Shown here: positions 1-64,000 of the stretch, piece after piece
How positions within the stretch are numbered: the first letter of the stretch is position 1
Layout: every line of letters starts with the position of its first letter
Assembly: GCA_963082975.1 (NCBI GenBank)
Contig: OY720344.1
Span: 5,567,580 to 5,631,579, forward strand
Reading direction: 5' to 3'
Length of the DNA: 64,000 nucleotides
Source: Labia minor
Taxonomy: Eukaryota > Arthropoda > Insecta > Dermaptera > Spongiphoridae
Notes under the pieces: generated by a model
Told to the model about the DNA's origin: nothing
Database searches by the model: none
What the model saw: the letters and a program-made list of their open reading frames with translations, nothing else
Made by a program: the position numbers and the translations under genes

Positions 1-796
1 AGAGAAGTTGATTCTCTTTTGATCATTTGTCGAGCGACTAAGAGCGCCCATATTGAAATTTATTAATTATGTAAAAAAATGTATGAGACGACAAATTTGA
101 TTAATAAATAACATTAACTGTAAGTAATTCTGTTTTTCTTTAAACAATGCTCGAAACCTCACCATTCTTTTATGATAACCCTGTACCCTGTATTAAAATA
201 TCAATCAACTTAATCGTAATTTTTTATTATTGTTTCTACATCAATTCCTATTATCTAATAAACCCAATTAAATATTAATTTGAAATAAAAATAATTTTGA
301 TAAATATTTAGGAAGTTCAATTGAAAGATAAATACCACATGAATAGATTGTTAAGTGATAGGACTGAGCATTTGCAGGAAGGATGTGGCCGTTTGATAGG
401 AAATTTTTTTTTTGCTTTTTATAAATTTTAATCAAATCGTTTTATTCATTTGAGAAAAGAACTTAATTTAAATATAATATTTAAAACTGGAGTCCTCTTA
501 AGGTAGGATCAATTTAACATATATATATAAGAGAATATTAAAAAATCAATAGAATAGTGAAAATAAAAAAAAAAAAAATTTAAATTTAATATTGTAAATT
601 TTGTATTTGAAAATTTAAAATAAATCTTAAAAGTTGGATGTTTTATTTATTAAAATATTCTTAATATAATTACTAGTTAATATTTATTATATATAATGAA
701 AATTAATTTTCACATTTGTTTTCTTTTTAGAATTTATTATTTTGCTCCTATTTTGCTATTTTTTTAATATAAAGAAAACTTTAGAGCAATGCAAAA
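1..796. other. DUOX 5' flank, no gene seen
   Basis: A+T-rich sequence with no supported coding region. A pyrimidine tract ending in AG at 730 (ttctttttag) lies 66 bases before the DUOX start codon. It could be the acceptor of an intron in the 5' UTR, which would put the promoter outside the window. No convincing TATA/initiator pair was found. Confidence 0.4.
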
Positions 797-1278
797 ATGA
801 AGCAATTTATTAATGCACTGTCCATTGTGATTTTAATTTGTTTCTTAAATTTATATGTAATTAATTGTCAAATTCAAGTACCCCCAGTCCCACAACCACC
901 TCCTCAACTGCCAACAACACAACCACCTAATCAAGGTAAAGGTTTATTTTTTTAAACCAATCAAAACATTCGAAATTTTCTCCTTACATAAATTTTTATT
1001 AATAAACTATTAAAAAAATAATTTTGATAATAAAAAGTTTATTTTTTTTATAAAATATATTTTATTCTAAATAGAGTTTGATAAAAAACCGAAATTTAAT
1101 GAAAATTGTAAAGAATGTACAACAAAGTTACGTCAACATCTTGGTCAATGGCTTCTATCGGGTAGTTGGTGCCTTGAAGAGGGTAAACCTCTTCCAGAAA
1201 CGCCCTATAAATCTGTTGAGTATCCAAGTTATGATGGATTTTTTAATAATTTAGCTCAACCGGATTTAGGAGCAGTAG
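797..1278 (+). other. DUOX exons 1-2: signal peptide and N-terminal extension
   Basis: Exon 1 encodes MKQF followed by a hydrophobic stretch (about residues 5-24), then a Pro/Gln-rich linker ([12 protein letters not shown]). Exon 2 encodes a Cys-containing segment ([10 protein letters not shown], then SGSWCLEE) before the conserved YDGFFNNLA motif that opens the peroxidase-like domain at about residue 100. Human DUOX reaches that motif at about residue 30, so the extension is about 70 residues. The upstream border is an ATG rather than a splice site, so further 5' exons would be non-coding. Confidence 0.8.
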
Positions 1279-4200
1279 GTAAGAGTTTAATTCAAATTTT
1301 CTACTTATAAACTATATCTCGGATACATTTTCCAAATGATAAAATATTATATTAGACATTGGATTCATTCCATTTGTATTTAAGCACTACAAATATAATA
1401 CAGTGAACGCTCTATATAAGCAACTCATTTGAGCCAATTTCCTTATTTATTTTACTAACTAAACTGTGTCAGAATAAATATAAATAACTATTCTAATTAA
1501 CAGAAATGAACTTCAATACTGGCAGCACAAAACACAAACATATTCTAATAATAGAATTTTTTACAATTTGAGGTTATGTTGTGAATAGCTGCCAATTCAA
1601 ATATTTACCTTAAAAAAAATAAGTTGCTTATACAGAACAGATGAACTAAAAAAGTTGCTTATAGAGAGATTGCTTATATAGGTTCACTGTACTAGTATAG
1701 GTATATAGTAATCAGGGTAATGAATGTATATATGTATATTTTTTATTTTTAATTTTCAAAATATGAAGTCGCCATGCTTGCCGGCCCCTTTATCCGGTGC
1801 TGGGGATAATAAATAGTAAAGTTCATGAGACTAGGAAAATGTTAGTGAAAAGTTGATGTCTAAAAAAAATAATTGAGAAACAAGGTGAAAAGTTATTAGA
1901 TGAAGAGAGGACAGGAATTATGGGTGGAAGGATGGAGGGAGGAATTTGGTTTTCACTTCCAACAACTTTCGAGTACATAGCACCAAAAAAAAAAATTACT
2001 TATTTTGAGATCTAACGATAAAAAATATATTCTAATGCATTCTTATCTTAATAGGCAACTTTGAGTGAGAATTAATTAAAGTGATTATTTTTCAATATTT
2101 TTTCGAATTACATATTGAAAATTAAAGTTATTGAATTATTTTAGATACACCATTATTACGTCGAGTTCCAGCTGTTTATGAGGATGGTGTTTATCAGCCA
2201 ATGGGGAAGAATCGACCCAATCCATTTCTTTTGAGTGAGACAATATTTAAAGGTTCAAGCAAAAGAACTCACTCAGGCAAAACGACATTGCTTGTATTTT
2301 TCGGCAAGTCCATTCTTTCTATACAATCATGGGCCGTTATTACTTTTATTTCTATTTTTTTTTTTAATTTTCCACTTTAAGTAAACTTTCTTACCAATAC
2401 ATCAAGATTATGCAAAAGAAGATAATCATATTTTGGATTTAAAAAATAAATAACTTTATAAAGAATTTTTACCGACCGACGATAGTAAGGGAGGTATTGT
2501 TTTCACACCAAATTTCACATGTGGAGATTTTTACATATCTCCACGAATCATGCATTTTCTTAACCGAAAAAAAGTATTTTTAACATGATGTCTGTCCGTC
2601 TGTCCATTGTGTATAGCTTGAACGGCTCAGCGGATTTGATGAAATTTGGTATATTTACTGAATGCATCAGTATGATGAATTGATCAACTTTTGATGTATA
2701 TCCAGAAACTGGAAGTGGTAGTCTTAGCGATCGACGATAGGAAGGGAAGGATTATTTTCACACCAAATTTCACATGAGGACATATCTCCATGAATCATGC
2801 ACTTTGTATTGATTTTATCCTCGGGAAAAATCACCTTCATTAGTTTTTTCTTAATTTTAAATTATATGTCGTCACCCACACCTTCGTGACGTCACAACCA
2901 GCTCCTACTTGTATATTATAAATAAAATAAAATTAAAAATATCTATGTTATATTTATATCTGTTTTTATTGCTTTAATAGATATATTAAAATTATTTGAA
3001 ATTGTTTCTGTAGCTGGAAATTAATTTACTTCAAACCGTCGGTCGGTTCTGCGCCTGGCCACAGGTCAACTTATTATTTTTAATCTTATCCTATTTGTTC
3101 TTTATTATAATTTTTATTTACCATATTTCTCTTTAAAAAATTATTTGAAATATTAATCGTTTGAATTGATTAAAAAAAGAAGAGTGTAAAGAGGGGGGTG
3201 GTGATTATTCTTTTAAAGAAACAATGTGTTAATTTCTTTTATATGTATATTCTAGGTCAACAGGTGGTTGAAGAAATTTTAGATGCTCAACGTCCCGCAT
3301 GTCCACCGGAATATTTTAATATTGATATTCCAGGAAATCATACTTATTCTAATGAATCGATTCATACCAAAATGCCCTTTCTAAGAACACGTTATGATGT
3401 ACGAACTGGACAAAATCCAGGCAATCCACGTCAACAGGTAAACCTCCCATTTATTTATTTCTTAGGAATGGATTTTTAAATTTACTACTAATTTGTAATG
3501 TTTAGTTGAATGAGATAACGCCTTGGATTGATGGTGGTTTAGTTTACGGCACCACTCGTGTCTGGTCCGATTATCTTAGGCGTTTCTCCAATGGGAGTTT
3601 GGCACCGGACGGAAAATTGGCATGGAGTCATGGCGGACTATTCCCTGCTTATAATGAAGACCGTTTGCCAATGGCAAATCCACCCCCGCCCTTTTACCAT
3701 AAAATATTTGTGAAAAATCACGAAACGTTACCAGTGAATCGATTTTTTAGTATGTATTGAATAAATGCTTGTTGATTTTTTTAATTGAAATTGGAATCGA
3801 TTGTGAATCTAATTTCAATTCTTAAGAAATATTGAATTCTTTTTAAGTAATTGCTTTTTGTTTTCTTTAATTGATTAGAATTAGGCAATCCACGTGGGAA
3901 TGAGAATCCATTTCTCTTAACATTTGGCGTGTTTTGGTTTCGATGGCATAATTATCTTGCTGAAGAAATGAGACAACAACATCCGAAATGGAAAAGTGAA
4001 CAAATTTATGAGGAGGCAAGAAAATGGACCATTGCAACCCAACAACATATTATTGTTAATAATTGGTTGCCACATTGGATTGGATCGAAACTCGATAAAT
4101 ATACGGGTGAATTAGAAATTCAAAAAAGCTGGAGTGTCTCCACTCGACTATCTCGCAAATTTGATTTGGATTAAATAACATAATATATTAAATTTAAATT

Positions 4201-7200
4201 AAATTTAATTAATTATAAATTAGAAATTAAAATTAATAAATAATATTTATTAAATCAGCGCATGTTTGGCTCTTTGTTGATGGAACCATGTCACGTGTTG
4301 GCGCGTGATTTGCAGTGTTAAAAAATTAATTCCGGTACTTTCATCAATTCAATCAAGCTGAAATTCTATATATAGCAGTTTTATACAATTTTTAATCATG
4401 TGAAAAACTATCAAACATATATCTTTATTTTTACGGTCACTTTAGAGGAAAAAAATCAAAACGTTGTAGATAATGACCCTCTTCCGGTTGAGCTACATTT
4501 CTCAAAAGTTGATAGAAAACTACGAATTTTGAATAATTCCCGTATATCAAATTTCATTATTCTAGCTCAAATCGTTTTTGCGTAATCTTGTGTACATACA
4601 TATTTTATAAATTCATTTTGTTTTTTGATTTAGGTTACGATCCAAGTATTAATCCACAAATTGATCAACTCTTTCAAACGGCCGCTTTCCGTTTTGGGCA
4701 TACACTTGTGCCACCAGGTAAACTTCATTCTCGATTCATTTCAAGTTTCAAGATAACCCTTCTTCTATTAATTTCGATTCTGTAATTCTTATGAAATTTT
4801 TATTTTTTAAAGAAATAAAAATAGAATTTTTATTGAATCTTCATTAAATGAGTTTAGGTTTTCTTAGAAAAAAATCCTTAATTATGATCATAATTTTGTT
4901 AATAATTTATGTCGATTGTTTTTCAGGTGTTTTTATAAGAAAACCAGATAATCCTAGTGAATTTAATTTCATTAGAACATGTAACAGTTTTTGGAGGCCA
5001 CAGGTGAGTTTTTATTGCTTGAGAAAAATACCAGATGGACTTACCTTTATTGGAATTAAAATTGAATTAATTTACAAGGTTATAACTTTAAATTGTGTCT
5101 TATTTTAGGATTTTATAGGATTTTCTAATGGAACATTACAAAATATTGATGATCTTATTGTAGGATTGTCATTACAATTATGTGAAAGAGAAGATCGTGT
5201 TATCATTGAAGATTTAAGAGGTTAATTATTTAATTAACTTAATTAGGAAATAAAATGTAGAAATATAGTGTAGAAAAATTAATTGAAGCAGGAAAAGAGG
5301 TCGGACTAGAAATTAATAATGCTAAGACAAAGTATTTAGTAACAGAGAGGAATAGTATTAATGTTAAAATTTATAAAACAATTATTTTACCAGTTGTATT
5401 ATAGGGATGTGAGGCATGGTCTATGACCTTAGGGGACGAGAGTAGATTTAGAGTATTTCTTAATAGGATTCTGAGAAGCATTTATGGGCCAAAGAAAGAT
5501 AAGGTCGCCGGGGAATGGCGAAGATAGCATAACGAGGAATTGCATGATCTCTATGCATCTCCAGATATAGTTAGAATTATAAAATTGAGTGTCACAGAGA
5601 TAGATAGGAAATAAAATAAAAAATATATTATATATATATGAATATATAATTATATCTCATATAATAATCAATATCTCATTTGAAAATTATAATGATTTTT
5701 CAGAACGGGTGTTTGGTCCATTAGAATTTTCTCGAAGGGATTTAATGGCATTAAATATTCAACGCGGCCGAGATCATGGCAACCCCGATTATCTTACAGC
5801 GAGAAAAGCATTCGGATTACATACGCAAAAAGAAAAAGTATCTAAAATTGATTTTCTAAAATGGTAATTGTTTACAAAACGGGAAGCTTCAGGAATTTGA
5901 ATGAAACTTTGCTAAAGGATTCCTTTTTTAATTCTAAAGAAACTTTCCTTATGCATTATTTCTCGGTTTCTTCTACTTTAATAAAAATTATTAAAATTTG
6001 ACCGATAAACTAGTTATGGTAGTATATTTACAATATGTAAGTTTGATGAATTTTGATAAAACTTTACCAGTAGATTCCTTTTTTGAATCCAAACAAACTT
6101 TCTCAAGAAGTATGTGGCGGTCCCTTTTAGTTTACAAGATAAAAATTATTAAAATTTGACAGATAAACTAATTAGTTATGAATGGGCTGCCATTTAATAA
6201 TGTTTTATTGACTAATTCACTAATTCTTCACTTATTTACTAATTTTCGGTTTTTTCAGTTTGATCTGGATATAGGAAAATTATTTAATTAATTGATTTTT
6301 TAATTTTCATATATCCAAACCGAGTTAAAAAAAACAACAGAAAATTAGTGGAGTCCTCTGCTGGTCAAATGAATAAAACATGGTTACTAAATAGAATGTA
6401 AATGGATTTATATGCAATTTTTAAGAGACTGAGAAATATTGCATAAGGAAAGATTCTTTGGAATTAACAAAGGAATCCACTAGCAAATTTTTATCTAACT
6501 CTCTGAAGCTTCCCGTTTTGTAAACAATTACCTATAAAATATTACGATAACTTACGAATCTTTTTTCTTTGATTTTTTTCTTATTTTGTTTTATATTTTA
6601 TTTTTCAGTTACCATTTTGGTCTCAACTGATGAAAATGTATAATAATAAAGAAAAAGATGTAGACGTATGGGTGGGGGGGATGTTCGAAACAGATGATCA
6701 ACGTCCAAGTCCTGGAGAGCTTTTTCAAGCGATAATTAAAGATCAATTTCGAAGAATTCGTGATGGAGATCGGTTTTGGTATAAAAACTCCGGCAATGGG
6801 TGAATATGCCAATTGATTGAACCTTCCTACTGTTTTATCTTGGAATATGGAATACATTTTATATGATTAGAATTCTAAATTATTTTTAGATTATTTAGTG
6901 AAAAAGAAATCAAACGAATTGAAGAGTTAACGATTTATGATATTTTAATGGCAATTACCCAACTTGAACCCAAAGATATTCAAACGAACCCATTTTTAGC
7001 ACCAACCGAGGGTAAATCGATTTTTTAAAACATATATAATTTAGTCATATATATTTTAGTGTTATATTTATTTTATTATTTTAGCCAATGAAGTAAATGT
7101 CAATTTACCAATGAGCGAATGCCGATTCTATTTAAATCTTTCATTATATCCACCATACAGCCATGCAAATTGTTATAATTTACAAGTGGATCGATCCAAT

Positions 7201-10200
7201 CTGGAAGAATGTTCGAAATTAGAAACTTATGATTATTTCTCTGGCAGTGAAATTCCATTTGTTATCACCTTTCTTGCAATAAGCATTACAATTTTAGGTA
7301 AGATATTCATTTCATACAATTCTGACTGACCGAGAATATATATTGAATATATTTTAAATAAAATGCAAAACCGTCCCCTAAAATCAAATTTCAAATCGAT
7401 GCTGTATTTAATGAATTTTTTTTTATTTTCTAGCTTTTAGCGGTTGGGTAACACTAATAAGTTTAAAGTTGCCAACTAGTGAACAGCCACAGGAAGTTCA
7501 ACAAGCAAAAGAATTACAAACTATTGATGCGAATAATTCACAATATTTTGGTAATTCTAAATATTATTTCTATTGAGATTTTACGATTTTTTCAACTAAT
7601 ATAGAATTTGAGTAATGAAGAAATAACCTAGCAATGAAATCAATTTTTTTCTGAAAACACCTTCTCCTTAAAATACAACATTTTCTTTCTTTGTTTATAT
7701 TGTTAAATTATACATAGTTTGAAGGCGCCACAGGGTGGGAAGTAGCTTAACTACCTCCCATTCTCGTGGCCCCTGGTTCAAGTCTCGGACTTGGCAAGAG
7801 AATTTCTCTATGGGACGGAGTCAATCCAGCCTCCGGGATTAAAATTAGGAGGCTACTTGATAAAACGTAGCGCCTCCGATCAAAAAAAATCAAGGTAAAG
7901 GTTGAGAGGACCCGTTCTACTGATCATAGGACACCTCATTGATATAACAGACTTGATAGGCCTTGTCCTTGCGTAGGACGTACAAAAGTCAGAGGTTCTT
8001 TTTTTTATTATTATACATAGTCTACTAGGTTGTTCAATAAGTTCGCGGAGCGCCATCTATTCGTCAGTAATAGACTTCAAAGATTTAAAAAGGCTTCAGG
8101 CACAGTGAACAATATTTTGAGTGTTAATTTGGATTTCAATGTGAAAAATGGGTTCCGCATTCTCTAACGATGGAGCAAAAAAAAAATTCGAGTTGTCAGC
8201 CACATTTGGAGCGTATTAAGAAGAATAAAGGCGATTTTAACCGTCGATTTATCACAATGGATGAGACTTGAGTTTACCAACATGATCCTGAATCAAAACA
8301 GGAGACTAAGGAATGGTGTGAACCCGGTTCTTCGGCGCCGAAGCGAGCTTGTTCAAAAATCAGGCAAGAAGGTGTTAGCATCCGTTTTTGGGATGCAAAA
8401 GGAATTTTGTTTTTAGATTATCTCCAAACTGGGAAAACAATCAATTCGGATTATTATTGTAACCTTTTGAATCAATTAGACGAAAAAATTTGTGAAAGAA
8501 GACCCGGATTACAGAAGAAGCAAATCATTTTCCACCAAGATAACGCACCTGCCCACACAGCTCAAAAAACCATTGCTAAAATAACTGAATTGAAGTACGA
8601 GTTGTTGCAACATCCAGCATATTTGCCAGATTTAACTCCCTCCGACTTCTGACTCTTCCCATTCCTCAAATAATATCTCCGTGGAAAACGAATTTCTTCA
8701 ATCGAAGAGGTAATAGCTGTCATGAAGAGATATTTTGATGAGCTGCCTGAAAACCACTACAGACAAGGGATCCATAAATTAGAAGAGATTTGGAATAAAT
8801 TTATTTAAGTTGAGGGAAACTACGCTGAAAAATAGTAATTTTTACAAATAAAAATTAGTTTCTTCATTTTCGTTCCGCGAACTTATCGAATTCTTATAAT
8901 ATATCAACATATATCAACATATATAATTTATAATCATATTAATATTTCTGTTGAACAGTACATGAACGAATTGGCAAGAATTCCTATCGTAGTGTAATCG
9001 TCTCATTGGATATTCCGAAACGGCAGATTAAAGAGTGTAGCATGTCTGGTGAATTGATTAGGCAACTTGATATGACAAATACTCAAAACCCAATCAAAGT
9101 GTTTATTATTAGTGATGGGCAACATTTATTATTTCGGATGTGCAATGAATATGATTTGGTGAGTAAATTTACATGGTCCATTTATTTATATAATAATAAA
9201 GAAACTATTATAGGAATAATTATCATTTATTTCCTAATCCCCGATATGATAAAATACATTTCCACAGTTAAAACGATTATTTTTTTTACAGATAATCCGA
9301 TTTCAGACAGCTTATGTACGTTCATTATTTTTGAAAAAATTTGAAGAGTTTGTTTTTAAAATACAAGCAAATCGTGATCGAATTAATATTTCATTATCTG
9401 CAGCACTTCGGCAAGCAATTACAAAAAAAGATCGACAACGTCTTTTAGAAAAATTCTTTCGGATTGTTTTTGCTCAGGTAAACCGTTTGTTAGGAAGGAG
9501 TTTGTTTTCAGGGCCCCTTACTAAGCCACTTACTATGCTACTAAAATTAATATTGTAATTTAATCTAAAGCCTTGTTACTTCTTTATTTATGCATTCATA
9601 TTAAAAGATAATTTTTTATAAATCTATTATAATAATAATGATTTATTTACTTTTACAGACTTTCAATCTTTCTCATTCTGATGAAATATTCAAATTAGAT
9701 TCACAAACAGCCAGAGATATTATTTATACTGAGTTAACAAAAACAGAATTTGCTGATGCTCTAAGTATGCTGCCCGATTCTGAATTTGTTACTAAAGTAA
9801 ATATAATTAATATAAATATTATTATTTTTCTTATCTAAATTTATTCACAAATAAACATAATAAATTTATCACATTAAATCATTTCATTTTTACATTTTCA
9901 GATGTTTAATTTTGTCGATAAAGATAAAAATGGATTTATATCATTTCGTGAATTTATGGATTTTCTTATAATTTTTGCAAAAGGTATTATTAAATTATTA
10001 GGTGTATATTAATATATTGGATACCTAAGATCTCTCTGTGACTCTACGGAACTTTCGAGTTCTTGGCCGCAGCAACCACACCCCTCCAAGTATTCCTATT
10101 CTTAGCCACAACCCTCCAGGCCCTATCCTCTCCCATCTCTCTCACATATTTTCCCACATTATCCACCCACTGTGTCCTTGGTCTTCCAAGAGGAGGTTTC

Positions 10201-13200
10201 CCATTCAGTCACCCCCCAATATATTTTTTGCCATTCTATCTTCTCCCATTCTAGCCACGCGCTCTGCCCAGCGCAGCCTTCTTGATTTTATAATTCTAAC
10301 TAACTTTGTCTGAAGATGCATAGAGTTCATGCAATTCCTCGTTATGCAATCTTCGCCATTCCCCGGCGACCTTATCTTTCTTTGGCCCATAAATGCTTCT
10401 CAGAATCCTATTATCAAATACTAAATCTACTCTCGTCCCCTAAGGTCATAGACCATGCCTCACATCCCTATAATACAACGGGTAAAATAATTGTTTTATA
10501 TATTTTAACATTTATCCCTTTGATAATAATTTTGATGCGATAAGCCCCTTTATTGCATGATAACAGGCGTTTCCCGATTGTAACCTCGCTTTGAACTCAT
10601 CTCGAATATTATTATCCTTCATTATTATAGAACCTAAGTATTTAAATTTTTCTACATTTTTAAATTTTTGAATGCCTCTGGATTATATAAACTACGTAGA
10701 TTCCATGTTGCTAATTTTAATTCCTTCATTTTACTAGATACCTAAGATAGAATTAATTATATCTACATGATTTAGAGATCAAATTAAATATATATAGAAA
10801 TTCTAAATACCTAAACATGTATTAAATGGATTTGCAGGATCGACAGAAGCCAAAGCAAAAATGATGTTTGATATGTATGACATCAACGGCACTCAACAAC
10901 TGACAAAAGAGGATTTTAAAAATATGATAAAGTATATCATCAACTTATATATATATATATATATATATATTATATTTTTAAATAATTACTCATATTCTTT
11001 TTTTTGTAGATCATTAATTGAAATTGTCAATGTTGATGTCAATCCCGATCATCTTAATAAAGTAGTGGACTTATTATTACAAAAAGCGAAATTAACACAA
11101 AAGGCAAGAAGAATTACTTAATTTTTTTTTTTATTCATTGAAATTTAGAAAATAATATTTTCTTTTGTAATTATTTACAAAAAGGAAATCTCCAGGGATT
11201 TGGAAGAAACTTCCTGTGGATTCCTTGTTTAATTCTAAAGAAACTTCTCTTATAAAATTTTTCCCGGTCTCTTCTAGTTTACGAGATAAACATTAGTAAA
11301 ATTTGCATATAATTAGCCCATTAACATTCAGTTTGACATCCATATTAATAATTTTTTATGCATTTTTTTCTCCAAAATTATACACTTATTCATTTATTTT
11401 CGATTTTTTTCAGTTTGGTTTAAATATAGAAAAATTATTTAATTAATTTATTTTTTAATTTTCATATTTGCAAAGCGAACTGAAAAAAAAAACCCAGAAA
11501 ATTAGTGAAGCCCTCTGTTGGTCAAATGAATAAAAGATAGTAGCTAAATAGAATGTAAATGGATTCATATGAAAATTTTAATAATTTTTTATCTTGTAAA
11601 CTAGAAGAGTCAGTGAAAAAATTTTGTAAGAAAAGTTTCTTTTGAATTAAACAATGAATCCATAGGTAAAGCTTCATCCAAAAATCTCTGGAAATTCCTG
11701 TTTTGTAAATAATTATCTTTTCTTTAGAATCCTCCAATTTAATATTGATTAAAAAATTGTTTCTAAACTGAATATTTAAGTCATTTGCTGATATATAAAT
11801 TGTAAAAAATCTGGAGTGTCTCCACTCGACTATCTCGTAATTTGAATTGGAATAAATAACATAATATATTATATTTAAATTAAATTTAATTAATTATAAG
11901 TTATAAATTAAAATTAATAAATAATATTTATTAAACCAGCGCACGTTTGGCTCTTTGTTGATGACACCACGTCACGTGTTGGCGCATGAGATTTGCAGTG
12001 TTAAAAAATTAATTCTGGTACTTTCAGCGATTCAATCAAGCTGAAATTCTATATATAGCAGTTTTATACAATTTTTCATCATGTAAAAAACTATCAAACC
12101 TATATCTTTATTTTTACGGTCACTTTAGAAGAAAAAAAATCAAAACGTTGTAGGAAATGACCCTCTTCCGGTTGAGCTACATTTCTCAAAAGTTGATAGA
12201 AAACTATGAATTTTGAATAATGCCCATGTAAAATTTCTCTGGCGAGATAGTAAAAATTATAGTATTAAATTATGTACGTCTGAATACATTTTTATATTAA
12301 TTGATTAATATTCTTTTTAAAAAGAAATTAAAAAAATATAGTAATAATAATTAACTGACTATGTAGATAGACACAGAGAATAAGTAGTTCTTCTTAACAA
12401 ATGATCTACTATATTTATTAATTATGTGTTTTCTTCAATTCAAAATAAATAAATACTGGTATACTTTTATTTTTAGGACGCTTTACGTTATCAGGATTTT
12501 CAGCAAGTACTCCTAGAAGGCACTAATCAGGTGTCTAATTTGAAATTGAATTTTACTTTTGGCGAAGTTGGCGTTGCCAGTTCTAGCACTGGGCGATCGC
12601 CAAGCACTTTTAGCCTTTACAGGTATTTCCTATTTTAAAATCATATAAAATAATTTTTTATTTAAGAATATACGCGTATGAAATAAGTTTTAATATAATG
12701 TTTATTATTAATTAATTTTATTAATTTAATTTATTTTTTTTATTTTTTTTTAAATTTTTTTTTATTAATTTTATATTGAAGTGATGCGCTTAATGATATA
12801 ACACCCTCTGATGCGGATCGAATGATAGATGAAGATCAAGAGAAGGCAATGGCGCATCGTGATCCAGGCGATGGATTAATTTTTAATATAGCGAGAGAAA
12901 AATCCAAAACACGACGACATTTAGGAAATTATGCCTTGGAAATATTCTGGTTAACTTTATATACTTTGATTTTATTTGCTATTTTTGCTGAACGAGCTTA
13001 TCGTAAGTATATATGCAAACCAGTCTTGTTTTAGTGTCAGTGCTAGTGCTGAGTATTATTCAAAACTTAGAACGTAGTAAGTCAATGATTACCCACTTAT
13101 TCAAATCAAAATCCCAACATACACTCCTGATCACACAGTCTAAGACCCAAAATCCCGAAAATCCCCTCCTAAAAGACTCTCTTGAAAATGGCACCAAAAT

Positions 13201-16200
13201 GGTCGCCGGAACTCCAAGTTTCAAATCTCACAATAACACGTGAAAATAACTTTTCATCTATATACTAGTATATATATTTGTTGTCTCTTAATTTTATTAA
13301 AATATATTACCGATTTGGTTTGTTGTTTTAGACTATTCCATCGAACGAGAGCATGGAGGTCTTCGACAAATTGCTAGTTACGGTGTAACGGTAACGCGAG
13401 GCGCTGCTTCAGCTATTATGTTTTGTTTAAGCTCCTTGCTTGTGCCCATGTGTCGAAATTGTATCACTTTTCTCCGTGATAAACGCGCTCACGATTGGAT
13501 ACCCTTTGATTCTGCCATTAATTTTCACAAATATGTTGCATGCTGGGCACTCTTTTTTATCAGCAAGTATTCTTTCAATTTATTTGAAATTATTTTACTT
13601 TTATATCTTAAAAATTAATATTTAATTGAATAAAAAATGGATCAATATTTCCCATTATTATTTTTATACGCATTTTTAAAAATTTTTTTAAATTTTGAAG
13701 CTCCTCTTGCTGGAAAACTATAATATAAAATATACGAGGTGTGTTCAAAATTAAGGGAAAGTTTAACATTTCTCAGACTAAAAGAGTCTGGAAATTTTCT
13801 TTTCATTTTTTGCCATATTGATGCTCAATTTCTTTTCTGTTAGCGAAAAATAAATACGATTTTACTAAGATCGTCCATTTATTATATGCACTATAAATAA
13901 GTTTTATAGAATTATAGTATTATAGAATTTGATTTTAATTTGAATAAAAGAATGCTAGTGTAGCCATATTTTGTTAATGATGGCCCAGCCATCATATTCT
14001 CCAGTTATGGCCCTCTTTGGCTTACTGATGTCAAAATAAAGAAAACCTCTGCATGGTTGAGATTAAAAGCGCAAAATCTATTTAAAGATCGTGTTTCACA
14101 AGAGTTTCGGAGATTAGAAAAAGTGCTGTTATAAATGTATATTATATGATGGAGACTACTCTTTTTTAACGATTATTTTTAAATTTAAATTTTAAACACA
14201 TCTCATATAATATATTTTAATCATTCTTTATATTCTAATTTATTTTTTTTCTAGTTGTGCATATCATCGGACATTCATTTAATTTTTATTTTATATCAAC
14301 CCAAACATCGGATGACCTAACCTGTCTCTTTCGGAATTTTCATCATTCGTAAGTTTTCACCATTACAATTTAAACAAAAGAAAGAAATATTCTGTAGATA
14401 TTAAATTATTAAAGCTTTGGTGGTTGTTTTTATTTATAAGGGAATTTTGTAAATAAAACCACATATTGATATTTGTTATTGTAAATTTATTCAAAAAATA
14501 CAATCGTCACTGGACGCTCGAACAGTGCAGTCGCTTGATAACGATTGCAAAAGTAGCAATCGAAACGTGTATATTTTTTGTATTTTTTGAATAAATTTAC
14601 AATAACAAATATCAATATGTGGTTTTATTTACAAAATTCCCTTATAAAGAAATATTCTATTAAAAATTACATAGGTTTACACTTTTCGATAGTGCATTTT
14701 CATGTCAGTGACTTTTTGAATTTCTCTCATAATAACTTTAAATAAATCACTGTTCCAGTCAATTATCATCTGATAGAAAATATACTTCTGGTATTTATAG
14801 TATATATTTCTTCTTTATAGAACACATGAAATTCCAAAATTTCAATATTGGTGTTGGGGCACAATTACGGGTGTGACTGGAGTTTTCTTGACAATTTTTA
14901 CTGCTTGTATTTATTTATTTGCGTTGCCAACGGTACGACATCGATGGTATAATAGCTTTTGGATTGTCCATTCGCTCTACCCGTTCTATTTCCTTTTGCT
15001 CATCTTTCATGGATCTGGCCGATTAGTTCAAGTAAATATTTATAAAATAATATTAATTATTTAATACTATACTTATTTTTTTCTGATAATGTGTATATAA
15101 AAAATTATCTAATTATATTTTATTGAAATAAAATAATTTTATAGCCTCTTGATCAATGTAAATGAATAAATTAATGGTAATTGTTTACATAATTGGAAGG
15201 TTCAGGGATTTGGATGAAACTTTACCTGTGGATTCCTTTTTTAATTCGAAAGAAACTTTTCTTATAAAATTTTTCCCGGTCTCTTCTAGTTTACGAGATA
15301 AACATTAGTAAAATTTACATATAATTAGCCCATTAACATTCAGTTTGACATCCATATTAATAATTTTTTATGCATTGTTTCTCCAAATTTATACACTTAT
15401 TCATTAATTTTCGATTTTTTTTCAGTTTGGTTTAAATATAGAAAAATTATTTAATTCATTTATTTTTTAATTTTCATATATGCAAAGCGAACTGAAAAAA
15501 AACCCAGAAAATTAGTGAAGCTCTCTGCTGGTCAAATGAATAAAAGATAGTAACCCGGTCTTTTCTAGTTTATTAGATAAAAATTATTAAAGTTTGACAG
15601 ATAAACTAGTTATAAATGTGAGCAACCCCATTTAGTAATGATTTATTGACTACTTTACTATTTATTCAATTATTCACTAATTTTCGGTTTTTATAAGTTC
15701 GGTTTGGATATAGGAAAATTATTTAATTAATTAATTTTTTTTAATTTTCATATATCCAAACCGAACCGAAAAAAAAACCACCAAAATTCCTCAGCTGGCC
15801 AAATGAATAAAACATGGTAGCTAAATAGAATATAAATGGTTTTTGATTTTTATCTCGTAAACTAGAAGAGACCGAGAAATATTGTATAAGAAACGTTTCT
15901 TTGGAATTAAACAAGGAATCCACAGGTAGGGTTTCATCCAAATCCCTGAAGCTTCCCGTTTTGTAAATAATTACAAAAGAAAATATTATTTTCTAAATTT
16001 CAATGAATAAAAAAAGATATTAAGTAATTCTTCTTATCTTTTGTGTTAATTTCGCTTTTTGTAATAATAAATCCACTACTTTATTAAGATGATGAATCAA
16101 CAGGCAAAGTTTCATCCAAATCCCTGAAGTTTCCCGAATAATAAACAACTACGCAATTAATAAATAATTAAATAAAATGTTTTTTCTTTTTACAGCCTCC

Positions 16201-17173
16201 ATTTTTTTATTATTTTTTTCTGGGACCTTGTATTTTATTTGCTTTGGATCAAATAGTTAGTGTTTCAAGAAAAAAAGTAGAAATTCCAGTAATAAAATCG
16301 CAAATATTACCTTCAGGTATTTATTCGTTTATTTAATTATATAAACAATATTGTTTATAAAGTATCTGAAACACATGATTTTAAAAAAAAAATATTTGAT
16401 TTAAAAAATAATTGAAAATTATAAATTTTTAATTATATTTAATATTGAAAACATAATAATAAAGTTTAAATGAAATTTAATATCAAAAATAAAATAAGAA
16501 TTACTTAATATTTAATTGGAAATCAAGTTACGAATTTATAATTGGTACAAGCGAGTGATGCAAATCACATTATTATTATCTTGTACCACATGCAGACTTT
16601 GTTGCGGATAACATGGTCTTAGTGCATGATAATGCAAGGAGTCAAAATTAAAGTTCCTTAAAGAAGTTGGCATTCGGAATTTGAACTTGAACTTGCCAGC
16701 ATTCAGCCCAGACTTGATCATTATTGAAATTTTTTGGGCCCACATTAAAAGAGTTCAAATCTGAATGGAAGCACCTTTAGACTTTAAGCGATCCCACAAA
16801 CAACAACAAAAATTTAATTACATTTTTGAAAAATTGCACCGATAATGTGTACGAGGTCTGTTCAAAAGAAAAGGTGAATTTTGAATTTTCGTGGGCTGTG
16901 TACATTCGATTAACGAAATTTTTTTATATTGGTACATATATATTTCTCATATGTTCACATTATCAGCCATTTTGGAATAGTAGTTTGGTTTTAACTACTG
17001 AGAGAGTTGGTCACATTTTTATGTGTTTTTCGATTTTTACTTTCCCGCATACTTCGTATAAGGGAAGTATTGGAATCGTCAAAAATTTCGACTTCGAGAT
17101 TTTGATAGATCTTGACGTTTTAGACCTCCCTGAGTCGGAAAATACCATTTTTGGAATTATGTCTGTGTGTGTG

Positions 17174-17204
<31 letters not shown>

Positions 17205-20200
17205 TGTCTGTAAGCAAATTTACTCAAAAACTAATCAAGCTAGGACTTCGAAATTTGGTACACCGATATTATTCACAGTTTGTAGATTTCTATCAAAATT
17301 TCGTCAAAATCGGTTAACCGGAAGTGGTACTTTACCTACAATGGTTGCGTTCACCTTTCAAGTAAAGTACCAGTTTGCTTCGAGATATTTGCTTCATATT
17401 TTGTATATAGATTTAAAAATATGAAAAAAATTCAGATACCAAATTTCATCATGATCTGACTACCGGAAGTGACATTTTACCTATACAAGTAGCGTTTCCT
17501 TTTACCGACCGACGATAGTAAGGGAGGTATTGTTTTCACACCAAATTTCACCTGTGGTTATTTTTAGGTACATATATCCACGAATCATGCATTTTCTTAA
17601 CAGAAAAAAGTATTTTTAGAATGATGTCTGTCCGTCCGTCCGCTGTGTGTCCGTAGAGATGTGTACAGCTTGAACGGCTCAACGGATTTTGATGAAATTT
17701 GGATATATTTACTTAATGCATCAGTAGGATGAATGGATCAACTTTTGGTGCAAATCCGGAAACCGGAAGTGCTAGTATTGCCGATCGAAGAGAGGAAGTG
17801 AAGGGTTATTTTCATATCAAATTTCACGTGAAGGCATATCTCCACGTGTTATGCACTTTGTATTGGTTTTATCCTCGAGAAAAATCATCTTCATTAGTTT
17901 TTTCTTAATTTAAAATTATATGACGTCACCCAGCACTTCATGACGTCACACCCAGCCCTTATATATTAAAAATAAAATAAAATTAAAAATATTTATATTA
18001 TATCCATATCTGTTTTTTTTTACATTTAAAATATCAGTTAACCGGAAGTAGCACTTTATTACATTCTAAATATTCATTCACAACTCTTTATACCTATTTA
18101 TATGCGGGAAAGTCTAGGAGAGGACACTCCCGCTTATTTACTTAAAAAAAATGAATCAAAGAATCTGTATAAAATTTTGCGTTAAAAATGGAGTAAAGTG
18201 CTTCAACTCACTTAAAAAATGTTGACTGTGGCATTCGGCGAGTCTTCTTTATCACAAAAAAATGTTTATTAATGGTGCATACGCTTTTCAGAAGCCGAAA
18301 AAAGCACGCCAAGTTCGATCAAATGTGATGGTTTTGCTTACTGTTTTCGATTACAATGGCGTTGTGAGTTCTTGCCAACAGGTCGTACTGTTAATAAGAA
18401 ATACTACAAGGAAGTTATGCAACGTGAAGCAATACGGCTCAAACGATAAGAATTGTAGAATGGATTCTCCACCACGATAATGCACCAGCTCAAATATCAT
18501 TACTTGTTCGTGATTTTTTGGCCTAAAACAACACTGTAATCATGTCCCAACCACCGTATTCACCAGATTTGGCTCCCTGTGACTTTTTTCTATTTCCAAA
18601 ACTGAAAAGACCAATGAAAGGAAAGTCTTTTGCCACAATTGATGAGATAAAGTAGGAATCGAAAAACGAATCGAAAAGCACATTTCAAAAGTGCTTCAAC
18701 GATTGGAAAGAAGCGCTGACATAATATCTGAGAGGAATTACTATGAAGAGGACAAAATGGATATTGATGAATAAATAAATACTCGAAATAATTCTAAATT
18801 AACCTTTTCTTTTAAACAAACCTCGTATAAAACTTTTTTCTATATCTCCACGAATCATGCATTTTGTTAACAAAAAAAATATTTTTAGCATGATGCATGG
18901 TCCGTCCATCTGTCCATTGTATATCCGTATAGACACGTATAAAGCTTGAACGCCTTAACGGATTTTGACAAAATTTGGTAGATTTACTTAATGTATCCGT
19001 AGCATGAATTCATCAACTTTTGGTGTATATCCGGAATCCGGTTGTAGTAGTTTACAAAGTATTAATTTTATATTCATTGTCGGAATTTTTTCACTTAAAA
19101 TATAGTAGTAATTAATAATTGAGTAATTAAACCAAAAATAAAAACGAAGATAATATTATTTAGTCATTTTAATTCAAGTTTTAAAAATATTTTTTTTATA
19201 CTTTATATATAATGGTTAGAAATTAATTAGTCGGACGGTTCTGTGCCCGTTCACAGCTCATTTTTTATTTATCTATTTCTCGTAATATATCTTTTTCGAC
19301 TATGTAGTTTTTTAATATCTATATAAAAATTTTTCCGTTAAGTGCTTTTTTGCGCCCTCCCTCCCCACTACACTTTAGTTGGCGCCCATGACACGTGCCA
19401 TGCCTGCCATCCCATAGTTATGCCACTGCTTTTCATCAATATTTAATTTAAATTATTTTTAATTCAATTATCCTGGGCATATTTAGAAACTAGTATCAAT
19501 ATATATTTTTATTTTATATTAAATATCGATTTGATCAATGAATTAAATGGATATTATCTAAATTTAATGAATTAATTATATATGATAATTTTATCTCTAG
19601 GAGTGACTATGTTGGAAATTAAACGGCCGACCAATTTTGAATACAAAAGTGGCCAATGGGTACGCGTTGCTTGTCCCTCAATCAATTCCTTTGAATACCA
19701 TCCATTTACATTCTCATCAGCACCTCATGAAGAGAATTTAACACTTCATATTCGTGCGGTGGGCTCGTGGACGCAGCGATTGCGTCAAGCCTACGATCCA
19801 ACAACGATCTCTTCGGAATTACCAAAGGTATTTTCCCAAACCATTAATAGAAATTAATACCATAATTTAATTGGTAGCGGAATTTTCATATTTATTTAGA
19901 TTTGCATTCAAGGATTCAATTTCTTATAAATATTTTTAATTTTTTTAAGGTAATCCTTGATGGTCCTTACGGTGAGTCCCATCAAGATTGGAACCAATAT
20001 GAAGTGGCTGTTCTGATTGGTGCTGGAATTGGCGTAACGCCATTCGCATCCATTTTAAAAGAGATTGTTTTTCGTAATAATTCACTTACCAATGGAATTG
20101 GCACTTGCCGTAAAGTAAGCACATTACATTATCCTCCCTCCCAATAAATATCCAATATTTTTGGAAATAATCAATATATCTACATTAGTTACATTATATT

Positions 20201-23006
20201 ATATTATGTAATATAATAAGTTGAATAATAATTTATTTTCCAAGTTGAGTGCCAATAAAATAGATTGATAAATATTTTGATGCCCCACGTTGGGCAGTCA
20301 ATATAATAGTTGGGTAAAAATTAAAGGACACTTTGGGAGCCAATTGTATAAGTTGAATATGAATTAAGATATTGATGATAATATATATATATATATAAAT
20401 GAATAATATAAAAATACAAAAAAATAGGATTTGTTAAATAATACAAATAAACCACTCTGACTTGAGTTAGGATTAGTTTAGAGCATAGGTTCCCAAAGTG
20501 GTCTATTTGGACCGCTGGGGTCTATTTTAACCTCCAGGGGGTCCACGGCAGCGAATAACAAATTTGGGGTCCATGAAATGAAAATGGGGGCTACGGAGGC
20601 CTAGGGGGTCCATGATGGATTTAAAAATAAATTAATTAATTAAGTAAGTTTCGCCCGTTACAATAATACTTATTTTTGATAAGATATCACAATGTAAAAT
20701 TTAGAAATAATAAAATTATTTTAATAAAATGAATGTTCTCCTAAATATAAAATCACTATAATACAATGAATCAATTAATTAACAAAACGATTATACCATT
20801 AGTTACTACATGTCTGTTCAACTTTAAACACAGGATGTTTATTTTAAATTGTACACTCATTATTGTTATCTCGAAAACTATAAGAGGCCAACTGAGTTGA
20901 TTAAATTAGCAAACAATTTCTATGAAAAGAGACAATTAAATTAATTAAAAATTTATCAAAATAGGAAACCCAACTTTTTTTTATTTTAAATGGCAAAATA
21001 TACTTATATTTATATTTTATCAATCAATAAAGATTTTTTCAAAGTTCAACGATATTTCCTGTTCATTGCTTTATTTAACGATTTTTTTCAAATACTTTTT
21101 ATTTCAATTATATTTCCTCAACTATTATAAAGCAACGAGATAATTGTCAATTTTTCTATTGTTATTATAAAAAAAAAACCTCTGATTTTGTACGTTCTAC
21201 GCAAGGACAACGCCTATCAAGCCGGTTATATCAATAAGGTGTCCTATGATCAGTAGAACGGGTCCTCTCCACCTTTACCTTGATTTTCTTGATCGGAGGC
21301 GCTATCAAGTAGCTTTTCCCCAATGTTGTTCCCGGAGGCTGGGTTGACTCCGTCCCATAGACCCCATCTAGGGAAATTCCCTTGCCAGGCCCGGGACTTG
21401 AACCCGGGACCATGTGAATGTGAGGCAGGTTCGCTACCCACACACCCAATGGCGCCTTCCTATTGTTATTATAATTAACAATATTTTAACACCTGGTTAT
21501 TTCTTTATTAAATAGTTAAATTGAAAACTTTATCATATAATGACATAAGTATAAACTCATTAACATTTTAATGAATAGGATTGGTAAACAGAATTTCATT
21601 TCCTTATAAATGAAGCTGTAAATATTCTTGGAAACAAAAAAAGTTAATTTGACCCAAGGAATTAATTGGAAATAGAAATATACTTAAGTATAAGTAAAAA
21701 AAATATAGGTATAAACACATGAATAAAAAACGCAAAACTCGATATATAAAAATTATATAATCAAAACTAATCTTTCTAATTTCAGGTTTATTTCTTATGG
21801 GTGACAAGAACACAAAAACAATTTGAATGGCTAGTCGACATTATACGGGATGTGGAAAATACAGATAAAAATCATCTAGTCTCGGTTCATATATTTATCA
21901 CGCAATTTTATAATAAATTCGATCTTAGAACAATTCTTTTGGTAAGTTTCCACTGTTATTTCTTAATGCTTTAATGAATTGGTGCTTCGAAATCGGTGAC
22001 CTCTCCTCTTAACTGCGTTATTTTGGATTTAGAACTTGTAGAAAGAAATAGGTACGATTTGTGTAATGAAGAAAATCAGGTAATTTCTTAAATCTATTTA
22101 GCTAGCAAATCCAAAAGGATATTTCAATTTTTAATAATTTTAATAGTATATATTAATGTACCTGTCATGGATTTGAATAAAACTTTACCAGAGGATTCCT
22201 TTTTTAATTCCAAAAAAACTTTCCCTTTCGTTGATTGCTTCTAGTTTAAGAGATAAAAATGTTTTAAGTTTGACATATTAATTGGCTATGAACGTCCAAA
22301 TGTGCATTAAGTAAAGTTTTATTGACTAATTATTCACTTAAATTAAAAAAATTAATTAATTAAATAATTTTTCTATATCCAAACCGAACCGAAAAAATCT
22401 GATAATTAGTGAAGCGATCTTCTGGCCAAATGAATAAAACATTATAAATATTTTAGCTAAATTGAATGTCTTGAATATTTATATGGGAATTTTAAAAATT
22501 TTTATCTCGTAAACTAGAAGCAATCAACGAATATTGCTTTAGGAAAGTTTCTTTGAAATTAAAAAAGGAATCCATTGGTAAAGTTTTATTCAAATCCATG
22601 ACACCTGCATTAATATATACTATTACCATGATAATAATTTTCCCAAAATAATTTTTGTTTCTTTTTTTTCTAGTATATTTGCGAACGTCGATTTCAACGG
22701 GTAAGCAATCGCTCCCTTTTTACAGGCCTCCAAGCGGTTACCCATTTTGGCAGGCCAGATTTTTATTGTTTTTTCCGTTCAATACAAAACCTTCGACCTA
22801 ATGTGAGTTTTATCAAAATAGAAATTAATGAATATTAATGGATATTTAATATAAATTCATGTTTTTTTATATTATAGGTTAGAAAAGTAGGAGTATTTTC
22901 ATGCGGTCCACTTCCACTTACGCAAAAAGTTAATAAAGCTTGTAGTCAAATTAACAAAGAGACACATTTTGGCCCAATTTTTCAACATGTCAGCAAACAT
23001 TTTTAA
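797..23006 (+). CDS. Duox: Dual oxidase (DUOX), 31 coding exons, about 1609 aa
   Basis: Membrane NADPH oxidase that moves electrons from cytosolic NADPH through FAD and two hemes to O2, releasing H2O2 outside the cell; in insects it acts in cuticle cross-linking and gut defence (family knowledge). Exons: 797-935, 1075-1278, 2145-2303, 3256-3437, 3506-3749, 3879-4106, 4634-4717, 4927-5003, 5109-5220, 5704-5837, 6609-6799, 6890-7011, 7085-7297, 7434-7550, 8959-9158, 9292-9477, 9659-9796, 9902-9983, 10838-10931, 11010-11103, 12477-12622, 12782-13002, 13332-13562, 14255-14348, 14821-15031, 16196-16316, 19601-19827, 19950-20114, 21786-21941, 22674-22802, 22878-23006. All joins keep frame. The ATG opens a hydrophobic signal peptide. 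Introns 3, 20 and 23 are GC-AG. The exon 10 end is uncertain: 5837 is the only in-frame donor I find. The length slightly exceeds that of vertebrate DUOX because of a longer N-terminus. Confidence 0.95.
1399..1691. mobile_element. Tigger/pogo-type MITE in DUOX intron 2
   Basis: A 0.29-kb non-coding element. Inverted ends are TACAGTGAAC at the left and GTTCACTGTA at the right, each followed inward by repeats of 'ATAAGCAA'. TA dinucleotides at both borders fit the target duplication of Tc1/mariner-superfamily elements. No transposase remains. Confidence 0.7.
2471..3072 (+). mobile_element. Repeat B1, Helentron/HINE-like, DUOX intron 3
   Basis: Starts ACCGACCGACGATAG after a T run. It has a GTCC-rich tract and CGGAAGTGG-type motifs inside, then GTCGGTCGGTT (inverted partner of the start), a CTGNG...CACAG hairpin and a T-rich flank. 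Full-length copy; other copies lie at 17504, 18838, 26670 and 32630. Confidence 0.75.
4130..4606. mobile_element. Repeat A1, Helentron/HINE-like, DUOX intron 6
   Basis: Begins with the hairpin GGAGTGTCTCCACTC followed by GACTATCTCGC. It shares a ~450-bp body with copies at 11811, 29600, 33618, 38541, 49180 and 53724, including a conserved CTTCCGGTTGAGC block. It lacks the far end with the microsatellite and inverted terminal partner. It starts only 24 bases after the exon 6 donor. Confidence 0.75.
5283..5615 (+). mobile_element. Non-LTR retrotransposon fragment (RTE/jockey-like RT C-terminus), DUOX intron 9
   Basis: Translates, with breaks, to [11 protein letters not shown], then [33 protein letters not shown] and HNEELHDLY, typical of the end of a non-LTR reverse transcriptase ORF. 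Internally deleted (TKYL jumps to KIYK) with in-frame stops. It ends in GAGATAGATAGG, like the copies at 10032 and 37681. Dead fragment. Confidence 0.75.
5863..6533. mobile_element. Foldback MITE family M, copy 1, DUOX intron 10
   Basis: Inverted ends GGTAATTGTTTACAAAACGG and its complement CCGTTTTGTAAACAATTACC flank about 0.67 kb of non-coding sequence with long imperfect inverted arms. It abuts the end of the conserved exon 10 reading frame: only AT separates ...CTAAAA from the element. Related copies lie at 11168, 15175, 22139, 27169, 28876 and 46796. Confidence 0.8.
7719..8009 (+). mobile_element. tRNA-derived SINE, copy S1, DUOX intron 14
   Basis: Starts GGCGCCACAGGGTGGG. It has a B-box-like GGTTCAAGTCTCGGAC, an A-box-like GGTGGGAAGTAGC, a conserved CGTTCTACTGATCATAGG block and a T-rich tail. 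A perfect 12-base target duplication ATTATACATAGT flanks it (7707-7718 and 8010-8021). Confidence 0.85.
8026..8896 (+). pseudogene. Mariner transposon relic in DUOX intron 14
   Basis: Terminal repeats containing ATAAGTTCGCGG (left) and CCGCGAACTTAT (right) with TA borders. The transposase remnant runs from about 8260 ([13 protein letters not shown]) through [11 protein letters not shown] (catalytic Asp region) and [13 protein letters not shown] to LEEIWNKFI. The N-terminal DNA-binding part is largely deleted. Stops replace Trp in VYQ and follow SDF and FLK. Mariner family by its D...HDNAPAH and SPDL-type motifs; it cannot make active transposase. Confidence 0.85.
9902..11103 (+). other. DUOX EF-hand region (exons 18-20)
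   Basis: EF-hand 1 in exon 18 has loop [12 protein letters not shown], with canonical residues at positions 1, 3, 5, 6, 9 and 12 (near residue 916). EF-hand 2 in exon 19 has loop [12 protein letters not shown]: position 6 is Gln instead of the usual Gly and position 12 is Asp, so its calcium binding may be weakened. Exon 20 ([10 protein letters not shown] to LTQK) matches the helix after EF-hand 2 in vertebrate DUOX with no gaps. These motifs link Ca2+ to H2O2 output in the family. Confidence 0.85.
10032..10736 (-). mobile_element. Non-LTR retrotransposon, 5'-truncated, DUOX intron 18
   Basis: On the minus strand it encodes FKYLGSIMMKDNNI..., [38 protein letters not shown] residues, [20 protein letters not shown] and [14 protein letters not shown], with frameshifts. 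This is the C-terminal part of an RTE/jockey-like reverse transcriptase. A 12-base target duplication GATACCTAAGAT flanks it (10020-10031, 10737-10748), so it is a genuine insertion, not a gene piece. Confidence 0.85.
11168..11717. mobile_element. Foldback MITE family M, copy 2, DUOX intron 20
   Basis: Ends GTAATTATTTACAAAAAGG and CTGTTTTGTAAATAATTA, with long imperfect inverted arms around a TTTGGTTTAAATATAG centre. It lies 64 bases after the GC donor of exon 20. The junction of exon 20, flank and M terminus recurs inverted at 15962-16092. Confidence 0.75.
11811..12256. mobile_element. Repeat A2, Helentron/HINE-like, DUOX intron 20
   Basis: Carries both ends of family A, GGAGTGTCTCCACTCGACTA and TCTGGCGAGATAGTAAAAA, but the microsatellite region is deleted (about 12228-12235). 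The deletion makes the ends easy to read. Confidence 0.8.
13735..14150. other. DUOX intron 23: mariner-end fragment
   Basis: TACGAGGTGTGTTCAAAATT at 13735 is a mariner-type terminal repeat. The following sequence has no readable transposase and no matching right end. The rest of intron 23 is A+T-rich and unexplained. Confidence 0.45.
14401..14646. repeat. Palindromic repeat family P, copy 1, DUOX intron 24
   Basis: Left arm 14438-14503 (AAGGGAATTTTGTAAATAAA onward) is matched by a right arm at about 14576-14643. The centre carries GATAACGATTGC...GCAATCGAAACG, a small hairpin. A second copy lies at 58508-58850. Confidence 0.75.
15175..16155. mobile_element. Family M composite element carrying a DUOX exon 20 fragment, intron 25
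   Basis: Left end GGTAATTGTTTACATAATTGG; M-type inverted terminus at about 15940-15974. Then 15962-16092 is an inverted, nearly identical copy of 11050-11180 (DUOX exon 20 3' part, its donor and the intron start). Another M terminus follows (TTTCATCCAAATCCCTGAAG at 16110-16129). It ends 40 bases before exon 26. Confidence 0.8.
15962..16092 (-). pseudogene. Inverted partial duplicate of DUOX exon 20
   Basis: Reverse complement of 11050-11180 with few mismatches. The exon part encodes the [17 protein letters not shown] segment. The original GC donor reads AAGGCAAGAAG; here it reads AAAGATAAGAAG, so this copy has no usable donor. It is bounded on both sides by family M termini and lies antisense to DUOX, so it is not an exon. 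Confidence 0.85.
16545..16770 (+). pseudogene. Tc1-like transposase fragment, DUOX intron 26
   Basis: With frameshifts it reads [32 protein letters not shown] and FWAHIKR. This is the DNA(R/A) and SPDL...E block of Tc1-family transposases. No terminal repeats identified. Confidence 0.7.
17039..18136 (+). mobile_element. Repeat C1, Helentron/HINE-like, inside mariner
   Basis: Starts ACTTTCCCGCATACTTCG after TTTTT. It has an internal TG/GTAT microsatellite (17161-17204) and the inverted partner TATGCGGGAAAGT, then a GGAG...CTCC hairpin and CGCTTA before TTTACTT. Interrupted by B2 from 17504. Confidence 0.75.
17504..18040 (+). mobile_element. Repeat B2, 3'-truncated, nested in C1
   Basis: Starts ACCGACCGACGATAGTAAGG after CTTTT and runs through the GTCC tract, the AACCGGAAGTG motif and the TGACGTCA-containing block. 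It lacks the terminal hairpin; C1 sequence resumes at AGTTAACCGGAAGTAGC. Confidence 0.75.
18838..19260 (+). mobile_element. Repeat B3, 5'-truncated, DUOX intron 26
   Basis: Lacks the ACCGACC start; begins at ATATCTCCACGAATCATGC. It ends in GTCGGACGGTTCTGTGCC, hairpin to CACAG, then CTCA followed by TTTTTT. It sits directly beyond the mariner end. Confidence 0.7.
20483..20630 (+). mobile_element. hAT-type terminal fragment, DUOX intron 28
   Basis: AGGTTCCCAAAGTGGTCTAT is a hAT-like terminal repeat. It is followed by GGGGTCCA-rich sequence like the full element at 30821-31116. The right end is missing. Confidence 0.5.
21171..21459 (-). mobile_element. tRNA-derived SINE, copy S2, DUOX intron 28
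   Basis: Reverse orientation. It has GGCGCCATTGGGTGTGTGG at the head, B-box CCGGGTTCAAGTCCCGGG, and a tail AACCTCTGATTTTG next to an A run. A perfect 15-base target duplication CTATTGTTATTATAA flanks it (21156-21170, 21460-21474). Confidence 0.88.
22139..22626. mobile_element. Foldback element related to family M, DUOX intron 29
   Basis: Inverted ends TAATAGTATATATTAATG and CATTAATATATACTATTA. Inner arms share the TTTCCTTTTTTAATTCCAAA and CTTCTAGTTTAAGAGATAAA motifs of family M, but the outermost ends differ from other copies. Confidence 0.7.
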
Positions 23007-23176
23007 TTAAAATAATACAAATTTAATCAAATTTGTAAAAAATCCAATACAGCATTTAGAAAAAGAGTCGCTACTGTTAATAAATTGCAATATCATTTTT
23101 ATCTCAAATTTAATACAAATTTATTAAATATTTTTAAATACCTATACATATATTATTTTGTCTGGTCAGATTTGGT

Positions 23177-23362
23177 AATAAAATCTTTATATTATTTTTC
23201 TTTCTATTTCCAAAACAGTGAAAAATACATTATTGTACACATTTTAAAAATTTATATTTTATGTTATTAAATTATATTTTTTATTTTATATTTTATTTAG
23301 AATATTATAAAAGTATAGGTATATTCGTAAATCAATATTAATATAATGAATATATTAATAAA
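23177..23362 (+). promoter_or_regulatory. Candidate DUOX polyadenylation signals
   Basis: AATAAA at 23177-23182 (171 bases after the stop) and at 23357-23362. Either could be used. In sequence this A+T-rich the hexamer is expected often by chance, so this is weak. Confidence 0.35.
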
Positions 23363-23398
23363 GATTAAATTTAAATTAAAACAACGTTAATAAATATG

Positions 23399-24556
23399 TA
23401 GGGTAAACGTACTAGTAGTCGACCACTTTGCCAGTAATTGACCATTTGAGAGATATTTGAATGCTTCACTTTATATTCAATAGATTATGTTTTATTTAAT
23501 AATAATTTCAAACCAAAAGTTCAATTCAATAGTTGATACTACAAATTAAACTAATCAAATATTTTCTTAATGTGAACATTAACAATTATCAAGGGGGTGG
23601 TCCATTTCTGAAACAAATTTCACATTTTTTTTTTAGAAATTTACCAACGGTGGTCAATTACTTAAATATTCGTATGAATATAGTAATAAATATATTTTAT
23701 TAAATTTATGTACTATTTAAATAAGAATAATTAGAAAAGATTAAAAATAATCAGCTTTGGAGAGACAAAGGAAAAAGTTGGATAACGATAAAAAATAAAG
23801 GGAGAAAAGACAGTTTGTAAGGAACGAGTTAATAGTTCTTAATATTCCAACTTCAGTTTTAAAATATCAAACAAATGAAAATAATTGTCTTGAAGTCAGT
23901 GATGAGGATTCAGAAGTCTCTAAAATTCAATGATTGCATGTTCGAAAAAAGATAAACAAAAAATAATACGTGGTGTTTTTTTTATATGGGAGAATACTTT
24001 CCCGAAAAAATCATACAATTTATTGAAGAAGAAGTCATGATTTTAACGATGAAGAATACAGGAGATTTATGGAAATGTCCAAAAACTACTGGCATCCTTG
24101 ATTTCAATTGGAATAGCGTAGTAGGTACCTCGAGCAATTAGTAAAAAAGAAATGTTTACTAATTCCCGATATGAACTGTAAATATAAAGAAGAATTAAAA
24201 TAAATTTTAAGAAATTATGAAAAATATTGCATTTTATTCCATTTATTGATTTTAAACCTATTTTAGGTTGATCGTCAATTACTGGACTATGGTCAATTAT
24301 TAAAACTTTAGATTTTAAGATGGTCAATCACTAGAACTAAAAATACGTTAAGGAAAATATTATAAAAAAGATATTTAAATTTATATTAACCGAATATTTG
24401 TGTTATAGTTATAATTAAAAATAGTTATATATATATATATATATACAATATGTTAGCACTTGGTTTATTGTTATTCTCACTTTTTTTTAAAGAATTAATA
24501 GTGTTTTTTTATTAAAATTTTTCTTAAGGCGCTCAACTACTGGTACGTTTACTCTA
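23399..24556. mobile_element. 1.16-kb DNA transposon remnant
   Basis: Ends TAGGGTAAACGTACTAGTAG and CTACTGGTACGTTTACTCTA are inverted repeats bounded by TA. Inside, about 23940-24130 reads across frames as YGEYFPEKI..., VMILTMKNTGDLWKCPK and FNWNSVV, resembling a domain near the end of some transposase ORFs. TA borders suggest the Tc1/mariner/pogo superfamily; the family is not certain. Confidence 0.65.
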
Positions 24557-24687
24557 CATAGATTGTTTATGTTAATAAAATCCTAATCTGGTTATAAATA
24601 TATCATTTTTCAATTTTATATGTTTAATGTTATAACAAATGTTAATTTATATTTATATCTTTATTGTATTTGTGATATAAGTAGAAT

Positions 24688-25465
24688 AAATCTAATCCAA
24701 AACATACCTGTTAAAAAGGGGGCCAAGTTCCTATCGGCTATTTGTTTGCCTAAAAAAGGGTTCAAATCCATCCCAATGCCAAGTTTAGATGTACTTCAAA
24801 ATCATTCATAATCATTTTTATCAACAGCCTGATCCACTGGTAAACATTTGGCATTCCAAAGAATCGCCACCACACCCAGTCCTCCGCCTCCTGCATCCAG
24901 GCACGCCACTTTATTCACGTCAACGGTCCATCTGGCCGAAATTCACTTTACCATATACCCAACTTAAAATATGGTATAGTTGTTAAAATACGTAGGTACT
25001 TGGTTTAAAATATCTACAATTTTAATACTTAGAATTAGCAGGTTAATTTATATATTTAAATAATAAATATAATTATACAATTAATCTAGTGTTACGTACA
25101 GTACGAAAACCTGCCAAGTTCAAATTTCTAAGTATTATAATTTTAGATATTTTAAACCATGTACCTACGTATTTTAACAACTATACCATATTTTAAGTTG
25201 GGTGTATGGTAAAGTGAATTTCGGCCAGATGGACCGTTGACGTGAATAAAGTGGCGTGCCTGGATGCAGGAGGCGGAGGACTGGGTGTGGTGGCGATTCT
25301 TTGGAATGCCAAATGTTTACCAGTGGATCAGGCTGTTGATAAAAATGATTATTTTGAAGTGCATCTAAACTTGGCATTGGGATGGATTTGAACCCTTTTT
25401 TAGGCAAACAAATAGCCGATAGGAACTTGGCCCCCTTTTTAACAGGTATGTTTTGGATTAGATTT
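24688..25465. repeat. Large inverted repeat, ~355-bp arms, ~60-bp spacer
   Basis: Left arm 24688-25045 and right arm 25108-25465 are near-identical reverse complements. Each arm has unusually GC-rich sequence for the region (CGCCACCACACCCAGTCCTC) and a B-box-like GGTTCAAATCC. Both arms encode the same ~65-residue open frame (PMPSLD..LQN...QPDPLVNIWHS), which I do not recognise. Confidence 0.85.
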
Positions 25466-25799
25466 CAATACTTTTTTTTAAGAAAGCTTCCTATTTTTTC
25501 CTTTTTGTGCCGCGCCCGCGTCCATTCTTAGCTTTTGAAGTAATTTTGTGTTTAAAAAAATTGCAAATTTTTGTAAATTAAAATTATATTTGTTTATATA
25601 TTAAATATAATAATTTTATTTGTTCTTTTATTTTATAGTTCTGAATTTCCAACTTGTATTGAATAATAAATACTTAGAACTATTAATTAATTAATTGAAA
25701 ATTATATAGAAACTGTTAAGTTATAACAATAAAAATAAACAAACATTAATTTAAATTATAAAGTAAAATGGTTTAACACTATTATATATATTTATAATT

Positions 25800-26080
25800 T
25801 ACACCTAACGCTACTTGTATAGGTAAAATGTCACTTCCGGTAGTCAGATCATGATGAAATTTGGTATCTCAAGTTTTTTCATATTTTTAAATCTATATAC
25901 AAAATATGAAGCAAATATCTCGAAGCAAACTGGTACTTTACTTGAAAGGTAAACGCAACCAGTGTAGGTAAAGTACCACTTCCGGTTGACCGATTTTGAC
26001 GAAATTTTAAAAGAAATCTACAAACTGTGAATAATATCGGTGTACCAAATTTCGAAGTCCTAGCTTGATTAGTTTCTGAC
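25800..26080 (-). mobile_element. Repeat C2 fragment
   Basis: Reverse complement of about 17220-17495 in C1, including the AAGTACCACTTCCGG and TAGTCAGATCATGATG blocks. Neither terminus nor the microsatellite is present. Confidence 0.75.
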
Positions 26081-26089
26081 AAAACCAAT

Positions 26090-26530
26090 GAATTCGTTTG
26101 AATTCGTTAAAATCGCATTGATATTCGATTATAACAACTCAAGCTTGACCGATTTCTTAAAATTCATAATTTTTTGTTAACCTACTTATAACACACGACC
26201 TGTATGCCAAATTTCATAGCGCTAGGACAATTGGAAATACCCTAAGAATTTTGTTGACCAATCAGTGAATCAGTTCCAAAATAAGCTATTTTCACAGGGT
26301 CATATTTCAGGATCTACTGAAGCTATGAAACTATGAAATTTGGCATACTGCTTTAGTTCTAGTATATGACTACGTAGATAAAATTTTATCTCTGTACTTG
26401 CAATAGGCACTGAGATACAGGGGGGTCAAAAGTGACTCCAAACCATTCGTGTAAATATACTTATGGCATGCGCGCGGCTTGCTGGAACTTGGCCGGCGCA
26501 CTGCCGTGCGCATAGATTGACTGTATCAGG
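26090..26530. repeat. Unclassified repeat-like segment with GC-rich end
   Basis: Contains phrases typical of families A-C (CAAATTTCATAGCGC, GAAATTTGGCATAC) but is not collinear with them. It ends in a GC-rich block at 26466-26515 (GCGCGCGGCTTGCTGG...CCGTGCGC). Possibly a further Helentron-like family; only one copy is in the window. Confidence 0.35.
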
Positions 26531-26669
26531 TTTGCTTTGGTATTTTTTAAGAGTTTTGTAAATTAATAAATTAAATTAAACAAATTGGAACTTTGCCAAT
26601 TTATTCACTTATTAATAATAATATATTAAAATAAATAGAAAGAATACCGTAGGATATGATTAAAAAAAA

Positions 26670-27110
26670 TGAGCTGTGGCCAGGCACAGAACCGACCAAC
26701 GATTTCAAATAAATGAATTTCCAAACATTATTATACATATAAAGTATAATAAAAAAATATTTTTAAAACTTGAATTAAAAAGACTAAATTATATTATTCG
26801 TTTTTATTTTTGGTTTAATTGCTCAATTATTAATTACTACTATATTTTAAATGAAATATTTTCCGACAATGAATATAAAATTAATACTTTGTAAACTACC
26901 ACTTCCGGTTTTCGGATATTCTACACCAAAAGTTGATGAATTCATACTACTGATGCATTAAGTAAAAATATACTAAATTTTTTTCAAAATCCGTTGAACC
27001 GTTCAAGCAATACAGGTCTATACGGACACACAATGGACAGACGGACAGACATCATGCTAAAAATACTTTTTTCTGTTAACAAAATGCATGATTCGTGGAG
27101 ATATGTAATG
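26670..27110 (-). mobile_element. Repeat B4, 5'-truncated
   Basis: Minus strand: ends in GTTGGTCGGTTCTGTGCC, hairpin to CACAGCTCA, then a T run. It contains the GTCC tract (27044-27050) and stops at CATATCTCCACGAATCATGC without the ACCGACC start. Confidence 0.75.
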
Positions 27111-27168
27111 TAATGTAATGATTAAAATAAAATTAATAATAATAAAATGAAAGTATTGAAGGATGAGG

Positions 27169-27728
27169 TAATTGTTTACAAAACGGGAAGCTTCAGAGAT
27201 TTGAATGAAACTTTGCCAAATGATTTCTTTTTTAATTCCAAAGAAACATTCCTTATAGAATACTTCTCGGTCTCTTCTCGTTTACAAGATTAATATTATA
27301 TAATTATTTACATATAAATCCATTTACATTTTATTTAGCTACCACGTTTTATTCATTTGACCCACAGAGGGCTTCACTTATTTTCGGAGGGTGGGGTTAA
27401 TTCGGTTTGGATATAGAAAATTATTTAAGAAATTAATTTTTTTTGGATATATGAAAATTAAAAAATTAATTTTTTTAAATAATTTTCCTATATCCAAACC
27501 GAACTTATAAAAACCGGAAATTAGTGAATAAGTGAATAATTAGTGAATTAGTCAATAAACCATTATTTTATGGTTGCTCATTCATATCATAACTAGTTTA
27601 TATGCAAAGTTTAATAATTTGAATCTCATAATCTAAAAGATACAGAGAACTATTGCATAAGGAAAGTTTCTTTGGAATTAAAAAAGGAATCCCCTGGCAA
27701 AGCTTCCCGTTTTGTAAACAATTACCGA
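27169..27728. mobile_element. Foldback MITE family M, copy 5
   Basis: Ends GGTAATTGTTTACAAAACGG and its exact complement. Arms meet around a mirrored 'ATTTTCCTATATCCAAACCG' centre. It is full length, and with M1 it is the best pair for defining the termini. Confidence 0.8.
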
Positions 27729-28191
27729 CGATGATGATCCAAATTAATGAATATACAAGTAGTTTACAAAAGTATTTGTTACTAGCAAATAATTATTAAT
27801 TGATGGGTAGTTTTTTACTCAAAATATGTCATCTAGTAGTAAAGGGAACTACTACCAACTGGCAGGCCAGCCGTCTTAAAATTATCTATCGGAAACATTG
27901 CTAGCTCCCTGACAATAAATAATTATATTACTTACATAACTTTTAATATGAAATAATTTGTTCGTTTCTATTTGGAAAAATAATTAAAAAAAAAAAAATT
28001 CACGTGCCTTTATTCAATTTCATAATAACACTTGATTAGAGATGTTTTCAATTTCATTTTGTTTTTATTTAATAAATCATTAACATAAATTCACAAGAAA
28101 TATACAATGAATATTTTTAATATAATAGAGTATATTAACCTATAGTTTTTTTTTCAGTTTTATGTTTCATTTTGTTAAAATAATTATTATT

Positions 28192-28372
28192 CAAACAGCG
28201 TCCGCTTTAGCATTTATGCCTCCCCGGGCAATAGAATAAATTGCCGCCCCTATATTCGTAATATGTATTATATTCATCGTACATTCATCATCAAAATACC
28301 GCCCTTCAGATTTACCGCCTCGGACAAATGCCCGGTTTGCCGCCCTCTAAGCCGGCCCTGATTCAAGTCATC
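28192..28372 (-). mobile_element. MITE fragment with GGGCCGGCTTAGAG end
   Basis: Minus strand begins AGGGCCGGCTTAGAGGGCGG, followed by CAAACCGGGCATTTGTCCG. The same layout occurs on the + strand at 34815-34975. hAT-like by the CAGGGCCGG-type terminus; no right-end repeat or target duplication resolved. Confidence 0.5.
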
Positions 28373-28875
28373 TTAAATTTGTTTTTATTTTTTGATTGGA
28401 TACGTTTGAATAAAACAAGACAATCATAGGAGCAATTTTCACGATTAATTTTTTTTTTTTTTTAATTTTTAAAACATGTAACAAAATGAAATTTTTGTAT
28501 TAAAATTCAGTGAAAATTTAAACATTTTTTTTTTGTATTTTGAATTTCAAATTTCTTTCCTTCTTTCAATCTCACACATAAATTATGTGATTTCAAATGT
28601 GAATATAATTTATTGAATTTGTTTTTATGAATTTTATGATTATTAAAATTTTAAAATTTATTTTTACAATATCTTATAGTTGTAATTGTTTTTTTCGGAT
28701 CGGATGGATATAGAAAAATTATTTATATTATCATTATCAACATTTGTATTGTATGGGTAATATCGGTTGGTATCTAATCAGAAAATGGAGTAAAAATGGA
28801 AATTATTTAATATTTAATAATCTCCATTATTTGATATGGAATAAATATAGTATTAGTATTAGTAGTTTATAATGT

Positions 28876-28965
28876 ATAAGAAATGTTTCTTTGGAATTAA
28901 AAAAGGAATCCACTGGTAAAGTATCATCCAAATCCCTGAAGCTTCCAGTTTTGTAAACAATAATG
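28876..28965. mobile_element. Solo terminus of family M
   Basis: GTATAAGAAATGTTTCTTTGG through CTGAAGCTTCCAGTTTTGTA matches one inverted arm end of family M. The other half is absent. The remaining sequence from 27730 to 29330 is A+T-rich with no gene seen. Confidence 0.65.
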
Positions 28966-29329
28966 CTTAAAGTTAATGTAATGTTTCTTGGTGTTGAGGA
29001 GACCATTAGAATTGTTAAATAGCAATTGAGAATGAATTGAATTGAAAGAATTGCCCAAACCAGACATAAATAGTATATAAATTATAATATAATAAATTAA
29101 AAATATTGGATAGTAGTTATATTTACTAGTTGTATTATTATTACGAGATACAAAATTGTTTCTAGTCATATAAACTGATAAAATCATATCAAAATAAGAA
29201 AAAAATATAAAATAAATTATAATTTATTTTATATTAATAATCAATGACTAATTTAATTATTAAAAATTAATTCGTTTGTAAATATTTTTTATTGTTTTTT
29301 TTTTATTTTGTATTCGCTTTTGTTTTTCC

Positions 29330-29487
29330 TTGTTGTTGTACGAGGCGACGTCATTTGCGTCTCCCGGTTTCGACTTTATAAAAAGTTGAACACCGGCAAC
29401 CTACCTGAGTAGTTGCCAAGTGATTTACAAACAGGAGGTATCATTGAAAGAATTTAGGCGCTGTCTTTCTTTCTTTCTTTGTTCAGG
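29330..29487 (+). promoter_or_regulatory. Candidate promoter and non-coding first exon, possibly of FAR
   Basis: An island of higher GC in A+T-rich DNA. GACGTCAT (CRE-like) at about 29348 and TATAAAAAG at 29377-29385 suggest a start near 29407. A TTCAG/GCAAGT sequence at 29482-29492 could act as a GC donor spliced to the acceptor at 34382, just before the FAR ATG. All motifs are seen; the link to FAR is inferred from strand, order and the lack of another gene between them. Confidence 0.4.
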
Positions 29488-29599
29488 CAAGTGATTATCT
29501 AAATCAATTTTAACCTTTATTAGTTATTAATTGTTTATTAAAATTATAATTAATAATTCATTTTTGCTATTTCTATTTTCGTTAATTATAAAATTAGTT

Positions 29600-30204
29600 G
29601 GAGTGTCTCCACTCGACTATCTCGCAATTTGAATTGAATTAAATAACATAATATATTATATATTTAAATTAAATTTAATTGATTATAAATTATAAATTAA
29701 AATTAATAAATAATATTTGTTAAACCAGCGCATGTTTGACTCTTTGTTGATGGCACCATGTCACGTGTTGGCGCGTGAAATTTGAAGTGTTAAAAAATTT
29801 ATTCTGGTACTTTCAGCTATTCAATCAAGCCGAAATTCTATATCTAGCAGTTTTATACAATTTTTAATCATGTGAAAAATTATAAAACATATATTTTTAT
29901 TTTTACGGTCACTTTAGAAGAAAAAAAATCAAAACGTTGTAGGTAATGACCCTCTTCCGGTTGAGCTACATTTCTCAAAAGTTGATAGAAAACTACGAAT
30001 TTTGAATAATTCCCGTATATCAAATTTCATATTTCTAGCTCAAACCGTTTTTGCGTAATCTTGTCTACATTCATACATACACACACACAGACATTTTTCT
30101 CAACCTTAGTGAAGATGATTCAGGAACCTTCAAAACGTATAAAAACATCAAAATCTCAACAACGAAAATTTTCGTGATCGCAATACTACCTCGATAGTAA
30201 AAAT
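29600..30204. mobile_element. Repeat A3, near full length
   Basis: Hairpin end GGAGTGTCTCCACTCGACTA at left, body, CA-rich microsatellite (30076-30090), then CGCAATACTACCTCGATAGT (mutated terminal repeat). It lies in the stretch between the candidate promoter and the FAR ATG. Confidence 0.8.
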
Positions 30205-30353
30205 ATATGATTTTTTTTAAAAAAATTAATATTAATTTAAAAAAATAATTTAAAATTTGATAATTAGTAATTTTGAATTTATCATTACTATTATTTTTAT
30301 TTTAATAACGTTTTATTTTATTTTTTTACTTTATTTTCAATTACTTAATATAG

Positions 30354-30355
<2 letters not shown>

Positions 30356-30394
<39 letters not shown>
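30356..30394. repeat. (TA)n microsatellite
   Basis: Uninterrupted TA dinucleotides. The surrounding 30210-30815 is A+T-rich and unexplained. Confidence 0.9.
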
Positions 30395-30396
<2 letters not shown>

Positions 30397-30820
30397 GTGG
30401 TTTTAAGTAAATATGAAATTTTATAAAATATTTGTTTAATCAAAATATAAAAGGTGAATTAATAATTCATTGAGAAAAAAGATCTATATTTATAATTAAA
30501 AAAGTATTATTTTTCACTCGTATATTATAATTATAAAAAGTCAGGGACATAATAATCAATGTTATTATTTACTATTATTATTTTTTTTTTTTTTGGATTA
30601 TTAGTTTCTCGGAGCACTCCTCCCCTTGATAAATATTATTTATATAAGCAAATTTATTTTTTAGTTTCTAAAATTTATAAATTTAAATTATAAAAAAATT
30701 ATATTAGTAAGTTAAATAATAAGAATGAAAAACTATATTCTGGATGTAAATTTACAGTTTTTTTTAAAATAATATATTTATATAAATAACATAAGTTATC
30801 ATTTTCTATAACGATCTATA

Positions 30821-31116
30821 ATTTAGGTTCCCAAACTTTTTTGTGTCGTAGACCCCTTGCCATGTTTTTCGGTTTTGGGTAGACCCCCTAAATTAATTTT
30901 TTATAAAAAAATCAAAAATGTTTTAAGAGCCATGTCGAATAAACAATTTACCTTTTTTTAGAGCCATAATGAATTGGTATAATGTAAGTAAATAATAATA
31001 ATAATAGGCTTGAGATCCACTATCGCCGACCCCCATTTTCATATCATGGCCCTCCAAATTTTTCATTCGCTGCCGTAGATCCCTGGGGGTCGATAAAGAC
31101 CACTTTGGGAACCTCT
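30821..31116. mobile_element. Full-length hAT MITE
   Basis: Inverted ends AGGTTCCCAAACTTTTTTG and CCACTTTGGGAACCTCT. An 8-base target duplication GATCTATA lies at 30813-30820 and 31117-31124, the size typical of hAT. No transposase. From 31120 to 32625 there is otherwise only A+T-rich sequence and one mariner end. Confidence 0.85.
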
Positions 31117-31679
31117 GATCTATATAGATTAGTATATTTACTAAACGAAATGCAAAATAAAAAAAAAATTATTATATTGCTTATGTTTGTCTTGGATGAC
31201 TGAATTATATAAATTCATAATATTACATAAATTGTAGTTTGAATGTAAATCAAATTCAAATAATTCAATGCAATTAAAAAATTCTTTATTTTTGACCATG
31301 AAAATATATAAACATAATATTAATATAACCAAAGAAAAGAAAAAAAAATGACTAAAAAATGATAATACTAATAATAATAAGGTTTGATCGTTTAATTTAT
31401 GTTGTGCCCTTTGATCATTTTACGTATATGTTTAATTGTCCTTCTCACTCACATCTCACAGTTTCTGAATCAAGTTATGCTATTAAAAGTTCCAGTCAAG
31501 GTTAAGATATTTCAACCGAGTTGTTATGTTTTTTTTATTTTACCTGAATATAGAAAGGAAATTAATTAAATAATCTGAAAAAATAGTAAATTTTCATTTA
31601 TCAATGCTTAAAATTATAATAGTAATAAGAAATTAAAACAATTATTTAATAGCAGAACAAACTAAATCATTCCATATAA

Positions 31680-31806
31680 TACGAGGTTTGTTCAAAAGAA
31701 AAGGTGAATTTTGAACTATTTTGAAAAGTATTTATTTATTCATGAATATCCATTTTCTCCCCTTCCAAGTAATTTCCCTCAGTTAAAATGCACTTCGATC
31801 AAATGA
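31680..31806 (-). mobile_element. Mariner end fragment
   Basis: TACGAGGTTTGTTCAAAAG terminal repeat followed by the reversed C-terminal coding end of the mariner also found at 49639. Truncated after about 125 bases. Confidence 0.7.
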
Positions 31807-32629
31807 AACTTTTAGAAATCCGTATAATTTTATAGGTAATATATATATTTCAGCTTTTGATGTGCCGTAAAATTCTAGAAACAATTTTTGTGTGCCGTAG
31901 GTAAGAAAAGGTTGCTGATATAGGTAGATTTTTTATATATACGAATTTTTTTTACAAAATAAAAAAAATTATTTTTTTATTATGTTTATAATCTAATATA
32001 TTATTAATTTTTGATTTCATGATTACTATCAAGATTCTAATTATTAAAAGGATTTTTGTTAAAAAAACTATATATTTTGTATAATTTATTTATTTATTGA
32101 ATTAAAATAAAGGTACGACTGCTTATTCTGCTTAAATACAATCATGATTCTATTAAATTTCATCTTAGAAAAACCTCGAAATTTCAAATATCTATTTTTT
32201 GAAAATTTCTAATCCATTGGTGTATAGATAACTAAGTTTACATTTTCATAAAAGTACTCTTCAAACCTACTGCAGTGCAATTATTAAATATTCCTATTAC
32301 TGTACATATTTCATTTAAAAGCATACTTGTATAAAAACATTTCAATCAATGGATTGAATAATCATTTACTAGAAATTATATAATTTATGTATATAATAAT
32401 TAAAATAATTATTTTAAAATAAACAATTGTTAATTCATGCGATAATTGTTCTTGATTTTGATGATATAAAAAAAAATTCAAATTATTAATACAAATGACC
32501 TTAAATAAAATTATTTATTTAATATAAAAAAATAAAGATTGTATCCAAATATACATTAATTAACATTCTAAACCGCTTCAGGAAATTATCATGACAAAAT
32601 TTTCAAGGTTCAATTTTCTTTCATAAAAA

Positions 32630-33409
32630 TAAGTTGACCTGTGGCCAGGTCCGAACCGACCGACGGTTTGAAGTAAATTAATTTCCAGCTACAGAAACAA
32701 TTTCAAATAATTTTAATATATCTATTAATGTAATAAAAAACAGATATGGATAGAACATAAATATTTTTAATTTTATTTTATTTATAATATATAGCTGAAG
32801 TAGCCGGCGTTACCCGAGGCTGTGACGTCATGAAAGGCTGGGTGACGTCATATAATTTTAAATTAAGAAAAACATAATGAAGATGATTTTTCCCGAGGAT
32901 AAAACCAATACATTCGTGGTGATATGTAAAAAAATCTCCTTATCTGAAATTTGGTGCGAAAATAACCCTTCCCTTCTTATCGTCGATCGCTAATACTACC
33001 ACTTCCGGTTTCCGGATTTGTACCAAAAGTTGATCAATTCATCCCACTGATGCATTAAGTAAAGATACCAAATTTCATCAAAATCGGTTGAGCCGTTCAG
33101 GCTGTACACATCTATACGGACGGACGGACGGACGGACGGACCACTTCCGGTTTCCGGATTTGCACCAAAAGTTGATCAATTCATCCCACTGATGCATTAA
33201 GTAAATATACAAAATTTCATCAAAATCGGTTGAGCCGTTCAGGCTGTACACATCTATACGGACGGACGGACGGACGGACGGACGGACAGACATCATGCTA
33301 AAAATACTTTTTTCTGATAAGAAAATGCATGATTCGTGGAGATATGTAAAAATCTCCACATGTGAAATTTGGTGTGAAAACAATACCTCCCTTACTATCG
33401 TCGGTCGGT
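32630..33409 (-). mobile_element. Repeat B5, full length with internal tandem duplication
   Basis: Both termini present: CTGTGGCCAGG...GAACCGACCGACGG at left and TACTATCGTCGGTCGGT at right. A unit of about 142-148 bases (from CCACTTCCGGTTTCCGG to the GGAC tract) occurs twice in tandem at 33000-33141 and 33142-33290, each ending in (GGAC)n. Confidence 0.8.
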
Positions 33410-33514
33410 AATAATCAAATTAGATAATAGCTATTTTAAGATGCTTTTTTTCTATTATTATTATTATTATTACTATTACTATATAATTATTATTATTATC
33501 GAGTTGTTACACTA

Positions 33515-33605
33515 GGTACCGGTTAACTTTTACTTGCCCTACTATTCTTTTCTTTTTCATGGGCTAGTATCGTCCGAGATTCGTAGAGGGAATTCATACC
33601 AACGC
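33515..33605 (-). mobile_element. LINE 3'-end fragment
   Basis: GAATTCCCTCTACGAATCTC and TCGGACGATACTAGCCC (minus strand) resemble the region beyond the C-terminal ORF pieces at 45545 and 58230. Short and tentative. Confidence 0.35.
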
Positions 33606-33617
33606 CTTTAGATAAGC

Positions 33618-34130
33618 ATTTTTACTATCTCGCCAGAAATAGTATTGCGATCACGAAAATTTTCGATGTTGAGATTTTGATGTTTTGAGCTAGAATAATG
33701 AAATTTGAAATACCCGAATTATTCAAAATTTGTAGTTTTCTATCAACTTTTGAGAAATGTAGCTCATTTGGAAGAGAGTCATTACCTACAACGTTTTGAT
33801 ATTTTTTCCTCTAAAGTGACCGTAAAAATAAAGATATATGTTTGATAGTTTTTCACATGATTAAAAATTGTATAAAACTGCTATATATAGAATTTCAGCT
33901 TGATTGAATCGCTGAAAGTACTAGAATTAATTTTTTAACACTGCAAATCACGCGCTAGCACGTGACGTGGTGCCATCAACAAAGAGCCAAACATGCGCTG
34001 GTTTAATAAATATTATTTATTAATTTTAATTTATAATTAATAATTAATTAAATTTAAATATAAATATAATATATTCTGTTATTTAATCCAATTGAAATTG
34101 CGAGATAATCGAGTGGAGACACTCCAGCTT
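33618..34130. mobile_element. Repeat A4, just upstream of FAR
   Basis: Reverse of A3: TTTACTATCTCGCCAGA start, body without an expanded microsatellite, GAGATAATCGAGTGGAGACA, ACTCCAGCTTA end in T-rich sequence. It ends 278 bases before the FAR ATG. Confidence 0.8.
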
Positions 34131-34382
34131 ATTATTTTCTTTTAATTGTTCTGAGATTTTTATAATATAATTAATAAATATTTAGACAATAATATTATAC
34201 CACCAAGTTATTCATGTCATATTCAAATTTTAAAATTTTATTACTTACAACTTTGATATGCACAAATCAGGGCGTAAACAAAAACAAAATCAAATAACTT
34301 TTTCCTATTTAATTTTCATAAATATTCATTAATTATAATTAGTTATTAATTTTATTTGTATGTTAATTTATATTTTCAACAG

Positions 34383-34407
34383 GAAAAATCAATAAAATTA
34401 AGATATA
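34383..34407 (+). promoter_or_regulatory. FAR 5' UTR segment after splice acceptor
   Basis: TATATTTTCAACAG at 34369-34382 is a good splice acceptor 25 bases before the ATG, so the transcript probably starts in an upstream non-coding exon. The ATG context (AAGATATAATGG) is unremarkable. Confidence 0.55.
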
Positions 34408-37400
34408 ATGGAAGAGATCGATCGTGTGTCAAAAATCTTCATTGGCCAGCGAATTTTTCTGACTGGTGCCTCAGGATTTGTTGGCAAAGTAATTCTTGAA
34501 AAAATATTACGGGTTTGTCCAGAAGTTGATAAAATTTATATTTTATTAAGAGAGAAAAAAGGCAAAACACCAGAACAAAGGATTGATGAAATATTTAGCA
34601 ATAAGGTAATATAATTATCGTTTTTTTTTTATTTATTAATTTATTTACTATATATTAATACGAGATCAAATGTTATCTATACTTACTTATTCTCTTTTCC
34701 TGTTTGTGTTTATAATACCATTTTAAAATGTTTACATCACATAAACTTTATTTATACTTATTAGATATTTCTTAATTAATAAGTTAAATAAATATCTCTT
34801 TTGTGTGTATACAAGGCCCGCTGTAGAGGGCGGCAAACCGGGTATTGGTCCAGGGAGGAAAATCTAAAGGGGCGGCATTCCACTTATTGATGTAATAAAT
34901 TTTACCAATATTGGGGCGGCAATTATTAGACCCCGTCGTAAATGATAGAGCCGACACTGGCTCTCAAAATATAATTAAAATTTATAAACAAAATATTTTA
35001 TTTTTTTATTACCGATAATTTTAGTTTTTTTAGTAGTTTTTCAATGAAACTGTTGGTGTTTGATTGTGGGTATTAATTAGCACAATTCACCACAATTACA
35101 AAACAAATTTACATTTTAAAAAGTTTGAGACTAAATGCTAAATTGTTTTTTTTTAATTAATTCAAAATAACAAGTTTAATAAAATTTTATTGTGCCTTTG
35201 AATTATACGAGTATTTGAGCTTATTGAAAATATAGTTGTCCTTGAGAAGTTGATGATGTGGAATCTGAGTTTTGGAAATTTAAACAATTCGAGAAAAATT
35301 ATATATTCAGACTGAAGCATCAGTTTTCGAATAAAATTGAAATCAATTGATAAATATTAATAAATATTACAATATAAAAATATAAAATTCTCTATAAAAA
35401 TGGTTTTAAATAAAATTTTCCATATTTTGGATTGTTCAGAAAATATGGCCATTTTACTTTTTCGATATTTATTTATTTATTTATTTATGATTGTATTTAT
35501 GCAAAAATGTTGACAGGTCGTTAGCACTCCAATAATCTACTTTTTTGAAATCAGAATGACTTGAAAAGTGGAGATATGTGAAAAAACGAATGTGACGAAA
35601 GTGAATTGGGATTATAAGTACAGTAAAAGTCCTATAATCCGGCACGTTCTGGACCAGCTCGGTGCCGGACTACCGGAAATTCCGGATTATCGGGCGGTAA
35701 TTATAAGAACAATTAGATTAATAATTATACTAAAAATATAGTATGCAAATACATACCACAAAGTTTATTTTACATTTCATATAATGTATGTACACGTACT
35801 GTAAAAAATATTACACTTTGATTTATAAAAGTCACGAATGTCTTTTTGTTTTCTTGACTTTTGGCGTTTAGTATAAAATTTATTTCTAATGATATGGTAA
35901 TCAATAATTTCTGAAGCACTGTAGCTAGTCACAGTCGGCATTTAACAGGCCTTGAATAAAAGACCTTCTAGAAAAGCATTTAAAATTTTGAATAACCCCT
36001 TGGTCCATGGGTTGAATCCAAGATTTTATGTTAAGTGGGAGCAGAGTAGCAACAATATTCCCAGAAACTAACTCATCTACTGGCAGGTGGGCTTTGCAAT
36101 TGTCCAAAAGAAGGATGGCTTTAGTTTCTTCTGGTAGACCAAGGCTTTTGAAGGATTCCTTGACCTCAGGCACAAAGTGGTGAAAAACACAGTCTTTAAA
36201 GAGGACGCAGTCACCCACGCATTTGATTGAGCATCGTATTGGACAGGCAAATGTGCATTCTTAAAAGCCCTGGGTTTTGAAAATTTACCTATCACAAAAG
36301 GGGAATAGCTCTCGAGCGTTTTTATTTGCTTTAAAGACACACTTTTGGAGAAAACCAAAATTTTTACAATTTTCCGGAGCGATGCCGGACTATCGGGCAT
36401 TCCGGACTGTTGGATGCCGGACTAATGGACTTTTACTGTATTTTACTCTCAAAGAACTTTGAAAGTTTTTTCGATTGAAAAGTAACAATCGAAAAGAATT
36501 AAATACTCAAAATTGCTGTGGGTTTATTGTCAAATTGTTTTACAAAATTAAATATCTTTTTCTAATCTTCTTTATTATTATTATTATTTGGTTTTAGGAA
36601 AGCGGAGGTGTTTTAGTTGGTAGGCTACAAGAAGTAGGAGCCCGGCACATTTGTCATTATTATTATTAGTACCGGGACCCCGAGCCTCGGCTCGGGACTT
36701 AAGTTAAATAAAATGATTCATTATTATTGAATTTGGCTGGTAATATTAATACCTGGGACACCGAGCTATTGCTCGACCCTTTAAAAAATATTGATATACA
36801 ATTTTTTAATAAAATCTCATATCAAAAAAGAAAATTTATTAAAAATTAAAAATAAAAAAATATAAACATCTCCTTTTTATTATTTATCTAAAAATTCATA
36901 TTTTAATTTTTATATAACCTACAAATCATTTTTTCTCTTAAAATATAGTTGTAATAAATAATTTTAACAAAAACAAAAAATAATATAATTTATTACAATA
37001 TTACAATTATTAAATGTTGCATCATTTTAATTAATAAAATAAAATAAAAGAAATTAAGTTTAATAAAAGAACAATGAATAAATAAATATAAAATAGTAAT
37101 TTATTAAAAAATAATAGATTAAAAAAAAAAAAATTATTTTCCGCCGGTTTCGATCCTGCGAAGTTGACTCGTCAAAACAGTCTCTCTACCCCCTAGACTA
37201 ATATATTTAAATTACAAAAAAACAATTTTTTACTATATTAGCAAGCCGTATTCTTTTTGATGTTTTTGTTTATTTGTTTTTGAGAGAGATTAATATATAT
37301 ATATATATATATATATATTATTAAAAATAAATATTTTTAATTTTATTTCGAAATTAAATAATAAATTTTAAAATATTTTAAATATAAAAAAAATATTAAT

Positions 37401-38656
37401 ACAATATCCTTTAAAAAAAGGCGGGAGTAAAATTTCAAAATGGATGCCATTTTTGACGTCACCCATATATAATTTTTAATTAAGAAATAAATAATGAAGC
37501 TGTATGTTTCAAGAGATATGATCAATAAAACTTAATTTTTCTTTATAAATACTATATCTAGTGTGAATTTGAAAAAAATCGTTAGAGCGGTTTTTGAGAA
37601 CCAATGGCTATAGATAGATATATACAATTTTAGCTAGCATAATAAGATAAGATTATAGTATTAGTATGATTATATATTAATATACCAAGGACACGGTGGT
37701 CTGGCATAATGGAAAAAAATGGGAATTAGATGGGTGTGGCTCGGGATAGGGTCACTTGTAGAAATGTGGTTGCTTCGGCCAAGAACTTTCGAGTTCTGTG
37801 GAGCCATTGAGATAGATAATTATTAAAATTAAATATCATTTTCCTGGTTTTGGGATGATCCCAGGTGGTATTTAATATAGCTAGCTAAGAAAATTGTCTG
37901 AAAACGCGTAATTAAAAATTAAACTACATAATTGGAAACAATTTTAAAATATTACAGATAATGTAAATTTAAAGTTTATTCCTGTTTATAAAGATTTTAT
38001 TTATCTTATCTTTTTATACTAGCGGAAATTGTATATATATTTGTATATATATTTATATGTATATATTTTTGAGATATTAAACCGCTATAAAGTTTTTTTT
38101 TTTGAAATTCACACCATAGATAATATTTATAAAGATAAATCGATAAGTATTGGTTTCAGCCTCGGGAAAAATCATCTTCATTAGTTTTTTCTTTAAATTT
38201 ATATGACGTCATCCATATTTGCCTCTTGTCATTCTTTTTTAAATGAAAATGTATTAATTTGTTTTTATATTTAAAATATTTTAAAGATTTTTATTTACTT
38301 TCGAAATAAAATTAAAAATATTTATTTTAATAATATTTTAGAATCAAATTACCAAATATATTTATTAATCTTTCGTTTAAAAAAATCTAAAACAAATTTG
38401 TCTTGCAAACATTGTAAGTTTATTTATGATATTTTAAAAACAATTTTTTAATCTGTTTTGTCGTTTAATTTAATTTTTTTTTTTATTTTTTTCGCTTTTA
38501 ATTTTTATTAAATTACTAATTTATTTGTATTTATTCATTGTTTTTACTATCTCGCCAGAGATAGTATTGCGATCATGAAAATTTTCGATGTTGAGATTTT
38601 GATGTTTTTATACGTTTTGAAGGTTCCTGAATCATTTTCACTAAGGTTGAGAAAAA

Positions 38657-38739
<83 letters not shown>

Positions 38740-41700
38740 GTATGTATGTAGACAAGATTACGCAAAAACGGTTTCAGCTAGAATGATGAAATTTGGTACA
38801 TGGACATTATTCAAAATTCATAGTTTTCTATCAACTTTTGAGAAATGTAGCTCAACCGGAAGAGGGTCATTACCTACAACGTTTTGATTTTTTTTCCTCT
38901 AAAGTGACCGTAAAAATAAAAATATATGTTTGATAATTTTTCACATGATTAATAATTGTATAAAACTGCTATATATAGAATTTCAGCTTGATTGAATTGC
39001 TGAAAGTACCAGAATTAATTTTTTAACACTGCAAATCTCACGCGCCAACACGTGCCATGGTGCCATCAATAAAAAGCCAAACATGCGCTGGTTTAATATT
39101 TATTATTTATAATTTATAATTAATTAAATTTAATTTAAATATAATATATTATGTTATTTAATCCAATTCAAATTGCGAGATAGTCGAGTGGAGACACTCC
39201 AACTAATTTTATTAACTTTTTAGATAGTTTTATAACTTTTATATATATATATTTTTTACAGCTGTTTGATAAACTGAAAGAAATGTATGGGAAAGCAATC
39301 ATCTCAAAAGTGATAGCCGTGTCTGGGGATGTCATGTATCCTAATTTAGGCATTTTACCTGATAAAGAAAAAGAATTGATTGAACAGGTGACAATTTGCT
39401 TTCATGGAGCGGCGTCAATCCGTTTTGATTTACCCGTAAAACAAACTGTATTGATTAATACACGTGGCACCAAATATTTTCTTGAATTGGTATCAAAATT
39501 TCAAAATGTAAAAGTAAGTAAAATTCATATTATTTATTCTATTATTATAAAATAGACGATATTTGATTCGTTAAATTATAAAATATTAATCATCAATCTA
39601 ATCTAACAAGAGGATGTCACGTTATGCGAACTCTACTTTTAAATGAGCAAGTCGAGATTAAAAAAGTGTCAAAGTTTTTGGGTTCGGTTCGGTTCGGTTC
39701 GGTTGGGCTTAGTTTCAAAGAAAATTAAAGGTAGAGTGTGGTATTTTTTAATTTGTACATTAAGTAGAATAGATAATCATATTTTGTCAATAAAATGTTA
39801 GTCGATAGCGATGGGTTCAATTTCCTGTAGTTACTATTTTTATTTTTTTTTATAAATAATTGTTTATGAATTAATTATTAATTAATCATTAATTTATTAT
39901 TTATTAATTAATTGATTAATTTATTAAATTTGAAAAATTTACTTAATAAAATAATTTTTGTTTGAAATTTAGATTATAATTTTTTATAATAATTATTTTT
40001 ATAATTCGTCTAATCTATTAAAACTGAATATACTAAATATTATTATTATTAAATATAGTAAATATTCATAATAATAATAATAAGTTAATTTGTTTTTTAA
40101 ATTTTATTATTTATGTTTTTCGTAGGCAATCATTCATTTATCGACAGCCTATTGTCAACTTCATGAGAAAATACTTTATGAAAAGACTTATCCACCTGTA
40201 ATGGATCCAAATAAAGTGATTAGTTTTATGGAATTATTTGATGAAGATTTTATTGAAACAATCTCGCATAAGTAAGAATAGTTAAAATATCAACGAAGAT
40301 AAAATCTTTTTTATTTTATTTATTCAATATTTTAAGTGTTTTACGAATAATTTTTGTTTTATTTTCGCTCTTTGCACCTCGACAGGGGACTCATTGGTTC
40401 AGCCAATTTTGAGTCTATAAAGTCACAATTTTCCTGACAGACAGACATGAAAAATTATAAAGTTTCTTTTGGATTCAAGAAAATAAGAAATTTTTTTTAA
40501 ATTCTGAACAATTTAAATTAATTAAAATTAAAATTGTCAGAATTTGAAAACTTTGACCCCTAGAAACCAAAATTGACTGGAATTTTTCATATCTGTCTGT
40601 TTGTATGTCTGTCCAGAAAATTGAGTCGTAATAGACTCAAAATTGTCTGAACCGATTACTATGAAATTGCATCACAATATTCTTATATAATTCTATTTGA
40701 ACATAGACTATAAATGATATCAATATTTTTTCATTAACTGCAGAAATTAATTTATAAAAAATTATATAATACTCCTTGTTGATCATTCAGATCCTCTCGT
40801 GGTTCATTGATGGTGTCGATTCATTTCCGACACTGAATATAAAATTAATAATTCTAGCAATTCCCCTACAAAGAATGATTATAATATTTACAGTTTTATT
40901 TTAATTTGTAATATTCAAATTTCATTTCATTTCAATAATTTATTCGATAAATTCTCATTTTAATTAATTTAATAAAATATTTAAATCATTATTTTCTTAA
41001 ATTATAATTTTTTATATTATTCTTATTTTATATTTGAATATTTCTTCTTTTCTATTTAAAAGTGAAGATGATAAGTTTTATTTATAACTATTAAAAAAAA
41101 AAAACAAATTATTTTTTTTTTAGTGTTTTATAAAGTTAAAAATATTTTTAAAACGATAAGTAAAATGACTAAATTAAATTATCTTTGTTTTTTTAATTTA
41201 ATTACTCATTTAATAATTACTATTATAGTTTAAGTGAAAAAATGTTTTATTGATTATATATAAATTCTCCCCAATTGTACATAGGTACATTGTCTGCCCT
41301 TCGCAGAATAAAAAGTACGATAATATAATAGATACGATATAAGATTTGTATGGATTAATAGAACATAATTTATATTTACATTCTACTTAGAAATTTATTA
41401 GATGAGTTTGTTTTGTTTTTCTGCTCGATATATACTCGTATATATGATATATATTTTTCATAATTAAAATTTGTAGTAATCTCTACATACGTGACAATAT
41501 CTGACATAAATAATACAGTAAAATGGAGGATAAATCACGATTTTTTTATATTTTAATAAAATTAATACAAAATAATTAATTTAATTTATACATTCTTTAC
41601 ATTCAATTAATTCTAATAGTAATAAATCAAATTGTTTTAGTAAATTTTTTCATTATATTTCTAATTTAAATTGTCTAATTTCTAAGTTAAATTGCCACAT

Positions 41701-44383
41701 TAAATATAAAATTCAAAATTTTAGAAAATTTTTAAAATTTTCATGAAATTTATGATTACTTTTATTCTATTTTAATGTTTCCTTTTTTTAGAATTTTAAA
41801 AACATATCCCAATGCATATGCTTTTTCGAAGAATTTATCTGAAGGTTTAGTGACTGAATATATCGATAAATTACCAATTATTATTCTTCGCCCTTCTATA
41901 CGTAAGTAAAGTAAATATAATAAATTTCAATAAATATTATAAATATGATTGAAAAAACTTATATTCCAATACAGTTTTTTTTAATTATTACTACTACTAA
42001 TATCAATATAGTTAGGTTTATAAGTTTATAATAATAATTATAATTATATATATATAAATTTATTTATTTTTTTTATAAAATATATTTATAAATAAACCTA
42101 ATAAAAAGTCTTACATATGACGTCTTAAAGAAGACATTAGACAAGAATCTATCTTGTCAAATTCTATTTTTCTCATCACTTGGATAGCGCTGCATTATAA
42201 ATCATAATCAATTTCCATTAATTTAAGTATTTAATACTAAATATATGCCGAAACGGCATCAACATCTGGCATATGTGCATTATATCTGGGGGTGACTACT
42301 TTGAAGGGGCAAAATAAATATTCATGAATAAATAAACACTTTTAAGAAATATAAAATAGCTTCAAATGTTATTTTATTTCAATTTGACTAGAAAAATAGC
42401 ATTTGCCTAGACAAATTTGTTGGGCAAATAGTATTAACTATCACAGTAGCCAATTACAAAATTTTTTTTTGTTCTTTTATATTTATCTAACATCAGCTTG
42501 TCATAACTTCACTGCAGTTTTGAGTTCTAAATTAATGTAATGTCAAAATAAAAAAGCCGTTTGATATAAATAAAATAAATAAATTATATTCATTTCCTTA
42601 TTAAATTAATTGATTAAAAGATTTTTTGTAAATAAATAATATTTGTGTATTTTTATTTCTATTCATCTATCATCGGTCCAATATAATAGAAATATAAGAT
42701 TTTTTCTGAGCTATTTTCCTAGTCAAATTGAAATTAAATAATACGAGGGTGGTCTGAAAGGTTTCCGAACTGACCAAGAAAAACGATGTTTTTCAATTTT
42801 TTTTTTAAATTTGATTTAATTTAATTTAAGTCTCATCAACAGTTTGGATTTCGCCTACAGAGCCAAATTGTCGTTAGAAATGGTTTTTCGAAGCAATTTT
42901 TGGTCTAACGTTAGGAAATGCGACACCCACGTTACACACAGCTTTCCATATTCAAATGGTTTTGCAAAATATTTCGCACACGTTCAGCTGACATCGTACA
43001 GGTCTCAATTATCTTGAATTTTGAAAAATAAAACAAAAAAAAAAATTGAAAAACATCGTTTTTCTTGGTCAGGTCGGAAACTTTTCAGACCACCCTCGTA
43101 GTTAAAGCTATTTGGCCAGGCAAATGCTATTTTCCTCAAATTGCCATTTACCTACGACATATATTTGAGATGTAGGTATTTATCTAGTCGGAAATATCGA
43201 TAAAGATGAAAAAAAAAATTATTTTTAATTTTTGTTTTAGTGGTGCCAATATGGCAAGGACCATATCCTGGATGGACAGATAATATTAATGGCCCGACAG
43301 GATTATTAATTGCTGGAGGAAAAGGCGTTTTACGAACAATGTATGCTGATGAAAATACTGTATTAGATTGTGTTCCCGTTGATATTGCAGTCAATGCTAT
43401 TTTACTTGTTATTTTTGTATTCCTTAGCAAAAAGTAAGTTAAATTATTAGATTGTTTATAAAATCAAATACATCTTGAATATAATCGTAAGAAAATACTA
43501 TAAATATATATATATAAAAGTTATATAAAATATTATTATTTGTGTTTTAATTCCATAATTGTTTATATTGTTTTACAGAACTAATTCCAAGGTTTTTAAT
43601 TTAACATCTAGTCACCAAGTGAATATTAAAGTAAAAGATGTTATAGACATTGCGCAATGTGTAGTCAAAAAAACACCATTAAATGGCGGTTTATGGTACC
43701 CTAATGGCAATGTCACCAAATATTACTGGTTACATAAACTCAACTTTATCCTTTTTCAATTAATTCCTGCTTATTTTCTGGATATTTTCATCTTCTTATC
43801 TGGAAATAAACCAGTGTAAGTTTACTCAAATTAATTTAAAAACAAGAAAATAGAAGAACATATTACCAAACAAATTACAAATTATTAGTTTTCTAAATTT
43901 AAAACAATTAAACATTCGTTTTTTATAATAATTCTAAATTTTATTTAATTGAAAAATTTGAATTATGAGAATATTTTAGGTTTAAAAAAAAATTCTTATT
44001 ATCTTTGATAGGACCTAGATCGTTTGTCATATTCTGAACACAATTTTAAGCCATGCTTTAGTCAATCAGTCCTTAATCATTTTTTTGCTCTTCCTTTTCT
44101 TACCCACTCTCCCCAAACCCCCTATCTAGTTTTAATATATAATAATAAGTATCATACCAATATTCTCTATGATCAGTAGAACGGGTCCTCTCAACCTTTA
44201 CCTTGATTTTCTTGATCGGAGGCTCTATCAAGTAGCTTTTCCCCAATGTTGTTCCCGGAGGCTGAGTTGACTCCGTCCCATAGACCCCAGATAGAAAAGT
44301 TAAATTCTCTTGCCAGGCCCGGGACTTGTACCCGAGACCATGTGAATGTGAGGCAGGTTCGCTACCCACACACCCAATGGCGC

Positions 44384-44437
<54 letters not shown>

Positions 44438-46703
44438 TAGCTGCTCTGAGCGCCTTCGGCGCTCTCCACACCTAGACGGGGGCTCCGCCCCCTGTACCCC
44501 CCGAGTGTCCCTATTCTGAGCTATAATCATCTAACTCCTACCCTGTCCCATCTCTATAGTTTTTTATATATGTTTATTTATGCAGGAAAAATTAATTGAC
44601 ATAATTATTAATTTAATTAAATAAAATTTAATAATAAAATATTAAAATATATATCGATATATATATATATAAAAAGATTTTTATCTGCACATTGCTCAGA
44701 ATTTATATTACCGCCAAATTATCGCCACCAGCGCCTCTATGAGCTAGTATGGTAACTAAACTATCTTTAATTAATTAGCATCTCCTGGACACACCTTACC
44801 AATTAGCGGTTTTCTAAAGGAAGTCTGACATGCCCTGAGACCTACTGAATATACATAAAAAATTTCATAAGAATCGGTCCAGCCGTTTCGGAGGAGTATT
44901 CTGTCAAAGTTTTGTGACACGAGAATTTTATATATAAGAAGAATTTTATATATAAGATATATATATATTTGTATTTTTGAAATATTAAACCGCTCTAAGG
45001 ATTTTTTTGAAATTCAAACTATAGATAATATTCATAAAGAAAATTGATCTGTATAGGTTTCAGCCTAGGGACAAATTATCTTTGTTAGTTTTTTCTTAAT
45101 TTAAAATAGGAATTTTAATAAAAAAAATATATGGCGCCGGGCAACACAGGACAGCGCTTCCTTAAATACAAAATATTATAAATAAGATAAAATTAAAAAT
45201 ATTTATTTTAATAATATTTTGTAATCAAATTACGAAATATATATTATGTTATATAGGCCATACTTTTTTGTCTTTCGGTGCATTAATACGTACTTTTAAG
45301 GACTGTATGTTTTATGACTATTTTTTTTTATTCATGTTCTTTTAAATTATTTGAAATTGTTTCATATATTTCGTCGTTTATTCATTTAAATAATACTCTT
45401 AATCTTAAATATTCATAGTTCATAAGGAATCATTTTTTTAAAGTACCGATTTTATCACGCACTTTCTCAGCGGTGTTGCTGGAAATATTCACTTTTCCTT
45501 TAGATGGACTGGTTTAGTAGTCTCGGACGATGCGAAAAGGAAATTTACCCTGCCACCCCCCCCCCCCCACCCCCATCACGATATTTATTTTTCAGTTGAG
45601 GAATAATGTGACAGGTTTGACGGAGGATTGTCTTTTGACCTGTTTTTATAATATAGTAGGGTATTTCAAATCCCTTTATGATTCTCTTTAGATTTTTGGC
45701 GACCACTTCTTCAGCGGAAATTACTATGGAAGATATAGTAATCTTTTGTTGTTTACAAATATTCTTTATTTGCATAGCGAGTTCCTCATATACGATATCT
45801 TTATTATTATTATTATTATTATTATATTTTCACAAAACTTTTGAAATATCAGAGTTATATGAGAAATATTTCAGAATAAGAATTGAATAGGCCAGGCTGA
45901 AAATAGTTAACATACCTATGAATAAGAAACCACTTACAATTAGATTTAATATTATTAAAGATAGATAAATAAATAGATAAATAATAAATACATAAATGAA
46001 ATTCCAAAATTAATTTCTATTGAAGTGTGAATTGAATAAAACAAAAACCGTTAAGTTTATTTTAAAAAAGAATTTCAACACTTTCATTATTTATTGATAA
46101 TTTCCTATTTATTTAATTAATTTGTATTGTTTTATAATTAAATTGAAAATAATTCAAATAGAATTTATTTCTGTTTTCTAGCCTTGTTAAAGTTCAAGAT
46201 CGCCTTCTTAAAGCCTACACTATGCTTGAATATTATACAAATAATTCATGGGATTTTCGAAATGAAAAATGGTATGAATTTGTAGATACTTTTAATTCAA
46301 TTGAGAAAAAAAAATTTAAAATTGATAAAGAAGGCTTGGATTATCATGATTATTTCAATGATTGTATACTTGCTACACGAGAATTGTTATTAAAAGAAAT
46401 GCCTGATACTTTACCAGCAGCAAAACGTCATTTACGAGTGTAAGAAATATTTAATTTAATTAATTATTTTCAAATCCAAATGATAAAATGATTTTTTTAT
46501 TTCATTTTTAATTATTTTAAAATTTCGAATTTATAATTATTTATTTACTATTTTATTTCAGTTTATGGTGGTTGGACACGATAGCTAAAATGGTCTTTGG
46601 GTATTTGTTTCTTTATTATTTCGTAACGAAAACACCATACCTTCTTGAATTACTAATCACATTGATGGATACAATTTGTTCTCTATTATTCTTGAAAAAT
46701 TAA
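34408..46703 (+). CDS. Fatty acyl-CoA reductase (FAR), 8 coding exons, 511 aa
   Basis: Reduces long-chain acyl-CoA to fatty alcohol with NADPH; insect members feed wax, pheromone or cuticular hydrocarbon synthesis and usually sit on ER or peroxisome membranes (family knowledge). Exons: 34408-34605, 39262-39513, 40126-40271, 41792-41901, 43241-43433, 43579-43815, 46182-46439, 46562-46703; all introns are GT-AG and keep frame. The Rossmann NAD(P) motif TGASGFVG is at residues 19-26, [11 protein letters not shown] and HLSTAY follow, and the active site YAFSK is at 208-212. [17 protein letters not shown] and [12 protein letters not shown] are FAR signatures. The sterile-type C-terminal domain starts near 355, and a hydrophobic tail ([22 protein letters not shown]) ends the protein. 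Length is normal for the family. No break seen. Substrate chain length cannot be told from sequence. Confidence 0.95.
34815..34975 (+). mobile_element. MITE fragment (GGCCCGCTGTAGAGGGCGG end), FAR intron 1
   Basis: Same layout as 28192-28372 on the opposite strand: terminal GGC...AGAGGGCGGCAAACCGGG and a GGGGCGGCATT block. Degenerate. Confidence 0.5.
35619..36440 (-). pseudogene. Tigger/pogo transposon relic, FAR intron 1
   Basis: Inverted ends TACAGTAAAAGTCCTATAAT and CCGGACTAATGGACTTTTAC...TGTA with TA borders. The minus strand encodes transposase pieces in two frames: [51 protein letters not shown] (catalytic Asp-Asn) and [14 protein letters not shown]. The N-terminal DNA-binding half is gone and a frameshift splits the rest. 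Tigger subfamily by the LLLDN and QPMDQGVI motifs. Confidence 0.85.
36655..37660 (+). mobile_element. Helitron-like element (Lep1-type ends), FAR intron 1
   Basis: Starts near TACCGGGACCCCGAGCCTCG with a CCCGAGCC/GGCTCGGG hairpin. It ends near AGCGGTTTTTGAGAACC and a TAGATAGATATATA stretch, a layout like widely scattered arthropod Helitron-like repeats. Boundaries are approximate. It holds a TA microsatellite (37291-37318) and a tRNA-like piece. Confidence 0.4.
37141..37205 (-). repeat. tRNA-like sequence, probably SINE or pseudo-tRNA
   Basis: Minus strand has an A-box-like TAGTCTAGGGGGTAGAG and a B-box-like GGATCGAAACC at tRNA-like spacing. The acceptor stem is not paired and the anticodon arm is irregular, so it is not a functional tRNA. 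Confidence 0.45.
37681..37815 (+). mobile_element. 3' tail of the RTE/jockey-like LINE, FAR intron 1
   Basis: Contains GGCCAAGAACTTTCGAGTTC, matching the reverse complement of about 10046-10066 in the LINE at 10032, and the same GAGATAGATA end as at 5590. No coding part upstream. Confidence 0.65.
38541..39210. mobile_element. Repeat A5, full length with expanded (TG)n, FAR intron 1
   Basis: TTTTTACTATCTCGCCAGAG start, long uninterrupted TG tract (38660-38727), CTCAACCGGAAGAGG block, GCGAGATAGTCGAGTGGAGA, CACTCCAACTAA end then TTTT. It ends about 50 bases before the exon 2 acceptor, leaving little native intron there. Confidence 0.85.
39683..39707 (+). repeat. (GGTTC)n microsatellite, FAR intron 2
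   Basis: Five tandem GGTTC units. The remainder of intron 2 is A+T-rich without recognisable elements. Confidence 0.85.
40385..40720. repeat. Inverted repeat with GTCT tracts, FAR intron 3
   Basis: ATTTTGAGTCTATAAAGTC and AGACTCAAAATTGTCTG are inverted; CAGACAGACATG and TCTGTCTGTTTGTATGTCTG lie between. Part of it recurs near 53550-53640. Possibly another foldback or Helentron-like family. The rest of intron 3 shows nothing else. Confidence 0.4.
42742..43100. mobile_element. Mariner-derived MITE, FAR intron 4
   Basis: Inverted ends TACGAGGGTGGTCTGAAAGG and CTTTTCAGACCACCCTCGTA, ~60-base arms, TA borders. The centre retains a degenerate minus-strand piece of a mariner transposase N-terminus. 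0.36 kb, non-autonomous. Confidence 0.8.
44167..44385 (-). mobile_element. tRNA-derived SINE, copy S3, FAR intron 6
   Basis: Head GGCGCCATTGGGTGTGTGG and B-box GGGTACAAGTCCCGGGCC on the minus strand. The 3' part beyond CTACTGATCATAG is missing. Adjoins a (TA)n tract (44389-44436). Confidence 0.8.
44436..45250 (+). mobile_element. Helitron-like element with paired GC hairpins, FAR intron 6
   Basis: Begins ACTAGCTGCTCTGAGCGCC with hairpins GAGCGCC/GGCGCTC (44449-44465) and GGGGGC/GCCCCC (44478-44492). It contains GAATCGGTCCAGCCGTTTCG and GACACGAGAATTTTATATAT, phrases known from Lep1-type Helitron-like repeats of arthropods. The part after 44950 resembles 38060-38230 and may be a second element. 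Confidence 0.5.
45545..45810 (-). pseudogene. Non-LTR retrotransposon ORF C-terminus, FAR intron 6
   Basis: Minus strand encodes [42 protein letters not shown] and [10 protein letters not shown], the pattern seen at the end of some LINE reverse-transcriptase ORFs (also at 58230-58480). Flanked by an (ATT)n tract at 45801-45824 and a C run at 45556. Confidence 0.55.
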
Positions 46704-46795
46704 TCAATTTCTTTAATTATTTTTTCTGGAAAAATAATGTGAAATTGTAATTTTAAACTATAAAGATAAATAATCTATTTTATTATATTTTTTTA

Positions 46796-48317
46796 GTAAT
46801 TGTTTACAAAACAGGAAGCTTCTGGGATTTGGATGAAACTTTGCCAAGGGATTTCTCTTTTTAATTGTAACGAAACTTACATAATACAATATTTCTTGGT
46901 CTCTTCTAGTTGACGAAATAAAAACTATTAAAATTTGTTTATAAATCCATAGATATTCTATTTAGCTACCATGTTTTTATTCATTTAGTCAGCTGGGCGT
47001 CTGTCTCTTTGTCTGTTTGTCTGTTCGCTCTTTTGACAAATTGAAATCGATTTTTCATCATCTTTAGATTGAGATAGACTTTTGAAAATTTTTATAGATA
47101 TTTCAATCGATCCCTAGAACGTATAGAAGAAATATAATTGAATTATAATTAATTAATTGTAATTAATTAGCGATTGTTTACTTTTAGTAACTAACTCCTT
47201 TTGTAATTCTCCGATTAATTTTTTTTCAAAGGATTTTGAAACATAATTATTGATTTCAGGATAGATTTTCATTTTGAATGTAATTAAGATTATTCTATAG
47301 CATTAAAATTAATGATGAATTCTTATTAATCAGCACTAGCGTCGATGAAGTAGGGGGAGTTTTCCCCTCAAATGGCATAGAGAAAAGATCCTTTTTTGTT
47401 CCAGGGAGAAAATCAAACAAAGGAATAAAAAATAATATAAATATAAAAAAAATTTATAAAATAACGTTTTTCCAATGGACCAAAAAGAATAAAATAATTT
47501 TTCTATAAGCTTGACAAAGTTTATGGATGAATAGCTTCATCAACAAAAAACGTTGGGCGCATTTAAACTAAAACTAAAAATAAAACTAAATGCACCCAAC
47601 GTTTTTCGTTGAATATGAAGCAATTCATCGTTAAACTTTGTAAGGCTTATAGAAAAATTATTTTATTCTTTTTAGTCAATAAGAAAAACGTTATTTTATA
47701 AAATTTGTTAAATTTATATTATTTTTTATATTAACTTCATAAAATTTAAATATACGAGTATATAATAAAATTTCATCTCTTTATAATAAATATTAAATTG
47801 CAGAAATAATATTTGGTAATATTGTTTCCAATTTAAAAGATTGGATTAATTTTTAAGATCAATCCAAATAAATGCGTCCAACGTTTGTCATGGAAAATGA
47901 AGCAATTCATCCATAAAGTTCGTCAGGCTTTTAGAAAAATTATTTTATTCTTTTTAGTCCATTAGAAAAACGTTATTTTATAAAATTATTTTATATTTAT
48001 ATTTTTTAAGTTCGGTTTGGATATAGGAAAATTAAAAAATTAATTAACTAAATAATTTTCCAATATCCAAACCCAACTGAAAAAAAACCCGAAAAATTAG
48101 TGAATAATTAGTAAATTAGTCAATAAAATATTATTAAATGGCTGGTCTTTCATAACTAATTAGTTTATATGTCAAACTTTAATAATTTTTATCTCGTAAA
48201 CTGGAAGAGACCGATAAATATTGCATATAGAAAGTTTCTTTGGAATTAAAAAAGGAATCCACTTGGCAAAGTTTCATCCAAATCCCATGAAGCTTCTCGT
48301 TTTGTAAACAATTACCT
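46796..48317. mobile_element. Family M copy 7 split by a foldback insertion
   Basis: Left half 46796-46990 starts GTAATTGTTTACAAAACAGG; right half 48005-48317 ends CGTTTTGTAAACAATTACC. About 1 kb between them includes the palindromic element at 47450-47706. Located just downstream of the FAR stop codon, possibly in its 3' UTR or flank. Confidence 0.75.
47450..47706. repeat. Foldback element, ~110-bp arms
   Basis: Arm 1 (TAAAATAACGTTTTTCC... to CGTTGGGCGCATTTA) is the imperfect inverse of arm 2 (AAATGCACCCAACG... to AAAAACGTTATTTTA). A further single arm copy lies at 47866-47990. No coding capacity. Confidence 0.8.
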
Positions 48318-48319
48318 TT

Positions 48320-49170
48320 ATTTAATATAATATATACAATTTATATTTTGTTAATTTTATATGATAGTACATGGTTAAACAACCTTTATTGAATTATATT
48401 TAGCGATTCACAAGCGAATGCGGGAAGGAAGAGAACCGTCAGAGGATCATAGTAATAATAATTTAGTTGCTTATCTGTATTAAAATATATCAATCAATTG
48501 GAGTATTAAACGTATTATACTCTTAAAAAATAATTAAATTTTATTTTATTCATTTATTTAATCTTTTAAACTTTAAATTTATAAATAGAAGTTAAAAATT
48601 TATTTATTATAAAATGAAAATTGAAAGTTTTTTTTTTATTTTTATACTTACAATGTACTTTTATACTTACACTTGTTGTTATTGAAATGTTATAAAATGC
48701 TCTACATTTTCTTTTGTTTTTTTCTTAATTAAAATAATTAATCAATATATATATATATATATATATCATTATATATATCAAAGAATATTAAAATAAAAAC
48801 TATACAATAAATAAAATTATTGAATTAGTTAATTTCTTCCTTTTCTTATACTAGCTTCTCAGATCTTCTTAACGGGGCCTTTTCACTATATTTTAAATAA
48901 GAACACAATGAGAAATGAATGTTTTAATAAACTTGAGTGAAATAAAATGAATGAAAACCTGTTCCATTCAGACTTTATGTATCACTTCGGACATAACGAC
49001 ATAGCGAATAACTTTGTTTTATAATTTTTTTTTTATATCTAAATTTTAATTATTAGTTTTACTTATAAAGATTAAAATTCAAGTAATAAGTATAGTTTAT
49101 TATCATTTTGTTTACTAAATTTTAATTTTAATCAGAATTCTGGTTTGTTTATATCAAAATCTTTTTTTTA
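48320..49170. other. A+T-rich stretch, nothing recognised
   Basis: No gene, RNA or clear repeat apart from a short (TA)n at 48746-48766 and scattered homopolymers. Confidence 0.6.
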
Positions 49171-49179
49171 GAAAAAAGC

Positions 49180-49620
49180 TGAAGTGTCTCCACTCGATTA
49201 TCTCGCAATTTGAATTGAATTAAATAACATGTATTATATTTATTTAAATTAAAAATTTAATTAATTATAAATTATAAATTAAAATTAATAAATAATATGT
49301 ATTAAACCAGCGCATGTTTGTCTCTTTGTTGATGGAACCAGGTCACGGCCACTTTAGAGGAAAAAAATCAAAACGTTGTATGTAATGACCCTCTTCCGGT
49401 TGATCTACATTTCTCAAAAGTTGATAGAAAATTACGAATTTTGAATAATTCCCGTATACCAAATTTCATTATTCTTTTTTAACCGTTTTTGCGTAATCTT
49501 GTCTACATACATACACACATACACACCTCACAGACATTATTCTCAACCTTAGTGAAAATGTTTCAGGAACCTTCAAAACGTATAAAAACATCAAAATCTC
49601 AACATCGAAAATTTTTAGCA
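49180..49620. mobile_element. Repeat A6, truncated next to a mariner
   Basis: Starts GAAGTGTCTCCACTCGATTA. A deletion removes the GTGTTGGCGCGTG block. The CA microsatellite is at 49505-49530, and the copy ends at CGAAAATTTT without its terminal repeat, shortly before the mariner at 49639. Confidence 0.75.
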
Positions 49621-49638
49621 AAAACACACTTTGTGAAT

Positions 49639-50419
49639 ACGATGTCTGTTCAAAAGAAAAGATGAATTTTGAATTTTTTCGGGCGGATTACACTAATTTT
49701 TTTTTTTGTTTTGTTATGTTGGTACACATATGTTTCTCATATGTTGACATAATCAGCCATTTTGTATTAGTAGATTGTTTTTTACAACTTAAACGTTAGT
49801 CACGTTTTGGGTGTTTAAAAAAAAGAAATGTAATATTACAAGGAAATTATGCAACGTTTGCGTGAGTCTTCTTTGTCTCAAAAAACTGTTTATAAGTGGT
49901 ACAAGGGCTTTAAGAAAGCTCGCCAAGTTCGATCAAATGTGAAGGTTTTGCTCACTGTTTTCTTCGATTACAATGGTGTTGTGCATCATGAGTTCTTGCC
50001 AACAGGTCGTTCTGTTGATAAGGAATACTACGAGGAAGTTATGCAACGTTTTCATGAAGCAATCCACCAGCTCAGACAACATTGCTTGTTCGTGATTTTT
50101 TGGCTAAAAACAACACCGTAATCATGTCCCAACCACCGTATTCACAAGATTTGGCTCCTGGCGACTTTTTCCTAATCCCAAAACTGAAAAGAACAATGAA
50201 AGGAAAGCGTTTAGCCATAATTGATGAGATAAAGTCGGAATCGAAGAACGAGCTGATGTCCATACCGAGAAGTGCTTCGATGATTGGAACAAGCGCTGGC
50301 ATTAAGTCCATTTTAACTGAGGGAAATTACTTGGAAGGGGAGAAAATGGAGATTCATGAATAAAGAAATCATTTTCGAAATAATTCAAAATTCACCTTTT
50401 CTTTTGAACAGGCCTCGTA
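49639..50419 (+). pseudogene. Mariner relic (internally deleted)
   Basis: TA-bounded ends TACGATGTCTGTTCAAAAG and CTTTTGAACAGGCCTCGTA. Remnants: SLSQKTVYKWYKGFKKA, jump to [78 protein letters not shown]. The first catalytic Asp region is deleted and the frame changes near 50075. Same subfamily as 16850 and 57407; the most complete C-terminal half in the window. Confidence 0.88.
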
Positions 50420-50747
50420 TGTTGGTAAAATAGTAGAATGGTTGCCTATTTCAAAGGAAAACCTTTCTCAAGAGGAGACAAAGTATCTTTTCTCTTCATT
50501 GTATAAATGAATATTAGATAGTAAAATTGTTCTGTGACCCACAGTTTAAATAAATTTAGTTTATTATAAACTTTATGTAAAGATAGATTATAAAACCATA
50601 ATTGATTATTAATTCATTTAAAAAATGTTGCATAAAGACTAGATAGAGTCGAAAATTTTACATTATTAATTTTAATTCTTGTTATAATAACAGATTAAAG
50701 ATAAAATATAAAAAAAATATTAAATATAATTCAACTGAGTTAACAAA

Positions 50748-52317
50748 ATAGTATTTGTATTTATTGTATATCATTTTCTTCCATTTCTGATTCTAAAGAA
50801 AAAATAAATCAAATTTCATAAATATCTGAATTATTTTCATTCATTTCATAGAAAAAACGACATATTTTACTAAGATATTAGCCAAAATCCTACTTTTTTA
50901 TATACAAATAATAAATATAAGTATTATATATCCTTTTTTTCAATTTTGATTCTAAACACAAATCCATTCAAATTTCATCGATATCTCAATTATTTTCATT
51001 GAGTTCATAGAAAAAGCGACATTTTTCACTTTTTTTAGCGAAAATGCTACTTTTTTAAATACAAATGTAAAATTTATTTCTTATATATCATTTTCTTCCA
51101 TTTTTGATCCTAAACACGAATTAATTCATATTTTATCGATTTCATAATTATTTTCATTGATTTCATAAAAAAACCTGAATTTGTCATATTATTTCAGGCA
51201 AAATGCAACTTTTTTAAATACAAATGTAAAATTTATTTCTTATATATCATTTTCTTCCATTTGTGATCCTAAATTCGTAAAAATTCATATTTCATCTATA
51301 TCATAATTTTTTTCATAGATATCATAGAAAAAGCGTAAATATTTCATAATATTTTAAGCAAAATGCTACTTTTTCAAATACAAATGTAAAATTTATTTAT
51401 TATATATCATTTTCTTCCATTTTTACCGACCGACGATAGTAAGGGAGGTATTGTTGTTCCTATATTTGATTTGATTCATATTTCATCGACATCATAATTT
51501 TTGTCATTAATTTCATAGAAAAAACGTAAATTTTTGTTAATTTTTCAAGTCCGTCCGCTGAGCCAAGTTTATACCCCCAATCGAAGGGTCATATAATTGA
51601 CGGTAAAATGCTACTTTTTTAAATACAAATGTAAAATTTATTTATTATATATCATTTTCTTCTATTTCTGGTCCTAAACACGAATTAATTCATATTTTAT
51701 CGATATCATAATTATGTCTATTCGGATTAATTATCTAAAATGGATTAAATTGATATATAATTCATATAAATATATAAATTAAGATATTATAAATAGATTA
51801 TTTGTAATATATCTATTGAATTGATATCAAAAATCGAACAAATTGATATATAAAATATTAATAATATCTTAATATTTAAACGAGTTGAATTTTGCCTAAA
51901 TGATATAAATACAAATAAGTTTTTTGTAATGAAAAGAGGCAATTACTCTGGAAATATAAGAGAAATATTAAAATAATTAAATATTTCTTATTTAATTATT
52001 ATATATATGAATTATATATCATTTTTTTTTATTTCCGATTCCTAACACAAATCCATTCAAATTTCATCTATATCTCAATTATTTTCATTTATTTCATAGA
52101 TAAAACGACATTTTTCACTTATATATTAGCGAAATCCAACTTTTTTAAATACAAATAATAAATATATCAATTATATATCATTTTCTTACATTTCTGATTC
52201 TAATCACGAAAAAATTCAAATTTCATCGATATCTCAATTATTTTCATTGACTTGATAGAAATAACGACATTTTTCATTAAGATATTAGCGAAAATGTTAC
52301 TTTTTTAAATACAAAAA
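50748..52317. repeat. Degenerate tandem array, ~150-170-bp units
   Basis: Units start near 50764, 50925, 51093, 51242, 51404, 51645, 52015 and 52165 with TATATATCATTTTCTTCC and contain ATTTCATCGATATC and GCTACTTTTTTAAATACAAA. A 30-base piece of repeat B (ACCGACCGACGATAGTAAGG at 51425) and other sequence interrupt the middle units. Confidence 0.85.
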
Positions 52318-52331
52318 TTCTTTTATTAGCC

Positions 52332-52550
52332 TACTGTCAAAGTTTCAGTCAAAAGAACAATATCGTTTAATTTTTGACGGTCGCAATCGCAGGACAAGAG
52401 TCACCGTACACAGCATCCAAGCGTTTTCCCTTCCAAAATAAGAATCTAATCACCGAACGATATTGTTCTTTTCCATTTTTGTACAACTGATCGACACGCT
52501 TGCTTCCAAAACAAAACTAGCGAAAGGAATTGACTGAAACTTTGACAGTA
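52332..52550. mobile_element. MITE with TACTGTCAAAG ends
   Basis: Inverted ends TACTGTCAAAGTTTCAGTCA and TGACTGAAACTTTGACAGTA. Inside, GAACAATATCGTT and AACGATATTGTTC form a second inverted pair. TA borders. 0.22 kb. Confidence 0.8.
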
Positions 52551-53189
52551 GACTAGTAAAAGAATGTACTACATGATGGTACAACTTTTTGTGATAGCAG
52601 CGCCATCGGGCGTTGAGTCTAAGTACTTGTTGAATGTCACCCTCCAGTATATATATATTTACCTAGTCTTTAAATATTCGATTAGGAGGAGGTTTTGGAT
52701 TGTGCAATTTCCAAATTCACACACACAATGGGAAATTGCTTTGACTGATTAGTATAATAGTAGTAAATAATCTATATTCTATATCTATATAAAATATATT
52801 AATAATTAAATAAATTAAATACATATATGTTTATAGGCTGAAAGAGAAAGGAAGAATGACAATATCTATTATGTCTTAATTAATAGAGATAATAAACAAA
52901 TTGATCATAATATCTAATTGAATTGAATTGAATTGAAATAAATGAAATTTCAATGACAATCGCCTACACGTTATTTCCTTTAAAGATCATCTTTTAATAA
53001 TTCATATATATATATATATATATATACGTATATTGTTTTAATAAGATAATAAATTATAAAATAAAAAAAAAAGATGAATTGAGAATAAATGAATGAATGA
53101 ATGGATATGTGGGTTTTATTTCGCAATAAGACTTTTAGGGTATCAATCAATGTAAGGAAAGACGATAATAGTAAAAAACAGAGATCGGT

Positions 53190-53220
<31 letters not shown>

Positions 53221-53723
53221 GAAAGAGAGTGAGTAAGGAGTGTGTGGAGGCGTCGACCTCAACACACTCCAAGTCCTTCTAGAGACTTTCAATCGACATT
53301 TATAAAATATTTAAAAAAATTCACTTAATTTGAATTTTTAAAATAAATATGATCATTTTATTAACAATTATAAAATTTACAAACAAACCTACTTACAAGA
53401 AATTATAATATATAGTATATATATAAAAGTTTTTGTTTGGATATTATTTAGAATTTAAAAATTGTGTGTTATATATCTTTACATTTCATGACCTATTTAT
53501 ATAACTAAATATAACTTTAGAATTTTTCAAAACTGTTTTTCTGTCTATACGCGTAACAATTGTACGTTTATAGACTCACATTTGGCAGAACTGATTAGAT
53601 TAAAATTTTACTACGATATTCTTATATAGATTATAAATTACATAGAATACATAGATTATAAATTTTATATTTCAAAATTTAATAAAATAAAATACCATAA
53701 AAATTTGTAATAAGCTCAAATTA

Positions 53724-54316
53724 GCTGGAGTGTCTCCACTCGACTATCTCGCAATTTGAATTGGATTAAATAACATATATTAATTTAAATTAAATTAATT
53801 AAATTATAAATTAAAATTAATAAATAATATTTATTAAACCAGCGCATGTTTGGCTCTCTGTTGATGGCACCACGTCACGTGTTGGCGCGTGAGATTTGCA
53901 GTGTTAAAAAAATATAATTCTGGTACTTTTAGCAATTCAATCAAGCTGAAATTCTATATATAGCAGTTTTATACAATTTTTAATCATGTGAAAAATTATC
54001 AAACCTATATCTTTATTTTTACGGTCACTTTAGAAGAAAAAAAATCAAAACGTTGTAAGGTAATGACCCTCTTCCGGTTGAGCTACATTTCTCAAAGTTG
54101 ATAGAAAACTACGAATTTTGAATAATGCCCATGTACCAAAATTCATGATTCTAGCTCAAACCGTTTTTGAGTAATCTTGGTTACACACACACACAGACAT
54201 TTTTCTCAACTTTAGTTGAAATGATTCGGGAACCTTCAAAACGTATAAAAACATCAAAATCTCAACATCGAAAATTTTCGTGATCGCAATACTATCTCTG
54301 GCGTGATAGTAAAAAG
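53724..54316. mobile_element. Repeat A7, full length
   Basis: GGAGTGTCTCCACTCGACTA start and CTGGCGTGATAGTAAAAAG end, short CA tract at 54184-54196. The best copy for reading the unexpanded structure. From 52560 to 53720 only A+T-rich sequence, a GA microsatellite (53189-53214) and one hairpin are seen. Confidence 0.85.
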
Positions 54317-54885
54317 AACCAGGTTGCTCATGCTAGTGTATAGGGGAGGGAGGGGGAATGCCTATTTTCTATTATCAGGAGAAGATCTCTGCAGAAGCTT
54401 GAACAAAATATTTTATTTCACTTTGTAGGTAAATATTTGACCCTTATTTATAAATATGTATATATAAACACTTATGAAACGGATAATATATTCAATATTT
54501 ATTTTATAAATAAATAAAATAAAATAAAATAAATTAAAATTATTATCTATACTCTAAAAATTCAATAGGATAACCTATAAAATTGACACGTTGATCGAAA
54601 ATAAATGATTTTCTGAATCAAATTTGTGTAGTCAGTACAGCTTGATAGAATTTCGCACAGAATACACATTTTTTGTTTTAATAAAAATCAATCAATTCAT
54701 AATGATAATAAGACAATCCTTGAAGAAATTATATGAAAGTAAACATTTTACACATAAAAAGCATAATATTTATTCTTTACTAACGACCGATTAATAATAA
54801 TTATAGAAATAATGTAGTAGTAATATTGACCTTAAAAAAATGGGTATGGACTGAGAGGAAAGAAAAAAAAAATAAAAAGAAAGAA

Positions 54886-55065
54886 TTGGGTGGCTACGCC
54901 GTCTTGGCCCACGCAAGTTGGCTCTCCTGAGTCATGAGCACGAATCACCTCCATTTATGGCGGCCGGCCGCAGCCGACGACCTGTTGCGTGTGTGTGCCA
55001 CCAACGGAAGACCCGTCCCAATGCAGCTGTACCAAATAAAGGCTTCTTTCCTCCGTGCCCAATAA
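54886..55065. other. Unexplained GC-rich island
   Basis: About 180 bases far richer in G+C than the surroundings. It contains an AP-1-like TGAGTCA (54928-54934), a CArG box CCATTTATGG (54951-54960), the palindrome GGCCGGCC and an E-box CAGCTG. One + frame is open throughout without an ATG at its head, which is weak evidence of coding in GC-rich DNA. It could be a regulatory element, a first exon, or a fragment of an unknown repeat. Confidence 0.45.
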
Positions 55066-55631
55066 TTAATAATTATTGATCAATCGAATATCGAACAACC
55101 AAATCAAAAATATGCATTTACCTACAGAAAAGAGTAATAGGAATAGGAATAGGAATAATATGCCTAAAAAAAAATGTAATGTGAAGATTTAAAAAGAATA
55201 AAAATAAAATTTTCTTTTGAATCTTAAAGATCTTACAAGTTTTAGTCTTAAGTATCTTTTTAAAGATACAAGCATAAATTCAAAAAATTTTTATGATAGT
55301 AATTATACTAAATTTTACATAATTCTTTCACCTCTACTTTACTACTAAATTGTTAGCTAATCGGAAATTTCCCAATTCAAATAGAAAAATAAAAAAATTA
55401 TTAAAAAAATAAATAATAATAAGTAATATTCACACACAATGAAGACATGATTTATTTATCTAAATACAATAATGTTAAAAGAATAGAAAAATAAATGAAA
55501 TATAAAATTGATATATATAATTAGAAATAAATAACTACAAAAGAGATATTCGAAGAGAAATGTAGAATTTTTTTTTTATAAATTCTGATATCATTTCTGA
55601 TAAGTATATATATATATATATATATATATAA

Positions 55632-55912
55632 GGCGCCACATGGTGGGAGGTAGCGAAGCTGGCTCACATTCTCGTAGTCCCGAGTTCAAGTACCGGGCCT
55701 GTCAAGGGAATTTCTCTAGCTGGGGTCTATGGAAAGGAGTTAACTCAGCCTTCTGGATCAAAATTGGTGATAAAAAATAGCGTCTCCGATGAAGAAAATC
55801 AAGGTAAAGGTTGAAAGAACCCGTTCTACTGATCATAGGACACCTCATCATTAATGTAACCGACTTGATAGGCGTTGTCTTTGCGTAGGACGTACAAAAG
55901 TCAGAGGTTTTA
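55632..55912 (+). mobile_element. tRNA-derived SINE, copy S4
   Basis: Head GGCGCCACATGGTGGGAGG, B-box GAGTTCAAGTACCGGGCC, body CGTTCTACTGATCATAGG, tail GTACAAAAGTCAGAGG. Preceded by a (TA)n tract; no clear target duplication. Confidence 0.8.
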
Positions 55913-55914
55913 AA

Positions 55915-56170
55915 AATTTTATAGGCCGGTTCTAAGGTTTTGGGAGCCCAGTTCAAAACAAAATTTGGAGCCCTTTCATACAAGAATACACAAATTTACT
56001 GCAAATTCAAAAAAAAAAAAATAGTAAAAAAGGTAAAAAATCAAACTTATACAAAAATAATGATTATATAAAAAATATTTTATTTTTATATCGGCGCCCT
56101 TAGGAAATGGGCGCCTCGGACAGTCACCCGGCTTGCTCACCTGTTTATCCGGCGCTGTGTATAATAAGCC
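55915..56170. mobile_element. Possible hAT-like fragment with GGCGCC blocks
   Basis: GGCCGGTTCTAAGGTTTTGG start and GGCGCCCTTAGGAAATGGGC, TTATCCGGCGCTG end resemble a degenerate terminal-inverted element; a TTATCCGGTGCTGG phrase also occurs at 1790. From 56175 to 57400 only A+T-rich sequence and a GA tract (56710-56735) are seen. Confidence 0.35.
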
Positions 56171-56702
56171 TGTTCCTTTATTATACCTAAAGAATATAGT
56201 ATATAGAATATATTTTAAATAAAAAGAAATATACTCTAAAAATTATTAAAATATATATTATTTATCTATTTTTTTTCATTTAAATTTAGAAACAAATGTT
56301 GTACAATGATAATAATAAAATCGTTTATATCATTTGTTTGTGATTATTATTTTGTTTTTTCGATTTATTTATTTATTTATTTTTCAACAACTTTAAATAT
56401 AAATTCAAATTAAAGAAAGTATTGTAAGTAAATTTAAGTTTAAATATTGATATAAAAAAATCTCTATATTTATGTTTACTTAGAAACATTTACGATATAA
56501 GTATATATAAGTATATATATGTAGAAACATAGAAAGATTTTCGTTGTAAAGTAAAGGTTCAAAGTCAAATCCTTATTTGATGAAAAATGAAGTAATTGTT
56601 AAGCAGTACCACCTTCGATGATATGATTCATAATTATTCTTCTAGAAAAGACTCTTAAGCAACCTTGACAGGAAAGACTTATCCAAAAACAACTTTAACT
56701 GA

Positions 56703-56735
<33 letters not shown>

Positions 56736-57406
56736 ATAGAAGAGAATGTGAGGGTGTAGGGGGGAGGGGGGAGGTGAAACCTCCAATCCTCTACCCACGG
56801 AAATTTAAAATGACCTCAACAAATAAATGTACCCCTTTAAACAGGTTTCAATAATATTTTATCAATATAATCCTATAGATATTAAAATTCTAAAATAAAT
56901 AATTCTAAAAAAAAAATTATTTAAAAAAAAAAAAAATATAAAATACTAAGGATCTATTATATTATCTATTTAAAGAAAATATATAAAGTTAATGATTTTA
57001 AAAAAATGCAAACATGAGCAGTTTAATCCATTAGTTCCATGTGAAATAAATGAATAAATAAATTCAACTCCAAAAAAATAAATGACGAATTTTAAAATTT
57101 GAGTCTTTTTTCATTAAAAAATGCAACAATTTAGGTAATTATTTTTTTATTCTATATCCATTCTCATATTTCTACAACATATTTCTTGCTTAATAATGAA
57201 AATCTAATCGAATTTGGCTTAATTACTTTTCAAAATAATATTCTCAATGTAAGATCATTTAATCAATATTTAAAGTAAGTATGTATGTTTACTTTTGCAT
57301 GATTTTGAATCAATTTTTAAAAGTTTTTTGGTTCTTATGCATATCATATTCATGATTCGTAGTCATTTATTTTATAAACATTTGATGCGTCTTGCTTGGG
57401 CGTATA

Positions 57407-57842
57407 TACGAGGTTTGTTCAAAAGAAAAGGTGAATTTTTAATTATTTCGAAAAGTATTAATTTATTCATCAATATTCATTTTTGTCCCCTTCAAAGTAA
57501 TTCCCTTCAGATATAATGCACTTATGCCAGCGCTTCTTCCAATCGTCGAAACAGTTCTGAAATGGGATTTTCGGACGGATTCGATTTTGACTTTATATCA
57601 TCAATTGTGGAAGAATATCAATTGGGAATAGGAAAAAGTCACAGGGAGACAAATGTGGTGAATACGGTGGTGGAGGCATGATTACGGTGTTGTTTTTGGC
57701 AAAAACATCACGAACAAGCAATGAGTGAGCTGGTGGATTATCGTGATTTGTTTTACCACCATTCCGATCGTTTGAGCCGTATTGCTTCACACAAACGTTG
57801 CATAGCTTCCTTGTAGTATTCCTTATTAACAGTACGACTCGA
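57407..57842 (-). pseudogene. Mariner relic, C-terminal half
   Basis: TACGAGGTTTGTTCAAAAG end, then the minus strand encodes the RWHKCI..EGNYFEG tail, DEIKSK, FFLFP, YSPHLSPCD, VFAKNNTVIMPPPPYS, NPPAHSLLV and NTTRKLCNV. The upstream half is missing. Same subfamily as 49639. Confidence 0.8.
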
Positions 57843-58229
57843 AAATAAATAAAAATCAACTAATTTGTGGATATACCGAAAAAGTGTATATTTATTTTGA
57901 TGAAGAATATTTTAAAAAGCAATAAAGCCAATTTGGATTTGCTTTTATTATTATTAAACAAGAAATAGTATAAATATCCAACCTCATATAAATCCCACAT
58001 GTATAATAGAAGAATATTATTAATTTCCTATAAAATATTTGGTTAATAAAAATCTTATTGTGTGGAATCAAATTTTATTATTATTATTATTATTATAATT
58101 ATTTTATTATTATTATTATTATTATTTAGAAATCCTCAACACTCTCTAGTTTATTGAGGATTAGGCTCACGGTTGCGATAGAGAGGGAATTCCCTAACCC
58201 ACAACAACCTTTATATTTCCTTTATAGCG

Positions 58230-58480
58230 TTAGGACTTTTCTAAGAATATAACAAGTTTGTACAGTAACTGCTTTCTGGATAATGATGGAAAGTTTTTAT
58301 CCGATAGTCCGAATACCTTTAAATTATCTTTAAATTTCTCACTGGAGATATTCCTTCTACCGACATCACTATTGGAACTATCTTCACACTAGTCAGTTGC
58401 CACAGAGATTTCAGCTCCATAGCAATTTTTTGGTATTTGTAGTATTTATCCTTCTCGGTTTTTGAGACGTTATGAGACAA
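58230..58480 (-). pseudogene. Non-LTR retrotransposon ORF C-terminus
   Basis: Minus strand reads VSKTEKDKYYKYQKIAME, LKSLWQLTSVKIVPIVM and EGIS, then degenerates. The same arrangement occurs at 45545. An (ATT)n tract (58481-58506) borders it. 3' UTR-like sequence with GGGAATTCCCTCTC lies at 58150-58190. Confidence 0.55.
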
Positions 58481-58507
58481 AAGGATATTATTATTATTAT
58501 TATTATT

Positions 58508-58850
58508 TAATTTATCTTATTTTAAATTATTAAAGCTTTGGTGGTTGTTTTTATTTATAAGGGAATTTTGTAAATAAAACCACATACAACGTTTCGATTG
58601 CAGAAGTAGCAATCGAAACGTTGTGTATATTTTTTGTATTTTTTGAATAATTTTACAATAACAAATATCAATATGTGGTTTTATTTACAAAATTCCCTTA
58701 TAAATAAAAACAACCACCAAAGCTTTAATAATTTAAAATAAGATAAATTAAATTGCTACTTCTGCAATCGAAACGTTGTGTATATTTTTTGTATTTTTTG
58801 AATAAATTTACAATAACAAATATCAATATGTTGATTTATCTTATTTTATT
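58508..58850. repeat. Palindromic repeat family P, copy 2
   Basis: 58508-58751 is almost a perfect palindrome: AATTTATCTTATTTTAAATT... to its complement ending TAAAATAAGATAAATT. The inner hairpin is AACGTTTCGATTGC...GCAATCGAAACGTT. A further partial unit follows to 58850. Confidence 0.8.
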
Positions 58851-59344
58851 CATTAATTTAAAAAAATAAAAAACAAACGTTTATAGCATATTTATTTGTA
58901 TAAAGTGGTCTTTTTCTCTCTTTAATAACAAAAATATGGTAAACATAGCTTTTTGTTTTTTTCTTATAAATTCATTATTAACTTACAATTAGACAATTTA
59001 TATAATAAAGAGATTTATTGATATTTAAGAGATTGATATATTATATTTAACTAAAATGTTTATTTAATGATTATTTATATAAATAAACTTTTTCTAGTTA
59101 AAATAACACCCCCCCCCCCATCCCTCCCTTTCTTATTTATTGATAAAATTGAGAAATTTTGATTGAATTGAAATATGAATTTATTCTATTTTGGTCAAAA
59201 GTGGAAATAATGTTGCTTCTATTGTAGGGCGGCTTGCTATGGAATAGTTAAGTAGTCGATTACCTGTATGGTGGAGGGGTATCACAAATCGCTTAGAGGG
59301 GACCTACCATATTTCAGGAGAGGAGTTCTTTGACGAGGACCCAG

Positions 59345-59564
59345 TCAGTGCCAGTGGAGTGTGCAGTGAGTGCGCGGATCGTTTCTGTTTGTCTCTTGGA
59401 AAATAACATCCCAGTTTGCTCGTGTTTTTGCTTCAGAGGCTATCCATTACTCCTCTACAATTACTTTTACAACTTACATCTATCCTACATATTACACTCT
59501 CTTGTCAATTTGAATTTGTAGAATCCTTGTTGTTGTTATTATTATTATTATTATTAAAAATTAG
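59345..59564 (+). promoter_or_regulatory. Possible start site and non-coding first exon of a downstream gene
   Basis: GC-richer patch from 59220. A TCAGT initiator is at 59345-59349 with GCGGATC about 30 bases downstream (DPE-like, spacing off by about two). A good donor TTAG/GTAAGT follows at 59561-59570. No long coding frame lies between. The gene would continue beyond the window or in an intron I cannot follow. Confidence 0.3.
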
Positions 59565-60301
59565 GTAAGTTTATTTTATATTATTTTTTTTTTCACTTTA
59601 TTAACAAAAGTATAAAAATAATTGAAAAAAGTAAAAAAAAAAATTGAAAAATTAGTTATCACAAAAGATATTGTAAGATATTATTTATAATTTTATTTAA
59701 TTAAAATGATATTTGATTAATAAAAAATTAAAATGAATCAAAAAGAATAGAAACTTTAGACATGTATAAGTATTCAAATTTGCAAATGTATTTTAATTGT
59801 GATTGTCAAAATGTCAACTGGGCGTGATTTGTTAAAAGTAAATTAATAAATTTATAAAGGTGGAGTCATTAACTCAAATACTTAAATTATTAGAAAAGAA
59901 ATATTATGAAAAATTATTTTTCTCAACTCGATAATTATATTTAGTAACTTTTAATCTACTAATTAATCTCAATCAAACTTGCAACCGTACTAGATTTCCA
60001 AATTTTGTATAGTATGCTACTCTATGACTCTTCCTAATATTTATAATCATCATTTAATGATTTAGACTAGAAACTAGATACCTAAGTAGGAAAAAAATGT
60101 TCAATTAAAATTTTGCCCATTTTTTATATAAAATGTGAATTTTTATTTATTTATTTATTTATTTTTGTTTAATGAAGAAAGTAAATGAAAATAGGTCTAA
60201 AAACAAAACAAAAATATAGACATTAGATGATTGTTAAGATGAATATTAAAGATTATGAATATTAATATTTAGTATTTATTACTAATTACCAATATTTAAC
60301 T

Positions 60302-60318
60302 ATTTACTATCTCGCCAG
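60302..60318 (+). mobile_element. Solo terminus of repeat A
   Basis: TTTACTATCTCGCCAG alone, followed by unrelated A+T-rich sequence. It defines the outer edge of family A as ACTATCTCGC after a T run. The stretch 59570-60300 shows nothing else. Confidence 0.55.
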
Positions 60319-60396
60319 TTAATATATATATATATCATTGATTATATATATTAAAAAAATATATTCATAATTTAGATCAATCATTATGTTAGATAT

Positions 60397-60704
60397 GAGG
60401 CGCCGCCTTTGGGTGTGTGGGTAGCGAACCTGCCTCCCATTCCCATGGTCCCAGGTTCAAGCCCCGGGCCTGTCAAGGGAATTTCCCTAGCTGGGGTCTA
60501 TGGGACGAGTCAACCCAGCCTCCGGGAACAACATTGGGGAAAAGCTACTTGATAGCGCCTCCGATCAAGAAAATCAAGGTAAAGGTTGAGAGGACCCGTT
60601 CTACTGATCATAGTACACCTCATTGATATAACCGGCTTGATAGCGTTGTCTTTGCGTAGGACGTACAAAGTCAGAGGTTTTTTTTTTTTTTTTGTTTTTT
60701 TTTT
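60397..60704 (+). mobile_element. tRNA-derived SINE, copy S5
   Basis: Head GGCGCCGCCTTTGGGTGTG, B-box AGGTTCAAGCCCCGGGCC, body CGTTCTACTGATCATAG, long T tail (60678-60704). A 14-base target duplication with one mismatch (ATTATRTTAGATAT) lies at 60383-60396 and 60705-60718. Confidence 0.85.
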
Positions 60705-60725
60705 ATTATATTAGATATATTAAAT

Positions 60726-61015
60726 CAGTGGTTCCCAAATTTATTTGGCCAAGCGCCCCTTTCCAGAAAAAATTTACTTAGCGCCCCCTTCGAAATTAAC
60801 TTTTTTTTAATTTTAATAACAATTAAACAGAAATATAAATAATGTACCTATTTGCAAAATATTATAAATAAAGGTGTAAATTAGAAAAAATGAATTTATG
60901 TATCTATTTATTGATCTCGGAATAGAAAAGTAATATACAAATAATTTTCGCTAAATGCACCTTGTGGTCCCCCTGGATCTCTCCAGCGCCCACGAGGGGG
61001 CGATGAAAGAATACT
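60726..61015 (+). mobile_element. hAT-type element fragment
   Basis: CAGTGGTTCCCAAATTTATT is a classic hAT-like terminal repeat. GCGCCCC-rich blocks at 60752-60790 and 60985-61010 are partly inverted. The right terminus is not identified. From 61020 to 62155 no gene is seen; a G run (61610-61620) and CT tracts are present. Confidence 0.5.
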
Positions 61016-62159
61016 AATGAATAAATAGAAGAAAAATATTTATTTATTTGGTATAATACATAGATATATGCGTGTGCGTGTTGATTAATAAATAATATAT
61101 AATACAATGATGAAAGTATTTTATGTAGTATTGTAGTGAGTGAAGAGATTTTGGTCAAGGACCATGCGAGTTGAGTGTCTGGTGAATGTTGTCTCACAAC
61201 TTGACTCACCAAGTTTACCATAATTATAATTATTTATGATATATTCGATTATAAATAATAGTTACCTGAATGTTAAATGGTATATGACATAAGGATTATT
61301 AATTTTTAAAACATTCCATTTGGATTTCTTCCATTTCTCTAGCTTCAAAACTTATCCACCACACACAATCAAGTAATACACTTTTTCATGTATTTATATA
61401 AATATTTAATAAATTTTTCTTTATCTTTCTCCATCGTCAGTGCTTTGACCTTCTCAACAGGCCATTAACCAGTCTATTAACCTTCTATTTCATTTCAAGA
61501 AGGTAAAATTTCTATAAATTTTTTTTTTCTAAATGAACATTACTATTCAAAGGTTTTCGTCATTTGTTAATATAATCATATTTTGCTATTCCATATTTAG
61601 TATGCTTGGGGGGGGGGGGGAAATAGATCAAGATCAATGAAATTTTCTCACTCTAATCTAACCATTCCTTCAACTGTGTGTGACTAAAGTTAGTTACTCT
61701 CACTCTCTTTCTATTTCTCTCTCTCTTTTTTTTATTTTATTTATTAAATTATTATACTTTTAATAAAAACAAATTAGGAAATAGAAATTTCTTATTTATG
61801 TTTATCCATGTATATACAACATATCTACGATTTCTCTTTAAACAGTTTCTTTTATTTAAGATTTATCATTAATGGAAAAGAAAAAAATTAAAATTCTTGG
61901 AACTCAAATATCAATTAATGTAACTTGTATTAAATGAAAGTGTTCCATGTAACGTTTTCATTTTATTTGTGAAGTGGAAAGAAATGCAAAAAAATAATAA
62001 ATTTCATTTAATTTGTATCATGAAAATGTATAAATCAAGTTTATAATTGAATTGAAATTAAACCTGTATGATTATTTTTTAATTTTTTTTATATTTTTAT
62101 TTGTTTATAATTTTTGGATAAAACTTGTATCTCCATTTTGGATAACAAAACAACTATTA

Positions 62160-62967
62160 TACGAGGTATAGAACTTTAAGTTGGCATTACTGTTCAAGTT
62201 GACGACCGATTTAACAGCTGATTTATTCTCAGTTTGGTTTGGCAATTCATCATGAATAGACTCACGCCTGAACAACGCTTGCAAATAGTGCAATTTTATT
62301 TCGAAAATAATGGTTCTGTGCGTCCATTTTATCGTCAACAAAATCGTCCATCAGAGCAGTTAATTCGATTAACCATGGAACGTTTTCGCACCACGTTTAC
62401 TCTTAAAACTCTTGATAACTCGCATCCCCAGAGACGCCGTACGGTACGTACAGAAGAAGCTGTTGCTACTGTAGAGCGTAGCATTGAGGAAGACCCGAAT
62501 GAGTAGAGAGCCATGTTTACTAACTTTTTTATTCCTGAATTGATGTCCAGGAGCTGTGGTTCCAACAAGACGTCACACAGCTTGTGCCATAATCGATTTA
62601 TTGAAAGACACGTTTGGTGACCGCCTAATTTCACGTTTTGGACCTGGGAGCTGGCCTCCAAGATCTTGTGATTTAACACCGCTAGACTACTTTCTGTGGG
62701 GCTATGTAAAGTCATTGGCCACAAACGCTTGACCATTTGGAAGATAACATTCGCCGTGTTATTGCCGATATACGGCCACAAATGTTGGCAAGAGTTATCG
62801 AAAATTGGACGTCCAGATTGGACTACATCCGAGCCAGCCATGGCGGTCCTATGCCAGAAATCATATTTAAAATGTAATGCCACAAGATTATCTTTCGTAT
62901 AAATAAAATTCATGTCAATCGAATAATCCATCGTTGTTTTATTGCAATTTAAAGTTTTATACCTCTA
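62160..62967 (+). pseudogene. Mariner/Tc1-type transposon relic, distinct subfamily
   Basis: Ends TACGAGGTATAGAACTTTAA and TTAAAGTTTTATACCTCTA with TA borders. N-terminus at 62252: MNRLTPEQRLQIVQFYFENN, NRPSEQLIRLTMERF, TFTLKTLD, RRRTVRTEEAVATVERS, DPNE. After an internal deletion the rest reads across frames as FFIPEL, TIDLLKDTFGDRLIS, LTPLDYFLWGYVKSL, VIADIRPQM and RASHGG, with stops. A lineage different from the other mariners here, probably Tc3-like. Confidence 0.82.
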
Positions 62968-62969
62968 AA

Positions 62970-64000
62970 AGAAACACCCTTTATATGAGCCGTATATTTT
63001 GAAACTCTCCTAAATCCATTTATCTTCAAATCGAGATCTTTAAGGGTTTGCGTTTCAATGAATTTAAAAATAAACGTATAAGATCCTAAATGAGTCATCC
63101 AGCTTAAGTGTTTCTAAGGGTGTTAAATTTATTGTTACCATTAAAATAGTGGCAATCATTAAGTGAATAATTTGCGTTTTCTTATCAAGAATGGAGTTAG
63201 GCCACATTCAAAATTAATAATGAGTTTCATTATAAAATGTGAAGGTGCCCAAGTCCTTTCAAAATAATTTAAAATGATTCTAATTAAAAAAAAATACTGA
63301 ATTTATTTTATATATCTTTAAAACACTTAGGAAACTAATTTATGCGATTCCAAACATTTTTTTAATTACAGAACATACAAAATTACAAACATAATTTTTT
63401 TACAAAGCAATTTACTATTCATTTACATTTTGCACGTGTGAAAGGAATTTGAAGAAATCATCATCTTCAGATGATATATAAAATTGAATTTTGTAGTTGT
63501 AATAGGTCTGAGATTTTTATAGAGTTGTGTCAATACAAAATTTTCGAATTTTCTTCGTCTACCCCGACGTGGTAATAAATTCAGGACTTGAAAATTTTCA
63601 TTCTCATGTCTTATAGATAATTTTATATGGTTCATTTCTCGCAAAACACATCCAACATATTTTTAACCAGTTTACTAATGCTCCATCAGAATTCTTTGTC
63701 CGTTTAAAAATTGCATCTTCTAATAATTATTTCGATACAAAATCTTATTGTCTCATTTCATTTACAATAAAATTATTACCTTTCTGACACTTTTTAATAA
63801 TCTTGTAATAATCTTGGGGAACGAACAGTAAATTATTTTTTTTTTAATGACATTTTCACCACGCCAAAATTTTGATGTAAGTATAAATGGAGTTAGGCTA
63901 CTTTCAAACTACACTGTTTAGTTATTGAACTAATTCTGAAAACTTGTGTCAAAAATTTATCGTATTTAGTTATAATATAACAAAATTTGAAATACTTCAC
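62970..64000. other. A+T-rich end of window, no gene supported
   Basis: GGAGTTAGGCCACATTCAAA at about 63190 and GGAGTTAGGCTACTTTCAAA at about 63889 are a direct repeat of roughly 24 bases. CATCATCTTCAGATGAT at 63459 is a short palindrome. These could be edges of a repeat running past the window; I cannot classify it. Confidence 0.35.

Follow-up and report, generated by a model that had tools for sequence, protein, structure and literature searches.

Intron 25 of the dual oxidase (DUOX) gene of Labia minor carries a stretch of DNA that reads as part of exon 20 of the same gene in the opposite orientation. How did a piece of a coding exon come to lie there, and does it act on the transcript? 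We analyzed these questions in a window of 64,000 nucleotides (the whole stretch of DNA under study), for which an earlier, sequence-only reading had proposed the capture of a gene fragment by a transposon.

The exon 20 copy and the element that holds it

A series of in-frame exons in the window encoded a partial DUOX. Its 648-residue translation aligned with DUOX1 of known structure (6wxr_A; E 1.2e-171), and the alignment spanned exon 20 too. Exon numbers follow the sequence-only reading and are not counted from the gene start, and the exon model is without one exon, upstream of the part used. The source exon and its copy, hereafter the cargo, are as follows:

11010..11103, forward strand: DUOX exon 20, the source exon (94 nt; in-frame model and alignment with DUOX1 6wxr_A)
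11048-11103, forward strand: captured coding part of exon 20 (its final 56 nt)
11104..11105, forward strand: GC splice donor of exon 20 (AAAAG/GCAAG, boundary at the slash; the copy has AT there)
15976..16093, reverse strand: cargo, an inverted copy of 11048-11165 (3' part of exon 20, donor, and intron start)

The EF-hand region of DUOX includes exon 20 (11010-11103), and the reading frame continues over the GC donor into exon 21. GT dinucleotides within 11090-11240 are located at 11167 (the first downstream of the donor), 11216, and 11227, and since all of them lie in M2, the transposon of intron 20, the GC is the plausible donor. A GC donor (TTATCA/GCAAGT) was also observed at another DUOX exon, 13332-13562, making two in this gene.

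The reverse complement of the cargo aligned with 11048-11165 free of gaps and was identical at 113 of 118 positions, the differences being at 11070, 11104, 11105, 11123, and 11125. The cargo comprises 56 coding nt, the two donor bases, 52 nt of intron, and, in addition, the left target-site duplication of M2. Identity continued for 17 nt more into the M2 terminus, to 11182, with the first further difference at 11183. Similarly, an inverted-repeat search of the window paired 11048-11210 with 15931-16093 (163 nt, 94% complementary). The sequence-only reading had described a 131-base inverted and nearly identical copy of the exon 20 3' part, its GC donor, and the intron start up to M2, and our alignments agreed with it, both in content and in identity (96% over 15962-16092). 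It had also considered that the identity might be confined to transposon sequence, which is not so, as 118 bases of the copy lie outside M2.

When 15962-16092 was searched in its own assembly (604 Mb, 71 contigs), by a search that passes over simple repeats and very common words, there were two matches, namely, itself and exon 20 (96%, 131 bases). No third place with the cargo, and no further transposon copy carrying it, for which the sequence-only reading had suggested looking, was found by this search of one 604-Mb genome assembly. Within the window, the runner-up match to 15972-16093 was 69% identical over 109 columns in AT-rich DNA. Chance similarity was ruled out by the two matches in 604 Mb. 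A retrocopy was likewise ruled out because the cargo runs unspliced over the exon-intron border and is not followed by poly(A).

The cargo lies in an intron of 15032-16195, flanked by exons 14821-15031 and 16196-16316, and is enclosed there in a copy of the transposon family M. This family consists of MITEs whose long inverted termini read GGTAATTATTTACAAAAC... or GGTAATTGTTTACAAAAC... according to subfamily. The two copies of concern, M2 in intron 20 and the composite M3 in intron 25, are composed as follows:

11158..11165, forward strand: left target-site duplication of M2, TTTTCTTT, 8 bp
11166..11717, forward strand: M2, MITE in intron 20 (552 bp, long terminal inverted repeats)
15168..15175, forward strand: left target-site duplication of M3, AAATTAAT
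15176..16153, no strand assigned: M3, composite M element holding the cargo (978 bp, intron 25; placed by termini and duplication)
15260..15552, forward strand: M2-derived left arm, a direct-orientation copy of 11248-11542
15553..15957, forward strand: recipient body, not M2-derived (74% to M2)
15846..15975, reverse strand: inner M terminus adjoining the cargo (outermost 17 nt as in M2, the remainder mosaic)
16094..16153, reverse strand: stub of the recipient's right terminus (60 nt, joined straight to exon sequence)
16154..16161, forward strand: right target-site duplication of M3, CAATTAAT

Along most of its length, M2 matched its reverse complement with 72% identity. Its right duplication, 11718-11725, equals the left one in 8 of 8 bases, an agreement that random pairs reach at a frequency of 0.00014. 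The M3 duplications match in 7 of 8 bases, and at least 7 of 8 is found in 0.002 of random pairs. Both ends of M3, 15176 and 16153, aligned with M family termini; the leftmost part is a terminus of the second subfamily, and the right end is the 60-nt stub. Because the target-site duplication flanks the whole of M3, the cargo lies inside one inserted element. The sequence-only reading had placed it between M termini in intron 25, and we can now assign it to a complete M element, 15176-16153. Furthermore, the duplication of M2 was observed, inverted, within the cargo at 15976-15983, where it adjoins the inner M terminus, which identifies the cargo as the left flank of M2.

The 8-bp duplication is a feature of the whole family. 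A first look at the genome gave 3789 candidate relatives, of which 40 were scored; loci were taken for 30, and 26 full-length ones were used, leaving out L003 (M2 itself), L022 (M3), and the incomplete L029 and L031. The 8 bases flanking the GGT...ACC ends agreed in these 26 relatives at a mean of 6.19 of 8, as compared to 3.42 in shuffled pairs (1000 shuffles, maximum 4.19). Agreement was 8 in eight, 7 in eight, 6 in two, 5 in three, 4 in one, 3 in two, and 2 in two of them, such that 7 or 8 bases agreed in 16 of 26. Superfamilies other than hAT also make 8-bp duplications, so the presence of one in M does not decide its membership of hAT. A duplication of 8 bp is given for hAT in PMC8903248.

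Other repeats were observed in the DUOX region. An M element at about 5863-6532, in a DUOX intron, has a second M terminus inside (5871-6015 vs 6027-6173, 75%), and from this case terminus duplication may be recurrent in the family. A repeat of 92% identity (447 columns) joins 4113-4555 to 11794-12237, the second copy being in intron 20 just 3' of M2. Another DUOX intron contains an inverted repeat at 14429-14652, with 75-bp arms that are 99% complementary and 74 bp between them, suggestive of a foldback element or a MITE of recent origin. An open frame at 8272-8652, also in a DUOX intron, resembles what we take to be the remains of a mariner-like transposase.

Comparison of M3 with M2 and its relatives

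The left arm of M3 matched 11248-11542 at 284 positions, with 8 mismatches and 4 gap columns. The identity between left arm and M2 was 93% over 374 bp, and the best other copy among the 40 scored of 3789 candidates reached 87%. Next, we compared the departures of M2 from the majority state of the 26 relatives. In 11240-11542 there are 31 such departures, and the left arm shares 26 of them; at the remaining ones it has the majority state at four and a third state at one (11363), and it has eight changes of its own. Four other sites classed as differing in both arose solely from the inner right terminus and are not part of this sum (31 = 26 + 4 + 1). When the count was restricted to states seen in no more than 4 of the 26 relatives, 20 of 25 departures were common to M2 and the left arm. 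The departures are not all rare, with a maximum of 13 of 26 relatives at 11317, and six of them are consecutive (11358-11363) and may reflect one change or an alignment effect. The departures common to both begin at 11291. Expansion of the family alone was rejected as the cause of the M2/M3 likeness in the left arm, given the 26 of 31 shared departures and the 87% of the next scored copy; this rejection rests on 40 of 3789 candidates scored and loci from 30, and a closer copy is possible among the others. M2, with its flank, is the source of both the cargo and the left arm. The recipient body had its best long matches, among those listed, at 79% (411 columns) and 81% (320 columns).

If the cargo and the left arm originated in one event, they are expected to have diverged equally. 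Indeed, the cargo differs from its source at 5 of 118 positions and the arm at 8 of 292 (plus 4 gap columns), which agrees with that prediction (Fisher p 0.53). In present M3, the two lie apart and in opposite orientations, which an inversion of the inner part through the termini could account for. Such an inversion predicts a reciprocal switch of subfamily markers between the two ends. We used 10 diagnostic sites, deduced from 52 and 7 termini of the two subfamilies, with the states of the second subfamily taken from 7 termini in the window. At 11173 and 11227, the left terminus is of the other subfamily type and the inner right terminus of the M2 type; at 11255, 11259, and 11264, the pattern is the opposite, with the left end of the M2 type and the inner right end of the other type. 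Thus, the switch between the M3 ends is reciprocal and falls between 11227 and 11255, and this pattern supports the inversion. The evidence for the inversion comes from these five sites, since at the other five (11189, 11192, 11212, 11215, and 11248) the two ends cannot be told apart. When it was undone on paper, cargo and arm became collinear with 11048-11542.

One interval did not conform. Both ends of M3 lack the M2 departures at 11183, 11186, 11205, 11236, and 11247 and the 2-nt gap at 11212. The comparison of M2 with the inner terminus over 11166-11247 gave 7 mismatches in 79 positions plus 6 gap columns, as compared to 13 of 410 in cargo and arm together (Fisher p 0.03). With six departures missing and an excess of divergence, continuity of the tract at 11183-11247 is not established. 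Conversion near the crossover or a later change in M2 would explain the discrepancy.

The junctions at 15552/15553 and 16093/16094 are without clear homology. The motif TGTTGAT is present in the stub and also in the source at 11031-11037, so a small deletion after copying could have moved the left bound of the cargo inward from a position more to the left.

Probable break repair and the alternative routes

We consider it probable that a break in the element of intron 25 was repaired by copying M2 together with its flank, and that the inner part was inverted later. At the outset, an M element with long inverted termini and 8-bp duplications would already have been present in intron 25, alongside M2 in intron 20. 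Approximately 40 bp of this recipient would have been lost in a double-strand break close to its right end, perhaps an abortive excision by the transposase. In the inversion model, the missing part is the equivalent of 11224-11262 in M2, as the stub ends at 11223 and the body starts at 11263. The gap would then have been filled with the sister M2, 3.5 kb away, as the template. A tract of approximately 495 bp (11048-11542) would have been copied, entered by homology in the left part of M2; copying would have left M2 via its terminus and duplication, run through intron 20, and reached the 3' end of exon 20. There it would have halted, and the new end would have been attached to the 60-nt stub by end joining. 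Afterward, recombination or template switching between the terminus within the fill and the far terminus of the element would have turned the inner part round, thereby separating the exon piece from the M2 arm. From the arrangement now observed, we infer that a break occurred and what caused it, that one tract was copied, and in which order the events took place.

Alternatively, separate events of ectopic gene conversion or template switching might have copied the arm directly and the M2 terminus with its flank in inverted form, with no inversion at all. This would account for the M2 departures at 11183-11247 that are missing in M3, and template switching, homogenization of arms, and inversion of the spacer readily occur at inverted repeats (PMC8604942). 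However, two independent copyings from one donor, with similar divergence, are then required, and the reciprocal marker switch is left unexplained. We regard this course as rather unlikely.

A Pack-TYPE capture, in which M2 and another M element, once inserted in exon 20, were recognized as one unit and moved with the exon piece to intron 25, appears improbable. The composite does have outer termini with a 7/8 target-site duplication around them, and the movement of neighboring insertions as one is the model presented in PMC8903248 and PMC13317346. Nevertheless, a coding exon would have had to receive an M element, of which there is no trace at 11047/11048, and identity to M2 is just 74-75% on the right side of the composite. 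Moreover, the cargo and the M2 arm are presently not collinear, and a mobilized cargo is expected in more copies, none of which appeared in the assembly search. The sequence-only reading had favored such a Pack-MITE-like capture from a neighboring insertion. Its first half is supported, as the fragment was taken from the flank of neighboring M2 and now lies within another M element of DUOX; mobilization is not supported, the cargo having been found in one element only of the assembly. Because of the two non-homologous junctions and the mosaic of M2-derived and other arms, break repair is favored over packaging by transposase.

Repeats commonly cause assemblies to fuse two regions, but with 3-4% divergence, distinct subfamily contexts and surroundings, and a target-site duplication around M3, such an artefact is extremely improbable.

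Known systems and the DUOX transcript

The proposed break repair and inversion have parts in common with several systems already described. Like M3, plant Pack-TYPE elements such as Pack-MULE and Pack-CACTA are non-autonomous, with inverted termini, a duplication, and an enclosed gene fragment, and neighboring insertions are involved in both (PMC8903248 and PMC13317346). M3 has terminal inverted repeats at both ends, a duplication of the family length, and a host gene fragment in between. The fragment mobilized with its element is the feature missing, with two matches in one genome, one of which is the source exon. The likeness is therefore structural, since nothing indicates that the cargo has moved. 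Unlike Pack-TYPE elements, M3 was found as a single copy, its cargo derives from DNA flanking a sister element within DUOX itself, and it has mosaic arms and non-homologous junctions in an animal genome.

In abortive gap repair of cut-and-paste transposons, a break in the transposon is copied from another copy, and the copying ends prematurely. M3 differs in that its donor would be a sister copy at a non-allelic site of the one gene and that copying would have overrun the transposon into an exon. Class 2 templated sequence insertions, as described in PMC5110952, resemble M3 in that a patch comes from elsewhere and lacks poly(A), and in that the junctions have little homology and a small deletion. 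In M3, the donor exon is likewise intact and in frame, and no duplication was made by the insert. In contrast to these insertions, the patch of M3 probably stems from copying that entered a sister transposon through homology and took its flank, and a later rearrangement of this patch would have proceeded via inverted termini. That rearrangement is comparable to the spacer inversion and arm homogenization of PMC8604942, where the inner part is turned and arms are exchanged between inverted repeats; for the spacer inversions it describes, arms are 10-16 bp with spacers of a few bases, whereas in M3 the arms are approximately 129 bp and the turned part approximately 800 bp. No insect MITE capturing an exon through a sister's flank was recognized in titles and abstract openings, and neither this DUOX locus nor the term 'Pack-MITE' had a literature match, most subscription journals being outside the scope of both searches.

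The uptake of gene pieces by small DNA transposons has often been argued from end products. Here, the capture route is readable because donor, recipient, both duplications, and the marker sites persist within about 5 kb. M3 may thus be seen as a readable fossil, in which the repair of one MITE copied its sister and overran the edge into an exon. M-like elements are numerous (3789 first-look candidates) and include pairs in one gene; the route could therefore be frequent and local, and it would tend to deposit exon copies within the same transcript.

Does such a copy affect the transcript? The cargo is probably a neutral passenger in DUOX. Energetically, its RNA could pair with exon 20: the duplex was calculated at -162 kcal/mol, as compared to the best value of -43.3 among 191 control windows of DUOX. 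In a competition folding, 132 of 158 bases of the exon 20 region were predicted to pair with the cargo stretch even with the M2 and M3 hairpins competing, in a shortened model with a 30-nt linker in place of the intervening sequence. A function through this pairing with exon 20 and its GC donor, altering splicing, circularization of exons 21-25, editing, or small RNAs, seems very unlikely. Such a duplex energy is expected of any inverted copy and is no evidence of selection or function. The cargo is also transcribed about 4.9 kb after the donor, by which time U1 may have acted. By the same measure, it is hardly to be expected that a cis duplex spanning exon 20 with its GC donor (approximately 120-135 bp) tunes exon inclusion, makes circles of exons 21-25, or feeds dsRNA processing.

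In favor of a function, two of the five differences between cargo and source fall on donor positions +1 and +2. In the modelled duplex, they give a G-U wobble at +1 and a C-A mismatch at +2, and the donor is thus a weak spot. In this small sample, GC in the gene and AT in the copy would fit an older GT donor that changed once on each side.
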